Assembly (NCBI RefSeq): GCF_000622405.1
Contig: NZ_JASF01000005.1
Coordinates: 2,604,001-2,668,000 of the forward strand
Source: Sulfitobacter donghicola DSW-25 = KCTC 12864 = JCM 14565
Lineage (GTDB): Bacteria; Pseudomonadota; Alphaproteobacteria; Rhodobacterales; Rhodobacteraceae
Direction of reading: 5' to 3'
DNA length: 64,000 nucleotides
Made by a program: the position numbers and the translations under genes. Shown here piece by piece: positions 1 through 64,000 of the stretch. The notes under the pieces are model-generated. The model was not told where the DNA came from. It saw nothing but the letters and a program-made list of their open reading frames with translations, and searched no databases. The first letter of the stretch is position 1; every line of letters begins with the position of its first letter.

Positions 1-291
1 GATCAAGGATGACGCGACAAAGGGGCGATCCGTCAAAGCCGCAAGATGATCCTGCCAAAACGCGAGAAACCCGCAGGAGGTGGCAATCACATCTCCCTCT
101 GCTTGCGCTAGGGCATCGGCAAAAGGAGTGATGTCTATATCTTCGGGGCGATCTATGACGATCTTGCCCACAGATGCGCCTGCAATGCGGATGATTTGCG
201 GCGGTGTCGAATAGGTTTCAACCGCCCCAACATCCCCCGGAATACGGGGGAAGTCGGTATCAAGTTGCAAAACCGTGACGCGGGGCGTCAT
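1..291 (-). CDS. Asp/Glu/hydantoin racemase-family protein, 3' part missing
   Basis: Only the first 97 codons are present; the reading frame stays open to the window edge. The visible protein runs from MTPRVTVLQL to a segment TSCGFLAFWQ, where Cys73 sits in the place of the first catalytic cysteine of the Asp/Glu/hydantoin racemase superfamily. The start ATG overlaps the dctM stop in an ATGA arrangement (288-291), so it is translationally coupled to the TRAP transporter operon. That context suggests it acts on the imported substrate or a stereoisomer of it. The second cysteine cannot be checked because the C-terminal half lies outside the window. The family call is inferred from the cysteine motif and context only. 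Confidence 0.6.
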   Translation of the reverse strand, partial: MTPRVTVLQLDTDFPRIPGDVGAVETYSTPPQIIRIAGASVGKIVIDRPEDIDITPFADALAQAEGDVIATSCGFLAFWQDHLAALTDRPFVASSLI

Positions 292-1601
292 CGGCTTTGG
301 TTTTCGCTGATCTTTTCTGGCAGCCATGTCGCAACTTCGGGGAAGGCGACGAGGATCACCACCATCAACAGCATCAGGCCCACCATGGGCAGGGCGACTT
401 TTGAGATATAGGAAATCTCGTGTTTGGTCATGCCTTGAAGGACAAATAGGTTGAACCCGATTGGCGGCGTTACCTGCGCCATTTCAACGACCACAACGAT
501 GAAAATGCCGAACCAGATCACGTCAATCCCTGCTTGGCGGATCATCGGCTCGACAATCGCCATGGTCAGCACAACGGATGAAATCCCGTCCAAGAACATG
601 CCAAGGATGATATAGAAGACCGTCAAGGCCGCGATCAACGTGATGGGCGACAGGTTCATCTGGTCAATCCATGCGGCCAGCGCGCGGGGCAGACCGGTAA
701 AGCCCATGGACAGCGACAAAAACGCAGCCCCCATCAGGATCAGCGCGATCATCGCCGAGGTGCGTGTGGCGCCCATCAGGCTTTCTAAAAACGTGTTGAA
801 CGTGAGGGAGCGCTGGAAAAGCGCCAGCGTGAGCGAGCCGAGAACGCCGACCGCTGCGGCCTCGGTCGCGGTGGCCCAACCGAAATACATCGACCCGATG
901 ACAGCAAAGACCAGCATCAAAACAGGGATCAGGAACCGGCTTTCCGCCAGCATCGTGCCGAAAGACATTGACGGCTCTGGCGCTGGGCGCTGATCGGGTT
1001 TCACAAAATGCCAGATCGCGATGTAGCTCATGAACAATCCGGCAAGAACCAATCCGGGGATGATACCGGCCATGAACAATTTGATAATGCTTTCGTTGAT
1101 GGAGACACCATAGACGATCAACGTCAGGGAGGGGGGGATCATCAGGCCCAGCGTTGCAGCACCTGCAAGCGTGCCGATGATCATATATTCAGGATAGCCC
1201 CGCTTGCGCAGCTCGGGGATCGACATTTTACCAACGGTGGTGAGGGTCGCCGCAGAAGAGCCTGAAACCGCGGCGAAAATCGTGCATCCCGCGATGTTTG
1301 TGTGTAGCAACCCACCAGGGAGCCAGCGCATCCACGGGGCAAGGCCGCGGAACATGTCTTGGGAAAGGCGGGTGCGGTACAGGATTTCACCCATCCAGAT
1401 GAACAGGGGCAGCGCGGTGAGGGTCCAGCTGCTGGAGGAGGTCCAGATCGTGGTGATCATCGCATCCCCTGCAGGGCGTGTGGTGAACAGCTCTAGCCCC
1501 ACCCACGCGACCCCCATCAAGGCAAGGCCGATCCAGATGGATGAGGCCAGCAAGGTGAAGAGGACAAATAGAAAGACGACGGTTGCATAGGCTTCGATCA
1601 T
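288..1601 (-). CDS. dctM: TRAP transporter large permease, DctM type
   Basis: This 437-residue, very hydrophobic protein has the usual length and multi-helix layout of the large permease of tripartite ATP-independent periplasmic (TRAP) transporters. The signature around GLMIPPSLTLIVYG, followed by a hydrophobic hairpin, is typical of DctM. It would form the sodium-driven channel in the inner membrane together with DctQ. It overlaps dctQ upstream by 4 bases and the racemase gene downstream by 4 bases, so the three are coupled. Substrate cannot be read from the permease. The neighbouring amino-acid dehydrogenase and racemase genes suggest an amino-acid-like or carboxylate substrate (inference). 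Confidence 0.93.
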   Translation of the reverse strand: MIEAYATVVFLFVLFTLLASSIWIGLALMGVAWVGLELFTTRPAGDAMITTIWTSSSSWTLTALPLFIWMGEILYRTRLSQDMFRGLAPWMRWLPGGLLHTNIAGCTIFAAVSGSSAATLTTVGKMSIPELRKRGYPEYMIIGTLAGAATLGLMIPPSLTLIVYGVSINESIIKLFMAGIIPGLVLAGLFMSYIAIWHFVKPDQRPAPEPSMSFGTMLAESRFLIPVLMLVFAVIGSMYFGWATATEAAAVGVLGSLTLALFQRSLTFNTFLESLMGATRTSAMIALILMGAAFLSLSMGFTGLPRALAAWIDQMNLSPITLIAALTVFYIILGMFLDGISSVVLTMAIVEPMIRQAGIDVIWFGIFIVVVVEMAQVTPPIGFNLFVLQGMTKHEISYISKVALPMVGLMLLMVVILVAFPEVATWLPEKISENQSR

Positions 1602-2311
1602 TCCACGCCCTCCGATACGATTGGGTTTTCACCGGTTATGATGGTGCGGTACAGCGTGTCCCACAGGGCGATTGCCAGTAGGATCGCCCCCGCTGACATG
1701 GCGAGTTGGGGTATCCAGACGGGGGTATAGACCAGCTTGGATGATGCATTCCCCAGCGCGTTGCCCCATTCGCCTACGGGCGTTGCGGGGAGTGAGAATA
1801 GCGTGACAACCCATTCAGGGATTTGATCCTGCCCCTGTGTGCGGTCGTTCAGCATTTCCGAGAAAATGTTGGTTTTTACGGCAAAGCGCGCAAAATAAGT
1901 GGCAATCACCGCCGCACCAAAGACCGCGAATAGATCCAGCCAGCGTGACGTATGGCGGTTCCAGTTCAGGATGATCGAAACGCGAATATGCGCGCCACGG
2001 GTCAGCGCATGGCACAGCGCAAAGAATGAGGTTGCAGCCATCGCGTAACCTGCAAATTCCGTCGTGCCGGGTAGGGCGATGTCGGTCCATCGCGCCACCA
2101 TCTGCGCGACGATTAACAATAAAATGGTCACCATGAAGCAGGCAGCAATTGCCCCCGATGCGAAATAGACCCCATCAAGCACGCGCCAGATCGGCCGCAT
2201 GACCCGTTCAAGCTTTGGCCGTGCGAAAAAGCAAAACAGCCCGAAAAGGGAAGGCAAGACAAACAACCAAACCCACAGGGGCAAACCCAGCACTGGAGAC
2301 CAATCGCGCAT
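1598..2311 (-). CDS. dctQ: TRAP transporter small permease, DctQ type
   Basis: The 237-residue protein has four main hydrophobic segments in its C-terminal two thirds and a short motif with TEFAGYAMAATSFFAL, as in DctQ subunits. It is longer than the roughly 160-190 residues common for the family because of an N-terminal extension with an additional hydrophobic stretch. It pairs with DctM in the inner membrane. A GC-rich hairpin in the 67-base gap before it separates it from dctP, which may lower its expression relative to the binding protein. AAAGGA lies about 7 bases before the start. Confidence 0.9.
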   Translation of the reverse strand: MRDWSPVLGLPLWVWLFVLPSLFGLFCFFARPKLERVMRPIWRVLDGVYFASGAIAACFMVTILLLIVAQMVARWTDIALPGTTEFAGYAMAATSFFALCHALTRGAHIRVSIILNWNRHTSRWLDLFAVFGAAVIATYFARFAVKTNIFSEMLNDRTQGQDQIPEWVVTLFSLPATPVGEWGNALGNASSKLVYTPVWIPQLAMSAGAILLAIALWDTLYRTIITGENPIVSEGVE

Positions 2312-2332
2312 GGAAAATCCTTTAAATATATA

Positions 2333-2356
2333 GCGCGCCCAAAGAGTTGGGCGCGC
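2333..2356 (-). terminator. Intercistronic hairpin between dctP and dctQ
   Basis: A perfect 8-bp GC stem (GCGCGCCC at 2333-2340 with GGGCGCGC at 2349-2356) encloses an 8-base loop. It lies just after the dctP stop and before dctQ. On the transcribed strand it is followed by an AT-rich run (TATATATTTAAA) rather than a clean U tract. It is therefore more likely a partial terminator or an mRNA-stabilising 3' hairpin for dctP than a full stop. Such hairpins are common after binding-protein genes. Confidence 0.6.
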
Positions 2357-2378
2357 CTGTATTTGTCAATTTGATGGC

Positions 2379-3368
2379 TTAGTTCGCCGCTTTGAACGCG
2401 TCGATAATGGCCTGACCGTCCGCGCCTGCTGTCTCTAGCCACTCGGCTGTCATCTTTTCGCCGATCACTTTCAGCTCGGCCAAGAATTCTGGCGAAGCAT
2501 CTGTAACGGTCATGCCGTTTTTCGCAAGCTCGTCAAAGTAAAAGCTGGAAAGCTCGGCGGATTTGGCTGCGCAAGAGGCTGCTGTTTCGTCTGCCGCCTT
2601 CATAACGCCTGCCTGTGTTGCTTCGTCCAGTGCATCCCACGCTTGCTTGTTCGCGACAACATAGTTGCGCGGCAGCCATGCGTTGACCTTGTAATAGTGG
2701 CTTAGGTGCTCCCAAACCTTACGGTCATAACCTGTGGAGCCGGATGAGATGAAGGCAGACGCCACGCCTGTTGCCAGCGCTTGGGATAGTTCTGCCGCTT
2801 CGATCTGAACAGGGATCATGCCCAGCTCTTCGGCGAAGGTCGCTGTGGCCGAGTTGTACGAGCGGAATTTGACGCCTTTTGTATCAGCAGACGAACCAAC
2901 TTCTTTGTTGAAGTAAAAACCCTGACCCGGCCATGGGCAGGTATAGAGCGCGACCATGTTCAGGTCGGATAGCTGGGCGTTCACCGTGTCTTTGGCCACA
3001 TCCCACAGCTTTGCATTGTCTTCATAGCTGGTCGCGAGGAAGGGCAGGTTATCCCATCCCAGTAGGGGGGCTTCGTTTGCGTGGGCAGACATGAAACGTT
3101 CGCCGATGTTGACCTGACCGGTTTGAACGGCGCGTTTAATATCGCCACCGCCAAATAAGGAACCACCGGGGTGTACGGTAATGTCGATCGCGCCAGAGGT
3201 GTATTCACGCACTTTGTCGGCAAAGATCACACCCTGTTCGGAATGAAAGTTTGTTGCGGCATAAGCCATTGGCATATCCCATTTTTGTGCGTGCCCATCG
3301 GCATATGCCGCGCCGCTAAATAGGGCCGCTGCCGCGACGGATGAAGCGAATTTTGTAAATGTAGTCAT
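2379..3368 (-). CDS. dctP: TRAP transporter periplasmic substrate-binding protein, DctP type
   Basis: The 329-residue protein begins with a Sec signal peptide that ends near AYADGHA, consistent with a periplasmic protein. The body has the DctP layout: an early segment ending in GGSLFGGGDIKRAVQTG, then KGVKFRSYN. The arginine in that position normally binds the substrate carboxylate in this family. Pairs of cysteines occur (TCPW, SCAAK). The start has GGGAGT about 6 bases upstream. It is the second gene of the operon, 25 bases after the dadA-like gene. The substrate is not known; an organic anion with a carboxylate is expected. Confidence 0.92.
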   Translation of the reverse strand: MTTFTKFASSVAAAALFSGAAYADGHAQKWDMPMAYAATNFHSEQGVIFADKVREYTSGAIDITVHPGGSLFGGGDIKRAVQTGQVNIGERFMSAHANEAPLLGWDNLPFLATSYEDNAKLWDVAKDTVNAQLSDLNMVALYTCPWPGQGFYFNKEVGSSADTKGVKFRSYNSATATFAEELGMIPVQIEAAELSQALATGVASAFISSGSTGYDRKVWEHLSHYYKVNAWLPRNYVVANKQAWDALDEATQAGVMKAADETAASCAAKSAELSSFYFDELAKNGMTVTDASPEFLAELKVIGEKMTAEWLETAGADGQAIIDAFKAAN

Positions 3369-3393
3369 GGTATACTCCCAGTGTTGATCGTTT

Positions 3394-4635
3394 TTATTGG
3401 TCTTTGAATTTTGAAGGGTCGAACGGGCGCAAATCCAAATTCGGGGTGCGCTCGGAAATCAGTTCTGCGATTACTCGACCTGTTTTTGGCCCACCTGTCA
3501 ATCCGACATGCTGATGTCCAAAGGCACTAAAGCTAAGATTGCCTGTATCATTGGCACCGATCACGGGCAGGCTATCTGCGGGGGCGGGGCGGTGGCCCAT
3601 CCACTCGACGATTTCGTCATATTCCAAATCTGGCAGTAGCTTTTTCACCTGACGGCGCAACATATCCAAAGGCCCCCGCGAGGCTGGCGCGTCTAGCCCG
3701 CCAAATTCAATGATACCTGCCGCCCGCAGCCTTCCCTCCATTGGGGTCAGCACAAATTTACCCGAAGCAACCATCATCGCAGACCGAGGCATGGCAGAGG
3801 GGTTCATAAGTTCGATGTGATAGCCGCGTTCGCTTTCAAAGGGGACTTTGACGCCCAGTTTATGGGCAATCTCCCGTGACCAAGGGCCCATGGCAAAAAC
3901 GATCTTATCCGCGCTAAGGCGGCCATCATCCGTTAGCAGGGCGGCGATCGCGCCGTCCTTTGTTTCAATGTCGTTGATGTTGGTAATCTGTAGCGTGCCG
4001 CCCTGTTCGACAAAATGCGCGGCCAACGCTTTGACATATGCGCCGGGGTCGCTGATGCGGCCGTGGTTTTTGCAGCGGACCACTGTTTCAAAGGTATTTC
4101 CGAAAACAGGATCGTATTGCGCATATTCTGCGCCACTAACGACCTCGTATTTCACACCCTGTGCGTCGCGTTTGCTCCAGCCATAGCTGTCGGCTTCAAA
4201 ATCCGCGCGGGTTGTGTAGCCAAAACAGTAATCCTCGGTCGAGATAAAGCGGGCGGCGGGCGTGTCGGCGGCCAAAGCTTGGTGTTGCTCTACGCTATCG
4301 TGCAAAAGCGATGACATGGCGGTGGCATAGTGATCCACATGGGCGTCGGTTGCATAAGATAAATAGCGGGTCAAAAACGGGATCAGGCGGGGCAGGTAAG
4401 ACCAGCGCAAAAACAATGGCCCGTTGGGATCAAACAACATGTTTGGCGCTTTGCCCATCAATCCAGGCGTTGTAACGGGAACAACAGCCCCAGCGGCCAA
4501 AACGCCAGCGTTTCCGTGGCTTGTGCCGCTTGCTGGGCCTTCGCGATCTACAACCGTTACGTCATGGCCTGCACGTTGCAGCCAAATCGCTGTCGAAATT
4601 CCGACAATTCCTGCCCCTGCAACCAATATCTGCAT
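3394..4635 (-). CDS. FAD-dependent D-amino-acid dehydrogenase-like oxidoreductase (DadA family)
   Basis: The 413-residue protein opens with a dinucleotide-binding GAGIVG at residues 7-12 and a typical acidic end of the second strand (VVDREG). The C-terminal end has the GHRPAPADSLPVIG and GHQHVGLTGG segments of the DAO/DadA flavoproteins. The family oxidises amino acids to 2-oxo acids and passes electrons to quinone or oxygen. The start at 4635 was chosen over an upstream ATG because AAGGAG lies 8 bases before it and the FAD motif then starts at once. It is the first gene of the TRAP operon, so it probably acts on the imported compound. Sequence alone does not fix the substrate: D-amino acid, glycine or sarcosine types are all possible. 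Confidence 0.85.
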   Translation of the reverse strand: MQILVAGAGIVGISTAIWLQRAGHDVTVVDREGPASGTSHGNAGVLAAGAVVPVTTPGLMGKAPNMLFDPNGPLFLRWSYLPRLIPFLTRYLSYATDAHVDHYATAMSSLLHDSVEQHQALAADTPAARFISTEDYCFGYTTRADFEADSYGWSKRDAQGVKYEVVSGAEYAQYDPVFGNTFETVVRCKNHGRISDPGAYVKALAAHFVEQGGTLQITNINDIETKDGAIAALLTDDGRLSADKIVFAMGPWSREIAHKLGVKVPFESERGYHIELMNPSAMPRSAMMVASGKFVLTPMEGRLRAAGIIEFGGLDAPASRGPLDMLRRQVKKLLPDLEYDEIVEWMGHRPAPADSLPVIGANDTGNLSFSAFGHQHVGLTGGPKTGRVIAELISERTPNLDLRPFDPSKFKDQ

Positions 4636-4854
4636 AAAGTCAGCTCCTTGACCTGTGTCGTTTGACCATTGGGCGCGCAACGGGTGCACCCGAATAGGGC
4701 TCGTTGGGATAATCCCTTTTGCTTTGGCCTTTATGTTTCACGAAGCAGGATCAAGGTTTCAAGAAAAGAAATCAAAGAGGCGGCGCGCGATGCTGGTTCG
4801 CGATTAAAGTTAACGCAGTTTTTCAGCGCGCCTTTTGTGGCGGGTGAACTTTGA

Positions 4855-5043
4855 CGATTTGCGCAAGCTCAGGCGCGCAATAAAGGGTCATGGGGGGAAG
4901 GGGCGTTGGAAGTGTTGCCTGAGCCTGCTTGGGGCTGGCTGGATAAAGCGGTGCGCCCGATCCGTGTGGAGGGCGTTGGTATCTGCGGCGCTGGCATGTA
5001 TGCCTATCTTGGACATGGCAAAACAGAGCAGCTTTTGTGGTGA
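4855..5043 (+). other. Unassigned coding-like open frame upstream of comD
   Basis: This 62-codon open frame ends at TGA 5041-5043 and has no in-frame ATG near its beginning. Its translation looks protein-like, for example PEPAWGWLDKAVRP and GICGAGMYAYLGHG. It could be a small protein starting at TTG 4906, which has a purine-rich GGGGAAGGGG just before it, giving about 45 residues. It could equally be the remnant of a longer gene. I do not recognise the family. The remaining bases of the 465-base divergent gap (4636-5100) must hold the promoters of the two flanking operons, but no clear promoter could be fixed. Confidence 0.3.
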
Positions 5044-5100
5044 AACGCCGCTGCTAGCTGACACTGTATGCAATTAACGCTTGAGAAAGGCTCAACCCAG

Positions 5101-5607
5101 ATGAACATCGACAAGAAGATCACTGATGATCTTGTCGCCAACAACGTCTCTTTTGTGACCACCGTACCCTGCAAACAGCTGGCTGGTGTGATCGATGAGG
5201 TCGAGGCGCGCGACGAGATTTTTCACATCCCTTCCAACAAAGAAGACGAAGGCATGGGCCTATGCGCGGGCGCCTATATGGGCGGCAAACGTCCAGCGAT
5301 CATCATGCAAAACACGGCGATTGGCGTGACAATCAACACGCTGGCGACATTGATCCAATATTACCGGATGCCGCTGCCAATGCTGATTTCCTATCGTGGT
5401 GAGCTACGCGAACCGATTGCCTGTCAGGTCGAAATGGCCGTTCACACAAAGGCGCTGCTGGCCGAGATGAACATCCCGACCTACCATTTCCATCACCAAT
5501 CCGATGTGCAGGAATTTGACGCGATCCTGAAATACACCTTTATGTGCAACAAGCCCGTGGCGATCCTGACGGATGCTAATTTCTGGGGAGGGTACGGCGA
5601 ACAATGA
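5101..5607 (+). CDS. comD: Sulfopyruvate decarboxylase-like enzyme, alpha subunit
   Basis: The 168-residue protein is a stand-alone PYR-type domain of a thiamine-diphosphate decarboxylase. The stretch with PSNKEDEGMGLCAGAYMGGK, followed by MQNTAIG and ISYRGE, matches the sulfopyruvate and phosphonopyruvate decarboxylase group. The separate alpha and beta subunits are typical of sulfopyruvate decarboxylase, which makes sulfoacetaldehyde from sulfopyruvate. An upstream in-frame ATG at 5068 exists; 5101 fits the family length better, with AAAGG upstream. It overlaps comE in an ATGA. No xsc (sulfoacetaldehyde acetyltransferase) is in the window, so the next step of the route is not seen. Phosphonopyruvate cannot be ruled out as substrate. 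Confidence 0.8.
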   Translation: MNIDKKITDDLVANNVSFVTTVPCKQLAGVIDEVEARDEIFHIPSNKEDEGMGLCAGAYMGGKRPAIIMQNTAIGVTINTLATLIQYYRMPLPMLISYRGELREPIACQVEMAVHTKALLAEMNIPTYHFHHQSDVQEFDAILKYTFMCNKPVAILTDANFWGGYGEQ

Positions 5608-6158
5608 TACGCTCTGAAATCTTACGTGAAATCGCGCCGATCCTACGGGATCAATTGGTAATCTGTAACATCGGTCTCCCCAGCCAAGAGCTGCATATGA
5701 TAGACGACCAGCCGACAAATTTCTACATGCTGGGCACGATGGGCCTGTCTTCGTCGATCGGCCTTGGGCTTGCCCTTGCCCAAGACAAGACTGTGATCTC
5801 GATTGATGGGGATGGGTCGGTTTTGACCAACCTTGGCACGCTGCCAACCATCGCAAACAACGTGGCGGATAACTATATCCTGCTGATCATCGACAACGGG
5901 TCTTATGGTTCGACGGGCGATCAGCCGACCTATGCGGGCAAAAAGACCTCGCTGGCGGCAGTGGCAACAGCCTGCGGCTGTGAGAATGTGATTGAGGTGC
6001 AAGACAAGGATCTTGGCCCCGTATTGCAATCAGCGATCGACAGCAAACAGATGACGGTGATCGTTTGCAAATGCGACAGCGGCAACATTAAGCTGCCTGT
6101 TATCACCATGGATCCTGTTGTGATCCGTGATCGGTTTATGAAAGCCGTTAGCGCCTGA
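5604..6158 (+). CDS. comE: Sulfopyruvate decarboxylase-like enzyme, beta subunit
   Basis: The 184-residue protein is the cofactor-binding (PP) domain partner of the preceding gene. GDGSVLTNLGTLPTIAN begins the thiamine-diphosphate motif, and DNGSYGSTGDQPTYAG continues the active-site side. Together with ComD it should form the decarboxylase heteromer in the cytoplasm. The two genes overlap by 4 bases (ATGA at 5604-5607), so equal translation is expected. A clear intrinsic terminator begins 39 bases after the stop, so comDE look like the end of this transcription unit. The substrate remains a family-based inference. Confidence 0.82.
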   Translation: MIRSEILREIAPILRDQLVICNIGLPSQELHMIDDQPTNFYMLGTMGLSSSIGLGLALAQDKTVISIDGDGSVLTNLGTLPTIANNVADNYILLIIDNGSYGSTGDQPTYAGKKTSLAAVATACGCENVIEVQDKDLGPVLQSAIDSKQMTVIVCKCDSGNIKLPVITMDPVVIRDRFMKAVSA

Positions 6159-6197
6159 AGCAGGGCCACCCTGCAAGGCGATGTCTAATCGAAAAGA

Positions 6198-6230
6198 GGG
6201 CTGCACCAAACGGTGCGGCCCTTATTTGTT
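6198..6230 (+). terminator. Intrinsic terminator after comDE
   Basis: GGGCTGCACC at 6198-6207 pairs with GGTGCGGCCC at 6212-6221 (10 bp with one G-U pair) around an AAAC loop. It is followed by TTATTTGTT. This is a good Rho-independent terminator for the comDE transcript. Confidence 0.85.
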
Positions 6231-6308
6231 GCGCCGTTGGCGTGATCGATTCTGACGTGGCAAAACCGAAATTCCCCCATAAGTGGAGAATGATTAGAAA
6301 TTCGTTAA

Positions 6309-6333
6309 CACTTCTCCCCTGTTGGGGGGAGTG
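6309..6333 (+). other. Hairpin in the leader of the surface-lipoprotein gene
   Basis: A stem of about ten pairs with one bulged T and one G-U pair forms between CACTTCTCCCC and GGGGGGAGTG around a TGTT loop. It lies about 100 bases before the lipoprotein start, with no T tract, so it is not a normal terminator. A second small hairpin (AGGGC/GCCCT) lies at about 6400-6415. They may belong to a structured 5' leader; function is unknown. Confidence 0.4.
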
Positions 6334-6433
6334 ATGTGATCCCGTGAATGCAGAACCATGCTGCAAGTCGAATATTTGTAGCGACTTTCATGCAATTGAG
6401 GGCTTTTGCGCCCTTAAAAACGGGAATTAGAAA

Positions 6434-7105
6434 ATGTTTATACAACGGACACTAAAGATTTCATTTATTGGGGTCGCTTGCCTGTCACTTGCTGCCTGTT
6501 TCGGTAGCTCAAATGGCGGTACAGCCGCTGGAGGCGGTGGCGGTGGCGGCGGCGGTGGAGGTGGCGGCGGTTCCAGCTTCCAAGACAGCTTTGACGCCGC
6601 GTCGATGAAATTACCAACACAAACGGCACTCACAGGGTCGGGCGATTTTTCTGGCGAAGTTAGTGTAAGGACAGATGCCAACAACGCGAACTCTGATGAG
6701 ATCGTCGTGGGTGATCTGGCCATGACGGTCAACTTTGACCCCAACGTAAACCGCCCCATTTCTGCTACGGCGTCAAACTTCTCGGGTGAGATCAACGGCG
6801 TTCAGACCGATGTGGGGGGATCATTGAGCACAGCAAACGCACCGTCTGGCGTGAATGCGGTGACAACCTCAACGGTGAACGTACCGGGGCAGGGCGCAAC
6901 GACCTTTACAGGCCTTTCAGTTGAGATGCGCGGCGCATTGTCCGATCCAGGCTCCACGTTGACGGGGGATGCTTTGATGACGTTGCAGGGCAACATGGTT
7001 GGCGTTGACGGCGAAGGGGCCTTTGGTGCTTCGGCGGTTGTTATTGATCCTTCAACGGGGGCCAATCAGATCACGGGCGGCACATGGTATGTTGACCGCG
7101 ATTGA
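6434..7105 (+). CDS. Surface-lipoprotein candidate with poly-glycine tether and TbpB-like barrel
   Basis: The 223-residue protein has a lipoprotein signal with lipobox LAAC (Cys22). A run of 14 glycines follows at residues 33-46, a likely flexible tether between the lipid and the folded domain. The remaining 175 residues are rich in short beta strands with spaced glycines and end in GGTWYVDRD. This resembles the small eight-stranded barrel of TbpB-type lipoproteins carried to the surface by Slam proteins. The next gene encodes a Slam-like protein and overlaps the stop by a few bases, which supports that reading. The ligand is unknown and no iron or heme genes are nearby. The barrel assignment is pattern-based. 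Confidence 0.6.
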   Translation: MFIQRTLKISFIGVACLSLAACFGSSNGGTAAGGGGGGGGGGGGGGSSFQDSFDAASMKLPTQTALTGSGDFSGEVSVRTDANNANSDEIVVGDLAMTVNFDPNVNRPISATASNFSGEINGVQTDVGGSLSTANAPSGVNAVTTSTVNVPGQGATTFTGLSVEMRGALSDPGSTLTGDALMTLQGNMVGVDGEGAFGASAVVIDPSTGANQITGGTWYVDRD

Positions 7106-8319
7106 CCTTTTCTGAGGGCATAAGAAGATTACAAAAGGCGGGGGCTATGTTTGGTCTTTGCCTTTTGCTGATGCTTGGACAGGCGAATGCCCAGCCCCCA
7201 GAGGGGGAGGCGTGGCAAGTTGCGCTGCGTCTCAAATCGACTGGTGCACATGTTCAATCTCTGCCGCTGTTAGAGGGGCTTGTCGCGAAAGACCCCACAA
7301 ACAAGAATTACCGCTATGAACTGGCTTTGGCCTTGTACCACCTCGGGCGGGACGCGCGATCAAAGTACCATTTCAATCGGCTGCTGGGCGCGGAGCTGAA
7401 CACTGGGCAGCGGCAGTTGGTGAATTCCATGATCGTTAAGCTAAACGCGCGAAAGGTTTGGTCGGGCTACCTCAATTTCAACATCCTGCCGGAATCGAAC
7501 GGCACCAAACAAACCGAGGGGCAGGTGGTAATCGTTGGCGGCTTTCCTTTGCAACTGGATGATGCCGCGATCGGCAAGCCCGCGGTCAGCGCATTGCTAA
7601 ACGCGGGCGTCACCTATGCGCCGACCCTAAAGCCGGGGGTGAAGGCCAAGTTTTCATTGAACGCCCATTTGAAGTATTCCTCTCAGGAAGTTCTACGTGA
7701 TTATCAGTTGATCGGGCGCGCTGGGCTGTCCTTTAATCGTGATCCGCTAAAGTATTGGGAAGGCGGCGTGAAACTGGGGACGCGGATGATCGCGGATGAT
7801 CCGTATTCCGATACGTTGGGCCTGTATTTCCACCATGCACGTAGGGTCGGAGATGCAGGGACATTGCGGGTCGGTTCCGAGGTCTCACGCGCCTTTCGCC
7901 GATATGGGCGGGCTGATATCGACCGCATGTTCCTCAACATAGGCTACCAGCAGCAGATTGGCGGGAATGCATCGGCGTCAGTGAATGCGTTTGTCGATGT
8001 CTCAAGCACCGATCAGGCGGTTTCGGATGGTTTGCGCCAAGGATTGTCGCTCAGCGGCTCTTACTCTTTTGATGGCGGCCTAACGGCGAGTGTCACCCTG
8101 AGAGGCGAGATAGATCGGCGCAGCGGGATCAGCCCGATCTTTGGTGTCGCGCGAAAGGATCATAAGGTGGGTTTGGACCTTAGCCTGCATCACACGAACT
8201 TTACGATCGGTTCTTTGGCCCCCCAAATCCGCTTTGCCATTGAGAAAAATAACTCAAACATACCTGTCGCGAATTACCTGAACAGAAGTGTGTCCATTGG
8301 CGTTACGCGCAAGTTTTAA
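7102..8319 (+). CDS. Slam-like outer-membrane protein (surface lipoprotein assembly modifier, DUF560)
   Basis: The 405-residue protein has a signal peptide ending near GQANA, then a TPR-like helical region (about residues 35-110, with LPLLEGLVAKDP and YELALALYHLGRD). About 290 residues of alternating beta strands follow, ending in IGVTRKF with a terminal phenylalanine as in outer-membrane barrels. A TPR domain before a roughly 14-strand barrel is the hallmark of Slam proteins, which move specific lipoproteins to the cell surface (type XI secretion). The TTG start at 7102 overlaps the lipoprotein stop and gives a positively charged signal n-region; ATG 7147 with AAAGG upstream is the alternative. 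The pairing with a lipoprotein gene is typical. Confidence 0.72.
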   Translation: MTFSEGIRRLQKAGAMFGLCLLLMLGQANAQPPEGEAWQVALRLKSTGAHVQSLPLLEGLVAKDPTNKNYRYELALALYHLGRDARSKYHFNRLLGAELNTGQRQLVNSMIVKLNARKVWSGYLNFNILPESNGTKQTEGQVVIVGGFPLQLDDAAIGKPAVSALLNAGVTYAPTLKPGVKAKFSLNAHLKYSSQEVLRDYQLIGRAGLSFNRDPLKYWEGGVKLGTRMIADDPYSDTLGLYFHHARRVGDAGTLRVGSEVSRAFRRYGRADIDRMFLNIGYQQQIGGNASASVNAFVDVSSTDQAVSDGLRQGLSLSGSYSFDGGLTASVTLRGEIDRRSGISPIFGVARKDHKVGLDLSLHHTNFTIGSLAPQIRFAIEKNNSNIPVANYLNRSVSIGVTRKF

Positions 8320-8438
8320 ACAGGGAAACTTGCAATATTACGCGGCTCGGCTAGGCTTTGAGCGTATTTTGCCGAGTATCGCGTGTTTTGAGATTGGGTT
8401 CGTATGATCCAAAAACAGCAGGAGGCAGAAGCGGCATT

Positions 8439-10532
8439 ATGAATTTTTCTTCCTTTCGAATTACACCTCTTTCTATTGTTGGAGTTTCGGTTTTTCTGGC
8501 TTTGGTGATGTCGATGGTTTCGGTCATTGTTGCGGTGAACCGTCCGTTCATGGATTTGCCCAAAGGGGTAACCGTGATCAAAGTTGAAGATTTTGAATTG
8601 ATCCCGTCTGACCGGTTGATTGAACCTGATCATTTGGGAACCTATCCAAAATTAACGAAGTTTTTTGCACGGCAGACCGAAATCGCAGAGCGGTTGGAAA
8701 AGGCTCAGGTCGAGGTGACGTTTGAAACCCTTGAGGGCAAGCAACAAACCAATGTTTACGCCCCAAGGCCGCGTGCCGTTTCCGACCTTCCTTTCCCATT
8801 TTGGTTTCAGCAAGCGGTGGGCATCTTTGGGGTTTTGATGGCGGGCTGGGTGATGTCGCTAAAGGGGCGCGAGTGGGGCGCGCGTATGTTCGCCTTGACG
8901 GGGTTGTTTCTGGCTGTTTCCGCGATGGCGGCTGCTGTTTATTCAACCCGTCAAATCGCGCTTCCGGGGGATCAGTTCGGGATACTGTCGCGCATAAACC
9001 ATTTCGGATCAGGGGCTTTTGGAATTGCTTTGGTCGGGTTGTTTATGATGTATCCGCGCCCGATCGTGCGCCCGATTTGGCTGCTGTTGCCTCTTGGCGT
9101 TTATGGCGTCGGGTTGGTTTTAGAGATGCTTTACGTTGGTGAAGAGCTATGGATCAATTTGATCATCAGCACCCAGCTGATCATCTCTATCATCTTTGGT
9201 GTGCTTCAGTGGCGGCGATCAAAAGGCAATCAACTGGATCGCGCGGGCCTGCGGTGGTTTTTCCTGTTTTGTCTGATCGGATGCACCTTATTCATTTGCC
9301 TGTCTGTCTTGCCGCCCGTTTTGGGGTTGGCGGAACAGGGGGTGATTTCACAATCCTATGCGTTTGGCTTTTTCAATCTAATGCAAATCGGTTTGGCCTT
9401 GGGGGTGGTGCGCTGGCGGGTCTTTGATCTGGATCGTTATGCCTATTTCATATGGTTGTGGCTGGCAGGGGTCTTTTTGATCTTTGCAACGGACTTCCTG
9501 CTCTTGCTGTGGCTTAGTAACCAGCCGCTAACGTCATTGGCGATTGCATTGGTTATCGCCAGCTTTCTGTATTTCCCTTTGCGCCAGTTCCTGTTGATCA
9601 AGATACTATCGCCCAAAACCCCACGCCCTTCAGAACATATCCCCGATGTATTCGAGGTGGCATTGGCCCCGACAAAACGTCTTCAGGGGGCGCGTTGGGA
9701 TCGTTTGTTAAAGGACTTCTTTTCGACGGCCAGTACTGTGGTCGAATTAAAGGCCCCCCCTGCGGTTGTTCAAATAGCAGATAACGGGTTGTCTTTGCTG
9801 ATCCCGATGGTTTCAGGTTTGGAGGGGCGTAAATTGCAATATGCCGATGGCGGTCGGCGTTTGTTCAATTCGGCAGATGTAACCGCGGCTGGCGTGTTGA
9901 TACAAATGCTGGGGGTCGCCCATGACAGCCATGTCGCCTATGAACGGGGCGTAACGGTTGAAAGAGACAGGATCAGCCGTGATGTGCATGACAATATCGG
10001 GGCCCAGCTTCTCAGCGCGTTGCACACGCCGGAAAACACCAACAAGGATGCGCTCTTACGCGAAACCTTAGCGGATCTGCGCCTTATCATCAGCGATGGG
10101 TTTTCGGCAAAATTCAACCTTGCCGATGTTGCGGCTGATCTGCGGGTTGAAATGGCGGACCGGTTGGAAATCCATGACATCGGGTTGGATTGGCCAATGG
10201 CAACTGTACCAAAATGCGATGCGGCCCTGCCTTATCTGTTTGTGAACAACCTTCGGTCAATCTTGCGCGAAGTCACGAGCAACACGATCAAACATTCCGG
10301 CGCGACCCGAATGCAAGTTTCCCTCACCCAAAAGGGGGATAGCATAGAAATCCACATTCGCGACAATGGGGCAGCTTTCGATCCGCAAACTGTCAAACGT
10401 GGTGCGGGGCTTGATAACATCGCGGCACGTGTCAAAGCGATGAAAGGCAATTTGGCCTTTGAAAGTGATCAGGACGGCTCGGGAGTGAAATTTGAAGTGC
10501 CTATAAAGAGCGGTGCAGTTCAAGGCGCCTGA
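8439..10532 (+). CDS. Membrane sensor histidine kinase, NarX/DegS-type (HisKA_3)
   Basis: The 697-residue protein has one N-terminal membrane helix, an extracytoplasmic region of about 100 residues, then a block of about eight helices. A cytoplasmic region with the H-box ISRDVHDNIGAQLL (His517) follows. The ATPase part shows REVTSNTIKHSGATRM, DNGAAF and GAGLDNIAARV. This H-box class normally pairs with LuxR-type regulators, and one follows 10 bases later. ATG 8439 was chosen with AGGAGG at 8420-8425; an earlier in-frame start at 8358 has no such site. The signal sensed is unknown. No terminator was seen between the Slam-like gene and this gene, so they might share a transcript. Confidence 0.88.
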   Translation: MNFSSFRITPLSIVGVSVFLALVMSMVSVIVAVNRPFMDLPKGVTVIKVEDFELIPSDRLIEPDHLGTYPKLTKFFARQTEIAERLEKAQVEVTFETLEGKQQTNVYAPRPRAVSDLPFPFWFQQAVGIFGVLMAGWVMSLKGREWGARMFALTGLFLAVSAMAAAVYSTRQIALPGDQFGILSRINHFGSGAFGIALVGLFMMYPRPIVRPIWLLLPLGVYGVGLVLEMLYVGEELWINLIISTQLIISIIFGVLQWRRSKGNQLDRAGLRWFFLFCLIGCTLFICLSVLPPVLGLAEQGVISQSYAFGFFNLMQIGLALGVVRWRVFDLDRYAYFIWLWLAGVFLIFATDFLLLLWLSNQPLTSLAIALVIASFLYFPLRQFLLIKILSPKTPRPSEHIPDVFEVALAPTKRLQGARWDRLLKDFFSTASTVVELKAPPAVVQIADNGLSLLIPMVSGLEGRKLQYADGGRRLFNSADVTAAGVLIQMLGVAHDSHVAYERGVTVERDRISRDVHDNIGAQLLSALHTPENTNKDALLRETLADLRLIISDGFSAKFNLADVAADLRVEMADRLEIHDIGLDWPMATVPKCDAALPYLFVNNLRSILREVTSNTIKHSGATRMQVSLTQKGDSIEIHIRDNGAAFDPQTVKRGAGLDNIAARVKAMKGNLAFESDQDGSGVKFEVPIKSGAVQGA

Positions 10533-10542
10533 AAGAGGTTTG

Positions 10543-11187
10543 ATGATCAAAGAGATTCTTATCGTAGAGGATATTTCACAGGCGCGAGCGTTTTTGGTCG
10601 ATATCCTTGGGGACGTTTTCCCACGTGCCTCAGTGTCCGAGGCCGTGGACCTGCGATCAGCGATTCATCTGTGTGAAAGATCACAATTTGATCTGGCTTT
10701 GGTTGATTTGCAGCTGCCAGATGGTGACGGGTATTCAGTTTTGCGCAAATTGGCTCAGACACAGGATCGCGTCATTTCTATTGTCACGACAGCACTGGGA
10801 AGTGACGCTGCTATTGTGGCCGCTTTGTCCGCAGGGGCGGATGGGTATGTTTTGAAAAGCGATCCGCGCGATATGATCGCAAGTCACATCCGGTTAATTC
10901 CACAGGGGCAGTTGCCGCTCTCACCTGCAATTGCGCGGCGTGTACTGGGGCACTTTCGGGCTACTGGCCCTAGTGTGGATTCCGAACCTGAACTGACCCC
11001 GCGTGAGGGCGAAGTTTTATCGTTGGTGGGGCGGGGCATGCGTGTTTCGGATGTGGCAGCAGAGCTGGGTCTAGCCCCCAGCACAATTTCGAGTCACGTC
11101 AAGGCGATCTACCGCAAGCTCAACATCTCGAATCGCGCAGAAGCGGCCTATCAGGCGGCACGTATGGGGTTTCTCACCGATGAGTGA
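10543..11187 (+). CDS. Two-component response regulator, LuxR/NarL family
   Basis: The 214-residue protein starts with a receiver domain (ILIVED; phosphorylation site Asp55 in VDLQLPDGDG; conserved Lys in YVLKSDP). It ends with a LuxR-type helix-turn-helix (LTPREGEVLSLVGRGM, then STISSHVKAIYRKLNISNR). ATG 10543, with GAAAGAGG five bases upstream, is preferred over an earlier start inside the kinase gene. It directly follows the histidine kinase, so the two form a cognate pair. Its targets are unknown; the neighbouring lipoprotein and Slam-like genes are candidates. Confidence 0.92.
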   Translation: MIKEILIVEDISQARAFLVDILGDVFPRASVSEAVDLRSAIHLCERSQFDLALVDLQLPDGDGYSVLRKLAQTQDRVISIVTTALGSDAAIVAALSAGADGYVLKSDPRDMIASHIRLIPQGQLPLSPAIARRVLGHFRATGPSVDSEPELTPREGEVLSLVGRGMRVSDVAAELGLAPSTISSHVKAIYRKLNISNRAEAAYQAARMGFLTDE

Positions 11188-11275
11188 TTCACGCAAAGCC
11201 TATCGGATTTAACGATTTCTGGTTTGAATAAGCGGGGAGGGCGCAAAAAGCCTGTGCAGGGAAAATCAGGACCCC

Positions 11276-11325
11276 AAAAACAAACAAGAGCTACAGCTTG
11301 CGCTGTAACTCTTTGTTTTTCTTTA
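11276..11325. terminator. Bidirectional intrinsic terminator
   Basis: The stem GAGCTACAGC / GCTGTAACTC (11288-11297 with 11302-11311, one internal mismatch) has a short TTGC loop. It is flanked by an A-rich tract on the left and TTTGTTTTTC on the right. It can end the kinase-regulator transcript on the plus strand and the tRNA-Gly transcript on the minus strand. Confidence 0.85.
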
Positions 11326-11331
11326 ACTAGC

Positions 11332-11406
11332 TGGAGCGGGCGAGGCGATTCGAACGCCCGACCCTAACCTTGGCAAGGTTATGCTCTACCCCTGAGCTAC
11401 GCCCGC
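11332..11406 (-). tRNA. tRNA-Gly (anticodon GCC)
   Basis: The minus strand folds into a full cloverleaf: acceptor stem GCGGGCG/CGCCCGC, D-arm GCTCAGGGGTAGAGC, and anticodon loop TTGCCAA. The T-arm carries TTCGAAT. The 3' end CCA is encoded. The GCC anticodon reads GGC and GGT glycine codons, which are heavily used in this window. A bidirectional terminator lies immediately downstream. No integrase or att-like duplication was seen beside it. Confidence 0.97.
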
Positions 11407-11485
11407 ATCCGCTAGTGGGGGTGATTTAGCCCTCTGCGCTGGGAGCCGCAAGAGGTAATTTCACAAGTTTCGAAAAAAGTTTCAT

Positions 11486-11881
11486 TTAGAAGATCGAATG
11501 GCCAATCAGAGTGAGTGCGCTAAGGGTCAACATCGCAAAAGTAAGTAGGATTCCTGCCTGTCGGAGGGCAATGATCTGTGGGGTGCGCGACATGCCGACC
11601 GCATGTAGAAAACGGCCCAACAGCAGGCTGGCGCCCATTGCATGAACTGCAACTGCAGGCGCGCCCTGAAGTTCGGCACAAAGCATCAGAATCAACCCAA
11701 GTGGGGCGTATTCGGCAAAGTTGGCATGGATTCGCATGCGCTTGATCAAACCTTGGTCGCCGCCATCCCCAACCGAGCTTTTTACAGCAAATCGTTCGCG
11801 GATGACCAAAACGCTAAGCACAATAAAGATGAGCGCCAGAAGACCAGCGTAGAGAGGTGTGATTGCTAATGGCATTGTCAT
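11486..11881 (-). CDS. MAPEG-family membrane protein
   Basis: The 131-residue protein has four hydrophobic segments, and the conserved loop RMRIHANFAEYAPLGLIL is typical of bacterial MAPEG proteins such as YecN. The family takes part in glutathione or lipid-related detoxification in eukaryotes; the bacterial role is mostly unknown. Its start codon directly follows the stop of pyruvate carboxylase, so it is probably the second gene of that transcript. Met3 is an alternative start. Confidence 0.85.
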   Translation of the reverse strand: MTMPLAITPLYAGLLALIFIVLSVLVIRERFAVKSSVGDGGDQGLIKRMRIHANFAEYAPLGLILMLCAELQGAPAVAVHAMGASLLLGRFLHAVGMSRTPQIIALRQAGILLTFAMLTLSALTLIGHSIF

Positions 11882-14800
11882 TTACTCCAATTCTACCAGC
11901 AGGTCTTTTGCGTCTATCTGGCCACCTGCGGAAACATGCACTGCTTTTACAACAGCGTCGCGTTCGGCATGTAGGCCTGTTTCCATTTTCATGGCTTCAA
12001 TCGTTAGCAACAGATCACCTTCTTTTACGGTCTGGCCGACAATCGCGCCCACAGAGGCAACAACACCCGGCATCGGCGCGCCGATGTGGTTGGGGTTGCC
12101 TGCTTCGGCTTTTGGACGTTGCTGGGTTGTTGCTTTGACCAGACGGTTTGGCACGCGAATAACGCGCGGTTGACCGTTGAGTTCAAAGAACGTTTTTACT
12201 TCGCCGTCTTCATTGGTCTCGCCAATGGCCTGCAACCTGATTTCCAGTGTTTTACCGGGGTCGATTTCGGCGGCGATCTCTTCACCGGGCTCCATGCCAT
12301 AGAAGAACGTTGGCGTGGGCAGGGTGCGCACAGGGCCGTAGGTTTCGTGGCGGTCCATATAGTCGGTGTAGACTTTTGGATACATCAGATAGCCGCAGAG
12401 GTCCTCGTCATCGATCTCAGTGTCGAATTTGGCCGCAAGCTCGGCGCGCACAGCTTCAAGATCGACAGGCTCTAGGTGGGCACCTGGGCGATCTGTGTTG
12501 GGTTTCTCGCCCTTCAGGACTTTGTTGACGATACCTGTTGGGAAGCCACCGGGAGGCTGGCCAAGGTTGCCGCGCATCATGTCCACGACACTGTCAGGGA
12601 AAGAAACATCCGTTCCGGGGTCTTCGACCTGCGCCCGTGTCAGCCCTTGGGACACCATCATCAGCGCCATGTCACCCACAACCTTCGAGGATGGCGTGAC
12701 CTTTACGATATCGCCGAACATTTTGTTCACATCGCTATAGGTGCGCGCAACCTCGGGCCAGCGGTCATCCAGACCAAGGCTGGAGGCTTGGGCCTTGAGG
12801 TTGGTGAACTGACCACCGGGCATTTCGTGCAGATACACCTCAGAGGAGGGGGCCTGCATGCCGGTTTCAAAGGCGGCGTATTGGTGACGCACTTCTTCCC
12901 AGTAATCGGAAATTTCGCGCACGGCGTTCATGTCCAGACCTGTGTCGCGGTCGGTGTGGCGCAGCGCCTCTACGACCGAGCCCAGCGTGGCCTGTGATGT
13001 ATTGCCCGAAAACGCATCCATGGCGCAATCAACCGCATCCACACCCGCCTCAGAGGCGGCAAGGATGGTCGCCGTGGCGATGCCTGCGGTGTCATGGGTA
13101 TGGAAATGGATCGGCAGGCCGACCTCGGATTTCAGCGCGCGGACCAGTTGGCGTGCTTGCGCGGGTTTGAGCAGGCCAGCCATGTCTTTCAGGCCAAGAA
13201 CATGGGCACCAGCGTCGCGCAGCTGTTTGCCCATATCGACATAATACTTCAGATCATATTTCGAACGATCAGGGTCAAAGATGTCGCCAGTATAGCAGAT
13301 GGTGCCTTCGCAGACCTTGCCGGCCTCTTGCACGGCATCCATCGCGACGCGCATGTTTTCGACCCAGTTCAGGCTGTCAAACACGCGGAACACGTCTACG
13401 CCGCTGCTGGCGGCGGTTTTTACAAAATGCTGCACCACGTTATCGGGGTAGTTGGTATAGCCCACACCGTTTGAGGCACGCAGCAGCATTTGCGTCATGA
13501 TGTTTGGCATCTTTTCGCGAATGTCGCGCAGGCGCTGCCATGGGCATTCCTGCAAAAAGCGATAGGCCACATCAAATGTCGCACCGCCCCAGCACTCAAC
13601 CGAAAACAGCTGCGGCAGGTTGGCGGCATAGGCAGGGGCCGCTTTGATCATGTCATGGCTGCGCATACGCGTGGCCAGCAAAGACTGGTGCCCATCGCGC
13701 ATGGTGGTGTCGGTGATCAGCAACTGACGCTGCTGGCCCATCCAATCGGCCACGGCTTGCGGGCCTTTTTGTTCCAACAGGTTGCGCGTGCCCATCATGG
13801 GCTCGGCGCGGTTTTCTGGTGGTAAAGGCGCGCGCGAAGCAGCTGCGGGGAGGGGCTTGTCTTTGGTTTCAGGGTGACCATTCACGCTGATGTCGGCGAT
13901 ATAGGTTAGAACCTTGGTGCCGCGGTCACGGCGGGCCTTGAAGGTGAACAGATCCGGCGTCTCGTCAATGAACTTCGTGTGGTACGTATTGTCGAGGAAC
14001 GTCGGGTGCTTCAGCAGGTTTTCCACAAAGGCAATGTTGGTAGAGACGCCGCGAATACGGAATTCGCGCAGGGCGCGGTCCATACGGGCGATGGCCATCT
14101 CTGGCGTTGGTGCTTTGGCGGTTACTTTGGTCAGCAGGCTGTCATAGTAGCGCGTGATCACGCCGCCCGCATAGGCGGTGCCGCCGTCCAGACGAATGCC
14201 CATGCCCGTGGCCGACCGATATGCGGTGAGGCGCCCGTAATCAGGGATAAAGTTGTTCTGCGGATCTTCTGTGGTGATCCGTGTCTGCAGCGCGTGCCCC
14301 GTCAGGGTGATGTCTTCTTGGCGGGCCTTGCCTGTGGCCTCGGCGATGGTTTTGCCTTCTGCGATCAGGATTTGCGAGCGTACAATATCAATGCCGGTGA
14401 CCTCTTCGGTCACAGTGTGTTCCACCTGAACGCGGGGGTTCACCTCGATAAAGTAGAACTCCTCGGTTTCCATATCCATCAGGAATTCAACGGTACCTGC
14501 GCATTCATATTTCACATGTTCACAGATTTTTCGGCCCAGCTCACAGACCTGTGCCCGTTGTTCTTCGGTTAGATAGGGGGCTGGCGCGCGCTCAACCACT
14601 TTTTGGTTGCGGCGCTGAACCGAGCAGTCGCGCTCGTACAGGTGGTAGATATCGCCGTGGTTGTCACCAAGGATCTGCACCTCAACGTGGCGCGCCTTTA
14701 GGATCATCTTTTCCAGATAGCCCTCGCCATTGCCGAATGCGGCTTCGGCTTCGCGGCGGCCTTCGCGTACTTTTTCTTCCAGCTCGTCTTCGTTGTAGAT

Positions 14801-15319
14801 GGGGCGCATGCCACGACCGCCTCCGCCCCATGATGCCTTGAGCATCAGCGGATAGCCGATTTCCTTGGCTTCGGCTTTGATCGCCTCCATGTCATCGCCC
14901 AAGACCTCTGTCGCTGGGATAACAGGCACATCGGCCGCAATGGCCACACGGCGCGCGCTGGCTTTGTCGCCAAGGGCGCGCATGGTTTCGGCCTTTGGGC
15001 CGATGAAGGTGATACCGTTTTGGGCGCAGGCATCTACAAAATCGGGGTTCTCTGACAAAAGACCGTATCCAGGGTGGATGGCGTCTGCACCGCTGGCTTT
15101 GGCAACGCGGATCATCTCGTCAATGCTCAGATACGCCGCAACGGGGCCGAGATCTTTACCGATGCGATAGGCCTCATCCGCCTTAAAGCGGTGCAAGCCA
15201 AGTTTGTCCTCTTCGGCAAAAACGGCAACGGTCGTTTTTCCCATCTCGTTTGCAGCGCGCATAATGCGGATGGCGATTTCACCACGGTTGGCGATCAGGA
15301 TTTTGCGGAAGTCGGTCAT
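11882..15319 (-). CDS. pyc: Pyruvate carboxylase
   Basis: This 1145-residue protein has the full single-chain architecture. A biotin carboxylase domain comes first (ILIANRGEIAIRI at the start, ATP-grasp loop SWGGGGRGM). The carboxyltransferase domain begins at about residue 525 (TDTTMRDGHQSLLATR), followed by the allosteric region and a C-terminal biotinyl domain with IEAMKMET, whose Lys1111 carries biotin. It makes oxaloacetate from pyruvate, refilling the TCA cycle. A copy of the element also found upstream of the DUF1127 locus lies 54 bases before the start codon. A MAPEG gene follows without a gap. Confidence 0.98.
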   Translation of the reverse strand: MTDFRKILIANRGEIAIRIMRAANEMGKTTVAVFAEEDKLGLHRFKADEAYRIGKDLGPVAAYLSIDEMIRVAKASGADAIHPGYGLLSENPDFVDACAQNGITFIGPKAETMRALGDKASARRVAIAADVPVIPATEVLGDDMEAIKAEAKEIGYPLMLKASWGGGGRGMRPIYNEDELEEKVREGRREAEAAFGNGEGYLEKMILKARHVEVQILGDNHGDIYHLYERDCSVQRRNQKVVERAPAPYLTEEQRAQVCELGRKICEHVKYECAGTVEFLMDMETEEFYFIEVNPRVQVEHTVTEEVTGIDIVRSQILIAEGKTIAEATGKARQEDITLTGHALQTRITTEDPQNNFIPDYGRLTAYRSATGMGIRLDGGTAYAGGVITRYYDSLLTKVTAKAPTPEMAIARMDRALREFRIRGVSTNIAFVENLLKHPTFLDNTYHTKFIDETPDLFTFKARRDRGTKVLTYIADISVNGHPETKDKPLPAAASRAPLPPENRAEPMMGTRNLLEQKGPQAVADWMGQQRQLLITDTTMRDGHQSLLATRMRSHDMIKAAPAYAANLPQLFSVECWGGATFDVAYRFLQECPWQRLRDIREKMPNIMTQMLLRASNGVGYTNYPDNVVQHFVKTAASSGVDVFRVFDSLNWVENMRVAMDAVQEAGKVCEGTICYTGDIFDPDRSKYDLKYYVDMGKQLRDAGAHVLGLKDMAGLLKPAQARQLVRALKSEVGLPIHFHTHDTAGIATATILAASEAGVDAVDCAMDAFSGNTSQATLGSVVEALRHTDRDTGLDMNAVREISDYWEEVRHQYAAFETGMQAPSSEVYLHEMPGGQFTNLKAQASSLGLDDRWPEVARTYSDVNKMFGDIVKVTPSSKVVGDMALMMVSQGLTRAQVEDPGTDVSFPDSVVDMMRGNLGQPPGGFPTGIVNKVLKGEKPNTDRPGAHLEPVDLEAVRAELAAKFDTEIDDEDLCGYLMYPKVYTDYMDRHETYGPVRTLPTPTFFYGMEPGEEIAAEIDPGKTLEIRLQAIGETNEDGEVKTFFELNGQPRVIRVPNRLVKATTQQRPKAEAGNPNHIGAPMPGVVASVGAIVGQTVKEGDLLLTIEAMKMETGLHAERDAVVKAVHVSAGGQIDAKDLLVELE

Positions 15320-15372
15320 GTATTCAGGCCTTAATTATAGGTCAATTGGACGATTTGTAGGCGCAACGGGTG

Positions 15373-15387
15373 CAAAGCTGCAATGCG
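15373..15387 (-). promoter_or_regulatory. Shared upstream element, pyc copy
   Basis: The plus strand reads CAAAGCTGCAATGCG. It differs by one base from the copy upstream of the DUF1127 gene at 20355 and by two from the copy at 20645. It lies 54 bases upstream of the pyc start, in the same orientation relative to the gene. It may be a transcription-factor site. The core CTGC-N3-GC resembles the CTGC-N3-GCAG sites of PhaR-type regulators, but this is only a suggestion. Confidence 0.4.
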
Positions 15388-15568
15388 TGACATTGGGTAG
15401 AAAGGGCGGATTTTGGCACAACTATATGCTGTTTTGGGGCCTTACTGGCCTGATCTGAGTGGAATTTCGTGGTAATTCGGGCACATAGCTGTTGTTACAC
15501 TTGAAACAAATCTCGCGTTGGATAACCTGTTCTCAAGCAGAAAAATAAGAAAACAGGAGATTTAGGCC

Positions 15569-16123
15569 ATGAGAAAGCTGGGAATTGCCGCTGGGATGGG
15601 GCTGGCGTTGGGGGTTTTGGCGGGTTGTGCGGTCGAACAGGACCCTTTCGCCGCGAAAGCCCTGCAAAAAGGTGAGCAGCTGGGGATTCAGAATATTATT
15701 GCGGCCAATCCTGGTAAAAAGGCCTGCTTTGAATATGAGGCTGCGTCCAATAGCTGTTCTTCGATCATAACGGCGCGGGTGGAGGGGAATAGGATGATCA
15801 CCCAAGAGATCGCGGCGCTAAAAATCCCTGGTTCGAATAACACGCAGCGCGTTGAGCTGATTACCAATAGCACGATCCAAGACGGCAAATCCTGTGCGCG
15901 GGCCAATGATCTGTCGGTGGTGGGCCGTGATACCGCGTCAGCATTTGTTCTTGCGGGTTCGCGTCAGCTGATCAATGAATTTGGCGGCAGCTTTTGTGGT
16001 ACATATTTTCGGTCTGGTAATGGGTATGTCGTCAGCACAGTTGGTGCAAACGGCGAACCGTTCCCTCCTGGTGATACGCGGTTCCAGTTCATTTCTGGGG
16101 ATGCGAAACTGCGCGCGCAATAA
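15569..16123 (+). CDS. Small putative lipoprotein of unknown function
   Basis: The 184-residue protein has a lipoprotein signal peptide with lipobox LAGC (Cys20). The mature part contains several further cysteines (ACFEY, NSCSS, KSCAR, SFCGT), compatible with disulfide bonds in the periplasm. I do not recognise the family. It has its own upstream region of about 250 bases, shared with the divergent pyc gene. It converges with the hydroxy-acid dehydrogenase gene, leaving only 3 bases between the stops. Confidence 0.75.
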   Translation: MRKLGIAAGMGLALGVLAGCAVEQDPFAAKALQKGEQLGIQNIIAANPGKKACFEYEAASNSCSSIITARVEGNRMITQEIAALKIPGSNNTQRVELITNSTIQDGKSCARANDLSVVGRDTASAFVLAGSRQLINEFGGSFCGTYFRSGNGYVVSTVGANGEPFPPGDTRFQFISGDAKLRAQ

Positions 16124-16126
16124 GGG

Positions 16127-17272
16127 TCAGCTAGGGCTTAATTTAATGGTGGCGGGCAGCTCGGATAGGTTGCGCGCCCCGATTTGGCCCATGTTTGATT
16201 CCATATCTTTGGCCAGTACATCTATCAAATGGTCGACCCCCATTGGCCCTAGTGCGGCCAGCGCGTAATGGAAGGCACGGCCTAACATGACAAAATCGGC
16301 GCCCAATGCGAGGGCGCGCAAAATGTCCAAACCCCCTTCAATCCCGCTATCAAAGATCAGCGGCAGTGTGGTGGCTGCGCGTATATCGGGCAAGGCTTCG
16401 ATTGTGGCTGGCGCGCCGTCAAATTGGCGTCCGGCGTGGTTCGAGACCCACAAGGCATCCACGCCAGCGGCTTCTAGTTTGGTTGCATCTTCGGGGCGCA
16501 TAACGCCTTTTACGATAAAATCGCCTTGCCATGCGTCCCTTAGCCAATCGACATAGTCCCAGTCAGGAGAGGTGCGTAGCAGGTAGCCAACATGCGCGGT
16601 TGAGGACAGACCGTCGCGCGCGGCATCTGCGTATTTGTCCAGCCCCCGCATATGCGGCATGCCGCGTTGGGCCATGCCGATGGCCCATGCTGGCCGCATT
16701 GCAACTTGGGCCAATAGGCGCGGCGTCAGGCGGGGGGGATTGGTTAAACCCGATCGAACCTGTCGTTCGCGGCGGCTGGCCACTGGAACATCAACTGTAA
16801 GCACTAATGTAGAGAAACCTGCGGCTTTGGCGCGTTCCAACATGTCGTGCCGGATATCTGTGTCGCGCGGTGGATACATCTGAAACCACGCGTGCTGACC
16901 TAGGTGAGGGGCGATATCTTCGGGGCTTTGGCTTGCCACAGTCGAGAGAGAGTAGGGGATCGTGGCCTTTGCTGCTGCGCGGGCCAGATGGCCTTCGGCA
17001 TCGGGCCACATCAGGCCAGACATACCAATCGGGGCCATGCCAAAGGGCAGGGGCATCTGTTTGCCAAGAAAGCTGGTGGATAAGTCGGCGGTGAATTCCC
17101 CATGTAAGGTAGAGGGCATCATCCCGACCCGATCAAGGGCGGCGCGGTTGCGTGCCTGAGTGGCCTCGGTGCCGGTGCCGCTATCTAGGTATTCCCAAAC
17201 GAATTTCGGGATGCGTTGCTGTGCACGGCGACGCAGATCGGAAAGGGCGGGGTATTTTGCATGAAGATCCAT
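16127..17272 (-). CDS. FMN-dependent 2-hydroxy-acid dehydrogenase/oxidase (L-lactate dehydrogenase-like)
   Basis: The 381-residue protein has the family layout: an N-terminal segment with VWEYLDSGTGTE, FGMAPIGMSGL, the central QMYPPRD, and the active-site signature SNHAGRQFDGAP near residue 270. The catalytic histidine lies in that signature. It closes with FDSGIEGGLDILRALALGADFVMLGRAF. Members oxidise L-lactate, glycolate or mandelate with FMN. The exact substrate is not fixed by sequence; L-lactate is the usual choice in this group. It diverges from uvrD across a 121-base gap. Confidence 0.9.
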   Translation of the reverse strand: MDLHAKYPALSDLRRRAQQRIPKFVWEYLDSGTGTEATQARNRAALDRVGMMPSTLHGEFTADLSTSFLGKQMPLPFGMAPIGMSGLMWPDAEGHLARAAAKATIPYSLSTVASQSPEDIAPHLGQHAWFQMYPPRDTDIRHDMLERAKAAGFSTLVLTVDVPVASRRERQVRSGLTNPPRLTPRLLAQVAMRPAWAIGMAQRGMPHMRGLDKYADAARDGLSSTAHVGYLLRTSPDWDYVDWLRDAWQGDFIVKGVMRPEDATKLEAAGVDALWVSNHAGRQFDGAPATIEALPDIRAATTLPLIFDSGIEGGLDILRALALGADFVMLGRAFHYALAALGPMGVDHLIDVLAKDMESNMGQIGARNLSELPATIKLSPS

Positions 17273-17393
17273 AGGCGGATATGAGGCGCGCCAGAACGAA
17301 ATGTCTAGAACTGCTTATTGCTCCAGAATAAAAATCCAGAACAATATGGGAACACGGGTTTTCTGTGGCGTCCGATTACGCTAATTATCAGGG

Positions 17394-19820
17394 ATGAGCA
17401 GTTTTGATGAACATGACGCCTTTGAGGGTGCCTCGTTATCCGCGCGCGCAATGGCCGCGCGCCCGCAACCCTATCTGGACGGGTTAAACCCCGCCCAACG
17501 CGAAGCGGTTGAAAAGATGGACGGCCCTGTTTTGATGCTGGCCGGCGCGGGAACAGGTAAAACCCGCGCGCTGACGGCGCGTATTGTTCATTTGCTGAAC
17601 ACGGGGCGCGCGCGCCCAAACGAAATTCTGGCGGTGACTTTTACCAATAAAGCCGCCCGCGAGATGAAAAACCGCGTGGGGTCTATGCTGGGGCAGCCGA
17701 TTGAGGGGATGCCGTGGCTGGGCACGTTCCACGCGATTTGCGTCAAGCTGCTGCGCCGTCATGCCGAATTGGTCGGGCTAAAATCGAACTTTTCGATTTT
17801 GGATATGGATGATCAGAAACGGCTGCTAAAACAAATCATTACAGCCGAAGGCATTGACGAAAAACGCTGGCCTGCGCGGATGTTGGCGGGCATCATTGAT
17901 GACTGGAAAAACCGCGCCTTAACGCCTGATAAAATTCCGGCAGCAGACGCTGGTGCCTATAATCACCGTGGTCCTGAAATTTACGCCGCCTATCAAAAGC
18001 GCCTGCTGGAACTGAATGCCACCGATTTTGGTGACCTGTTATTACACATGGTCACGATTTTTCAGACCCACGAAGACGTGCTGAACCAATATCAACGCTG
18101 GTTCAAATACATCCTCGTTGACGAATACCAAGATACCAATGTCGCCCAATACCTATGGCTGCGGCTGTTGGCAGCGGGGCATAAGAACATCTGCTGTGTG
18201 GGGGATGATGATCAGTCGATCTATGGCTGGCGCGGTGCTGAGGTGGGCAATATCCTGCGGTTTGAAAAGGATTTTCCAGGTTCACATGTGGTGCGGCTAG
18301 AGCAAAACTATCGCTCGACCCCGCATATTCTGGCCGCTGCTTCAGGTGTGATTGCGGGCAACCAAGGGCGTTTGGGTAAAACCCTATGGACCGAAGCGAC
18401 CGATGGCGAAAAGCTGCGCTTGATCGGCCATTGGGATGGTGAGGAAGAGGCGCGTTGGATCGGGGACGAAATCGAATCGATGCAGCGTGGCACCCGTGGT
18501 CTGCGCCCTATGTCGCTGGATCATATGGCGATTTTGGTGCGGGCATCGCACCAGATGCGCGCGTTTGAAGATCGCTTTCTAACCATCGGCTTGCCTTACC
18601 GTGTGATTGGCGGGCCGCGATTCTATGAGCGTTTGGAAATTCGTGATGCCATGGCCTATTTCCGCGTTGTGACCTCTCCCGACGATGATCTGGCGTTTGA
18701 ACGCATTGTGAATACCCCTAAACGCGGCCTTGGCGATGTTGCGCAGCAGAAAATCCAAGGCATGGCGCGCGCGCATGGCGTGAACCTGATCGAAGGCGCG
18801 CGCCTTTTGCTGGCGCAAAAGGGAATCGGCGGCAAAGGTGCGGCTCAGCTAAAGCTGTTGATCGAGGGGATTGATCGCTGGACGTCAAAGCTTCACGGCC
18901 CGCGCCTTGAGGTGCAGGACGACAGTGTTGTTGACGACTTGTTAGATAGTGCTGGTCCGATGCCGATGGAGTTTGGCCCCGCTGAGGTGAGCCATATCGA
19001 GTTGGCAGAGATGATTCTGGACGAAAGCGGTTATACCGCCCACTGGCAAAACGACAAAACCCCCGAAGCTCCAGGGCGATTGGAGAACATCAAAGAGCTT
19101 GTTAAGGCTTTGGAACAGTTCGAGAATCTTCAAGGGTTCCTCGAACACGTCAGCCTGATTATGGATAATGAAAAGGAAGGCGAGGGCGAAAAGGTCAGCA
19201 TCATGACGCTGCACGCGGCTAAGGGGCTTGAGTTCCCTTGCGTGTTCCTGCCCGGTTGGGAAGATGGGCTGTTCCCGTCCCAACGCTCGATGGATGAAAG
19301 CGGGCTGAAAGGGTTGGAGGAAGAGCGCAGGCTGGCCTATGTGGGGATCACCCGCGCCGAACAGATTTGCACAATCTCGTTTGCCGCGAATAGGCGTGTG
19401 TTTGGCCAATGGCAAAACGCCATGCCGTCGCGGTTTATTGACGAATTACCCGAAGAACATGTGGATGTTCTTACGCCGCCCGGCCTTTACGGTGGTGGAT
19501 TTGGCGCAGCAGCAATGCCAAAAAGCACGCTGCACGAAGCCGCAGCCGAGGCGAATGGCTATGATTCTCCGGGGTGGCGCAGGTTGCAGGCACGATCAGG
19601 CGCGCGTGGAATGGCACAACCGTCCGAAGCCAAAGGCGTGACACTTGATATGAAGGCCAACAGCAGCTTCACCATGGGCGAACGCGTGTTCCACCAGAAA
19701 TTCGGCTATGGCGCGATCATCGGGATCGAAGGCGACAAGCTGGAAGTGGCATTTGAAAAAGCAGGGGACAAAAAGGTCGTCGCCCGCTTTTTGACAGCTG
19801 CGGATGATGTGCCGTTTTAA
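17394..19820 (+). CDS. uvrD: ATP-dependent DNA helicase, UvrD/PcrA family
   Basis: The 808-residue superfamily 1A helicase shows all core motifs in order: Walker A AGAGTGKTRALTARI, motif Ia TFTNKAAREMKNRV, DEYQDTN (motif II) and GDDDQSIYGWRGA (motif III). Motif IV is RLEQNYRST, V is TLHAAKGLEF and VI is YVGITRAE. The C-terminal tail (GERVFHQKFGYGAIIGIEGD) is the Tudor-like domain seen in PcrA and UvrD. It unwinds DNA during nucleotide excision and mismatch repair and clears stalled polymerase or recombinase. It stands alone with its own promoter region. Confidence 0.97.
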   Translation: MSSFDEHDAFEGASLSARAMAARPQPYLDGLNPAQREAVEKMDGPVLMLAGAGTGKTRALTARIVHLLNTGRARPNEILAVTFTNKAAREMKNRVGSMLGQPIEGMPWLGTFHAICVKLLRRHAELVGLKSNFSILDMDDQKRLLKQIITAEGIDEKRWPARMLAGIIDDWKNRALTPDKIPAADAGAYNHRGPEIYAAYQKRLLELNATDFGDLLLHMVTIFQTHEDVLNQYQRWFKYILVDEYQDTNVAQYLWLRLLAAGHKNICCVGDDDQSIYGWRGAEVGNILRFEKDFPGSHVVRLEQNYRSTPHILAAASGVIAGNQGRLGKTLWTEATDGEKLRLIGHWDGEEEARWIGDEIESMQRGTRGLRPMSLDHMAILVRASHQMRAFEDRFLTIGLPYRVIGGPRFYERLEIRDAMAYFRVVTSPDDDLAFERIVNTPKRGLGDVAQQKIQGMARAHGVNLIEGARLLLAQKGIGGKGAAQLKLLIEGIDRWTSKLHGPRLEVQDDSVVDDLLDSAGPMPMEFGPAEVSHIELAEMILDESGYTAHWQNDKTPEAPGRLENIKELVKALEQFENLQGFLEHVSLIMDNEKEGEGEKVSIMTLHAAKGLEFPCVFLPGWEDGLFPSQRSMDESGLKGLEEERRLAYVGITRAEQICTISFAANRRVFGQWQNAMPSRFIDELPEEHVDVLTPPGLYGGGFGAAAMPKSTLHEAAAEANGYDSPGWRRLQARSGARGMAQPSEAKGVTLDMKANSSFTMGERVFHQKFGYGAIIGIEGDKLEVAFEKAGDKKVVARFLTAADDVPF

Positions 19821-19890
19821 GTCATTCACATAGCTAGGGCGCAGGGAACTTCGTCGGGCGGATTGCCAAAGGCTGCTTCCCAAAAAATAA

Positions 19891-19922
19891 AGCGGTGGCC
19901 ACAGGGAGGTGGGGCCACCGCT
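19891..19922 (-). ncRNA. CCUCCC-loop hairpin, downstream copy 4 with terminator
   Basis: On the minus strand AGCGGUGGCC pairs with GGCCACCGCU (10 bp) around the loop CCACCUCCCUGU. It is followed by UUAUUUUUUG, so it also acts as an intrinsic terminator. It is the last of four such hairpins after the DUF1127 gene, the arrangement known for CcsR1-4 in Rhodobacter sphaeroides. Confidence 0.75.
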
Positions 19923-19930
19923 CTAACAGG

Positions 19931-19964
19931 TGCATCTAGCTGTCTGGGAGGAGAGACAGATGCA
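19931..19964 (-). ncRNA. CUCCUCCC-loop hairpin, downstream copy 3
   Basis: On the minus strand UGCAUC and UGUCU pair with AGACA and GAUGCA, with a four-base bulge on one side. The 8-base loop is CUCCUCCC. The loop sequence is that of the cuckoo RNA family, an anti-Shine-Dalgarno-like motif. Confidence 0.75.
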
Positions 19965-19972
19965 TCTTTTGT

Positions 19973-20014
19973 ACAGCGCGGGGTCATCGGGGAGGCGAGA
20001 CACTGCCGTGCTGT
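19973..20014 (-). ncRNA. CCUCCCC-loop hairpin, downstream copy 2
   Basis: On the minus strand ACAGCACGG (20014-20006) pairs with CCGCGCUGU (19981-19973): nine positions with one mismatch. The loop of about 24 bases contains GCCUCCCC. It is the least regular of the downstream set but keeps the loop motif and spacing. Confidence 0.6.
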
Positions 20015-20021
20015 TTATTCA

Positions 20022-20053
20022 CCCGCGATCAAATGGGAGGATCGGATCGCGGG
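20022..20053 (-). ncRNA. CCUCCC-loop hairpin, downstream copy 1
   Basis: On the minus strand a perfect 9-bp stem CCCGCGAUC/GAUCGCGGG encloses the loop CGAUCCUCCCAUUU. It starts 12 bases after the DUF1127 stop, so it is probably co-transcribed and then processed from that mRNA. Confidence 0.75.
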
Positions 20054-20064
20054 GAATGGCGGTA

Positions 20065-20283
20065 TTACTTAACCATTTCTGCCGCTTCTTTGGACAGGCG
20101 GCGGAAGTCGGCGCGGCAGAGACCAAGGTCTGCCAAGTCACGGGCTGTCATTGTGCACAGCTCGTCGAATGTCTGTTTGTATACTTTGCGCTGACGCATT
20201 TTCAGAGCAATCGTGTCGAAGAATGCTGCGGTGCGGCTAGGCTGCGCGGAAACTGATACGTTGGTGTCTGTGAAGTATGTCAT
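20065..20283 (-). CDS. DUF1127 small protein, CcsR-locus type
   Basis: The 72-residue protein ends with an arginine-rich region and the segment TARDLADLGLCRADFRRLSKEA, the DUF1127 signature. Met at 20283 was chosen because GAGAG precedes it and an upstream start adds no conserved sequence. In Rhodobacter sphaeroides a DUF1127 gene (RSP_6037) is co-transcribed with four sRNAs, CcsR1-4, under stress sigma factors. Here four hairpins with the same type of loop follow the gene. Small DUF1127 proteins are RNA-binding candidates that affect sRNA processing. A 17-base element shared with another promoter region lies 72 bases upstream. Confidence 0.88.
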   Translation of the reverse strand: MTYFTDTNVSVSAQPSRTAAFFDTIALKMRQRKVYKQTFDELCTMTARDLADLGLCRADFRRLSKEAAEMVK

Positions 20284-20354
20284 GTTACTCTCGATCCATC
20301 GGTTGCGTCTTTCTGTGTTCAATACTTAAGGCAGCCAGTTCAGAAAACAATAAC

Positions 20355-20371
20355 CAATGCTGCAATGCGGC
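20355..20371 (-). repeat. Shared upstream element, DUF1127 copy
   Basis: The plus strand reads CAATGCTGCAATGCGGC. The same 17 bases with one change recur at 20645-20661, and 14 of the first 15 bases recur upstream of pyc. All three copies have the same orientation relative to the downstream gene and lie about 45-75 bases from a start codon or likely transcript start. This suggests common control of the three transcripts. Confidence 0.6.
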
Positions 20372-20486
20372 TATGCGTTTTTTGCAAGTGCAGAAAAAAG
20401 TTAGCCCTCTGATTATCAAACGCAAAAGGACATCACATTAACGTGCGTAAATTTCTGAGGCGTGGCCAATGTGAAGACAAAAAAAT

Positions 20487-20518
20487 GGCGACGATATCGG
20501 GAGGATGATATCGCCGCC
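20487..20518 (-). ncRNA. CCUCCC-loop hairpin, upstream copy 3 with terminator
   Basis: On the minus strand GGCGGCGAUAUC pairs with GAUAUCGUCGCC (12 bp, one G-U) around the loop AUCCUCCC. It is followed by AUUUUUUUG. This is both a cuckoo-type hairpin and a strong intrinsic terminator that ends the upstream RNA cluster about 200 bases before the DUF1127 start. Confidence 0.8.
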
Positions 20519-20525
20519 TAAAAAT

Positions 20526-20559
20526 AAGAGGGCCCTCGGGAGGAGGATGAAGGCCTCTT
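20526..20559 (-). ncRNA. CCUCCUCCC-loop hairpin, upstream copy 2
   Basis: On the minus strand AAGAGGCC pairs with GGCCCUCUU (8 bp with one bulged C). The loop contains exactly CCUCCUCCC, the full CcsR/cuckoo motif, at 20546-20538. AUUUUUA follows the stem. Confidence 0.8.
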
Positions 20560-20569
20560 GGATGTTTTA

Positions 20570-20594
20570 GAAAACTATCGGGAGGATTGTTTCC
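20570..20594 (-). ncRNA. CCUCCC-loop hairpin, upstream copy 1
   Basis: On the minus strand GGAAAC pairs with GUUUUC (6 bp with one G-U) around AAUCCUCCCGAUA. It begins about 10 bases after the predicted -10 element, so it would be the first structure on the transcript. Confidence 0.65.
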
Positions 20595-20603
20595 ATGGCT
20601 TAG

Positions 20604-20632
20604 GTATAAAAGTTAATGCTGCGTTAGCACAA
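20604..20632 (-). promoter_or_regulatory. Predicted promoter of the upstream CCUCCC-RNA cluster
   Basis: On the minus strand TTGTGC and TTATAC are separated by exactly 17 bases, a good vegetative-type promoter. It points at the three upstream hairpins. A CtrA-like half-site pair (TTAA, 7 bases, TTAG at 20613-20627) falls in the spacer; that match is weak. Confidence 0.5.
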
Positions 20633-20644
20633 TTAAAAAATGCG

Positions 20645-20661
20645 CAATGCTGCTATGCGGC
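20645..20661 (-). repeat. Shared upstream element, RNA-cluster copy
   Basis: The plus strand reads CAATGCTGCTATGCGGC, 16 of 17 identical to 20355-20371. It lies just upstream of the predicted -35 box of the upstream RNA cluster. The rest of 20662-20787 shows no feature beyond the expected mrp promoter. Confidence 0.6.
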
Positions 20662-20787
20662 ATGTGCATAGGGGGGTGGCTTTGCTTAAAATTTAATCAA
20701 ATCCCATGGTGTTGCTTGTCTTTGGGTGGTGCTCTTGCGGATTTCGCCGAATCTGCGATGTCAGAGGCTGGTTAATGGAGAAACGTT

Positions 20788-21861
20788 ATGTCGGTCACAA
20801 AGCAGGATGTCATCGCCGCCCTTGAGCGGATCAATTTGCCTGACGGGCGTAGTTTGATTGCGCATGATCTAATGAGGGCCCTGTCAGTCGAGGGCGATGT
20901 GGTGCGTTTTGTCATCGAGGCGCCAAACGCAGAGATCGCGCGATCAATGGGTCCGCTGCGGGATGCGGCAGAGAAGGTTGTGTCGGAATTAGCTGGCGTA
21001 AAACAGGTTACTGTCGCGTTAACGGCACATGGGCCTGCGCAAAAAACCTCGGCTCCGCCTAGTCTGAAGGTTGGAGGGCACCCAAAGCCACAGGATGGGC
21101 CGACAAAACCATCCGGTGTTAAACGCATCTTGGCGATCGGGTCGGGGAAGGGGGGCGTTGGGAAATCCACGGTTAGCTCGAACCTCGCTGTTGCCTTGGC
21201 CAAACAGGGCCGCAAGGTTGGTCTGTTGGATGCTGATATATATGGTCCCAGCCAGCCTCGTATGATGGGGGTGAATAAACGCCCAGCCAGCCCTGATGGT
21301 AAAACCATCATCCCGCTAAAGGCGCATGGCGTTACGATGATGTCTATTGGTTTGATGATGGAAGAGGGCAAGGCGGTTGTCTGGCGTGGCCCTATGTTGA
21401 TGGGCGCCTTGCAGCAGATGCTGGGGCAGGTTGAGTGGGGCGAGCTGGATGTTCTGCTGGTAGATTTGCCGCCGGGAACAGGTGATGTGCAATTGACGCT
21501 CTGCACTAAATCCGAACTTACGGGCGCGATTGTGGTCAGCACGCCGCAAGATGTGGCCCTGATCGATGCGCGCAAAGCCTTGGATATGTTCGCAACACTT
21601 AAGACGCCTGTTTTGGGTCTGATCGAAAACATGTCGATGTTTGTCTGCCCCGACTGCGGGGGTGAGCATCAGATATTCGGCCAAGGCGGTGTTGCTGCCG
21701 AAGCGGAAAAAATGGGGGTGCCATTGCTGGGGGCATTGCCGATTGACCTAGAGACGCGCATTGCGGGCGATGGGGGCACGCCTGTTGCTGCGGGAGAGGG
21801 GCCAATGGCCCAAGCCTATGCACGCATTGCCGAGGGTCTTGTAAAGGGCGGTATGGCCTAG
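20788..21861 (+). CDS. mrp: Mrp/ApbC-type iron-sulfur cluster carrier ATPase
   Basis: The 357-residue protein has an N-terminal MIP18-like (DUF59) domain of about 90 residues. A ParA-type ATPase follows: GSGKGGVGKSTVSSNLAV (deviant Walker A), LLDADIYGPSQPRM, VLLVDLPPGTGDVQLTL and the CPDC pair that holds the shared [4Fe-4S] cluster. The family carries clusters to target apo-proteins in the cytoplasm. It converges with a membrane-protein gene, with 8 bases between the stops. The upstream region is shared with the minus-strand RNA cluster. Confidence 0.96.
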   Translation: MSVTKQDVIAALERINLPDGRSLIAHDLMRALSVEGDVVRFVIEAPNAEIARSMGPLRDAAEKVVSELAGVKQVTVALTAHGPAQKTSAPPSLKVGGHPKPQDGPTKPSGVKRILAIGSGKGGVGKSTVSSNLAVALAKQGRKVGLLDADIYGPSQPRMMGVNKRPASPDGKTIIPLKAHGVTMMSIGLMMEEGKAVVWRGPMLMGALQQMLGQVEWGELDVLLVDLPPGTGDVQLTLCTKSELTGAIVVSTPQDVALIDARKALDMFATLKTPVLGLIENMSMFVCPDCGGEHQIFGQGGVAAEAEKMGVPLLGALPIDLETRIAGDGGTPVAAGEGPMAQAYARIAEGLVKGGMA

Positions 21862-21869
21862 GCGACGCT

Positions 21870-22643
21870 TTATGGCGTGCCGGTTTCACCTTGTTGGATC
21901 TGGCGCGCATATAGTGTTGTCAGAACGCTAAAGATCAGCAGCCCTTCGATGATGTAGATCGGCAATTCCAGCGCCAGCATATGTTCAGGCGTGCTGGGAG
22001 AGACAAGGGCGATCAGCGCGGCGAATGTTGTGTTGATGAATGCAAGGGCCGCTGCCACGCCCCAAAGCATCCGCGAAACAGATTGGGTGCGCTGCCAGCT
22101 ATGGCGCATCGTAATCGCACGTCCAAGTGCTGCCGCCGGCAGGATGAGGCTCAGCCGTAGAGACAGCCAAACCAGCAGGAGCTGGGTTAGGAAAGTCGTT
22201 AGCAACATCGAGAATGTTGAGGGGTTCGCAGCGGTCTCTCCTTCTTGCCCTGCGGCAATCAGGGGCAGTACCAGAACCAGCCCGACAACAAGTTGAATGA
22301 TCGCCAGCACAATGACGCGCCACAGGTACCCAAGGATAAGGGGCGCGGACATCGGTCTGGGGGCGTGCGTGGGGCCAAGCGTATGGCGATGCCAGAGAAT
22401 GGCCATCAACGCATAGCTCAGAATAAAGGTTGTGAGTAGGACGAGGGCCAGATTGACGGAAGTAATGCTCGTCAGGTCCGGTTTGGACGGGTTAATGGCC
22501 AAAAGCTCGGGCGCGAGCGCCGCTGTCAATAGGCCCACACCGCCCATCATCAGGATTGCTGGGGCAATTACCTTCACCGTTTTAGCAGGGTGAGTGGTCA
22601 CAAGGCCAAAAGCGTGGCGCAAAAGGTTAAGGGTAGAGTTCAC
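21870..22643 (-). CDS. Integral membrane protein of unknown function
   Basis: The 257-residue protein has about six hydrophobic segments with short charged loops. No catalytic motif is visible and I do not recognise the family with confidence. The pattern, with a polar WQRT-type loop between the fourth and fifth helices, recalls glycerophosphoryl-diester phosphodiesterase membrane-domain or DUF975-like proteins, but this is weak. Its start faces the long dcw leader, so the two transcription units diverge. Confidence 0.7.
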   Translation of the reverse strand: MNSTLNLLRHAFGLVTTHPAKTVKVIAPAILMMGGVGLLTAALAPELLAINPSKPDLTSITSVNLALVLLTTFILSYALMAILWHRHTLGPTHAPRPMSAPLILGYLWRVIVLAIIQLVVGLVLVLPLIAAGQEGETAANPSTFSMLLTTFLTQLLLVWLSLRLSLILPAAALGRAITMRHSWQRTQSVSRMLWGVAAALAFINTTFAALIALVSPSTPEHMLALELPIYIIEGLLIFSVLTTLYARQIQQGETGTP

Positions 22644-22756
22644 GAGAAACCTTCATCCAAATGATTGGCGTCCTTTTTGAACCTAACGGGCCTCTGAAAC
22701 AAGCGGCGCAATCACGACGGGGGGGATGTGTTGTGAAAAAGGGTCACAGAACGCTT

Positions 22757-22782
22757 TGGGAGGCTTATGGGAAATTATGGGC
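22757..22782 (+). promoter_or_regulatory. MraZ-box-like TGGG repeats, cluster 1
   Basis: TGGG occurs at 22757, 22768 and 22778, with periods of 11 and 10 bases. The last two form TGGGAAATTATGGGC. MraZ binds direct TGGG repeats with a period of about 10 in its own promoter. A looser pair lies at 22811 and 22819. This cluster sits about 630 bases before mraZ, further than usual. Confidence 0.5.
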
Positions 22783-22924
22783 GATCTGGCTCGGGAGGGG
22801 AGCTGGCCCATGGGAAAATGGGGGCGATGGTTGCGATTGTGAGGTGATTCGCGGTGTCTAATGCTCTATTGTTGAGAACAGGGAGTGAACATTGTGTGTT
22901 GCTGATGAATTCGTCGTTCGCTTG

Positions 22925-22938
22925 TGGGATTTTATGGG
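22925..22938 (+). promoter_or_regulatory. MraZ-box-like TGGG repeats, cluster 2
   Basis: TGGGATTTTATGGG carries two TGGG units exactly 10 bases apart, followed by a degenerate third position. A single further TGGG lies at 23008. The arrangement fits MraZ sites in the dcw promoter region. Confidence 0.5.
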
Positions 22939-23093
22939 AAATTATTTCGAATTCAAGATTTGTCTATATGTAGTGGCTCTATTGCTTGTTGTCAGTACAT
23001 ATTCCTATGGGATTGGTGGATTTGGCTCATCCCCATAGATTTATGATGGGTTTGGAGCCGATTTTATTCAGATTTTAGAAAAAATATGTAGAC

Positions 23094-23108
23094 GCCCATG
23101 ATTTCCCA
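23094..23108 (-). promoter_or_regulatory. MraZ-box-like repeat, inverted copy
   Basis: The minus strand reads TGGGAAATCATGGGC, which matches the site at 22768-22782 in 14 of 15 bases but in the opposite direction. It lies close to the likely start of the leader RNA. Confidence 0.45.
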
Positions 23109-23109
23109 T

Positions 23110-23335
23110 GGCATCCCTAGTGCATCGGATGAGAACGAGACACGGGGCAACTAACGACCCCAAATAATAATAAAACTCTAGCAGGTTTCATACAGGCCCT
23201 CGCTTTCATCAGACCAAGAGATCCGGCGCGCGAGCGAGCAGACATCCCCCCAGGTGGCGCGCGCAGTCGGACATACCCGCAAAGCGGGATAAAGCGGCGG
23301 GTTGATCAGTGGCAGCAGATCAATCCGCCCTTTTT
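23110..23335 (+). ncRNA. UpsM-like leader RNA of the dcw cluster
   Basis: In Rhodobacter sphaeroides the dcw cluster is preceded by a long leader that yields the abundant sRNA UpsM, which ends at a terminator before mraZ. Here the corresponding stretch contains a long GC stem (GCGCGCG near 23226 with CGCGCGC near 23257), a small CCCGC/GCGGG hairpin at 23276-23287, and a strong terminator ending about 80 bases before mraZ. The 5' end is an estimate from the expected size of about 200 bases; the promoter could not be fixed. Confidence 0.55.
23296..23335 (+). terminator. Intrinsic terminator inside the dcw leader, upstream of mraZ
   Basis: GGCGGGTTGATC (23296-23307) pairs with GATCAATCCGCC (23318-23329), 12 bp with one G-T pair. 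The loop is AGTGGCAGCA and is followed by CTTTTT. It would stop most transcripts before mraZ unless read through, producing an UpsM-like RNA. Confidence 0.85.
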
Positions 23336-23413
23336 ACATTCAGGGGTCAGGGCAGGGGGCTTTGATCGCAAATAGAACGGACGTCACGCAACGAGCGGGC
23401 AAAGGAACATCAG

Positions 23414-23917
23414 GTGAGCCGAAGGTTCAGAGGCGAAAGCCACAACAAGGTCGACACGAAGGGGAGGGTATCTATACCCGCCTCTTTTCGGCGTGTGTTG
23501 GAGGCATCTGACCCGAACTGGAAAAGCGGCGAAACCCCCGAGTTGGTTATCGTCTACGGTGATCACCGCCGTAGCTATCTTGAATGCTACACAATGAAAG
23601 CCATCGAAGAGGTGGACGACAAGATCGACGCGCTGCCGCGTGGCTCGATGCAACGTAAAATGCTGCAGGCCCTGTTTCATGGGCAGTCGTTTCCAACGAC
23701 TGTCGATGAAACCGGACGGCTGGTTCTTCCCGCAAAATTGCGCGGCAAGATTGATCTGGAAAAGGAAGCCTTCTTTATCGGGATGGGCGACACGTTCCAG
23801 ATTTGGCACCCAGAAACTTATGACACCCAAGAGCGCGCCAAGCAGGAAGCATGGCTGGACGAGTTGCCAGAGGACTTTGATCCGATGCAGTTCTTGGACG
23901 GACCGGTCGAGGTTTAA
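23414..23917 (+). CDS. mraZ: MraZ transcriptional regulator
   Basis: The 167-residue protein has two AbrB-like halves, each with a DxxGR segment: VDTKGRVSIPASFR near the N-terminus and VDETGRLVLPAKLRG in the second half. It is a ring-forming DNA-binding protein that controls the division and cell-wall cluster by binding TGGG repeats. The GTG start at 23414, with AAAGGA upstream, gives the usual N-terminus MSRRFRGES. It is the first gene of the cluster and lies 7 bases before rsmH. The TGGG clusters upstream suggest self-regulation. Confidence 0.96.
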   Translation: MSRRFRGESHNKVDTKGRVSIPASFRRVLEASDPNWKSGETPELVIVYGDHRRSYLECYTMKAIEEVDDKIDALPRGSMQRKMLQALFHGQSFPTTVDETGRLVLPAKLRGKIDLEKEAFFIGMGDTFQIWHPETYDTQERAKQEAWLDELPEDFDPMQFLDGPVEV

Positions 23918-23923
23918 CGGGTT

Positions 23924-24907
23924 ATGGCTTCGGACGCTAACGCCCCTCACATTCCAGTTCTCTTGCGTCCTATTCTGTCGGCGGTTGCGCCGGTTGAGGG
24001 CGTTTGGCTGGATGGAACCTTTGGCGCTGGCGGCTATACGCGCGGCTTTCTGGATGCGGGCGCCGAGCGTGTAATCGCAGTGGACCGTGATCCACTGGCC
24101 TTTGAAATGGCCAAGCCATGGGCGGGTGAATACGGTGATCGGCTAGTGATGCAGCACGGCGTGTTCTCGAAAATGGACGAATACGCGCAGGATCTGGACG
24201 GTGTTGTTCTTGATCTGGGTGTTTCTTCGATGCAGTTGGATCTGGCTGAGCGCGGCTTTTCCTTTATGCGTGACGGGCCGCTGGATATGCGGATGTCTCA
24301 GGACGGGCCTTCGGCCGCTGATCTGGTGAATGAAGCATCAGAAGAAGAGCTGGCCAATATTATCTTCCTCTATGGGGAAGAGCGCGCCAGCCGCAGGATT
24401 GCAAAGAAGATTGTTCTCGCTCGCTCAGATGCGCCGATTACCCGCACGCTTGAGCTGGCAAAGCTGGTCGAAAGCTGCCTGCCGCGCGCCAAACCAAACC
24501 AAAGCCACCCCGCGACCCGCACCTTTCAGGCGCTGCGCATCGCTGTAAATGATGAATACGGAGAGCTGTGGGCAGGCCTTATGGCGGCTGAGCGCGCCCT
24601 TAAACCAGGGGGTAAGCTGGCTGTGGTGACGTTCCACTCGGTTGAAGATCGCATGGTCAAACGGTTCCTCACCGCGCGTGCAGGGGCGGGGGGCAATGCC
24701 AACCGTTTCGCACCCCAGGTTGAGCAGGAAGCGCCGCAGTTTGTCATCAAATCGCGCAAGGCCATTGGCCCAGACGCGCAAGAGCTAGAAGAAAATCCGC
24801 GCAGCCGCAGCGCAAAACTGCGCGTGGCAACGCGCACGGATGCGCCAGCGGGCGCGATTGAGGCAAAAGCCATCGGCATGCCGATGATGAGGGGAAAGAA
24901 GCAATGA
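23924..24907 (+). CDS. rsmH: 16S rRNA (cytosine-1402 N4)-methyltransferase
   Basis: The 327-residue protein (also called MraW) has the SAM-binding motif [17 protein letters not shown], then [24 protein letters not shown] and [12 protein letters not shown] are characteristic of RsmH. It methylates C1402 in the decoding centre of 16S rRNA. Its stop overlaps the start of ftsL by 4 bases (ATGA). Confidence 0.97.
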
Positions 24908-25254
24908 AATCGGTGATTTACGTTTTGACTGCATTGGGTGTGATCGGGTTGGCCTTTTGGGCATACCGCGAAAACTATGCCACTCAGGCCGTTCTGAATG
25001 ACACCGACAAGCTGCGCGTGCAAATCCGCACAACACATGCACGTTTGGCCGTGTTGCGCGCTGAATGGGCGTTTCAGAACCGCCCTGATCGCTTGCGTGA
25101 CTTGGCCGAATGGAATTTCGAACGCCTTCAGCTGTTGCCCTTGCACCCCGATCAATTTGGCCAAGTGGACGAGGTGCAATACCCCGCGCCAGACCTGCTG
25201 CCGATTACGAACCCTGTTGATGTTTCCTCAATGAACGCGGAGGACAAGCTATGA
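24904..25254 (+). CDS. ftsL: Cell division protein FtsL
   Basis: The 116-residue bitopic protein has one N-terminal membrane helix (about residues 4-20) and a short periplasmic helical part with [20 protein letters not shown], a coiled-coil-like pattern. FtsL sequences diverge strongly. The call rests on size, topology and position between rsmH and ftsI, where it overlaps both by 4 bases. It would bind FtsB and FtsQ at the septum. Confidence 0.88.
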
Positions 25255-27044
25255 TCCGTACCCCGCTGCGCCCCCTAGCTCGGATCCTCGAAGCACGTGC
25301 CAAGGGCGAAAACCCTGACGCGATTGAACACCAAAACCGCCGCATCCGTCACGAACAGATGCAGGATCAAGATCGCAGCCGCGCCGAAGGGCGTTTGCTG
25401 GTTTTGGGCATGATCTTTTTATGCGCCTTTGTTGTTGTTGGTGCGCGGATGGGGTTGCTCGCGGTATCCGACCCTGTTGAGCCACGCGCCCATGCGCCCG
25501 GATCGATCATTGCAAATACCCGCGCTGACATTGTTGACCGTAATGGCCGCATCTTGGCAACAAACCTTGATACACACGCCCTATATGCGCAGCCGCCACA
25601 TCTGATTGATGCAAAAGGTGCTGCCGAAAAACTGGCAAAGATCTTTCCCGATCTAAAAGAAGAGCGCCTGATCAAAGATTTCACAGGCAAGCGCAAGTTC
25701 TTGTGGGTGAAGAAGAAAATCAGCCCCGAGCAGATGCAGGCCGTGCATGATATCGGTGATCCAGGTCTGTTGTTTGCGCCGCGCGACATGCGCCTTTACC
25801 CTAACGGTAAGTTGGCAGCCCACATCATGGGCGGCGCCAGCTTTGGCCGTGAAGGGGTGCGCGCCGCCGAAGTCATCGGTGTCGCGGGTGTAGAAAAGTA
25901 TTTTGATGACTACCTGCGTGATCCCGAAAACGCCGGCAAACCACTAGAGCTGAGCCTTGATCTAACGGTGCAAGCCGCAGCTGAGCGCGTGCTTGAGGGC
26001 GGCATGAAGCTGATGAATGCAAAAGGGGCCACATCTATCTTGATGGATGCCTATACGGGCGAAGTCGTCAGCGTTGCCTCCTTGCCCAGCTTTGATCCAA
26101 ACAAGCGTCCGCGCCCTGCTGTTGAGGGTGATCCTTCGGACAGCCCGCTGTTCAATCGCTCGGTTCAGGGTGTTTACGAACTGGGGTCGACCTTTAAAAT
26201 CTTCGCCGCCGCGCAGGCGATGGAGCTAGGCCTGGTCAATTCGAACACGATGATCAATACCGCAGGGCCGATGAAGGTTGGTGGCCACAAGATTGGCGAG
26301 TTTGCGAACCATAACTATGGCACAATCAGCGTGCGTCAGATCATTGAAAAATCATCTAACCGTGGCACAGGCCGTTTGGCTTTGATGATCGGGAAAGAGC
26401 GCCAGCAGGAATTCCTGCGCAGCCTTGGCCTGTTTGAACGGACCCCGTTCGAGATTGTCGAGGCCTCTGGTGGGCGTCCGTTGTTACCGTCGCGTTATAC
26501 AGACCTATCGGCGGTTACGATTTCTTATGGCCACGGTATTTCGACCACGGCGATGCATTTGGCCGCTGGCTATGCGGCGATTGCCAATGGTGGGCGCGTG
26601 GTAAAACCAACGTTGCTAAAGCAAAACAGCCAGCAGATGGGCGATCGTGTGATGCGCCCCGAAGTGGCTGCTGCCTCACGACGCATGTTGCGCGATGTGG
26701 TTGTCGGTAAAAACGGCACGGCCTCTTTTGCCGAGGTGCCGGGCTATTTTGTAGCGGGTAAAACAGGCACAGCGGATAAACCAAAGGCGCGTGGTGGCTA
26801 TTACAAAGATAAAACCATCACCACCTTTGCCTCGATGTTCCCTTATCATGACCCCCGCTATGTATTGATTGTAACGCTGGACGAACCTGTTGAAACCTCC
26901 AGTGGCAAACCGCGCCGCACAGCGGGGTGGACGGCGGTGCCAATCGCCGCTGAAATGATCCGCCGCGTTGCGCCTTTGCTAGGAATGCGTCCGGCCATTG
27001 AACCCTCTGGTGTCGCTGGTATAACGCTAACAAGCAGCAACTAA
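25251..27044 (+). CDS. ftsI: Peptidoglycan transpeptidase FtsI (PBP3)
   Basis: The 597-residue class B penicillin-binding protein has one membrane helix after a longer cytoplasmic tail (about residues 45-65). A dimerisation domain follows, then the transpeptidase domain with catalytic motifs YELGSTFKIF (SxxK), SSNRG (SxN) and AGKTGTADK (KTG). It cross-links septal peptidoglycan together with FtsW. The cytoplasmic tail is longer than in E. coli. It overlaps ftsL by 4 bases. Confidence 0.97.
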   Translation: MIRTPLRPLARILEARAKGENPDAIEHQNRRIRHEQMQDQDRSRAEGRLLVLGMIFLCAFVVVGARMGLLAVSDPVEPRAHAPGSIIANTRADIVDRNGRILATNLDTHALYAQPPHLIDAKGAAEKLAKIFPDLKEERLIKDFTGKRKFLWVKKKISPEQMQAVHDIGDPGLLFAPRDMRLYPNGKLAAHIMGGASFGREGVRAAEVIGVAGVEKYFDDYLRDPENAGKPLELSLDLTVQAAAERVLEGGMKLMNAKGATSILMDAYTGEVVSVASLPSFDPNKRPRPAVEGDPSDSPLFNRSVQGVYELGSTFKIFAAAQAMELGLVNSNTMINTAGPMKVGGHKIGEFANHNYGTISVRQIIEKSSNRGTGRLALMIGKERQQEFLRSLGLFERTPFEIVEASGGRPLLPSRYTDLSAVTISYGHGISTTAMHLAAGYAAIANGGRVVKPTLLKQNSQQMGDRVMRPEVAAASRRMLRDVVVGKNGTASFAEVPGYFVAGKTGTADKPKARGGYYKDKTITTFASMFPYHDPRYVLIVTLDEPVETSSGKPRRTAGWTAVPIAAEMIRRVAPLLGMRPAIEPSGVAGITLTSSN

Positions 27045-27061
27045 GCGCACAGGCCAGCCAT

Positions 27062-28546
27062 ATGACATCCGCTCCGAGCATTACTTTAAATTCCTTGGGG
27101 CTGATGGCCGCAGGGGGTGAAAACCCGACCCTTTCCAGTCTCGAAGTAGACAGCCGCCGCGTGAAAGACGGTACATTGTTTGCCGCGATGCCGGGATCGG
27201 TTGTTCACGGGGCTAGTTTTGTCGGCAAGGCGTTGGAACAGGGGGCAGCCGCCATTCTGACAGATGCTGAAGGCGCTGAACTGGCGGCGGATGAAATTCG
27301 CGCTGCGGGCGCTGCTTTGGTGATTTCCGAACAACCGCGCGAGGCTTTGGCCCGCGCTGCGGCTCTTTGGTTTGGGGGGCAGCCGCAAAATATGATTGCG
27401 GTGACGGGCACCAATGGGAAAACATCCGTTAGCACCTTTGTACGTCAAATCTGGATCGAAATGGGTTTGGCTGCTGTCAATCTGGGTACAACAGGGGTTG
27501 AGGGCGCATGGACTGCGCCGCTGGCCCACACCACGCCCGAGCCGATCACCCTGCACCGCACATTGGCAGAGGCCGCCAAAAACGGCATTACCCACGCCGC
27601 GATGGAAGCTTCCTCGCATGGGTTGGATCAGCGCCGCCTTGATGGTGTGGTGTTGCAAGCGGCTGGGTTTACCAACTTTACCCAAGACCATTTGGATTAT
27701 CACGAAACCTTTGAGGCCTATTTCGACGCAAAAGCAGGTCTGTTTGCGCGGGTCCTCCCCGAAGACGGGGTGGCGGTGATCAACATTGACGATCCTAAGG
27801 GCGTGGATATGGCCGCGATCGCAAAGGCACGGGGCTGCCGCGTGATCACGGTGGGGCGTGACGGGGGCGATTTGCACCTGACGGCGCAGCGCTTTGATGC
27901 CACGGGACAGGATTTGCGGTTTGAATGGGGCGGTAAGACCTATCAAAAACGGCTTGAGCTGATTGGCGGGTTTCAGGCGGATAACGTGCTGCTGGCGGCG
28001 GCTTTGGTTATTGCCTGTGGTGCAGAGCCTACAGAAGTGTTTGACACAATCCCCCACCTTACAACGGTACGCGGACGCATGCAGCTTGCTGCGACGCGCG
28101 ATAACTCGGCTGCGGTGTTTGTTGATTACGCCCATACGCCCGATGCCGTTGCGACCGCGCTGGCGGCGATGCGGCCCCATGTGATGGGGCGACTGGTGGC
28201 GATCGTTGGCGCGGGCGGTGATCGCGATACGGCTAAACGCCCCCTGATGGGCGCAGCCGCTGCACAACACGCGGATGTTGTTTTGGTGACGGACGATAAC
28301 CCCCGCTCGGAAGATCCAGCAACAATCCGCGCGGCGGTTTTAGAAGGCTGCCCAGGTGCTGCCGAATTCGGTGACCGCGCCGAGGCGATTTTGCGCGGTG
28401 TTGATTTGCTGGGGCCGGGGGATGCATTGCTGATCGCGGGCAAAGGGCATGAAACGGGCCAAACCATTGGCGATGATGTTCTGCCCTTTGATGATGTAGA
28501 GCAGGCCAGCGTTGCTGTTGCCGCTTTGGACGGGAGACTGACATGA
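27062..28546 (+). CDS. murE: UDP-MurNAc-L-Ala-D-Glu:meso-diaminopimelate ligase
   Basis: The 494-residue Mur ligase shows the ATP site VTGTNGKTSVSTFV and the central TPEPITLHRTLAEA segment. The DNPRSEDP motif selects meso-diaminopimelate rather than lysine. It adds the third residue of the peptide stem in the cytoplasm. It lies 17 bases after ftsI and overlaps murF by 4 bases. Confidence 0.97.
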   Translation: MTSAPSITLNSLGLMAAGGENPTLSSLEVDSRRVKDGTLFAAMPGSVVHGASFVGKALEQGAAAILTDAEGAELAADEIRAAGAALVISEQPREALARAAALWFGGQPQNMIAVTGTNGKTSVSTFVRQIWIEMGLAAVNLGTTGVEGAWTAPLAHTTPEPITLHRTLAEAAKNGITHAAMEASSHGLDQRRLDGVVLQAAGFTNFTQDHLDYHETFEAYFDAKAGLFARVLPEDGVAVINIDDPKGVDMAAIAKARGCRVITVGRDGGDLHLTAQRFDATGQDLRFEWGGKTYQKRLELIGGFQADNVLLAAALVIACGAEPTEVFDTIPHLTTVRGRMQLAATRDNSAAVFVDYAHTPDAVATALAAMRPHVMGRLVAIVGAGGDRDTAKRPLMGAAAAQHADVVLVTDDNPRSEDPATIRAAVLEGCPGAAEFGDRAEAILRGVDLLGPGDALLIAGKGHETGQTIGDDVLPFDDVEQASVAVAALDGRLT

Positions 28547-29970
28547 GCTTGTGGACAGGCGCAGAAGCAGCCGCAGCAACCGGTGGCGAGCTGCGCGGTG
28601 ATTGGGCCGTGAATGGCGTGTCGATTGATACCCGCACGATTGAGCAGGGCGATTTATTCGTTGCTCTGAAAGATGTGCGTGACGGTCATGAATTTGTTGC
28701 CGCCGCCTTGGAAAAAGGGGCAGGGGCCGCATTGGTTTCGCGCGTGCCTGAAGGGGTCGCTGAGGATGCGCCCCTGTTAATCGTTGACGATGTCCTTAGC
28801 GGATTGGAAGCCTTGGGGGCTGCTGCCCGTGCGCGCACGCAAGCCAAGGTGATTGGCATCACGGGATCGGTTGGCAAAACCTCGACCAAAGAAATGCTGT
28901 TGGCGATGTTATCCGCACAAGGGCGTACCCATGCCTCTGTCGCAAGCTATAACAACCATTGGGGTGTGCCGCTGACGCTGGCGCGCATGCCAGCGGACAG
29001 CGAATATGCGATTATCGAAATGGGGATGAACCACCCCGGTGAAATCCTGCCACTGACGATGCTGGCAAAGCCTGACGCGGCCATGATCACCACGGTTGCG
29101 GCAGCGCACCTTGAGGCGTTTGACGATATCACTGGTATTGCCCTTGAAAAGGCCAGCATCTTTGACAGCCTGCCGATCGGCGCGCCTGCGGTTTATAATG
29201 CCGATGTGGAAACCTCGGCCATTTTGGCCTCGAAAACGCATGATCGTCGTTTGCACGGCATTGCCTTTGGCGAAAACGGCTTTGATTGGAAGCTCAAAGA
29301 GCTGACCATTCAGGGCGACACCACAATTGTTCAGGCCGAATTTGACGACAAGCCCTTGTTGTTCAAACTCGCCACTCCGGGGCGGCATTTTGCGATGAAC
29401 GGGCTGGGGGCCTTGGCGATTGTTCAGGCGATTGGCGCTGATCTGGCGCAGGCGATTGCGGTCTTGGGCCGCTGGACGCCCTACAAGGGGCGCGGGTTGC
29501 GCGAAGTGATCCAGCTGGACCCGACAGAAAGCCGTGAACGCCTGTCGCTGATTGACGATAGTTATAATGCCAATCCGACGTCGATGGCGGCCTCTCTTGA
29601 GGTGCTGGCTGGTGCTGAGACCACTGATGGGGTTGGGCGCATCGGCAAGGGGCGGCGGATCGCCTTTCTGGGTGATATGAAAGAACTGGGTGCGGATGAT
29701 GTGGCTTTGCATGCTGGAATCGCGCATCTGGAAGCGACCAAGGCGCTGGATGTTGTGCATTGTGTGGGGCCGCTTATGCGCGCGCTCTACGATTTGCTAC
29801 CCGAACACCAGCGCGGCGATTGGTTCGAAACCTCTGAGGAAATGTGCCAAGGGCTGCGCCACCGCATTGATGCCGGCGATGTTGTGCTGGCAAAGGGCTC
29901 TTTGAGCATGAAATTGGGTCTTGTCGTTGACGCCATCCGCAAAATGGGCCATCCGATAACCGATGTGTGA
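28543..29970 (+). CDS. murF: UDP-MurNAc-tripeptide:D-Ala-D-Ala ligase
   Basis: The 475-residue Mur ligase has the ATP site ITGSVGKTSTKEML, SYNNHWGVPLTLARM and DDSYNANPTSMAASLEVL, all typical of MurF. It completes the UDP-MurNAc-pentapeptide. It overlaps murE by 4 bases (ATGA). In the 75-base gap before mraY there are small inverted repeats (CCCCT/AGGGG and CTACC/GGGTAG), but no T tract. Confidence 0.97.
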   Translation: MSLWTGAEAAAATGGELRGDWAVNGVSIDTRTIEQGDLFVALKDVRDGHEFVAAALEKGAGAALVSRVPEGVAEDAPLLIVDDVLSGLEALGAAARARTQAKVIGITGSVGKTSTKEMLLAMLSAQGRTHASVASYNNHWGVPLTLARMPADSEYAIIEMGMNHPGEILPLTMLAKPDAAMITTVAAAHLEAFDDITGIALEKASIFDSLPIGAPAVYNADVETSAILASKTHDRRLHGIAFGENGFDWKLKELTIQGDTTIVQAEFDDKPLLFKLATPGRHFAMNGLGALAIVQAIGADLAQAIAVLGRWTPYKGRGLREVIQLDPTESRERLSLIDDSYNANPTSMAASLEVLAGAETTDGVGRIGKGRRIAFLGDMKELGADDVALHAGIAHLEATKALDVVHCVGPLMRALYDLLPEHQRGDWFETSEEMCQGLRHRIDAGDVVLAKGSLSMKLGLVVDAIRKMGHPITDV

Positions 29971-30045
29971 CACCCCTATGAAGGGGAGCAAAGGCAAATG
30001 CCTACCAAATGTGGGTAGTGGCCGTAGAACAAGTAAGGACGATGT

Positions 30046-31128
30046 ATGCTGTATTGGTTAACCCTACTGTCTGATGGCGGTGATTTTTTTAACCTCTTTC
30101 GCTACATCACCTTCCGTGCAGGTGGTGCGTTTTTTACGGCTTTGATTTTTGGTTTCCTCTTTGGCAAGCCGCTGATCAACATGTTGCGCCGCACCCAAGG
30201 CAAAGGCCAACCCATTCGCGACGATGGCCCCGAAGGGCATTTCGCCAAAGCGGGCACACCTACCATGGGCGGGTTGTTGATTGTTGGGGCGCTACTAACG
30301 TCGACGCTACTTTGGGCGCGCTTGGATAATGCGTTCATTTGGATGATCTTGTTTGTTACGATGAGCTTTGCAGCCATTGGTTTTGCGGATGACTATGCAA
30401 AAGTGAGCAAACAAACTGTTGCAGGTGTTTCCTCAAAAGTCCGTCTGCTGCTTGGCTTTTTGATCGCAGCGATCGCGGGCTTCTGGGCGGCTGCTTATCA
30501 CCCAGAAGCGTTGCAAAATCAGCTGGCTTTGCCTGTCTTCAAGGACACGCTGATTAACCTCGGATTTCTCTTTGTGCCCTTTTCCATGATCGTTATTGTT
30601 GGCGCTGCGAATGCGGTGAACCTGACCGATGGTCTGGACGGCCTTGCGATTATGCCTGTGATGATCGCGGCCAGTACTTTGGGCGTGATCGCCTATGCGG
30701 TGGGGCGTGTGGATTTCACCGAATATCTGGATGTGCACTATGTGCCAGGTACGGGTGAGATTTTGGTCTTTACGGCTGGTATTTTCGGCGGGGGCCTTGG
30801 GTTTCTTTGGTATAACGCCCCTCCGGCGGCTGTATTTATGGGCGATACGGGGTCGCTGGCCTTGGGCGGCGCCTTGGGCGCGATTGCTGTGGCGACCAAG
30901 CACGAATTGGTGCTGGGCGTTGTTGGCGGCCTGTTTGTGGTCGAGGCGCTGTCCGTCATCATTCAGGTGCTCTACTTTAAACGCACTGGCAAGCGCGTCT
31001 TCCTGATGGCGCCTATCCACCACCACTATGAGAAAAAAGGCTGGGCCGAGCCGCAGATCGTGATCCGTTTCTGGATCATCTCGCTGATTTTGGCGCTGAT
31101 TGGCCTTGCGACCCTAAAGGTTCGTTAA
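30046..31128 (+). CDS. mraY: Phospho-MurNAc-pentapeptide translocase
   Basis: The 360-residue protein has about ten membrane helices and the catalytic aspartates in [19 protein letters not shown] and the C-terminal segment [12 protein letters not shown], a MraY hallmark, are also present. It transfers phospho-MurNAc-pentapeptide to undecaprenyl phosphate, forming lipid I. AAGGA precedes the start by 7 bases. The next gene, an ACT-domain protein, starts at the very next base. Confidence 0.97.
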
Positions 31129-31536
31129 ATGGCGGGGACGGTAAAGGAAACCAATGCGATGATCTCGGGGATGGACCCGATATTGGACGCTACCGTTTAC
31201 CACTTTTGCGTTGGTCCTGACCATTTGCTACCCAAAGCGATCGCAAGCTTTAAAGAAGCTGAGGGGCTTTCGCTGATCCTTCCAGAGGACGTGGCAGAGC
31301 AGCACGGGATGCTTAGTGATTTGCCGTTGAAGCGGATCACCCTGAATGTCTACTCCGCACTTGATGGAGTGGGGCTGACGGCTGCGGTAGCGACAGTTTT
31401 GGCGCAAGAGGGTATCGCCTGCAACATGGTGGCGGGTGCGCATCACGACCACGCCTTTGTCCCAGCCAATCAAGCGGATGATGCGGTTTCCTTGCTGCTA
31501 TCGCTTGCCAATAGCCGCAACAATGCGGACAGCTAA
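31129..31536 (+). CDS. ACT-domain protein inserted in the dcw cluster
   Basis: The 135-residue protein resembles the ACT_3 (DUF2241) family. It has an N-terminal segment and then LKRITLNVYSALDGVGLTAA and LAQEGIACNMVAGAHHDHAFVP, the beta-alpha-beta pattern of an ACT fold with a HDH cluster. ACT domains bind amino acids and regulate enzymes. The gene starts right after the mraY stop and precedes murD, so it is co-transcribed with cell-wall genes. A regulatory link to an amino-acid precursor is possible but is inference. Confidence 0.75.
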   Translation: MAGTVKETNAMISGMDPILDATVYHFCVGPDHLLPKAIASFKEAEGLSLILPEDVAEQHGMLSDLPLKRITLNVYSALDGVGLTAAVATVLAQEGIACNMVAGAHHDHAFVPANQADDAVSLLLSLANSRNNADS

Positions 31537-31596
31537 GACGGAACAGATTGACCAAGACAGGCCTTGCCTGAAAGTCTCGAGTATAGGAGCAGCAAG

Positions 31597-33000
31597 ATGA
31601 TACCAGTTCAGGGCATGGGGGGGCTGCGCGTCGCGGTTTTAGGGCTGGGGCGTTCGGGCCTTTCGGCAGCACGTGCTCTTGCCGCTGGCGGTGCAGAGCC
31701 CTTGTGCTGGGACGATAATCCAGCGGCGCGTGCGGCTGCCGAGGCCGAAGGTTTTGAATGTCTTGAACTCACCAAGGCGGGGGCGTTTGATAACATCGCG
31801 CGCCTGATCGTTAGCCCGGGTATTCCGCATCTATATCCAACGCCAAATCCCGTTGTCGCCGCCGCTTTGGCAGCAGGGGTGCCCGTGGACAACGACATCG
31901 GTCTGTTTTTCCAAAGCTTTGCCACATCCGAGTGGAACACATTTGATGTCGCGCCGCGCATCGTTGCAGTGACGGGATCAAACGGCAAATCCACCACATC
32001 GGCCTTGATCCATCACATTCTGGAACATGCGGGGCGGAATTCGCAACTGGCGGGTAACATCGGGCGCGGGGTGCTGGATATTGAACCTGCGCCCTCAGGC
32101 GGTGTGGTTGTGCTGGAACTGTCGAGCTATCAAACCGATCTGGCACGTAGCCTAACGCCCGATGTGGCCGTATTTACCAACCTGTCACCAGATCATCTGG
32201 ACCGTCATGCGGGGATGGGGGGCTATTTCGCCGCCAAACGCCGCCTCTTTGCCGAAGGCGGACCTGATCGCGCTGTGATTGGCGTGGACGAGCAGGAAGG
32301 CACTTTTCTTGCTGGGCAGCTCACCGAAGGTGCTGTTGATGATCGTGTGATCCGCGTCAGCGTCGAGCGCAAGCTCACAGGGCCAGGATGGCAGGTTTTT
32401 GCGCGCAAAGGGTTCCTGAGCGAATACCGTAACGGCAAACAAGTCGCCTCAATTGATCTGCGCAATATCGCCGGATTGCCGGGGTCGCATAACCACCAGA
32501 ACGCTTGCAGCGCCTATGGCGCGTGCCGCTCGCTTGGGTTGGCGCCAAAAGTGATCGAAGCAGCCTTTCACAGTTTTGGCGGTTTGCCGCACCGCAGCCA
32601 GACGATTGGCGAAAAGGGTGGCGTGCGTTTTGTGAATGACAGCAAAGCCACCAATGTTGACTCCGCCGCCAAGGCGCTGGCCGCGTTCAAAAATATCCGC
32701 TGGATTTGTGGCGGGCTAGAGAAGGAAGGCGGCCTAGACGGCTTGCAAGAACCCTCCGCCTCAGTGCGCAAAGCATATGTGATCGGTCGCGAAGCCGCAG
32801 GATTTGCAATGCAGTTATCGGTTGAGGCCGAAGTCTGCACCACAATGCAGGCCGCAGTTGCCGCTGCGATCAAAGATGCCGAAGAAGGCGATGTGGTTCT
32901 GCTTGCCCCTGCTGCTGCCAGCTTCGATCAATATGACAGCTTTGAAAAACGCGGCGATGATTTTGCGCGTTTGGTGAAAGAGCATTTGAGCGCGGATTAA
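31597..33000 (+). CDS. murD: UDP-MurNAc-L-alanine:D-glutamate ligase
   Basis: The 467-residue Mur ligase starts at ATG 31597, which has TAGGAG eight bases upstream; a longer frame from 31564 has no such site. It has an N-terminal Rossmann part ([15 protein letters not shown]) and the ATP site [38 protein letters not shown] follows, with the C-terminal domain [17 protein letters not shown]. It adds D-glutamate to UDP-MurNAc-L-Ala. It converges with the antisense flavoprotein gene, 4 bases between the stops. Confidence 0.97.
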
Positions 33001-33004
33001 AACC

Positions 33005-34180
33005 CTAACCCGCGTTCAAGGCCTTGGCCGCGGCCATGGCCGACGACCACGCCCATTGAAAGTTATAGCCGCCCAGCCACCCCGTCACATCCACAGCTTC
33101 GCCAATGAAATAGAGGTTCGGGTGGTTTTTGCTGGCCATGGTTTTCGAGTCGAGCGCATCGGTATCCACACCACCTAGGGTGACTTCGGCGGTGCGATAC
33201 CCTTCAGTCCCGCTTGGGGTGACTTGCCAGTGTTTTAACCCGTTCATCAGCTCGCTCAGGCGTTTGTCAGACCAATCAGCAAGGTTGCCGCTTAGGTCAA
33301 AAACACCGCTCAAGTGGTCAACTAGGCGCGAGGGCAGGTGGCGGGCCAGTTCGGTGGTGAAATTCTTGCGACCTGCCTGTTGGCGCTGGTTGCGCAGGGC
33401 TTCGTACATATCTGCGGGAAGGATATCGAGGGTGACCGTCTCGCCCTCGCGCCAATAGGACGAAGCCTGTAGGATCGCGGGGCCTGAAAGGCCGCGGTGG
33501 GTAAACAGCAGCGCCTCTTCAAACGTTGGACCATCAGCGTGAATGCGAGAGGGGACCGCAACACCCGAAATCTCGGCGAACCGCCCGTCTGGGAAGGTGA
33601 AAGGGACCAAGGCTGGCCGTGTCTGGGTTACAGGCAGGCCGAATTGCTCTGCCACCTCATAGGCAAAGCCCGTTGCGCCCATCTTTGGGATGGATTTGCC
33701 GCCCGTCGCGATGATCAGGTTGCGCGTGGAAACTTGGAGCTTGGCTTCTGGTGTGTGGAGGGTAAAGGAAAACCCTTCCTCTCGCTTTCTAATATCGCTG
33801 ATGCTGCTTTTCAGGCGGCGCTCGACGGTGCGCGCATCAATCAGCTGGTTCAGCATGGCGATGATATCTTTGGCGCTGTTGTCGCAGAATAGCTGGCCTA
33901 GCGTTTTTTCATGCCACGCGATCCCGTGTTGCTGAACCAGATCAATGAAATCCCATTGCGTATAACGGGCGAGGGCCGATTTAACAAAATGCGGGTTGGC
34001 GCAGATGAATGCGTTTGGATCGGTATAAAGATTGGTAAAGTTACAGCGCCCGCCGCCAGAGATGCGAATTTTCTCGCCCGCTACTTTTGCGTGATCCACC
34101 AGCAGGGTGCGCCCCTCTAAATGGGCGGCACACATCATGCCTGCGGCACCTGCGCCAATAATTGCTGTATCAAATTCCAT
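33005..34180 (-). CDS. HI0933/YhiN-type FAD-dependent flavoprotein
   Basis: The 391-residue protein begins with a dinucleotide-binding GAGAAGMMCA and contains RISGGGRCNFTN, a signature of the HI0933/YhiN family. It closes with FIGEAVDVTGWLGGYNFQWA, where the FAD ring is held. The start at 34180 was preferred over an upstream Met because the FAD motif then begins at once. The family function is uncertain. The gene is antisense within the dcw cluster and separates murD from ftsW, so ftsW must have its own promoter. Confidence 0.93.
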   Translation of the reverse strand: MEFDTAIIGAGAAGMMCAAHLEGRTLLVDHAKVAGEKIRISGGGRCNFTNLYTDPNAFICANPHFVKSALARYTQWDFIDLVQQHGIAWHEKTLGQLFCDNSAKDIIAMLNQLIDARTVERRLKSSISDIRKREEGFSFTLHTPEAKLQVSTRNLIIATGGKSIPKMGATGFAYEVAEQFGLPVTQTRPALVPFTFPDGRFAEISGVAVPSRIHADGPTFEEALLFTHRGLSGPAILQASSYWREGETVTLDILPADMYEALRNQRQQAGRKNFTTELARHLPSRLVDHLSGVFDLSGNLADWSDKRLSELMNGLKHWQVTPSGTEGYRTAEVTLGGVDTDALDSKTMASKNHPNLYFIGEAVDVTGWLGGYNFQWAWSSAMAAAKALNAG

Positions 34181-34387
34181 GGGCGAGGGGTGCCTTATGC
34201 GGGGGCGGTGGTCAAGCGCTGGCGATATCGCCGATTGTCGGCGACAAGCGAGGGGGAATAACCGAAAGGACAGCGCAAACACCCCATAAAACCGTGCAAA
34301 AACGCTAGCCGCGACCGATTTTTCCCGTTATGCTTAAATCTAGACCTCCGAAAAGGGGGCATGACAGGCAGTGTAAGGCACGTACCC

Positions 34388-35554
34388 ATGACAGAAATGG
34401 TTTATGGCGCAGTTCCCGTTCGGGATGGCGAACCAATCCTACCCAAGTGGTGGAGAACGCTCGATAAATGGGCGTTGTCCTGTATTTTGATGCTCTTTGG
34501 CGTCGGTATGTTGCTGGGTCTGGCGGCGTCCCCTCCTTTGGCGGAAAAGAACGGGTTTGAACCGTTTCATTATGTGCAACGTCAGGCGTTTTTTGGCGGT
34601 TTGGGCATGATTGTGATGATGCTGACGTCGATGATGTCCCCGACGATGGTGCGCCGTTTGGCTGTTATCGGTTTTGTTGGGGCTTTTATCGCGCTGGCGA
34701 TGTTGCCTGTTTTCGGCACCGACTTTGGCAAAGGGGCGACGCGCTGGTACAGCCTAGGGTTTGCATCGGTGCAACCTTCCGAGTTTCTAAAGCCAGGTTT
34801 TGTTGTTGTTGCGGCATGGATGATGGCCGCTAGCCTCGAAATCAACGGCCCTCCAGGCAAGGCGTGGTCCTTTGGTCTGTGTATCACAATTGTTTTGATG
34901 TTGGCGCTTCAGCCTGACTTTGGGCAGGCCTGTCTGGTGCTGTTCGGTTGGGGGGTTATGTATTTCGTCGCGGGTGCGCCGATGATTTTGCTGGTTGGTA
35001 TGGCGGTAATGGTCGGGCTGGCTGGCACAGTCGCTTATTCAAGCTCGGAACACTTTGCCCGCCGCATTGATGGGTTCCTAAGCGTGGACGTCGATCCGAC
35101 GACCCAGTTGGGCTATGCGACGAACGCGATCCGCGAGGGTGGGTTGTTTGGCGTCGGTGTTGGTGAGGGCGAGGTGAAATGGTCGCTTCCCGATGCGCAT
35201 ACGGATTTTATCATCGCGGTTGCTGCCGAGGAATACGGTCTGGTTTTGGTGCTTTGCATCATCGCGCTGTATGCGTCTGTCGTCGTGCGTTCCCTGCTGC
35301 GTTTGGTGCGCGAGCGTGACCCCTTTATCCGTCTGGCGGGAACGGGGCTTGCTTGCATGTTTGGTGTTCAGGCGATGATCAACATGGGCGTTGCGGTGCG
35401 TCTGCTGCCAGCCAAGGGCATGACCTTGCCTTTCGTCAGCTACGGTGGCTCTTCCGTTATTGCATCTGGGATCGCACTGGGCATGCTTTTGGCATTTACC
35501 CGCACGCGTCCGCAGGGTGAAATTAGTGCGCTATTAGCGAGAGGTCGATCATGA
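34388..35554 (+). CDS. ftsW: Septal peptidoglycan polymerase FtsW
   Basis: The 388-residue SEDS protein has about ten membrane helices and the conserved segments [15 protein letters not shown] and AEEYGL. The C-terminal [10 protein letters not shown] is typical. It polymerises glycan strands at the septum with FtsI. ATG 34388 with AAGG upstream is the likely start; ATG 34361 in the same frame is possible. In the 207 bases before it a TTATGCTTAAA stretch at about 34328 may serve as a -10 region. It overlaps murG by 4 bases. Confidence 0.95.
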
Positions 35555-36654
35555 GCAAACCCCCTCTATTGGTTATTGCCGCTGGTGGCACAGGGGGGCA
35601 CATGTTTCCCGCCCAAGCACTGGCCGAAGTGATGCTGGCACGGGGCTGGCGGGTAAAGCTAAGCACAGATGCCCGTGGCGCCCGCTATACGGGTGGTTTT
35701 CCTGAGGCTGTCGAGATCGAACAGATTTCCAGCGCCACTTTTGCGCGCGGTGGGCTTTTGGCAAAGGCGATGGTGCCCTTTCGGATTTTGGCAGGGACGC
35801 TAGGATCTGCTTTTGGCATGCTGCGCGACAAGCCATCAGTTGTTGTCGGTTTTGGCGGGTACCCTTCGATCCCCGCGCTTGGCGCGTCTTGGATGTTGCG
35901 TTTGCCGCGCATGATCCACGAGCAAAACGGTGTCCTTGGTCGCGTGAATGAGCTGTTTGCCAAGCGGGTGGATGTGGTTGCCTGCGGGACTTGGCCGACG
36001 ACGTTGCCTGACGGGATCGACGGTGTTCACGTTGGCAACCCTGTTCGTGCCTCTGTGTTAGAGCGGGCTGGCGCGGGGTATATCGCGCCGGGTGATTACC
36101 CGATGGAGCTGTTGGTGATGGGCGGCTCGCAAGGGGCGCGTATCCTGAGCGATGTCATCCCGCCCGCGATTGCTGCCCTGCCGATGGATATGCTGCGCAA
36201 TGTGCGCATTAGCCATCAGGCCCGCGAAGAAGATGGCCCCCGCGTTTCCGAATATTACGCCGAAAACGGCATTAACGCTGACGTGCAGCCCTTTTTCCAC
36301 GATGTTCCGCGCCGCATGTCCGAGGCGCAGCTGGTTATCAGCCGCTCTGGGGCTTCCTCTATTGCTGACCTCACGGTGATTGGGCGCCCGTCGATCCTTA
36401 TCCCGTTTGCCGCTGCCGCAGGGGACCATCAGGTCGCCAATGCGCAGGGGCTGGTTGATGCCGAGGCCGCGATATTGATCCGCGAAAACGCGGCGAGCCA
36501 AGAAATCCTCACTGAACATATTCAAATGATCCTGTCCAACGGCGCCGCCGCCCAGACAATGGCCAATCGTGCCCTGTCATTGGGAAAACCGGAGGCTGCG
36601 GAAACGCTTGCCGATATGGTACAGAACCTCACCGCTAAGGAGCCTACCCAATGA
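35551..36654 (+). CDS. murG: UDP-GlcNAc:lipid I N-acetylglucosaminyltransferase
   Basis: The 367-residue GT-B glycosyltransferase shows [35 protein letters not shown] and GGSQGARI. The UDP-GlcNAc site is [15 protein letters not shown], with GDHQVANA. It makes lipid II at the inner face of the membrane. It overlaps ftsW and murC by 4 bases each, so all three are coupled. Confidence 0.97.
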
Positions 36655-38066
36655 ACGCCGCAACCAAACTGCCCGGAGACGTAGGCGCAATCCATTTTGT
36701 TGGCATCGGTGGGATCGGCATGTCGGGCATTGCCGAAGTGTTGCTGAACCACGGCTATCAGGTTCAGGGTTCTGATCTGAAATCTACGCCGATTACCAAC
36801 CGCCTTGCCGAATTAGGTGCCAAGATTTTTGAAGGCCAAAGGGCAGAAAACGTAGAAAACGCCCAAGTGGTGGTGATTTCCTCCGCGATCAAACCAGGCA
36901 ACCCAGAGCTAGACGCCGCGCGCGCCATGGGCCTGCCTGTTGTACGCCGCGCAGAAATGCTGGCCGAGTTGATGCGCCTGAAATCCAATATCGCAATTGC
37001 CGGTACACATGGGAAAACAACAACCACAACGATGGTTGCCGCGCTGCTGGATGGGGGGGGCTTTGACCCTACTGTTGTGAATGGTGGCATCATCCACGCC
37101 TATGGCTCAAACGCGCGCAAGGGCGAGGGCGAGTGGATGGTTGTCGAGGCCGATGAAAGCGACGGCACGTTTAACCGCCTGCCAGCCACCATCGCGATCG
37201 TCACCAACATCGATCCCGAGCATATGGAGCATTGGGGCACGATCGAAAACCTGCGTCAGGGCTTTTTGGATTTCACCTCGAACATCCCGTTTTACGGCGT
37301 TGCCGTTTGCTGCACCGACCACCCCGAAGTGCAAAGCCTTGTCGGTAAAATTACCGATCGCCGCGTGATTACCTATGGATTTAATGCGCAGGCCGATGTG
37401 CGTGTTGTTGGCCTGCACTATAAGGCAGGCGTGGCGCATTTTGATGTCCATCTGCAAAACGAAGACATCGTAATCAAGGATTGCGAACTGCCGATGCCGG
37501 GGGATCATAACGTATCAAACGCCCTGTCGGCGATTGCCGTTGCCCGTCATCTTGGCATGAAGGGCGAAGAAATCCGCGACGCACTCAAGAGCTTTGGTGG
37601 TGTTAATCGCCGCTTTACCAAAGTTGGCGAAGTGGACGGTGTGACCATCATTGATGACTATGGCCACCACCCTGTTGAGATCGCCGCGGTTCTAAAGGCC
37701 GCACGCCAAGCGACCGAAGGGCGGATTATCGCTGTTCACCAGCCACACCGTTATTCCCGCCTGAGCCATCATTTTGATGAGTTCTGTTCCTGCTTTAATG
37801 ACTGTGACGTCGTCGGCATTGCTGATGTTTATTCCGCCGGTGAAGAGCCTATCGAGGGCGCAGATCGTGATGCGCTGGTTGCTGGCCTGATCCAGCATGG
37901 TCACCGCCACGCCCGCCGCGTTGATGGCGCCGAAGACCTTGCCCGTTTGGTCGCAGAACAAGCGCGCCCTGGTGATATGGTCGTTTGCCTTGGGGCAGGG
38001 ACGATCAGCGGTTGGGCGAATGGTTTGCCAGATGCGTTGCGCGCGCTGAAAGGGGCTGCGGCGTGA
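36651..38066 (+). CDS. murC: UDP-MurNAc:L-alanine ligase
   Basis: The 471-residue Mur ligase has [16 protein letters not shown] at the N-terminus and the ATP site [36 protein letters not shown] and FQPHRYSR-type segment [16 protein letters not shown] follow. It adds the first amino acid of the stem peptide. It overlaps murG by 4 bases. Three small membrane-protein genes follow before murB. Confidence 0.97.
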
Positions 38067-38088
38067 AGGCCCAAATGGATGGGGTGAT

Positions 38089-38346
38089 ATGATGCCATCT
38101 GTCGTCTGGCTTTGCATCGGGTGGGTCTTTGCGTCGGTTGGTGTCGCATGTTTGCCCATCAGAAAACAATTTGTGCCTGCGGGCATTCTATTGCTGGCAG
38201 CGCCGGTTTTGATCGTGATGATCGGGCTTCAATTTGGCTGGATCTTTGCGTTGCTTGGCCTTGCTGCATTTATTTCCATGTTCCGCAATCCTTTGCGCTA
38301 CCTCGCGGCGCGGTTGCGTGGTGAAAATCCGGAGCTACCAAGGTGA
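38089..38346 (+). CDS. DUF2484 small membrane protein, copy 1
   Basis: The 85-residue protein has about three hydrophobic segments and ends with NPLRYLAARLRGENP, matching DUF2484 proteins of Rhodobacteraceae found between murC and murB. Function is unknown. It overlaps the second DUF2484 gene by 4 bases. Met2 is an alternative start. Confidence 0.8.
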   Translation: MMPSVVWLCIGWVFASVGVACLPIRKQFVPAGILLLAAPVLIVMIGLQFGWIFALLGLAAFISMFRNPLRYLAARLRGENPELPR

Positions 38347-38603
38347 GCCTTTCTCTTACTTTTGCCTGTATCTGGGCCTTGATCGCAAATGTTTTGGCGA
38401 TGACCCCCAGCAAGGACCATCATTGGCGAAACGCCTATATTCTGGTTGCAGTCGGTATCCCGATTTTGGGCTATATCGTGGTGCAGCACGGGCCGTGGGT
38501 CGGGCTATTGGTTTTGGCAGCTGGGTGTTCGGTTTTGCGTTGGCCTGTCATTTACTTGGGTCGCTGGCTACGTCGTGGTGGCCGCAAGACACCGGCGGAG
38601 TAG
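38343..38603 (+). CDS. DUF2484 small membrane protein, copy 2
   Basis: The 86-residue protein is similar in size and topology to the preceding one and carries WPVIYLGRWLRRGG at the equivalent C-terminal position. It starts at GTG 38343 and overlaps copy 1 by 4 bases. The two are probably tandem paralogues. Their role is unknown. Confidence 0.78.
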   Translation: MSLSLTFACIWALIANVLAMTPSKDHHWRNAYILVAVGIPILGYIVVQHGPWVGLLVLAAGCSVLRWPVIYLGRWLRRGGRKTPAE

Positions 38604-38610
38604 AGTTGAC

Positions 38611-38892
38611 ATGTTGATTGTGCTGTTAACGGGCCTTGCGCTTTGGATGTTCGGTTGCGCCTATTCGGGCTATCATCGGCGCTTTGTCCTGTTTTTTATC
38701 GTTCTGTTGACGGGGATGACCCTGAATACGATCTGGATGGTTTTAGGCTTGGACGCAAAACCGTTTTCCCCTCCTGCGATGACGGCCCATTTGGCCGCGC
38801 TTATGTATGGTATCGCCGCTTTTGGCATGGGGTGGATCATTGGGCGGATTGTTGATGGTATTCGAGAAAGCAGAGTAGAAGATGACGAGTGA
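38611..38892 (+). CDS. Small three-helix membrane protein between murC and murB
   Basis: The 93-residue protein starts at ATG 38611, seven bases after the preceding stop. An earlier frame start at 38446 would overlap the DUF2484 gene. It has three hydrophobic segments ([53 protein letters not shown]) and an acidic tail. I do not recognise a family. Its 3' end overlaps murB by 11 bases, so it belongs to the same transcript. Confidence 0.7.
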
Positions 38893-39802
38893 ACTTCCCA
38901 CGCCACGCGGCAAACTAACCCCCCAGCGTAGCCTGTCCGAGCTGACATGGCTGCGGGTTGGTGGCCCTGCGGATTATTTGTTTCAACCTGCTGATCTAGA
39001 GGATTTGCAGGAGTTCCTGCGAGACCTGCCAGACGATGTTCGGGTGTTTCCGATGGGTGTTGGGTCAAACCTGATTGTGCGCGACGGCGGTCTGCGCGCG
39101 GTTGTGATCCGATTGGGCCGTGGCTTTAACGGGATAGAGATCGACGGCGGCCAAGTAACCGCAGGCGCTGCGGCGCTGGATGCGCATGTGGCGCGAAAGG
39201 CGGCTGATGCTGACCTTGACCTCACATTTTTGCGCACGATCCCAGGCAGCATTGGCGGCGCAGTGCGCATGAATGCTGGCTGTTATGGGACCTACACGGC
39301 GGATCACTTTGTCTCTGCTCAGGTGGTGATGCGTTCGGGAGAGCTGGTGACCCTGACGGCAGAGGCGCTTGATTTCAAATACCGTCAAAGCGAGTTGGAA
39401 GAGGGGGCTGTTATCGTCAGCGCAACCTTTGCCCCGCCCAGCGGCGATGCGGCCACGCTTCACGCCCGTATGGAAGACCAGCTGGCCAAACGTGACGCCA
39501 CGCAGCCCACCAAAGACCGCAGTGCTGGGTCAACCTTTCGCAATCCGGCGGGTTTCAGCTCAACAGGGCGCGAAGATGATGTGCATGACCTAAAGGCGTG
39601 GAAGGTCATTCAAGACGCTGGAATGAAGGGCGCCCAGCGGGGTGGGGCGCAAATGTCGCTCAAACACGCTAACTTTTTGATCAATACAGGCGATGCAACC
39701 GCCGCCGATCTGGAAGGTTTAGGCGAAGAAGTGAGAAAAAAGGTTTACGATTCCAGTGGTATCACGTTAGTATGGGAGATAATGCGAATAGGCGAAAAAT
39801 GA
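38882..39802 (+). CDS. murB: UDP-N-acetylenolpyruvoylglucosamine reductase
   Basis: The 306-residue flavoprotein has the FAD-binding segments RVGGPADYL and [30 protein letters not shown] is followed by the active-site motif [11 protein letters not shown], with the catalytic serine. It reduces UDP-GlcNAc-enolpyruvate to UDP-MurNAc. The N-terminus overlaps the preceding small gene by 11 bases. Confidence 0.97.
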
Positions 39803-39893
39803 TCGTCGATTTGTAGGGGCTAATGCCGCACAAAGCGGCAAACCAACTAACAAAAATGAGCCAAAAAGGCTCGGGACATTGAGGCACTGGGTT

Positions 39894-40811
39894 ATGTCGA
39901 GCAGGACAAACCCGACAGTGGCGGTACTCATGGGTGGACCTTCAGCCGAGCGCGAGGTGTCACTCAACACGGGGCGCGCATGCGCGGCTGCACTGCGGGA
40001 ATATGGTTATACAAATGTGGTTGAGGTCGATGCTGGCCCCGACCTTTGTGCTGTTTTGGGCGATCTTGCGCCAGACGCAGTGCTGAATTGCTTGCATGGT
40101 CGCTGGGGTGAGGATGGTTGCGTTCAAGGTATCCTTGAGTGGTTAAAAATCCCTTACACACATTCCGGTGTTTTGGCCTCGGCTGTGGCCATGGACAAAC
40201 AGCGCAGCAAAGATATCTTTCGCGCGGCGGGTCTGCCTGTTGTTGAAAGCGTCATTGTTTCAGCGGATGAGGTGCGCAGCCGCCACGTGATGGCGCCCCC
40301 TTATGTGGTGAAGCCAAACAACGAAGGTTCCTCGGTTGGGGTTTATCTGGTTGAGGCTGAAAACAACGGCCCTCCGCAGCTAGACGGTGACATGCCCGAG
40401 ATGGTCATGGTTGAAACCTTTGCGCCGGGTCGCGAATTGACGACAACCGTCATCGGTGATCGTGCTTTGACTGTGACGGATATCCTTACCACTGGCTGGT
40501 ATGATTATGACGCCAAGTACAAAGAGGGCGGATCCAGCCATGTCGTGCCTGCGGATGTCCCGCAAGAGATCTTTGACCTTTGCCTTGAATACGCCCTGCG
40601 CGCGCATAACGCTTTGGGGTGTCGCGGCGTGAGCCGAACAGATTTCCGCTGGGATATGGATCGCGGCACCGATGGGATCATCATTCTCGAGACGAACACA
40701 CAGCCCGGGATGACAAGCACCTCCTTGTCTCCCGAACAGGCACAGGCCGTTGGTATCAGCTTCCCTGAGCTCTGCGCGTGGATGGTGGAGGACGCATCAT
40801 GTGGCCGCTAA
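39894..40811 (+). CDS. ddl: D-alanine--D-alanine ligase
   Basis: The 305-residue ATP-grasp enzyme has LMGGPSAEREVSLNTG, LHGRWGEDG, VKPNNEGSSVG, and a C-terminal LETNTQPGMTSTS metal site. It makes D-Ala-D-Ala for MurF. ATG 39894 with GAGG upstream was chosen over a TTG at 39879. It overlaps the ftsQ start by 13 bases. Confidence 0.96.
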   Translation: MSSRTNPTVAVLMGGPSAEREVSLNTGRACAAALREYGYTNVVEVDAGPDLCAVLGDLAPDAVLNCLHGRWGEDGCVQGILEWLKIPYTHSGVLASAVAMDKQRSKDIFRAAGLPVVESVIVSADEVRSRHVMAPPYVVKPNNEGSSVGVYLVEAENNGPPQLDGDMPEMVMVETFAPGRELTTTVIGDRALTVTDILTTGWYDYDAKYKEGGSSHVVPADVPQEIFDLCLEYALRAHNALGCRGVSRTDFRWDMDRGTDGIIILETNTQPGMTSTSLSPEQAQAVGISFPELCAWMVEDASCGR

Positions 40812-41689
40812 AGCCTAAAGCCTCTGTTGGCGGAAAGGCCGATCCCGCGCCATCCCGTTGGGCGTGGCGCATGCAGCGTTTGATGCTGACGCCCGGTATC
40901 CGGCTGGCTTTGCGCGCGGGCGTTCCGTTTTGTATCACTTTGGCCGCTGGTACGTGGTACCTATCGGATGAGGCGCGGCGCGGCGCCATCGAGCTGGCAG
41001 TCGCCGAGGCGCGGGCAAGCATCCAGACCCGTCCAGAGTTTATGGTGAACCTGATGGCGGTGGATGGGGCCAAGGATGAATTAGCAACCTATATTCGCGA
41101 AAGCCTGCCGTTGGATTTCCCCATTTCCAGCTTTGATCTGGATCTGGACGCAATGCGGACGACCGTTTCCGAAATCTCTGCTGTCAAAACCGCGTCGGTA
41201 CGTATCCGTCCGGGCGGCGTTTTGCAGATCGATGTTGAACAACGCAAAGCGGTTGCGCTGTGGCGCAATGATGACGGGCTGGTTCTGGTGGATGAGGGCG
41301 GTAACTATGTTGCGACTGCCACCAGCCGCCATGCGCGGCCTGATCTGCCGTTGATCGCAGGCGAGGGCGCCAATGATCACGTGGATGAGGCACTGGAACT
41401 CATGCAGGCGGCTGCACCTTTAGGGGGGCGGCTGCGCGGATTGGTGCGTATGGGCGCACGGCGGTGGGACGTTGTGCTGGATCGCGATCAGCGGATCCTT
41501 TTGCCGGCCGATCAGCCCCAGCGCGCGCTTGAGCGCGTGATCGCGCTGGAAGGCGCACAAGATATACTCACCCGTGATGTTGCGCGGGTAGACATGCGGC
41601 TGGCACGCCGACCAACAGTGCAAATGACAAATGAGGCCGCCGAAGAACGGATGGCCCAACAGGCAGCGTTTAGGGCAAAGAACAAATGA
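40799..41689 (+). CDS. ftsQ: Cell division protein FtsQ
   Basis: The 296-residue protein has a cytoplasmic tail, one membrane helix (about residues 40-58), a POTRA-like region and a beta domain with VRIRPGGVLQIDVEQRKAVA. It anchors FtsL and FtsB at the division site. ATG 40799 with GGAGG eight bases upstream was preferred over 40778. The helix position and place between ddl and ftsA support the call. It overlaps ftsA by 4 bases. Confidence 0.93.
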   Translation: MWPLKPKASVGGKADPAPSRWAWRMQRLMLTPGIRLALRAGVPFCITLAAGTWYLSDEARRGAIELAVAEARASIQTRPEFMVNLMAVDGAKDELATYIRESLPLDFPISSFDLDLDAMRTTVSEISAVKTASVRIRPGGVLQIDVEQRKAVALWRNDDGLVLVDEGGNYVATATSRHARPDLPLIAGEGANDHVDEALELMQAAAPLGGRLRGLVRMGARRWDVVLDRDQRILLPADQPQRALERVIALEGAQDILTRDVARVDMRLARRPTVQMTNEAAEERMAQQAAFRAKNK

Positions 41690-43020
41690 ACGATTTATAC
41701 GACAGCCAGCGTAGCATGCGGCAGATGCGTAAACTTGCGATGCAACGCGGCGTAGTTGCTATTTTGGATGTAGGCAGTTCCAAAATCGCAGCGCTGGTTT
41801 TGCGTTTTGACGGATCGGCGCGACTGGAAGATGAGGGCGAGATTGGCTCGCTGGCGGGTCAGTCTGGCTTTCGCGTCATTGGCGCGGCGACAACGCGGTC
41901 GCGCGGGGTGCGCTTTGGCGAGATCTCAGCCATGGGCGAGACCGAGCGCGCCATTCGCACCGCCCTGCAAGCAGCGCAAAAGATGGCTGGCATTCGTGTG
42001 GACCATGTGATCGCCTGTTTCAGCGGGGGCGAACCGCGCAGCTATGGTTTGGACGCCAGCGTCTCGCTTGAGCATCAGGTTGTAACGGAAGAAGACGTCG
42101 CTCGTGTGCTGAGCAGCTGTGATGTGCCCGAATACGGCGAAGGCCGTGAGGTGATGCACGCCCAGCCCGTGAACTTTGCACTGGATCACCGCAGCGGTTT
42201 GATTGATCCGCGTGGCCAGCTGGGCAACGAGCTGAACGTAGACATGCACATGCTGACGGTGGATGCCGCAGCTATTCAGCATTTGGCTTATTGCATCAAA
42301 CGCTGTGACCTTGAACTGGCAGGGATTGCTTCCTCGGCCTATGTTTCGGGTATTTCATCCCTCGTTGAGGATGAACAAGAGCTGGGCGCAGCCTGTATTG
42401 ACCTTGGCGGTGGGGCGACCAGCGTGTCGATCTTTATCAAAAAGCACATGATCTATGCGGATAGCATTCGCATGGGGGGTGACCATGTGACCGCAGATAT
42501 TTCGATGGGCCTACAGGTGCCAACGGCAAATGCCGAGCGGATCAAAACCTTTTATGGTGGCGTACAGGCAACCGGCATGGATGACCGCGAAATGATCGAG
42601 ATCGGCGGCGAGACGGGCGATTATGAACATGACCGCCGCACAGCCAGCCGCGCCGAGCTGATCGGCATCATGCGCCCCCGTGTCGAAGAAATTCTGGAAG
42701 AAGTCCGCGCCCGTTTGGATGCCGCAGGCTTTGACCACCTTCCCAGCCAGCAAATCGTTCTGACAGGAGGCGGAAGCCAAATTCCGGGTCTGGATATGAT
42801 GGCAACCAAGATTTTGGGCCAGCAGGTGCGCCTTGGCCGTCCGCTGCGTGTACATGGGTTGCCCCAAGCTGCAACAGGGCCGGGGTTCTCTTCGGCTGTC
42901 GGGCTTGCGCTGTTCGCGGCAAACCCACAGGACGAGTGGTGGGATTTTGATATTCCTGCAGATCGCTATCCGGCGCGGTCGCTAAAGCGTGCGGTTAAAT
43001 GGTTTAAGGATAATTGGTGA
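41686..43020 (+). CDS. ftsA: Cell division protein FtsA
   Basis: The 444-residue actin-like protein has the phosphate-1 segment AILDVGSSKIAALVL, the 1C subdomain after about residue 90, and the phosphate-2 segment ACIDLGGGATSVSIF. LTGGGSQIPGLDMMA follows, and a C-terminal amphipathic helix (SLKRAVKWFKDNW) binds the membrane. It tethers FtsZ. It overlaps ftsQ by 4 bases. ftsZ follows after 174 bases, which may hold its own promoter. Confidence 0.96.
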   Translation: MNDLYDSQRSMRQMRKLAMQRGVVAILDVGSSKIAALVLRFDGSARLEDEGEIGSLAGQSGFRVIGAATTRSRGVRFGEISAMGETERAIRTALQAAQKMAGIRVDHVIACFSGGEPRSYGLDASVSLEHQVVTEEDVARVLSSCDVPEYGEGREVMHAQPVNFALDHRSGLIDPRGQLGNELNVDMHMLTVDAAAIQHLAYCIKRCDLELAGIASSAYVSGISSLVEDEQELGAACIDLGGGATSVSIFIKKHMIYADSIRMGGDHVTADISMGLQVPTANAERIKTFYGGVQATGMDDREMIEIGGETGDYEHDRRTASRAELIGIMRPRVEEILEEVRARLDAAGFDHLPSQQIVLTGGGSQIPGLDMMATKILGQQVRLGRPLRVHGLPQAATGPGFSSAVGLALFAANPQDEWWDFDIPADRYPARSLKRAVKWFKDNW

Positions 43021-43194
43021 CCTCAATATCGGGTGACTGAGACGAGATGCGGTGAATAGTGGCAAAAAATTGCCTATATTTAGCGCCAAAAAGCCCTTTT
43101 TTACGTGACGACAGGCGTGATGGCGTCTAAAGTTGGGGAAATTTGGGAAAAATATGACCCGCGCGGTGCGGGCAAACAGACAGGCGGAACCAAG

Positions 43195-44898
43195 ATGACA
43201 TTGAACCTTTCGATGCCGGGACAGGAAGATCTCAAGCCACGCATTACCGTATTTGGTGTAGGTGGGGCAGGCGGAAACGCAGTAAACAACATGATCGAGA
43301 AGAACCTCGATGGTGTTGATTTTGTAGTGGCAAACACAGATGCGCAGGCGCTTCAGCAAGCCAAAGCAGAAAACCGCGTTCAGCTGGGTATCAAAGTTAC
43401 CGAAGGTCTGGGTGCGGGTGCCCGCGCAACTGTCGGGGCCTCTGCCGCTGAAGAAAGCATTGAACAAATCGTTGACCATCTGGCAGGCGCGCACATGTGC
43501 TTTATCACTGCTGGTATGGGCGGCGGCACAGGGACAGGCGCTGCGCCGATCATCGCGCAAGCCGCACGTGAGCTGGGCGTTCTGACCGTTGGTGTTGTGA
43601 CCAAGCCGTTCCAGTTTGAGGGTGCCAAGCGCATGCGTCAGGCCGAAGACGGTGTTGAGGCGCTGCAAAAGGTTGTTGATACGCTGATCATCATCCCGAA
43701 CCAGAACCTGTTCCGTTTGGCGAATGAAAAAACCACCTTTACCGAAGCATTCTCGCTTGCCGATGATGTGCTGTACCAAGGTGTTAAAGGTGTAACCGAT
43801 TTGATGGTCCGTCCGGGCCTGATCAACCTCGACTTTGCTGATGTTCGCGCCGTCATGGACGAAATGGGTAAAGCGATGATGGGCACAGGCGAGGCCGATG
43901 GCGAAGATCGCGCAATTCAGGCCGCCGAAAAAGCCATTGCGAACCCGCTGCTGGACGAAATCAGCCTGCGTGGCGCCAAAGGCGTTCTGATCAACATCAC
44001 AGGTGGCGACGACCTGACATTGTTCGAACTTGATGAAGCGGCCAACCGCATTCGTGAAGAAGTTGACCCAGAAGCAAACATCATTGTGGGCTCTACACTG
44101 GACACAGGTTTGGGTGGCATGATGCGCGTCAGCGTTGTTGCGACAGGTATCGACGCACTGGAAACCCAATCCGATATGCCTGTGCCGCGCCGCTCTTTGT
44201 CGCGCCCTTTGACGCAGGAAGTTGTTGAAGAGGCTGTTGAGCCAGCGCCAGCGCCTATGGCTGCACCTGTTGCAGCAGCGGCTGTTGCTGCTCCGATCGC
44301 GGCGGAAGCTGCGCCAGAGCCACAAACGCCTAGCTTCTTTGACGAAGCGCCGCAGCAGCCTGCACGTGCTGACACGCGCGACATGTTTGAGGGCCGCCGT
44401 TTCGAGCCTATTCAAGATGCTGCAGATGATCTGCCTCCTCCGGCTTACGCGCCTGAGCCAGTCGCCTATGAGCCACAGCCAGAGCCGCTGGAAGCTGAGC
44501 CAGAAGCCTTTGTTGCACCACGTGCGCCGACACCAGGTACGCCATCACCCGAAGCAATGGCGCGCTTGCGTGCCGCTGCCCAGCGTGCTGCACCTGCTGA
44601 GCAGCCCCGTGCGCAAGCACCAGTTGCCGCACCTGCGCCAGCACCTGCACCAGAAGCTGCTGCTCCGGCCGCACATGGCGAGCGCCCGCGTTTTGGCATC
44701 AACTCGTTGATCAACCGCATGACGGGAACCCAAGAAGGTGAGGCGCAGCCACGTGCCGCTGCCCCAAGCCAGCCAGCGCGCCAGCAACCTCCGGTTCAAA
44801 GCCAGCAGTCCGCTGCTGCGCCACAGCCGCGTCAGGAAGTTGATCCAGAGCAGGAGCGCATCGAAATCCCAGCGTTTTTGCGCCGCCAAGCGAACTAA
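43195..44898 (+). CDS. ftsZ: Cell division GTPase FtsZ
   Basis: The 567-residue protein has the tubulin-like core with [21 protein letters not shown] and the GTP signature [13 protein letters not shown] long, low-complexity linker rich in Ala, Pro, Gln and Glu (about residues 330-545) follows, then the conserved C-terminal peptide near [11 protein letters not shown]. Long linkers are typical of alphaproteobacteria. The start at 43195 was chosen because the core begins shortly after; the open frame extends upstream to 43105. An intrinsic terminator follows 23 bases after the stop. Confidence 0.97.
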
Positions 44899-44921
44899 TT
44901 AGCATCACTTTGTGATGTAGA

Positions 44922-44951
44922 GGGCCGCCTTCGGGTGGCCCTTTTTCGTTT
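44922..44951 (+). terminator. Intrinsic terminator after ftsZ
   Basis: GGGCCGCC (44922-44929) pairs with GGTGGCCC (44934-44941) around a TTCG loop, one G-T pair, followed by TTTTTCGTTT. It separates ftsZ from lpxC, so lpxC probably has its own promoter in the 155 bases that follow. Confidence 0.88.
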
Positions 44952-45105
44952 CTAAACATGGGTTTACAGGGCCGTTAGCGGCAACATGCCAGTTTGTGAC
45001 AGTCATGTTTCAATCCGTTGCAATGATTGATTTGAACGCAGCCTCTCCAATTCGTATCTAGGCTGCAATCAGGTGAAAACTTGAATCAAAAACTAGGATG
45101 GCAGC

Positions 45106-46029
45106 GTGCAGAACACTGTAAAGACAGCGATCAGCTTCACGGGTAAGGGGCTTCATTCAGGCAAGCCAGCTACCGCGACAGTTCTGCCGGCTCAGGCCGG
45201 TTTTGGGATTTGGTTCAAACGGACAGATGTGCAATTGGGTGATCGCATGATCCCTGCACGTTGGGACGCTGTTAACCGCTCGCCTCTTTGTACAAAGTTG
45301 GAAAATGGCAGTGGTCTTCAGGTTTCTACTGTTGAACATTTGATGGCCGCTTTGGCTGGCTGCGGTGTTCACAATGCTTTGATCGAGATCGACGGCCCCG
45401 AAGTGCCGATCCTTGACGGTTCTGCCGCGCCTTTTGTGCGTGGGATCATGGAGCAGGGGGTTCAGATGCAGGCAGCGCCGGTTATGGCGTTTGAAGTGTT
45501 GAAGGAAGTAACCGTTCGCGATGGCGATGCCGTTGCGACAATCGCGCCTTCTGACACGCTGCGTATCGATTTCGAAATTGATTTCACGGATGCTGCGATT
45601 GGGCACCAGCAAAAGTCACTTGTGATGAATAATGGTTCCTTTGCACGTGAGCTATGCGATAGCCGCACTTTCTGCCGTCAGGCCGATGTGGACAACATGC
45701 AGGCCAATGGTCTGGCATTGGGTGGGAAAGCAGGCGAAAACGCTGTGGTTTTTGACGGTAGCGAAGTTCTAAGCCCGGGTGGTTTGCGCCACACGGATGA
45801 GCCGGTTCGCCATAAGATGTTGGATGCGCTTGGTGATCTGGCCTTGGCTGGTGCGCCTTTGCTGGGGCATTATACAGGTATTCGCGCAGGTCACTCCCTT
45901 ACCAATACTTTGCTGCGGGCGCTGTTCGCAACGCCGGGCGCTGTGCGTTTGGTTGAATGTAATGGCGCCATGGCCTCCCGTTTGCCGGGGCATGGCCTTG
46001 TTTGGGACGAAATTCCAGCGGTTGCCTAA
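45106..46029 (+). CDS. lpxC: UDP-3-O-acyl-N-acetylglucosamine deacetylase
   Basis: The 307-residue zinc enzyme has TVEHLMAALAGCGVHNALIE (first zinc histidine), DGPEVPILDGSAAPFV, and RHKMLDALGDLALAG with the second histidine and the aspartate. A later GHS carries the catalytic histidine. It performs the first committed step of lipid A synthesis. It starts at GTG 45106 with AGGATGG upstream. It lies at the end of the dcw cluster, as in many proteobacteria. Confidence 0.97.
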   Translation: MQNTVKTAISFTGKGLHSGKPATATVLPAQAGFGIWFKRTDVQLGDRMIPARWDAVNRSPLCTKLENGSGLQVSTVEHLMAALAGCGVHNALIEIDGPEVPILDGSAAPFVRGIMEQGVQMQAAPVMAFEVLKEVTVRDGDAVATIAPSDTLRIDFEIDFTDAAIGHQQKSLVMNNGSFARELCDSRTFCRQADVDNMQANGLALGGKAGENAVVFDGSEVLSPGGLRHTDEPVRHKMLDALGDLALAGAPLLGHYTGIRAGHSLTNTLLRALFATPGAVRLVECNGAMASRLPGHGLVWDEIPAVA

Positions 46030-46198
46030 GCGGATTTCCTCCAAGATTTCCTCGTGTTTCATTAGCTATAGCTTTGTGCATTGTGACAAAGTAGGAAATG
46101 GGCGTTTTGCATCGGTAAATACTATGCTAACACCATGGACAAACAGGGGAGTTCCCTTGAAAACAATGCAAGCGGTAAAAGAATAAGGATAGCCAAGG

Positions 46199-47071
46199 AT
46201 GGGTTTTGGAAGGTCTGCAAGACGTCTTTCCGTCACGCTGGTGGCTGTAGCGGCGCTGAGCGCTTGCGGGGGTAGTCAAAATACGGGTCGGGTAACGAAT
46301 AACTTCTTTAACCCGCAGTCGATCCCGCTTGAGACATATACGCCTGAACAGATTTTTGAGCGCGGCGAATTTGAACTAAACCGTAAACGCCCTGCTGAAG
46401 GGGCATTCTATTTCGCCGAGATCGAGCGCCTTTACCCCTATTCGGAATGGGCAAAGCGCGCGTTGATCATGCAGGCCTTTGCCTATCATCAGGATGCGGA
46501 TTACCCGAATAGCCGCTCGGCCGCTCAGCGGTTTATGGATTTTTATCCAGAAGATGATGATGCGGCTTATGCAGCCTATCTTTTGGCGCTTAGCTATTAT
46601 GACCAGATTGACGATGTTGGTCGCGATCAGGGTTTAACCTTTCAAGCGCTGCAAAGCCTGCGTCAGGTTATCGAACGCTATCCCGATAGCGAATATGCCA
46701 GTGCTTCCATCCTGAAATTCGATCTGGCCTTTAACCACCTTGCGGGCAAGGAAATGGAAATCGGCCGCTATTATTTGCGCCGTGACCATTACACCGCCGC
46801 GATCAATCGTTTCCGCGTTGTTGTCGAAGACTTCCAAACCACGACGCACACAGCCGAAGCGCTACACCGTCTGGTTGAGGCTTATCTAAGCCTCGGATTG
46901 ACCGACGAGGCGCAGACAGCAGGGGCGATCCTTGGCCATAACTATCAGTCTACCGAATGGTACGAGGATAGCTACAAGCTGCTTACGGGGCGCGGATTAG
47001 AGCTGAAATCTTTTGGCAACAACTGGTTGTCGGCGATTTACCGTCAGACGCTGAAGGGCGAATGGATATAA
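46199..47071 (+). CDS. bamD: Outer-membrane assembly lipoprotein BamD
   Basis: The 290-residue lipoprotein has a signal peptide with lipobox LSAC and several TPR units, including FELNRKRPAEGAFYFAEIER and the segment ending in FRVVVEDFQTT. It is part of the BAM complex that inserts beta-barrel proteins, so it would also serve the Slam-like protein encoded earlier in the window. It lies between lpxC and recN, its usual place in this group. Confidence 0.94.
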   Translation: MGFGRSARRLSVTLVAVAALSACGGSQNTGRVTNNFFNPQSIPLETYTPEQIFERGEFELNRKRPAEGAFYFAEIERLYPYSEWAKRALIMQAFAYHQDADYPNSRSAAQRFMDFYPEDDDAAYAAYLLALSYYDQIDDVGRDQGLTFQALQSLRQVIERYPDSEYASASILKFDLAFNHLAGKEMEIGRYYLRRDHYTAAINRFRVVVEDFQTTTHTAEALHRLVEAYLSLGLTDEAQTAGAILGHNYQSTEWYEDSYKLLTGRGLELKSFGNNWLSAIYRQTLKGEWI

Positions 47072-47107
47072 CATGCGCGCGCGCATGATTGTGGCGGAAC
47101 CATCCTA

Positions 47108-48757
47108 ATGCTACGCGGTCTTGATATCTCGGATATGCTGATCATTGAGCGGTTGGAGTTGAATTTCCAATCGGGTCTTAACGTGCTGACGGGTGAAACG
47201 GGCGCGGGCAAATCCATTTTGCTCGATAGCCTTGGCTTTGTTCTAGGGTGGCGGGGGCGCGCTGATCTGGTGCGGCAGGGCGCTGCGCAGGGCGAGGTGA
47301 CCGCATGGTTTGACATGCCCGAGGGGCATCCTGCCTTTGCGGTTCTCGAAGAAGCAGGTCTGCCATCCGGAGATGAGCTGATCCTGAGGCGCATAAACAC
47401 AGCTGACGGACGCAAGACAGCTTGGGTGAATGACAGGCGCTGTTCGGGTGACGTGCTGCGCGCGCTAAGCGAGACATTGGTCGAGCTTCATGGCCAGCAT
47501 GATGATCGCGGTCTGCTGAACCCGCGGGGCCACCGCACTATTCTAGATGCCTTTGGTTCTTTGGATGCAAAACGGGCCAAGTTGCGCAAAGCATGGAGCG
47601 AGATGGCGCGGACACGCAAGGCTCTAGACGCCGCAACCAAAGCCCAAGAGGAAATCCGCGCCGAAGAAGAATTCCTACGCTATGCGGTTGCCGAACTGGA
47701 CAAGCTGAACCCCGAAGAGGGCGAAGAGGCGGCGCTGGATATCAAACGCCGCACCATGCAAGGCGCAGAAAAGATCCGAGCCGACGTTGTTAACGCCTAT
47801 GAAGCCATGGGGCAAAGCGGCGCCGAGGCCCAGATGGCGGATGCTTTCCGCTGGCTGGATGGTGCAGCAGCCCGCGCTGAGGGCGCATTAGAAGAGCCGA
47901 TGGCGGCGCTTAACCGCGCGATGGTTGAACTGGACAGTGCGATGGAAGGTGTTGTCAGCGCGATCGAGGCGATGTCCTTTGATCCTTATGAGTTAGAAGA
48001 AACCGAAGAGCGGCTGTTTGCCATTCGCGGCTTGGCGCGCAAACATGATGTGCAGCCAGACGAGCTGGCCGGTTTTGCCGATACGTTGCGCGGCAAGCTG
48101 AACGCGCTGGATGCAGGAGAGGCCGAACAGGCCCAGCTAAAGGCCGATGTTAAAGCGGCTGAAGCGGCCTATGATGCTGCCGCCACAGCCCTGACCGAGG
48201 CCCGCAAGAAAGCGGCGGCGAAATTGGACAAAGCAGTAAGCGCCGAGCTCGCCCCGCTCAAGATGGAGCGGGCGGTATTTGCCACGCTGATCACGGATGA
48301 AGCAGAAGGGCCAGAGGGGCGCGATGCGGTTTCCTTTACCGTTGCCACCAACCCAGGTGCGCCAGCGGGCCCGCTGAACAAGATCGCCTCTGGCGGTGAA
48401 CTCAGCCGCTTTTTGCTGGCGTTGAAGGTTTGCCTCACGCAGGGGCAGTCGGGGCTGACCTTGATCTTTGATGAAATTGATCGCGGTGTCGGGGGGGCGA
48501 CTGCGGATGCGGTTGGGCGCCGTTTGGCCGCGATTGCCGAAGAGGGTCAGGTTTTGGTTGTCACCCATTCGCCGCAGGTGGCAGCATTGGGGGCCCATCA
48601 CTGGCGGGTTGCCAAATCGGTCACCAAGGGGATGACCACCACGGATGTTGTTCCGCTGGACCATGACGAACGCGTGGATGAGGTTGCCCGAATGGTGTCG
48701 GGGGATACAATCACCGAAGCCGCCCGCGAGGCTGCTCGCGCCTTGTTGAGCGCCTAA
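47108..48757 (+). CDS. recN: DNA repair protein RecN
   Basis: The 549-residue SMC-like ATPase has Walker A GETGAGKSILLDSLGFVLG, a helical coiled-coil middle (residues about 150-400), the signature IASGGELSRFLLALK and Walker B LIFDEIDRGVGGATA. It acts in double-strand break repair. It starts 36 bases after bamD and ends the cluster. Confidence 0.96.
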   Translation: MLRGLDISDMLIIERLELNFQSGLNVLTGETGAGKSILLDSLGFVLGWRGRADLVRQGAAQGEVTAWFDMPEGHPAFAVLEEAGLPSGDELILRRINTADGRKTAWVNDRRCSGDVLRALSETLVELHGQHDDRGLLNPRGHRTILDAFGSLDAKRAKLRKAWSEMARTRKALDAATKAQEEIRAEEEFLRYAVAELDKLNPEEGEEAALDIKRRTMQGAEKIRADVVNAYEAMGQSGAEAQMADAFRWLDGAAARAEGALEEPMAALNRAMVELDSAMEGVVSAIEAMSFDPYELEETEERLFAIRGLARKHDVQPDELAGFADTLRGKLNALDAGEAEQAQLKADVKAAEAAYDAAATALTEARKKAAAKLDKAVSAELAPLKMERAVFATLITDEAEGPEGRDAVSFTVATNPGAPAGPLNKIASGGELSRFLLALKVCLTQGQSGLTLIFDEIDRGVGGATADAVGRRLAAIAEEGQVLVVTHSPQVAALGAHHWRVAKSVTKGMTTTDVVPLDHDERVDEVARMVSGDTITEAAREAARALLSA

Positions 48758-48822
48758 CGCTTGAAACGAGGGGCGCAATATGGTTTCCGCAAGGTAACGA
48801 CCGCCCCAACCGAGAGCCTCCT

Positions 48823-50511
48823 ATGAGCGAACCGACCAGCTCTTTCTTGTCCGAGCAGTGGAAAATGGCCACCAGCGCCCTGCGCGAAGGCTGGATGGTG
48901 CTGCGCGACAAAGGTCCGGGCAAGGTGACGTTCTGGTTTATCGCGCTGTTGATCGGGATCGCGGCAGGCTTTGCGGCGCTGTTGTTTCGCAAAGGGATCA
49001 ACCTGCTTCAGGAAACGCTATACGGCACCGAAGATACTGAACGTTTACATACTTTTATCAGTGGCTTGGAGTGGTATTGGATTATTCTGATCCCGACCTT
49101 TGGCGGCTTGGTTTCAGGGCTGATTTTACACCATTTCACCAATGATGCGCGGGCGCGCTCTGTTGCTGACGTTATCGTTGGTTCGGCGTTACATGACGGC
49201 AGGGTCGAAACACGGGCGGGGATTGCCTCGGCATTCGCCTCGCTGGTGACGTTGGGGACGGGTGGTTCATCGGGGCGTGAAGGGCCTGTTGTACACCTTG
49301 CCGCTGTTATTTCAGCACGGGTTAGCCACCGTATCAATGCCGATGGGATCACGGGCCGTGATCTGTTGGGCTGCGCTGTGGCGGCGGCTGTCTCGGCGAG
49401 CTTTAATGCGCCGATTGCAGGGGCCTTATTCGCGCTAGAGGTCGTGCTGCGCCACTTTGCCGTGCACGCATTTGCGCCGATTGTTATCGCCAGCGTGGCA
49501 GGCACCGTTATCAACCGTCTGGAATTTGGCGGTGTGACCGAGTTTAAGTTACCTGAAATGGGCGATCTGCAATTCTATGTCGAACTGCCTGCGTTTTTGA
49601 TGCTGGGGCTGACGTGCGGCTTGGTCGCCGTGGTGCTGATGCGGGCCATTTTCTGGGCGGATGATATTGGCAATCACATTCAATCTCGTACCAAACTACC
49701 ACGATATATCCGCCCTATGGTGGCGGGTGCAGCACTAGGCATTATTGCGCTTTGGTTTCCGCATATTATCGGTGTTGGCTATGAAACCACCTCGCTTGCC
49801 TTGACCGGAGAGCTGGCATTGCACGAAGCCACCGTGTTTGCGGTGCTAAAGGTTCTTGCTGTTGCGATCACGCTGGGGGGACGGATGGGGGGCGGTGTGT
49901 TTTCACCTTCCCTGATGATCGGCGCGCTGGTTGGCCTGTCCTTTGGCTTTATCGCAACGGGCTTTTTTCCCGATGTGTCGGGTTCTTCGTCACTCTATGC
50001 TTTGGCGGGGATGGGGGCGGTGGCTGCTGCTGTTCTTGGGGCGCCAATTTCGACCACGCTCATCGTGTTTGAACTCACAGGGGACTGGCAAACTGGCCTT
50101 GCCGTTATGGTCGCGGTGAGCCTGTCTACGGCTCTTGCCTCAAACATTGTCGACCGCAGCTTTTTCCTGTCTCAAATCGAAAGGCGGGGTGTGCATCTGG
50201 CGGCTGGACCGCAGGCCTATCTGCTGGCGATGTTCACGGCTGCCAAAACGATGCGCCCCATTGATGATCCCAGAGCCGCTGACAATGACCGCTGTTGGGA
50301 GCTGATAGGCGAGGGAAACTATATCGATAGTGCCGCAACCCTAGAGGCCGCGATGCCGATGTTTGAAAAATCCGGCTTGCCGTTTTTGCCTGTCGTGACG
50401 CTTTCGACCGAGGCAGCCCCCCCCGAGCTATTGGGGGCGCTGTTTCATGTGGATGCTCTGCGCGCCTATAATCGCGCTTTGGCGGCCACTGCCGCAGAAG
50501 AGCATTCCTAG
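48823..50511 (+). CDS. ClC-family chloride channel or chloride/proton exchanger
   Basis: The 562-residue protein has the 10-12 helix ClC core with GTGGSSGREGPVVHL (the gating glutamate in GREGP) and GGRMGGGVFSPSLMIGALVG. The extended C-terminal part (about residues 450-562) resembles one degenerate CBS region. The presence of the gating glutamate favours an exchanger or a gated channel. It is likely in the inner membrane. No operon partner is apparent; recN is 66 bases upstream. Confidence 0.93.
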   Translation: MSEPTSSFLSEQWKMATSALREGWMVLRDKGPGKVTFWFIALLIGIAAGFAALLFRKGINLLQETLYGTEDTERLHTFISGLEWYWIILIPTFGGLVSGLILHHFTNDARARSVADVIVGSALHDGRVETRAGIASAFASLVTLGTGGSSGREGPVVHLAAVISARVSHRINADGITGRDLLGCAVAAAVSASFNAPIAGALFALEVVLRHFAVHAFAPIVIASVAGTVINRLEFGGVTEFKLPEMGDLQFYVELPAFLMLGLTCGLVAVVLMRAIFWADDIGNHIQSRTKLPRYIRPMVAGAALGIIALWFPHIIGVGYETTSLALTGELALHEATVFAVLKVLAVAITLGGRMGGGVFSPSLMIGALVGLSFGFIATGFFPDVSGSSSLYALAGMGAVAAAVLGAPISTTLIVFELTGDWQTGLAVMVAVSLSTALASNIVDRSFFLSQIERRGVHLAAGPQAYLLAMFTAAKTMRPIDDPRAADNDRCWELIGEGNYIDSAATLEAAMPMFEKSGLPFLPVVTLSTEAAPPELLGALFHVDALRAYNRALAATAAEEHS

Positions 50512-50514
50512 AGG

Positions 50515-50859
50515 TCAGATTTTTTCGACGGCCACTTCGCCTACATTGTAAAAGGCGAGATGGTTCTTGATCCGTGCAACATCTTCTTTTGGGTCCTCAT
50601 AGGACCAGACTACATTTTCCAACGTCCGGCTTTTGGTGACCACGCTGAAATAGTTTGCATCACCCTTGTGCGGGCAATGTGAGGTCTTGTCGCTGGCATC
50701 CAGAAAGGCCATCGCGATATCTTCGCGCGGGAAATAGATTACAGGCGGGTAGTCACCCTCGATCAATTCCAATGCATTGGTGCTTTCGCCCAGTACCGCG
50801 CCGCCGGCCCGTACTGTCCAAGTTCCCTCTGCTTTGCGAATTGTAATGTGACTAACCAT
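50515..50859 (-). CDS. DUF427 family protein
   Basis: The 114-residue protein has the DUF427 pattern: RAGGAVLGESTNALELIEG, PPVIYFPREDIAM and CPHKGDANYF, with the CPHKG motif typical of this family. Its function is unknown. It converges with the ClC gene, with only 3 bases between the stops. The neighbour upstream on the same strand is aminopeptidase P, 43 bases away. Confidence 0.88.
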   Translation of the reverse strand: MVSHITIRKAEGTWTVRAGGAVLGESTNALELIEGDYPPVIYFPREDIAMAFLDASDKTSHCPHKGDANYFSVVTKSRTLENVVWSYEDPKEDVARIKNHLAFYNVGEVAVEKI

Positions 50860-50901
50860 ATCTTCCCCCCGAGATTGTGCAACAACGGCACCTCGGATCG
50901 C

Positions 50902-52695
50902 TTAGATCGGGGCCGTGGCGGCACTTAACCATTCTTTGGCTTTGGCGGAAACCCGTGGGCCGATTTTGTTTGCAACCTGAGCGTGATATTCATTGAGCCA
51001 TTCCCGCGCGGCGGGGTCCAGCATTTCGGGAATTATCAAGCGTCTATCAATAGGAGCAAAGGCTAACGTGCGCCAATCCAGCATCTCGCGGTGGGCATCT
51101 CCACCCGCTAGGGGTGCGGCGTTTTGCACCACCAAGAGGTTCTCGATCCGGATGCCAAAAGCGCCTTCGCGGTAATATCCGGGCTCATTACTGAGAATCA
51201 TTCCCTGTTCCAGCGGGACTTGGCTGACGCGGCTAAGGCGCTGGGGCCCTTCATGGACACTAAGGTATGCGCCCACGCCATGTCCAAGCCCATGATCAAA
51301 ATCTTGCCCCGCCAACCACAGAGGCATCCGGCCTATCGCCTCGATATGCGCGCCAGCCAGCCCCTTGGGCCAGCGCAGGCGGCTCATCGCGATCATGCCA
51401 GCCAGAACGCGGGTAAAGGCCTCGCGCGCTTCTTGCGGGGGCGTGCCAATGGCAATGGTGCGGGTGATATCGGTTGTGCCGTCCAGATATTGCCCGCCGC
51501 TATCCAGAACGATCAGGTGCCCGTCCTCTAGGGTTGTGTCGGTTTCTTCGGTCACGCGGTAATGCATGATCGCGCCGTTTGGTCCTGTACCTGCGATGGT
51601 CTCAAAGCTGATATCTTGCAGGCCATTATCACGGCGGCGCAGGGTTTCTAGCTGGCTCACCACCTGCGTTTCGGTGATGGAGGCAGGGGGCTGCTCATCC
51701 AACCAACACAGCATCTCGACCATGGCGGCACCATCGCGCAAATGCGCCTGAGCAGCGCCTTCGATCTCGGCCTCGTTTTTGCACGCCTTTGGCAGCGCAC
51801 AGGGTTCCGCACCACGAACCATCGCATCCCCCAAGGCATCGGCTACGATTTGTGGGGCGGTTGACGTATCTAGGCGTACGGGGCCTGTCAGCTCACTAAG
51901 GGTCGCCAGAAACCTGTCTGGCGCGTGTAGACGCACATCGCTGCCCAAGTGGTCTTGTAGGCCTTTGTATTTCGAAGGCTCTGAAAACAGATCAACCGAA
52001 CCATCAGCGTGCAAAACGGCAAAGCCATGCACAACGGGGTTTCGTTCAATATCCGCGCCGCGAATATTAAGCAGCCAGCAGATGCTGTCGGGCAGGGTGA
52101 TGATAGCTGCGGCTTCCCCTGCATCGACCAAGGTTTTTGCAAGGCGGCTGCGTTTGTCGCTATGCGATTCCCCAGCAAATTCTAGGGGGTGAATTTTTGC
52201 AGGCTCCATCGGCGGGGCAGGTTGGTCGTGCCAGATCGCATCCACCAGATTGCGGCATTGGACCAGCTCGATACCGCTATCGGCTAGGGTCTCTTGGGCC
52301 TGTTTGATCTGGTCAACTGTGTGCAGCCAAGGATCAAACCCAACACGCCCCCCATTGGGAAGCTGTTCGCGCAGCCACGCGGCCATAGAGGTTTCGGGCC
52401 ATGGAACGGGGGTGTAAACATCGGCGACTTGCGATTTAACCTGCGTGCGGTAGCGCCCGTCGATGAACACGCCTGCGATCTCTTCCAAGGCAACACAAAA
52501 ACCCGCTGATCCGGTGAACCCTGTCAGCCATGCCAGACGCGCATCACGATCCGAGACATACTCACCCTGATGGGCATCCGCGCGAGGAATGATAAAGCCG
52601 TTGAGCTGTTCAGCTGAAAACAATGCGCGCAAGGCCTCCAACCGTGGTGGACCTTGCTCGGGTCGGGCGGTGACCTCAAAAGTTTGATACATCAC
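50902..52695 (-). CDS. pepP: Xaa-Pro aminopeptidase (aminopeptidase P, M24B)
   Basis: The 597-residue protein has the three-domain form of the larger aminopeptidase P type. The metal-binding residues are visible in LDSGGQYLDGTTDITR (two aspartates), FDHGLGHGVGAYLSVHEGP (histidine), LSNEPGYY (glutamate) and IRIENLLV (glutamate). It removes N-terminal residues before proline in the cytoplasm. Met1 or Met2 may be the true start. Confidence 0.94.
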   Translation of the reverse strand: MMYQTFEVTARPEQGPPRLEALRALFSAEQLNGFIIPRADAHQGEYVSDRDARLAWLTGFTGSAGFCVALEEIAGVFIDGRYRTQVKSQVADVYTPVPWPETSMAAWLREQLPNGGRVGFDPWLHTVDQIKQAQETLADSGIELVQCRNLVDAIWHDQPAPPMEPAKIHPLEFAGESHSDKRSRLAKTLVDAGEAAAIITLPDSICWLLNIRGADIERNPVVHGFAVLHADGSVDLFSEPSKYKGLQDHLGSDVRLHAPDRFLATLSELTGPVRLDTSTAPQIVADALGDAMVRGAEPCALPKACKNEAEIEGAAQAHLRDGAAMVEMLCWLDEQPPASITETQVVSQLETLRRRDNGLQDISFETIAGTGPNGAIMHYRVTEETDTTLEDGHLIVLDSGGQYLDGTTDITRTIAIGTPPQEAREAFTRVLAGMIAMSRLRWPKGLAGAHIEAIGRMPLWLAGQDFDHGLGHGVGAYLSVHEGPQRLSRVSQVPLEQGMILSNEPGYYREGAFGIRIENLLVVQNAAPLAGGDAHREMLDWRTLAFAPIDRRLIIPEMLDPAAREWLNEYHAQVANKIGPRVSAKAKEWLSAATAPI

Positions 52696-52732
52696 ATTCC
52701 CTTTTCTGTTTATTTATAGCGGCTTGCAGCCC

Positions 52733-54610
52733 TTAGCCTGCGCGTTTCATACCCAGAACACGGGCACGTTTACGCGGATCACTGTCAAACAACGAGGCAA
52801 GCTGTTCGGTCATCGCGCCAGCCAGTTGTTCAACATCGGTGATGGTGACAGCGCGGTCATAGTAACGCGTCACATCGTGGCCGATACCAATCGCCAGCAG
52901 CTCGACCGCTTTTTTCTTTTCTACCATCGCGATCACGTCACGCAGGTGCTTTTCCAAGAAATTAGCAGGGTTCACCGACAAGGTGCTGTCATCAACAGGC
53001 GCACCATCTGAAATCACCATCAGAATCTTGCGCGATTCATTGCGCGCGATCATCCGGCGGTGGGCCCATTCCAGCGCCTCGCCGTCGATGTTTTCCTTCA
53101 GCAAGCCTTCCTTCATCATCAGGCCCAGATTTGGCCGCGTCCGGCGCCATGGGGCGTCGGCGGATTTATAGATGATGTGGCGTAGATCGTTCAAACGGCC
53201 AGGGCCAGCAGGGCGACCATCGTTCAACCATGCCTCGCGGGCTTGGCCACCTTTCCATGCGCGGGTGGTAAAGCCCAAGATCTCGACCTTGACGTTGCAG
53301 CGTTCCAGCGTACGCGCCAGAACATCGGCGCAGATCGCCGCGATGGAGATCGGGCGCCCCCGCATCGAGCCAGAGTTATCGATCAACAGGGTCACCACGG
53401 TGTCGCGGAATTCCGTATCTTTTTCGACCTTAAAGCTGAGCGGCGTTGTCGGGTTGGCAACGATACGCGCCAGACGGCCAGCATCCAGCGTGCCTTCCTC
53501 CAGATCGAACTCCCACGAGCGGTTCTGCTGGGCCTGTAGGCGGCGCTGCAATTTGTTCGCCAGACGGCTCACTGCGCCTTTCAGCGGCTCTAGCTGTTGG
53601 TCAAGGTAGGCGCGCAGGCGCTCCAGCTCGGCAGGTTCGGCGAGGTCTTCGGCGCCGACGGTTTCGTCATGATCGGTCATATAGACGGTATAGTTCGGAT
53701 CCGCGTCCGAGATCGGCTGAGGGGCGGGGGGCTCCATCGGGGCTTCGCCCTCTGGCATCTCGGCCTCATCGCCCAATTCCTGATCCGCCATTTCATCCAT
53801 GGAAACCTGAGCCTGAGAAGAATCCTGCTGCTCTTCTTGGCTTTGTTCGGGGGAGGCGTCAGCGTCTTCTTGCTCTTGGTCGTCGCTGCCAGTGCTATCG
53901 GGATCGTCCTGCTCTTCGGTGCCTTCTTCGGCGTCATCTTCCTGATCGTCGTCTTGGCCGTCAGGGTCGTCGCCCAATTGATCGGCATAGCCAAGGTCGG
54001 TGATGACCTGTCGGGAGAATTTGGCAAAGGCCGCCTGATCTTCCAGAGCGTTTTCCAGATCGTCGAGCGTGCCGCCGCAGCTGTCTTCGATATAGCCGCG
54101 CCACAGTTCCATCACGTTTTGCGCGCCAGCTGGCATTTCACGGCCTGTCGCAAGGTGACGCACCAGATAGCCAGCCGCCACCGCCAATGGCACATCCGAG
54201 GCGGTTTTGGCCTGATCATAGCCTTTGCGCAGGGCTTCATTTTTGATTTTTGCGTCGATGTTTCCTGCGGTGCCCGGCATATCACGCGCGCCTACGGCTT
54301 CGCAGCGGGCGGTTTCCATCGCCTCATACAGATCACGGGCCATTTCGCCCTGTGGCTGATAGCGGGCATGGGTCTGGCCGTTGTGATAGCGACGGTTCAG
54401 GGCCAATGCATCGGCCGTCCCACGCGCCAGCAGAACCTCTTCGCGGGTCATGCGGCGGGTCACCTGAGGCAGGCGCATCGCATCACCGCTCAACCCTGAG
54501 GGATCAACCGAATAGCTGACCGTCAGCTCGGGATCGTTGGCCATCACCTTGGAGGCTTCGGCGAGCGCTTTTTTAAAGGCCTCTGCGGGGTTGTCGGTTG
54601 GTTTGTTCAT
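52733..54610 (-). CDS. cobT: Cobaltochelatase subunit CobT
   Basis: The 625-residue protein has a CobT N-terminal part and a very acidic central stretch (about residues 215-300, rich in Asp, Glu and Gln). A C-terminal von Willebrand A domain with the MIDAS motif DNSGSMRG and [10 protein letters not shown] follows. With CobS and CobN it inserts cobalt in aerobic cobalamin synthesis. The start at 54610 overlaps the stop of the racemase-like gene in an ATGA; a longer frame to 54658 is less likely. No cobN is in the window. Confidence 0.95.
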
Positions 54611-55308
54611 GTCGTTTTCCCCATCGCGTGATCTTTCAGGTCGGCTTGGCCTGTGCACAGCCTGACCAGCAGGTCGATATGTATGTCTAGCGCATCAATC
54701 ACGGGGTAGCCAACCTCGCGTCCGTCAAAGGCAAGGTTCAGATCGGTTCCAGCAAGAACAACAGCGTCGGCGCCGCCTTGGATCAGTTCTTTCCCTTGCG
54801 CGAAAAACGCTGTGCGCTGATCGTCAGTGCATGCACCGCTGAGCGCCATGTCCAAATAGTTTTGGCCGACGGCGTCGATGTCCTTGGGGGCAATGGCGCA
54901 AGTCTGCGCGAGCTGGCCGTATAGCTGGGTGCGCATCACAACCGCTGTGCCTAATAACCCCACAGTGGCGATGCGATTTGCCGCAAAATATGCATCCAAA
55001 GGTGTGACGCCACTGACCAAAGGCAGGGCAGAGAGTGGCACCGTTTCATGGATGCAAAAATGCCCGCCCAAAGAGGTAATGGCCGCGAAATCAGCGCCAG
55101 CTGCCTTAAGCCGGTCGATCAACCCCGCATAGACCTGCGCCTGAGCGGCGCGGTCGTCCGCAAGGTTGTTTTTCACCAGCACATTGGCATCAGCGTTCAC
55201 AATGGTCAGTTCCAGCGGCTTGCCAGCTGCCCGCATCGCTGCGGTCAGCTTTTGATAGTAAACCACGGTAGAGGCCGGACCGATCCCGCCGATTAAACCT
55301 AAGTGCAT
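54607..55308 (-). CDS. Asp/Glu racemase-like protein lacking both usual catalytic cysteines
   Basis: The 233-residue protein starts with [19 protein letters not shown], a clear signature of the aspartate/glutamate racemase family. The positions of the two catalytic cysteines are changed: the first motif reads [10 protein letters not shown] where the family has a CNT or NTMH type, and the second reads VLAGTD where LGCTE is usual. It may therefore not racemise by the normal two-cysteine route. It lies between cobS and cobT and overlaps cobT by 4 bases, so it is translated with the cobaltochelatase genes. Confidence 0.82.
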
Positions 55309-55328
55309 ACTGCCCCCTTGGGCCTGCT

Positions 55329-56321
55329 TTAACCCAAGCTCACGCTTGCAGCGGATTCGGGTAGCTCTTCGTCAAACAGGCGCTGGTAGAATTCGGCAAC
55401 TGTCTGGCGCTCTAACTCGTCACATTTGTTGAGAAAGCTCAGGCGGAAGGCATAGCCAACATTGGCAAAGATTTGCGCGTTTTGCGCCCATGCAATGACC
55501 GTACGGGGTGACATCACCGTGGACAGATCACCGTTCATGAAGGCGGTGCGCGTCAGGTCGGCGACCGTGACCATCTGCTTGATGGTTTTGCGCCCTTCAG
55601 CGGTGTTGAATTGCGGGTTCTTGGCCAGAACAATCGCCGCTTCGGCATCAATGCTGAGGTAGTTCAGCGTCGAGACAAGCGACCAGCGGTCCATCTGGCC
55701 TTGGTTGATCTGCTGGGTGCCGTGGTACAGGCCCGTGGTGTCACCCAAACCAACGGTGTTGGCTGTCGCAAAGATGCGGAAATACGGGTGCGGGGTGATT
55801 ACTTTGTTCTGGTCCAGCAAGGTTAGCTTGCCGTCTACTTCCAGCACACGCTGGATCACAAACATAACGTCGGCGCGGCCAGCGTCATATTCATCGAAAA
55901 CAATTGCAGTCGGGGTGCGCAAAGCCCAAGGCAGGATGCCTTCCTGAAAATCGGTAACCTGCTTGCCATCCACCAATTTGATCGCGTCTTTCCCGATCAG
56001 GTCGATCCGGCTGATGTGGCTATCAAGGTTCACGCGCACGGTTGGCCAGTTCAGGCGGCTTGCCACCTGTTCGATGTGGGTGGATTTACCCGTGCCGTGG
56101 TAACCTTGAACCATCACGCGACGGTTGTGCGAGAAACCGGCAAGAATCGCCAGCGTTGTATCCGCATCAAACTTATACGTGCTGTCCAGCTCGGGCACAC
56201 GGTCGGTGCGCTGCTCAAAGCCTTTCACAGTCATGTCTGTGTCGATGCCGAATACCTCACGTACCGAGATATCTTTGGTCGGGGTTGCGTTGAGGTCCAG
56301 TCCGCCGTCAGCCATGCTCAT
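55329..56321 (-). CDS. cobS: Cobaltochelatase AAA+ subunit CobS
   Basis: The 330-residue AAA+ protein shows Walker [16 protein letters not shown], Walker [17 protein letters not shown], and the [20 protein letters not shown] segment of CobS. It powers cobalt insertion together with CobT and CobN. Met1 or Met3 may start the protein. It is the first gene of the cobS-racemase-cobT unit. The 449-base gap before it (56322-56770) holds a J-domain gene terminator and small inverted repeats but no further gene that I can support. Confidence 0.95.
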
Positions 56322-56720
56322 TCATCCTAAATATATCAGCCCGAGAACTGGGCCATGTGGTTTGAGGTGCAACATATCGTTGAGACGAGCAAGGGAAAGG
56401 CCTAAATTGCACCTGTTTATGACTCCAGATCGTGGATTTGGTGTTTTCTGGGGTGTTCAATGTGAAATTGTATTCTTCTAACAAAGAAAGCGAAGGGGAA
56501 ACTTCGCATTCCCAAGCCAAGGCGATGTTTCTGCCGCAACGTAAATTCAGGATCGTTTTGCAGCGGCGACAGCTTTGCAGGAATTGATGGTGCCTTGAGG
56601 CTGGGATGTTCTGGGGGATGAATGGCTAAGGACCAGCTGGGCGCATGATTTTGCGGGTTCAAATTTCTTGGTCCGTTCTCGCATGAGTATGCGGCATGGC
56701 ATTCGCTGCAAACGCCAAGA

Positions 56721-56750
56721 GCGAAATGGGCGACCCGAAGGGCCGCCCAA
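56721..56750 (-). terminator. Terminator-like hairpin after the J-domain gene
   Basis: On the minus strand GGGCGGCCC and GGGTCGCCC pair around TTC (nine pairs with one G-U), followed by ATTTCG. It lies about 20 bases after the J-domain gene stop. The T tract is short, so it is a moderate candidate. Confidence 0.55.
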
Positions 56751-56770
56751 TAACATTTTGATGTGGTTTG

Positions 56771-57397
56771 TTAGTCTTTGAAATTACGGCTGGTTTTCAA
56801 CTGATCCCAAGCCCAGACAACCAGCTGAAGCTGCTCCTCTTGGCTGCGATCGCCACCGTTCATATCTGGGTGTAGGACTTTGATCAAAGATTTGTAGATC
56901 TTGCGGATCTCTGGCTTTGTCATGTTGTCCTTGGCTTCCAGAACCTCCAGCGCCCGTTTTTCTGTGGGGGGCAGGCGGCGGCCTGCTTGTGGGCCTTTGC
57001 CTGGGTTTTGGGTCGCGTTTGCGCCCAGTACCTGATGGGGGTCTTCAATGCCCAAACGCGCCCACGCACGGGCTTCTGGATCGCCCATCGGTTTGGTGGG
57101 GCGGTCCCAGACTTTGTCTTCGGACAATTGAGCGTTCATTTCGGCCTCGGTTGTGCCGTGGAAGAAATTCCATTTTGTGTTATATTCACGAACGTGTTGC
57201 TGGCAGAACCAATAGTAATCGTCCAACACGTCAGGCGCCTTGGGTGCGCGGTATTTGCCGGCCTCTTCGCAACCTTCGTGATCACAGATGCGTCGGGATG
57301 TTTCCGACGCGCCTGACATGCCTCTGCGTCCGCGCGGATTCTTCTTTTTCGCGGATGAAACAGACATATCAAAACCAAAGGGATCGTCTTTTTTCAT
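56771..57397 (-). CDS. J-domain (DnaJ-type) protein
   Basis: The 208-residue protein has a C-terminal J domain of about 60 residues with the HPD motif in LIKVLHPDMNGGDRSQEE. The N-terminal 140 residues contain CDHEGCEEAGKYRAP, a possible small zinc site, and WFCQQHVREYN. It would stimulate an Hsp70 chaperone. ATG 57397 with AAAGG eight bases upstream is the start. In Rhodobacteraceae such a gene is often next to cobS, but the link is unclear. Confidence 0.88.
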   Translation of the reverse strand: MKKDDPFGFDMSVSSAKKKNPRGRRGMSGASETSRRICDHEGCEEAGKYRAPKAPDVLDDYYWFCQQHVREYNTKWNFFHGTTEAEMNAQLSEDKVWDRPTKPMGDPEARAWARLGIEDPHQVLGANATQNPGKGPQAGRRLPPTEKRALEVLEAKDNMTKPEIRKIYKSLIKVLHPDMNGGDRSQEEQLQLVVWAWDQLKTSRNFKD

Positions 57398-57492
57398 GGG
57401 TGCACCTTTCCGACTCAGGCCCGTCACTCTAAACGTGTGGCTGTCAGAGGGAAGGGGGCGAAGCGAAAAAAATCGCCTTCATAGGAGGGTTT

Positions 57493-57750
57493 ATGGCCAT
57501 CAAAGAAGAAATCGAAAAAGCATTGGAAACGGCCTTTGCGATTGAGCGCCTAACCGTGGAAGATGTGAGCGAAGCACACCGTGGGCATGCGGGCTTTCGC
57601 GAAGGGGGCGAGACCCATTTTGATGTGTCTATTCGCGCGCCAGATTTCGCGGGCCTAAGCCGTTTGGCTAAACATCGCGCTGTTCATAGCGCCCTTGGGG
57701 CTGATTTAATCAGTCGTATCCACGCCTTAGCTTTGGATATCAATCCTTAG
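57493..57750 (+). CDS. bolA: BolA family protein
   Basis: The 85-residue protein has the BolA fold pattern: IEKALETAFAIERLTVEDVS, then HRGHAGFREGGETHFDVSIR and HRAVHSALGADLISRIHAL, with the conserved histidine region. BolA proteins work with monothiol glutaredoxins in iron-sulfur and stress control. TAGGAGGG lies about 6 bases before the start. Its 3' end overlaps the convergent DUF4177 gene by 11 bases. Confidence 0.94.
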   Translation: MAIKEEIEKALETAFAIERLTVEDVSEAHRGHAGFREGGETHFDVSIRAPDFAGLSRLAKHRAVHSALGADLISRIHALALDINP

Positions 57751-58240
57751 GGGCTTCTTCATCGTCCATCGGCCCGTCCGCGTCATCCTCACCCGTGGTT
57801 TCAGATGAAACATTTCTGGCGCGGGCCAGAATGCTAAGAGATGCGCCGATATTGGCGTCAAATTCAGTGTCTTCCACCCCGTTGTCCGCTAATGGCAGCG
57901 CGCCTGCGGCCTGTTGTTCATTGGCCATTTCAAAGGCTTCGTCTGCCTCTTGTGTGGGCATTGACGGCGCGGGAAGCAGCTCGGGTTGGAATTCAGCGGC
58001 ATCGCCAGAACGGGGGCGGCGAAAGACCAGCACATTGCGCCACTCGGTTGTTGTGCCTGCGATGCCTGATCGCTCAACAGACGGCAGGGTTTCTGATCGC
58101 TGGTATTCCCAGCCATAACCAGACATCCCGTTCATAAGTTCCTGAAGGGCAAAGGAAAATTTGGCTTCCGCGCCACGCACGCCTTTGCCTTTGATGCCCT
58201 TTGTCGGGGCAGGAACAACTTTGTATTCATAGCGGATCAT
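57740..58240 (-). CDS. DUF4177-type protein with acidic tail
   Basis: The 166-residue protein begins with a DUF4177-like part (MIRYEYKVVPAPTKG, then GYGWEYQRSETLPS and TTTEWRNVLVFRR). An acidic, low-complexity C-terminal half follows and ends in DDADGPMDDEEAPKD. Function is unknown. It overlaps bolA tail-to-tail by 11 bases. Confidence 0.8.
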   Translation of the reverse strand: MIRYEYKVVPAPTKGIKGKGVRGAEAKFSFALQELMNGMSGYGWEYQRSETLPSVERSGIAGTTTEWRNVLVFRRPRSGDAAEFQPELLPAPSMPTQEADEAFEMANEQQAAGALPLADNGVEDTEFDANIGASLSILARARNVSSETTGEDDADGPMDDEEAPKD

Positions 58241-58329
58241 GGGCAGGGCTTTCGCGTGGTTTGCGCTGTTCTAACTTAGGGGAAAGTGAAAGGGAACAGA
58301 AGGTCTGCTCCTCTCTCATTCGATTTGTC

Positions 58330-58362
58330 GCAGGGCGGCGTTGTGAAACCGCCCCCTGCGCG
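58330..58362 (-). terminator. GC-rich hairpin after the thioesterase gene
   Basis: CGCAGGG-c-GGCG on the plus strand pairs with CGCC-CCCTGCG (eleven pairs, one bulge). It lies about 20 bases after the thioesterase stop on the minus strand. ACAAAT follows in that direction rather than a T tract, so the terminator role is likely but weak. Confidence 0.5.
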
Positions 58363-58379
58363 ACAGGGCGCTAGGTGAT

Positions 58380-58859
58380 CTATTTTTGTGCAATCGCGAT
58401 TTTACGGCCCACGCGGTCGGGCAGGGGGCTGCTTTTTTGGGCGTCTTTCATTTTCGCAAGATTGGCCAAGATGTCGTCGGGCATCGGAGCAACGCGGGGT
58501 CTATCGCCAGATTGGTCAACATGCAGGGTCAGTGCCTCGCCCGTCGCAGCCAGCCAGCCGTCTTCGTGCCAAAGCTCTTGAAAGATGTGGAACCGCTTTT
58601 CATCAAAATCGATCAGCCGCACAGTTGAGGTGACTTTGTCGCCCTCATGTAACTCGCGCACATAGCAGATATGAAATTCCGCCACATAGGTCGTGCAACC
58701 GGTCCGCTCGCGGTAATCAGGGCCAAAGCCGATCAAAGGATAAGTTTGATCCGCGCTTTTATCCATTAAGACCGAGTAATACGCCATGTTCAGGTGGCCG
58801 TTATAATCGATCCATTCGGGCAAAACGGTGAGCGGGGAAGTGCGAAAAACATCTGTCAT
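58380..58859 (-). CDS. Acyl-CoA thioesterase, hotdog fold
   Basis: The 159-residue protein has a 4HBT-type hotdog sequence: WIDYNGHLNMAYYSVLMDK (with the catalytic aspartate/asparagine region) and YVRELHEGDKVTSTVRLIDF. It resembles the thioesterases near carnitine or betaine degradation genes in Rhodobacteraceae. No such genes are nearby, so the substrate is unknown. Confidence 0.85.
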   Translation of the reverse strand: MTDVFRTSPLTVLPEWIDYNGHLNMAYYSVLMDKSADQTYPLIGFGPDYRERTGCTTYVAEFHICYVRELHEGDKVTSTVRLIDFDEKRFHIFQELWHEDGWLAATGEALTLHVDQSGDRPRVAPMPDDILANLAKMKDAQKSSPLPDRVGRKIAIAQK

Positions 58860-58927
58860 TCAGAGGGTTTATCACAGGCCGTTCAAGCAGGCGAGATCGT
58901 ATTTCGCTTACGCGGGGGCGCAAGGTG

Positions 58928-58955
58928 GGGCTTGGGGGCGATCACCCCCAAGCCC
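58928..58955 (-). terminator. Long GC hairpin after gatB
   Basis: GGGCTTGGGGG (58928-58938) pairs perfectly with CCCCCAAGCCC (58945-58955), an 11-bp stem with a 6-base loop. It lies 10 bases beyond the gatB stop, before the thioesterase. No T tract follows on the minus strand. It may work as a terminator or as an mRNA 3' stabiliser. Confidence 0.55.
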
Positions 58956-58965
58956 TTATCGCTGC

Positions 58966-60477
58966 TTAGCCTTTCAGCTTGGCTGCGACCAATTGGTTCA
59001 CGGCCTTTGGATTGGCCTTGCCGCCTGTGGCTTTCATCACCTGACCCACAAACCAACCGGCGAGTTTCGGGTTCTCGCGGGCTTTGGCGACCTGATCGGG
59101 GTTCGCGGCGATGATTTCATCCACAGCGGCCTCGATTGCGCCAGTGTCGGTAACCTGCTTGAGGCCTTCGGTCTCAACGATTTCCGCAGGGTCGCGGCCC
59201 GTTGTATAGGTGATTTCAAAGACGTCTTTGGCGATCTTGCCCGAAATTGCGTCAGAGGCGATCAGGTCAATGATCCCACCCAGCAGAGCAGGGGTGACGG
59301 GGCTTTCCGAGATGTCTTTTTCGTCCTTTTTCAGGCGGCCAAACAATTCGTTGATGACCCAGTTTGCGGTCATCTTGCCATCGCGGCCTTTGGCGGTTTC
59401 CTCAAAGTAGGACGAGCTATCCAGATCGGCAGTCAGAACCGATGCATCATAGTCAGACAGACCAAAGTCGTTGATAAAACGGGCTTTCTTGGCGTCTGGT
59501 AGCTCGGGCAAGGTTGCCGCGATCTGGTCAACCCATGCTTGTTCGATCTCCAATGGCAGCAGATCGGGGTCGGGGAAGTAGCGGTAATCATGCGCTTCTT
59601 CCTTGGAGCGCATCGAGCGGGTTTCCTGTTTGTCTGGGTCAAACAGGCGTGTCTCTTGGGTGACTTCTCCGCCTGCTTCGACAATCGCGATCTGGCGCTT
59701 GGCCTCTACGTCGATGGCCTGCTGGATAAAGCGCATGGAGTTCATGTTTTTGATTTCGCAGCGCGTGCCAAGGTGGCCGAAATCACCTGTGGCCTTGTAC
59801 TTTTCGTACTGACCTGGAGCACAGATCGACACGTTCACGTCCGCGCGCATCGCGCCTGATTGCATATCACCGTTACAGGTACCCAAATAGCGCAGGATCT
59901 GGCGCAGTTTGGCCAGATAGGCGGCTGCCTCTTCTGGGCCGCGAATGTCAGGGCGTGACACGATTTCCATCAGGGCGACGCCTGTGCGGTTCAAATCCAC
60001 AAAGGACATGTTCGGATCCATATCATGGATCGATTTGCCTGCGTCCTGCTCTAGGTGGATGCGCTCAACGCCGACCAAACGGGCCGTGCCATCACCCATT
60101 TCAACCAGCACTTCGCCTTCGCCCACGATGGGGTGGTACAGCTGGGAAATCTGATAGCCCTGCGGCAAGTCAGGGTAGAAATAGTTTTTGCGGTCAAAGG
60201 CAGACCACAGGTTGATCTCGGCCTTCAGGCCAAGGCCCGTGCGCACCGCTTGTTCTACACAATATTCGTTGATCGTGGGCAGCATGCCGGGCATGGCCGC
60301 GTCAACAAAGGCGACATTGCTGTTTGGCTCGGCGCCAAATTTGGTCGAGGCGGCAGAAAACAGTTTTGCGTTTGAAGAAACCTGCGCATGGACTTCCATG
60401 CCGATCACCAGCTCCCAATCCTGTTTGGCACCTGCGATGGTGCGGACTTTTGGGGTGTCATAGGTGAGGTCTAGCAT
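58966..60477 (-). CDS. gatB: Asp-tRNA(Asn)/Glu-tRNA(Gln) amidotransferase subunit B
   Basis: The 503-residue protein has the GatB kinase-like core: [56 protein letters not shown] and [13 protein letters not shown]. The C-terminal GatB/YqeY helical domain ends in [17 protein letters not shown]. It activates and amidates mischarged tRNA together with GatA and GatC, which are not in the window. Confidence 0.97.
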
Positions 60478-60640
60478 GGAAACGCCTTTCGCTGGTTGTT
60501 GTGACGGGTTTAGCGGGGGGCGTTGAGGGGAGCAAGAGGGCGAAAGCCAATGGGGCGGATTAGTCGAGCCAAGTTTGAGCCAGCACGCTTTGTTTGGCTA
60601 CTCTTTGCGCGTATTTGTTTCCTGAGGCGTGATTTGACGG

Positions 60641-62053
60641 TTAGGTGGCAACCGATGTCGGGCCTTGGTCCGTAAAGACAATGCGCTGGCCTGCGGCGAT
60701 TTCGCGTTTGAACAGCCCTGCAATGATGCGCAAAGCATCCTCTTGGCCAGCGGCCGCAAACCGAGAGGCAGAGGCGACGCGCAGGTTATTGGCAAACCCT
60801 TGGGCGGCATGGGCCCAGATCATCGGGTGAAGTTCGGTGAGGTGTTCACGCACGATCCAGTCAGCACATTCCGCAATCAGGGCGCGGTTGGCGTCTGCTG
60901 CATCATTGCCTGAAAACGCTTGGCCTATTGTGTTGGCGCAATATGCCGCCAGCAAGTTAACGGTGTGGGGTTCGGGGCGATGATTAACAATGTCGCGCAG
61001 GCCTTCGATAAAGAAGGGCAAATCCAGACGGGCGCAGGCTTCGTCATCGACGCTGATCGCATCAAACATAACCCACGTGTACCCGCCAGCGCCCCACGTC
61101 TGCTGAGTGCGCGCAGCAGTGCGGCGGGCTTCCAGCTCTAGCGCGTCATATGAACCATACCAACGGGGCAACATATGTGTCCCGAGGGCGCGCAACGGGC
61201 TGGTGTTTTCGGGGTTCAGGTCAATCAGGGCTTCATAGCGGTCTGCAACGGTTTTGCTGGTGCAATCGGCACCCCGTTGCAACGCACAAGAGGTGCTTGC
61301 CAAGAGAGCGGAGGTTTCAGGTTTCCCTTTAAAGGATTGGACAATCTCGCGCGCCCGAGCGAAATGCGCTTCAAAGGCTTCGCGATTGCGGGGCGCAATT
61401 TCCACATCCCATCCAATACCGCGCCACGCCCAAGCCATATCCATATGCGCCTGCGCCACAATGCATCCGATAACATAGTCATGTGCATGTTCGGCTAAAA
61501 CAAACTCCAAGGCTTCGATGCCCATCATCAATGGCGCATCTTGTTCGGGGGTGCGGTCGAGCAATGCGTGCTCAACTGCCAGAACAACATCAGCGCGCGC
61601 CCCAAAGGAAAGCAGCTCGGCCACATTCATGCCCCCTGGTGTCATTGCGTTTTCTGCATCGGCGGCAGCAATTAACTTTGATAGTTTTGCCCAGTCTTCT
61701 TGGCGCACCAATTTCAAAGCTTTGTTCTGGTGTTCATCGCGAATGCGCTCTTCGCCTGTCGGATCGGGGCAGGGGATGCTCAGCTTGGCTGCGATGTTTG
61801 CGACGAAATCGTTCTTTGCAGCGTTTGGTTTCTCGCTCGGGGTAACCTCTTTAAACAAGGGTTCTTCAGGAATGGGGAGAGGGTCGGGGCGTTTGGTTGG
61901 CTGGCGTTTGCGCAGGGGCGAGGGCGCGCGTGATTTTGCGCCCCTCTCAGCGGGGCGGTCTTGCAAAGCCGTTTTAGCATAGCGCGATTCCAGCGATTTT
62001 GACCTTTGTTCAAGGCCCGAAATCTTGCGGAAAAAGGATGCCAATTGCGTCAT
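60641..62053 (-). CDS. 470-residue protein of unknown function
   Basis: The protein starts best at ATG 62053 (MTQLASFFRKI); an upstream frame to 62203 adds an unlikely tail. No strong ribosome site precedes it. The first 100 residues are basic and proline-rich (RKRPTKR-like) and look disordered. The rest is helical with a repeated pattern. The segment LPRWYGSYDALELEARR resembles the LMPRWGGSWE-type motif of DUF4034 proteins, which is a weak similarity. There is no signal peptide and no membrane helix, so a cytoplasmic role is likely. Confidence 0.7.
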   Translation of the reverse strand: MTQLASFFRKISGLEQRSKSLESRYAKTALQDRPAERGAKSRAPSPLRKRQPTKRPDPLPIPEEPLFKEVTPSEKPNAAKNDFVANIAAKLSIPCPDPTGEERIRDEHQNKALKLVRQEDWAKLSKLIAAADAENAMTPGGMNVAELLSFGARADVVLAVEHALLDRTPEQDAPLMMGIEALEFVLAEHAHDYVIGCIVAQAHMDMAWAWRGIGWDVEIAPRNREAFEAHFARAREIVQSFKGKPETSALLASTSCALQRGADCTSKTVADRYEALIDLNPENTSPLRALGTHMLPRWYGSYDALELEARRTAARTQQTWGAGGYTWVMFDAISVDDEACARLDLPFFIEGLRDIVNHRPEPHTVNLLAAYCANTIGQAFSGNDAADANRALIAECADWIVREHLTELHPMIWAHAAQGFANNLRVASASRFAAAGQEDALRIIAGLFKREIAAGQRIVFTDQGPTSVAT

Positions 62054-62286
62054 AGTACCGTCCAATGTCGAAATTTTAATTCGTCGTGCTATTGAATTTG
62101 GCCGATCATTTGGGCGTGAAAGTGGCGCTGGAACGTTTAAGTGGCGAAATTCACAGGGCATTTGTTTCGCGAGCTTGGTGGATTCGGCGCAGCGCTGGTG
62201 CAATGTTGCTTATCGGGGAACAATTGGCACTGGGCCGCGGGCAAAATACTTGTCAGCGGTGATTTTCAACGACCATACTATGCGCC

Positions 62287-63174
62287 ATGAGTTTAAAGTT
62301 TGAAAAAATCCGGTTTGATGGTTTGTGGCCAATAGCTCCTGTCTGGGGCTTTGGGGTGTCTTTAATGTTGGCTTTCGGGGGGCAAGAGGCATTCGCCAAC
62401 GAGCAACCACAAATACGGCCACCTTCGGGGGCGTTGGTTCGATCCTCTGTTTCAGATGTTGCGATCCCGCCAGAAAGCCAGCCGCAGGAACAGGCGGAAA
62501 CTGGCAATGCGGCAGAAGGTGACGCTGGCGCGCAAGGGGGCATTGGTGCCGAAAAGGAGGCTGTCCCTGCAGCGGTAGAGACACAGCATGTGAACACGGT
62601 CTCGTTTGATATTCGCCCACCTGCCAGATCACCTCATATTCCCAAAACGCGTTGGCAGCATATGCAGGGGCATTCGCTGTGGACGCGGGCGGCTATATCG
62701 GCGCTGAAATCACACGGGAGCCCTTTGGTTGAAATGGTGCCGCGTGACATTGCCAACTGGTGTCCGGCATATAGCGATAATGATGATGACCAGCGCCGCG
62801 CCTTTTGGGTTGGCTATATGTCTGCACTTGCCAAACATGAAAGCACTTATAAACCGTGGGCGGTTGGCGGCGGCGGGCGCTGGTATGGGTTGCTTCAGAT
62901 CCTGCCCGCAACTGCGCGAGGGTATAAGTGTAACGTGGGCACTGGAGAGGCGTTGAAAAACGGAGCTGCAAACCTAAGCTGCGCTGTGCGGATCATGGCC
63001 TTTACGGTGAAACGTGACGGCGTCATCCATGGGCGTGACAAAAAATGGCGCGGCGTATCGGCGGATTGGGGGCCCATGCGCAGCAGCGCGAAACGTCAGG
63101 ATATGGCTGGCTGGCTCAAACGCCAGAACTATTGCAGGTTGCGCAATAGCACGCGCCCCAAATCGCGCCCTTAA
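62287..63174 (+). CDS. Lytic transglycosylase-like protein (SLT fold)
   Basis: The 295-residue protein has an N-terminal signal-like hydrophobic segment ending near EAFANEQ. A low-complexity Ala/Glu/Gln region of about 65 residues follows, then a C-terminal SLT-like domain with ALAKHESTYKPWAV (likely catalytic Glu in KHE) and GRWYGLLQILPATARGYKC. It would cleave peptidoglycan glycan strands in the periplasm. It overlaps the next gene tail-to-tail by 4 bases. Confidence 0.82.
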   Translation: MSLKFEKIRFDGLWPIAPVWGFGVSLMLAFGGQEAFANEQPQIRPPSGALVRSSVSDVAIPPESQPQEQAETGNAAEGDAGAQGGIGAEKEAVPAAVETQHVNTVSFDIRPPARSPHIPKTRWQHMQGHSLWTRAAISALKSHGSPLVEMVPRDIANWCPAYSDNDDDQRRAFWVGYMSALAKHESTYKPWAVGGGGRWYGLLQILPATARGYKCNVGTGEALKNGAANLSCAVRIMAFTVKRDGVIHGRDKKWRGVSADWGPMRSSAKRQDMAGWLKRQNYCRLRNSTRPKSRP

Positions 63175-63605
63175 CCCAATAGCGAAAAATGATGCCTTTG
63201 CGTCTGCACCCCTGCGTCTTTTGCAAGGGGTTCAAGAATGGCATGGGGCGGTGTGGCCTGCACAGGAACGCGGATTTTCACACCCGAGGGACGCACTACC
63301 GTCAAACGGACGGACATGTCTAGGCGGGTATCAAAGCGCAGATGATCAACCTCTGACAAGGCGATGCTTGCCTCTTGGCGCCCCGTTTCCCAACGGATCG
63401 TGTTATCGTCCAACGAAAATGTCGCGGTCGGGTTTGCAGCCAGCTCAAACGCGGCGGGCAAGGTAAACGCGCCTAAAATAGCCAATACAACGGCTGACGC
63501 ATCCAGCAAGAAATAAGCGGCAAAAAGCGCGACCCAGATCAATACCAAGATCACAGCCGTCAAAGGGCGGCGTCCCTGTGTCTGGTAGGTATAGGGGAGG
63601 GTCAT
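63171..63605 (-). CDS. Small membrane protein of unknown function
   Basis: The 144-residue protein has two hydrophobic segments near the N-terminus (ILVLIWVALFAAYFLL and the next 20 residues) and a beta-rich C-terminal part (FSLDDNTIRWETGRQE, then IRVPVQATPPHAIL). The layout, two helices followed by a PH-like domain, is common in small bacterial membrane proteins. I do not recognise a specific family. It overlaps the next gene upstream by 4 bases (ATGA at 63602-63605). Confidence 0.72.
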   Translation of the reverse strand: MTLPYTYQTQGRRPLTAVILVLIWVALFAAYFLLDASAVVLAILGAFTLPAAFELAANPTATFSLDDNTIRWETGRQEASIALSEVDHLRFDTRLDMSVRLTVVRPSGVKIRVPVQATPPHAILEPLAKDAGVQTQRHHFSLLG

Positions 63606-63976
63606 GCAGTGCGGAAAATGCGGGCGAGCGCGCCCATGGCATCGGCTTGGCGCGCGCTGGGCATGCCCTTGGTTCCTGCGGCTGTCATATCGCCAAGAAC
63701 ATTCATCATTTTGCCAAAATACGGGCCATGGTCCAATTGTTTTAACCTTTTGGTCAGGCGATCAAAGGCGGGAGTAGGCCCGCCCCCCTGATCCACCAAC
63801 CAAGGCGCCAAGGTGCAAAAATCGTCAATCTGGAGGGGGTCAACCTGCAGATGTTTTGACACGGCCTTGGCCAGCGTTTCCTCACACGGTTCTTGATTGT
63901 CGTCCATTTGCGCAAATGCAAAAGCCATCGCAGCGACGCAGAGTTCGGGGCTGTGAAGGCTCGTGATTGAATGCAC
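63602..63976 (-). CDS. Hypothetical protein, possibly continuing off the window
   Basis: The visible protein is 124 residues from a GTG at 63976, but the same frame stays open to the window edge and no clear ribosome site precedes that GTG. The true start may lie outside. The sequence is mainly helical (PELCVAAMAFAFAQMDD, then FDRLTKRLKQLDHGPYFGKM and MGALARIF). I do not recognise a family. It is coupled to the downstream membrane protein by an ATGA overlap. Confidence 0.65.
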   Translation of the reverse strand: MHSITSLHSPELCVAAMAFAFAQMDDNQEPCEETLAKAVSKHLQVDPLQIDDFCTLAPWLVDQGGGPTPAFDRLTKRLKQLDHGPYFGKMMNVLGDMTAAGTKGMPSARQADAMGALARIFRTA

Positions 63977-64000
63977 ATTTGGCTGAGCCTTGAAGCCAAC

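Follow-up and report, generated by a model that had tools for sequence, protein, structure and literature searches.

A predicted CcsR-type hairpin RNA unit in front of the ccaF1-like DUF1127 gene of Sulfitobacter

The RNAs CcsR1-4 of Rhodobacter sphaeroides come from the 3' UTR of ccaF1 and mature through RNase E and the CcaF1 protein; they target flhR and affect glutathione and pyruvate dehydrogenase, and an excess of CcaF1 lowers their level (PMC8307010, PMC8625941, PMC10253847). Gene and RNAs, RSP_6037 (ccaF1)-CcsR1-4, are reported to form a single RpoHI/HII-driven precursor that is processed by RNase E (PMC10253847). NfeR1, or alpha-r14, of S. meliloti is described as a free-standing RNA of three hairpins with an anti-Shine-Dalgarno (anti-SD) loop motif, activated by LsrB (PMC10746234), and it silences some transporter mRNAs (PMC7143759). 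The cuckoo RNA family of Reinkensmeier and Giegerich (2015) is characterised in a citing paper by two to four hairpins with variable stems and one loop motif (PMC4504443), and cuckoo loci linked to DUF1127 genes have been called CIN1 (PMC10253847). The Sulfitobacter locus analysed here combines the CcsR and the NfeR1 layouts.

The window, a stretch of 64,000 nucleotides of the Sulfitobacter donghicola genome, carries on its minus strand seven hairpins with CCUCCC-type loops around a DUF1127 (ccaF1-like) gene, three upstream and four downstream. Direct reading and folding bear out a preliminary description on this point, and the gene at 20283-20065 matches PF06568 with 33.6 bits (cut-off 23.3; E 3.2e-8). 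Genes for a UvrD-type helicase and an Mrp-type ATPase flank the locus, whose features, in the direction of the minus strand, are these:

20644..20658, minus strand: LsrB/VtlR-type box GCATAGCAGCATTGC of the upstream unit (exact GCATRGCNGCATTGC site; VtlR-site match)
20603..20632, minus strand: putative core promoter, TTGTGC-N3-GCAGCA (TTGTGCANNNGCAGCA); -35 at 20632-20627, possible -10 TATACC at 20608-20603, read by eye
20570..20594, minus strand: upstream hairpin H1, loop CUCCC, weak stem (fold)
20526..20559, minus strand: upstream hairpin H2, loop AUCCUCCUCCC (fold, covariation, models R1 and R2)
20478..20518, minus strand: upstream hairpin H3 (20518-20487) with T-run, a predicted intrinsic terminator, loop AUCCUCCC (fold, terminator scan)
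20362..20376, minus strand: LsrB/VtlR-type box GCATAGCCGCATTGC of the ccaF1-like gene (exact pattern match)
20065..20283, minus strand: ccaF1-like DUF1127 gene, 72 aa (PF06568, translation)
20017..20057, minus strand: downstream hairpin D1 (fold)
19973..20014, minus strand: downstream hairpin D2 (fold)
19928..19967, minus strand: downstream hairpin D3, loop with CUCCUCCC (fold)
19879..19925, minus strand: downstream hairpin D4 (19925-19888) with T-rich tail (fold; tail by eye)

CCUCCC, in full or as its CUCCC part, is present in each of the seven loops, and the exact nonamer CCUCCUCCC is found in the window in one loop, that of H2 (20559-20526), as had been stated. The clustering of the hairpins is far beyond chance: CCTCCC or CTCCTCC occurs at 24 sites in the 64 kb, both strands counted, and nine of these fall in one 741-nt stretch of a single strand, where 0.087 would be expected at the frequency seen in the rest of the window. 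When compared with 200 dinucleotide shuffles, both units fold better than all of them (z -5.75 upstream, -7.88 downstream).

An Rfam scan of the window at gathering scores returned only a tRNA. Below those scores, the ar14 model (RF02344) matches the upstream unit over its full length, positions 1-123, with 51.0 bits (E 3.3e-8; gathering score 58.8), and the CcsR1 model (RF02791) matches it with 28.6 bits (E 9.1e-5; gathering score 65.3); matches to the downstream unit are weak (27.8 and 16.9 bits, respectively). The assignment of the locus to the CcsR/cuckoo type is broadly right at this level, with the CcsR covariance model recognising the upstream unit short of its threshold and the downstream unit more weakly still. 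RF02791 also gives weak matches in other genomes of the order, 180 of the 196 searched, five of them over the cut-off, and a weak one in one of 14 control genomes (Thermus composti). The ar14 model matches ccaF1-linked modules as well, with up to 68.2 bits at locus L086, so that its score does not discriminate for the upstream unit. A class-wide search with the same model, which matched in nine of 190 genomes and in none of the 190 over the cut-off, was too insensitive to bring in the rhizobial alpha-r14.

A single DUF1127 profile had 477 confirmed relatives, of which the best 80, a biased sample that is rich in Ruegeria, served for the comparison across genera. Seventeen are Sulfitobacter-type loci, 14 labelled Sulfitobacter plus three from Roseobacter sp. 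(MAGs) that share the architecture; the remaining 63 belong to other genera of Rhodobacteraceae. Both the UvrD and the Mrp neighbour lie within the 2.5-kb flanks of 13 of the 17 Sulfitobacter-type loci, and Mrp alone in the other four. At the 63 other-genus loci of the best 80 of 477, where some contigs end early, both neighbours are present in 19, one in 38 and neither in six.

Each CcsR consists of two stem-loops, and the Rfam CcsR1 model comprises two hairpins in 83 nt. The downstream arrays of the other genera are likewise built of two-hairpin modules, their spacing alternating between about 42 and about 63 nt. Hairpin counts at these 63 loci (best 80 of 477) run from none, where the contig ends early, to 16, and are most often six or eight; in Sulfitobacter (17 loci of the same best 80) the downstream array mostly has four hairpins (12 of 17). 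Since the CcsR1 model holds two hairpins and the arrays come in pairs, the four downstream hairpins of the window correspond to about two CcsR units. The one-to-one equation of these hairpins with CcsR1-4, proposed in the preliminary description, has to be given up on the same grounds, and arrays of up to 16 hairpins, among the best 80 of 477 loci, also dispose of the view that the locus is unusually large. R. sphaeroides itself is absent from those best 80 of 477; its CcsR set differs from the downstream array here, which is diverged and about two CcsR units long. Hairpin D4 with its T-rich tail, the latter read by eye and not called by the terminator scan, is probably the end of the ccaF1 transcript.

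The upstream unit is closed directly by an intrinsic terminator found in the terminator scan. Its weakest hairpin is H1, at -5.7 kcal/mol alone and -2.7 kcal/mol with CCUCC kept wholly unpaired. For conservation within the genus, 36 genus genomes including the window's own were searched, and the best 30 DUF1127 loci, each from a different genome, were compared. In 28 of the 30 the DUF1127 gene has two or more motif hairpins before it and one or more behind it; the upstream unit is absent from the two others (L033 and L037), both on short contigs. One locus, L032, has a single strong hairpin downstream. Upstream units contain two motif hairpins in 16 of the 28 loci, three in seven, the subgroup to which the window belongs, and four in five. 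A first hairpin H1 with a CUCCC loop is present in seven of the 28, and in the other 21 a predicted leader hairpin that lacks the motif comes first.

Upstream-unit sequences from 26 of the 28 loci were aligned (alignment A3; L027 and L029 left out). The alignment supports 20 base pairs, with 96.3% of cells paired against 86.0% in shuffles, and in 11 of the 20 both partners have changed. For covariation the score is 0.418; shuffles gave 0.221, none of 500 reaching the observed value, and slid versions at most 0.129. One of the five measures, the count of further pair types, was not significant, being reached by 59 of 500 shuffles. In H2 eight of nine pairs have changed on both sides over the 26 sequences; in H3 99.3% of cells are paired, three of 11 pairs have changed on both sides and five never vary. 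Over the same 26 sequences the exact nonamer CCUCCUCCC occupies the loop of H2 in every one and that of H3 in 22. Fixed loops with freely varying stems are the look of a selected RNA and, judged by this comparison, the second RNA unit, upstream of the gene, is real and conserved. It could be objected that H3 and D4 look like terminators, and that the hairpins are simply terminators or decaying repeats with no regulatory role. We consider this hardly credible, given that the H2 and H3 loops are nearly fixed while the stems covary across 26 sequences, and that 28 of 30 same-genus loci retain the unit, each of them together with its promoter.

The sequence preceding the unit is equally well conserved. 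There are three exact GCATRGCNGCATTGC sites in the genome, one before the upstream unit, one before the ccaF1-like gene and one before pdhA. Allowing one mismatch gave nine genome sites against four for the reversed pattern, and for that reason only exact matches of this pattern were used. The exact box is present in 36 of 40 genus genomes, with one for the reversed control. Several further copies of the box occur in genus genomes with no DUF1127 gene nearby.

Taking the Brucella VtlR site (PMC12595884), on the other strand, as a reference, 66 of the best 80 of 477 loci have a match of at least 12 of 15 positions no further than 230 nt from ccaF1; at the same threshold the controls gave 2 of 1600 for mononucleotide shuffles and 0 of 80 for the reversed motif. 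The box at this threshold is found in 28 of 28 upstream-unit promoters, at the ccaF1 of other genera in 55 of 63 loci (best 80 of 477) and at same-genus ccaF1 in 18 of 28. The TTGTGCANNNGCAGCA element, at 12 of 13 positions or better, behaves similarly (28 of 28, 55 of 63 within the best 80 of 477, and 10 of 28, respectively), although these counts describe rather than test, the TTGTGC-N3-GCAGCA element having been picked by eye from the same promoters. In all 28 upstream-unit promoters it matches at 12-13 of 13 positions and lies 27-28 nt after the start of the box. Because box and TTGTGCANNNGCAGCA are kept at the upstream unit and eroded at same-genus ccaF1, it is the upstream unit that appears to own the ancestral-looking promoter. 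A generic sigma-70 scan found no promoter there, so that the putative promoter is deduced from its conservation. The earlier proposal of a second RNA unit with its own promoter and terminator thus stands as regards the terminator and a conserved promoter-like region, and falls short as regards a recognisable sigma-70 site.

The upstream hairpins lie on the same strand as the gene, some 200-310 nt before it, and a 2025 paper describes an attenuated DUF1127 gene in S. meliloti (PMC12218461). This raises the question of whether they act in cis, as a leader or attenuator of ccaF1. Such a role seems improbable to us: the unit ends in a strong terminator, between it and the gene there is another box-type promoter region, and the hairpins have the loop motif and the stem covariation of trans-acting families.

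With respect to other genera, the unit is distinctive in its place. A plain hairpin scan of the best 80 of 477 loci finds motif hairpins upstream of ccaF1 in all 17 Sulfitobacter-type loci. The window and the 80 loci were searched with a model built from A3, window included (R1). All 17 Sulfitobacter-type loci of the best 80 of 477 have an R1 match upstream of ccaF1, with 87.5-108.5 bits, the training set sharing some of these strains; none of the 63 other-genus loci, some of whose upstream stretches are short (420 nt at L086), has a match upstream. In those other genera R1 instead finds its matches downstream of ccaF1, at 62 of 63 loci (best 80 of 477) and with up to 73.7 bits; at the 63rd, L151, the contig ends just past the gene. 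Similarly, in 25 further DUF1127 loci of the family, fetched via RF02791, every R1 match is downstream, including at L162, which among them is closest to Rfam CcsR1 (106 bits). Single upstream CCTCC hairpins do occur in other genera and were rejected as instances of the unit, R1 finding nothing upstream in the 63 and 25 loci. An upstream hairpin pair in Pseudoruegeria (L092) was also rejected, being GC-rich and, on inspection, probably coding.

A second model, R2, was made to avoid bias from the first. It was built from the first downstream modules of 27 of the 63 other-genus loci and contains no Sulfitobacter sequence; as it holds only 10 base pairs, all in the second hairpin, it weighs mainly sequence. 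In all 18 Sulfitobacter-type sources, namely the window and the 17 loci from the best 80 of 477, R2 gives the upstream unit a higher score than the downstream array; the window has 37.1 against 24.2 bits, and at L107 there is no downstream match at E 0.01. On these scores the CcsR modules of other genera have their nearer counterpart in the upstream unit, rather than in the local downstream array. Among the loci searched, the unit is by the same comparisons genus-specific in position and not in kind.

Composite promoters of the same make stand directly before three of five RF02791 loci of other genera that have no DUF1127 gene in a locus of roughly 3 kb (L169, L178 and L179), and are lacking at the other two, so free-standing units of such a kind appear to occur elsewhere in the family. 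This could be taken to mean that the upstream unit is an alpha-r14/NfeR1-like sRNA gene of other origin that was inserted beside ccaF1, rather than a copied tail module, the more so as its best single Rfam family is ar14 (51.0 bits against 28.6 for CcsR1). We think this rather unlikely, though deserving of more weight than a role in cis. The best R1 matches outside Sulfitobacter, in the 63 loci (from the best 80 of 477) and the 25 others, are ccaF1-linked downstream modules; R2, which derives from such modules exclusively, prefers the upstream unit throughout the 18 sources mentioned; and ar14, as seen at L086, is at home in ccaF1-linked modules too. The ccaF1 array is, as far as these models can tell, the most likely origin of the upstream unit.

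What might bind the box? A LysR protein of 301 aa is encoded in the genome at L219:5283-6188, minus strand. It matches the PDB chain 9hh1_A with 242.7 bits, the next chain scoring 98.7; 9HH1 is LsrB of A. tumefaciens (PMC11975290). In the DNA-binding region 49 of 63 residues are identical between the two proteins, and one LsrB-like homologue at E 1e-50 or better is present in each of 61 genomes of the order, own genome included. By these alignments the genome does encode a close LsrB/VtlR relative, and control of the upstream unit by an LsrB-type protein is probable. According to a 2025 paper whose sampling included R. sphaeroides, LsrB is unique to Rhizobiales (PMC11975290), while VtlR/LsrB is given as present in many Alphaproteobacteria in another source (PMC7486931). 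The gene is not beside trxB, unlike in Rhizobiales, its neighbours looking by eye like purL and an indolepyruvate ferredoxin oxidoreductase gene. The conserved redox cysteines reported for LsrB, C144 and C273 (PMC11975290), are replaced by V and A in the alignment with 9hh1_A, if chain numbering is taken as protein numbering. The missing trxB neighbour and the absence of both cysteines count against a simple equivalence with LsrB.

The third exact box of the genome, before pdhA, was considered as a sign of a conserved regulon member and set aside, the box being present in only two of 22 same-genus pdhA loci: the own locus matches the VtlR site at 14 of 15 positions and one relative at 15 of 15, and the other 20 at 11 or fewer. 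The loops of H1 and H3 are complementary over 10 nt to the pdhA ribosome-binding site (TCGGGAGGAT). The TCGGGAGGAT string before TG occurs at five genome sites, one of which is the CcsR-type locus itself, and the complementarity at pdhA is found in three of 22 same-genus pdhA loci, which makes it a lead only. Box and loop complementarity together are suggestive of a pdhA link in this genome that is not conserved in the genus.

How, then, does the locus relate to the known systems? It resembles CcsR1-4 (RF02791) in having a DUF1127 gene followed by CCUCC-loop hairpins, in its two-hairpin modules and in the R1/R2 homology to ccaF1-linked arrays. The CcsR position, downstream of the DUF1127 gene, fits the downstream unit and not the upstream one, which precedes the gene and has its own terminator; no such separate module, with a promoter-like region and terminator before the gene, belongs to the R. 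sphaeroides CcsR arrangement as described (PMC10253847). With alpha-r14/NfeR1 (RF02344) the upstream unit shares three anti-SD-loop hairpins, an expected free-standing RNA of about 120 nt and an LsrB-type box, which here as there would precede the core promoter, at an offset conserved in 28 of 28 same-genus loci that have the unit. It differs from alpha-r14, compared here through the Rfam model, in its score (51.0 against a gathering score of 58.8), in having the full CCUCCUCCC in one of three loops and in adjoining a DUF1127 gene. The cuckoo features as defined in the citing paper (PMC4504443), two to four adjacent hairpins, variable stems and an anti-SD loop motif, are all found here. The upstream unit fails both strict Rfam thresholds, CcsR1 and ar14, yet by its anatomy probably works like alpha-r14/NfeR1.

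We therefore favour, as a reasonably likely account, the relocation or copying of a CcsR-type module to a position before ccaF1, where it would have become a free-standing, trans-acting unit under LsrB/VtlR control, with a diverged tail left behind. In the Sulfitobacter lineage of marine bacteria the module, or a copy of it, would have passed from the 3' part of the ccaF1 transcript to a place ahead of the gene, carrying along an ancestral-type ccaF1 promoter. Activated there by the LsrB/VtlR-type LysR protein, it would yield a free-standing RNA of about 120 nt that ends at its own intrinsic terminator. The anti-SD loops would act in trans by pairing with GGAGG-type ribosome-binding sites, and metabolic mRNAs would thereby be translated less under stress. 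The ccaF1-like gene would keep its own promoter and the diverged four-hairpin tail, still processed into CcsR-like RNAs. Part of the RNA pool would so be freed from ccaF1 transcription, RNase E and CcaF1-assisted maturation, and the layout suggests that RNA and ccaF1 protein could be made independently.

Among the matches listed in literature searches, at the level of titles and abstracts, we found no description of the upstream unit or of an LsrB/VtlR box at ccaF1; either may already be listed in the original descriptions of CcsR, CcaF1, alpha-r14 or, above all, cuckoo RNAs. The new element is a predicted unit of the CcsR/cuckoo kind upstream of ccaF1, in a position that is confined to Sulfitobacter among the loci searched.

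A broader and more speculative reading, to which we attach somewhat less than even confidence, is that one LsrB/VtlR-type regulator and one composite promoter control the whole superfamily of anti-SD hairpin RNAs (CcsR in Rhodobacterales and NfeR1/alpha-r14 in Rhizobiales) together with its DUF1127 partner. The Sulfitobacter locus would then be a snapshot of a 3'-UTR-derived sRNA that has escaped with the promoter and left the gene a weakened one, a motif-less leader hairpin having turned into a third targeting loop in one sublineage.

If the relocation is true, the shared promoter box, seen at 66 of 80 ccaF1-type promoters (best 80 of 477), would link the CcsR/CcaF1 system of Rhodobacter, described as RpoH-driven, with the LsrB/VtlR sRNA circuits of Rhizobiales. 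It would also place a close LsrB/VtlR relative in Rhodobacterales, against the description of LsrB as unique to Rhizobiales (PMC11975290). The same module would exist in both forms within one family, and beside the same protein gene, offering a natural experiment on the question why one sRNA is excised from an mRNA tail and another has a gene of its own.

Two features of the S. donghicola genome bear on the LsrB/VtlR-type promoter box, of which it holds three exact copies:

L039:1501-1515 (contig C5:133923-133937), third exact box copy, about 116 nt before pdhA
L219:5283-6188, LsrB/VtlR-like LysR protein, here outside Rhizobiales

Among 22 same-genus pdhA loci compared, that of S. donghicola included, one relative (G001) matches the Brucella VtlR site at 15 of 15 positions, at the same distance from pdhA as in S. 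donghicola, and the other 20 have no such match. The LysR protein lacks the two conserved redox cysteines, and its gene is not adjoined by trxB. The exact box, GCATGGCSGCATTGC, is also seen in four loci of same-genus genomes (L064, L067, L073 and L081) with neither a DUF1127 nor a pdhA match within the locus; these copies may be chance occurrences in coding DNA or additional targets.

Among the best 80 of 477 DUF1127 relatives, several loci have notable features downstream of the DUF1127 gene, ccaF1:

L132, L143 and L155, very long regular arrays of 16, 12 and 11 hairpins, respectively
L086:1511-1706, minus strand, cobalamin riboswitch a short distance beyond the array
L115:3674-3862, minus strand, the same

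The two riboswitches belong to two other genera. Several matches to R1, the covariance model of the Sulfitobacter upstream unit, share identical scores at steps of 113 and 119 nt in L132 and L143, a pattern suggesting recent tandem amplification of two-hairpin modules.

The composite promoter common to the Sulfitobacter upstream unit (box plus TTGTGC-N3-GCAGCA element) is also carried by CcsR-like arrays in three loci of roughly 3 kb (L169, L178 and L179), from which DUF1127 is absent. These arrays are free-standing units, in other genera and other genomic places.
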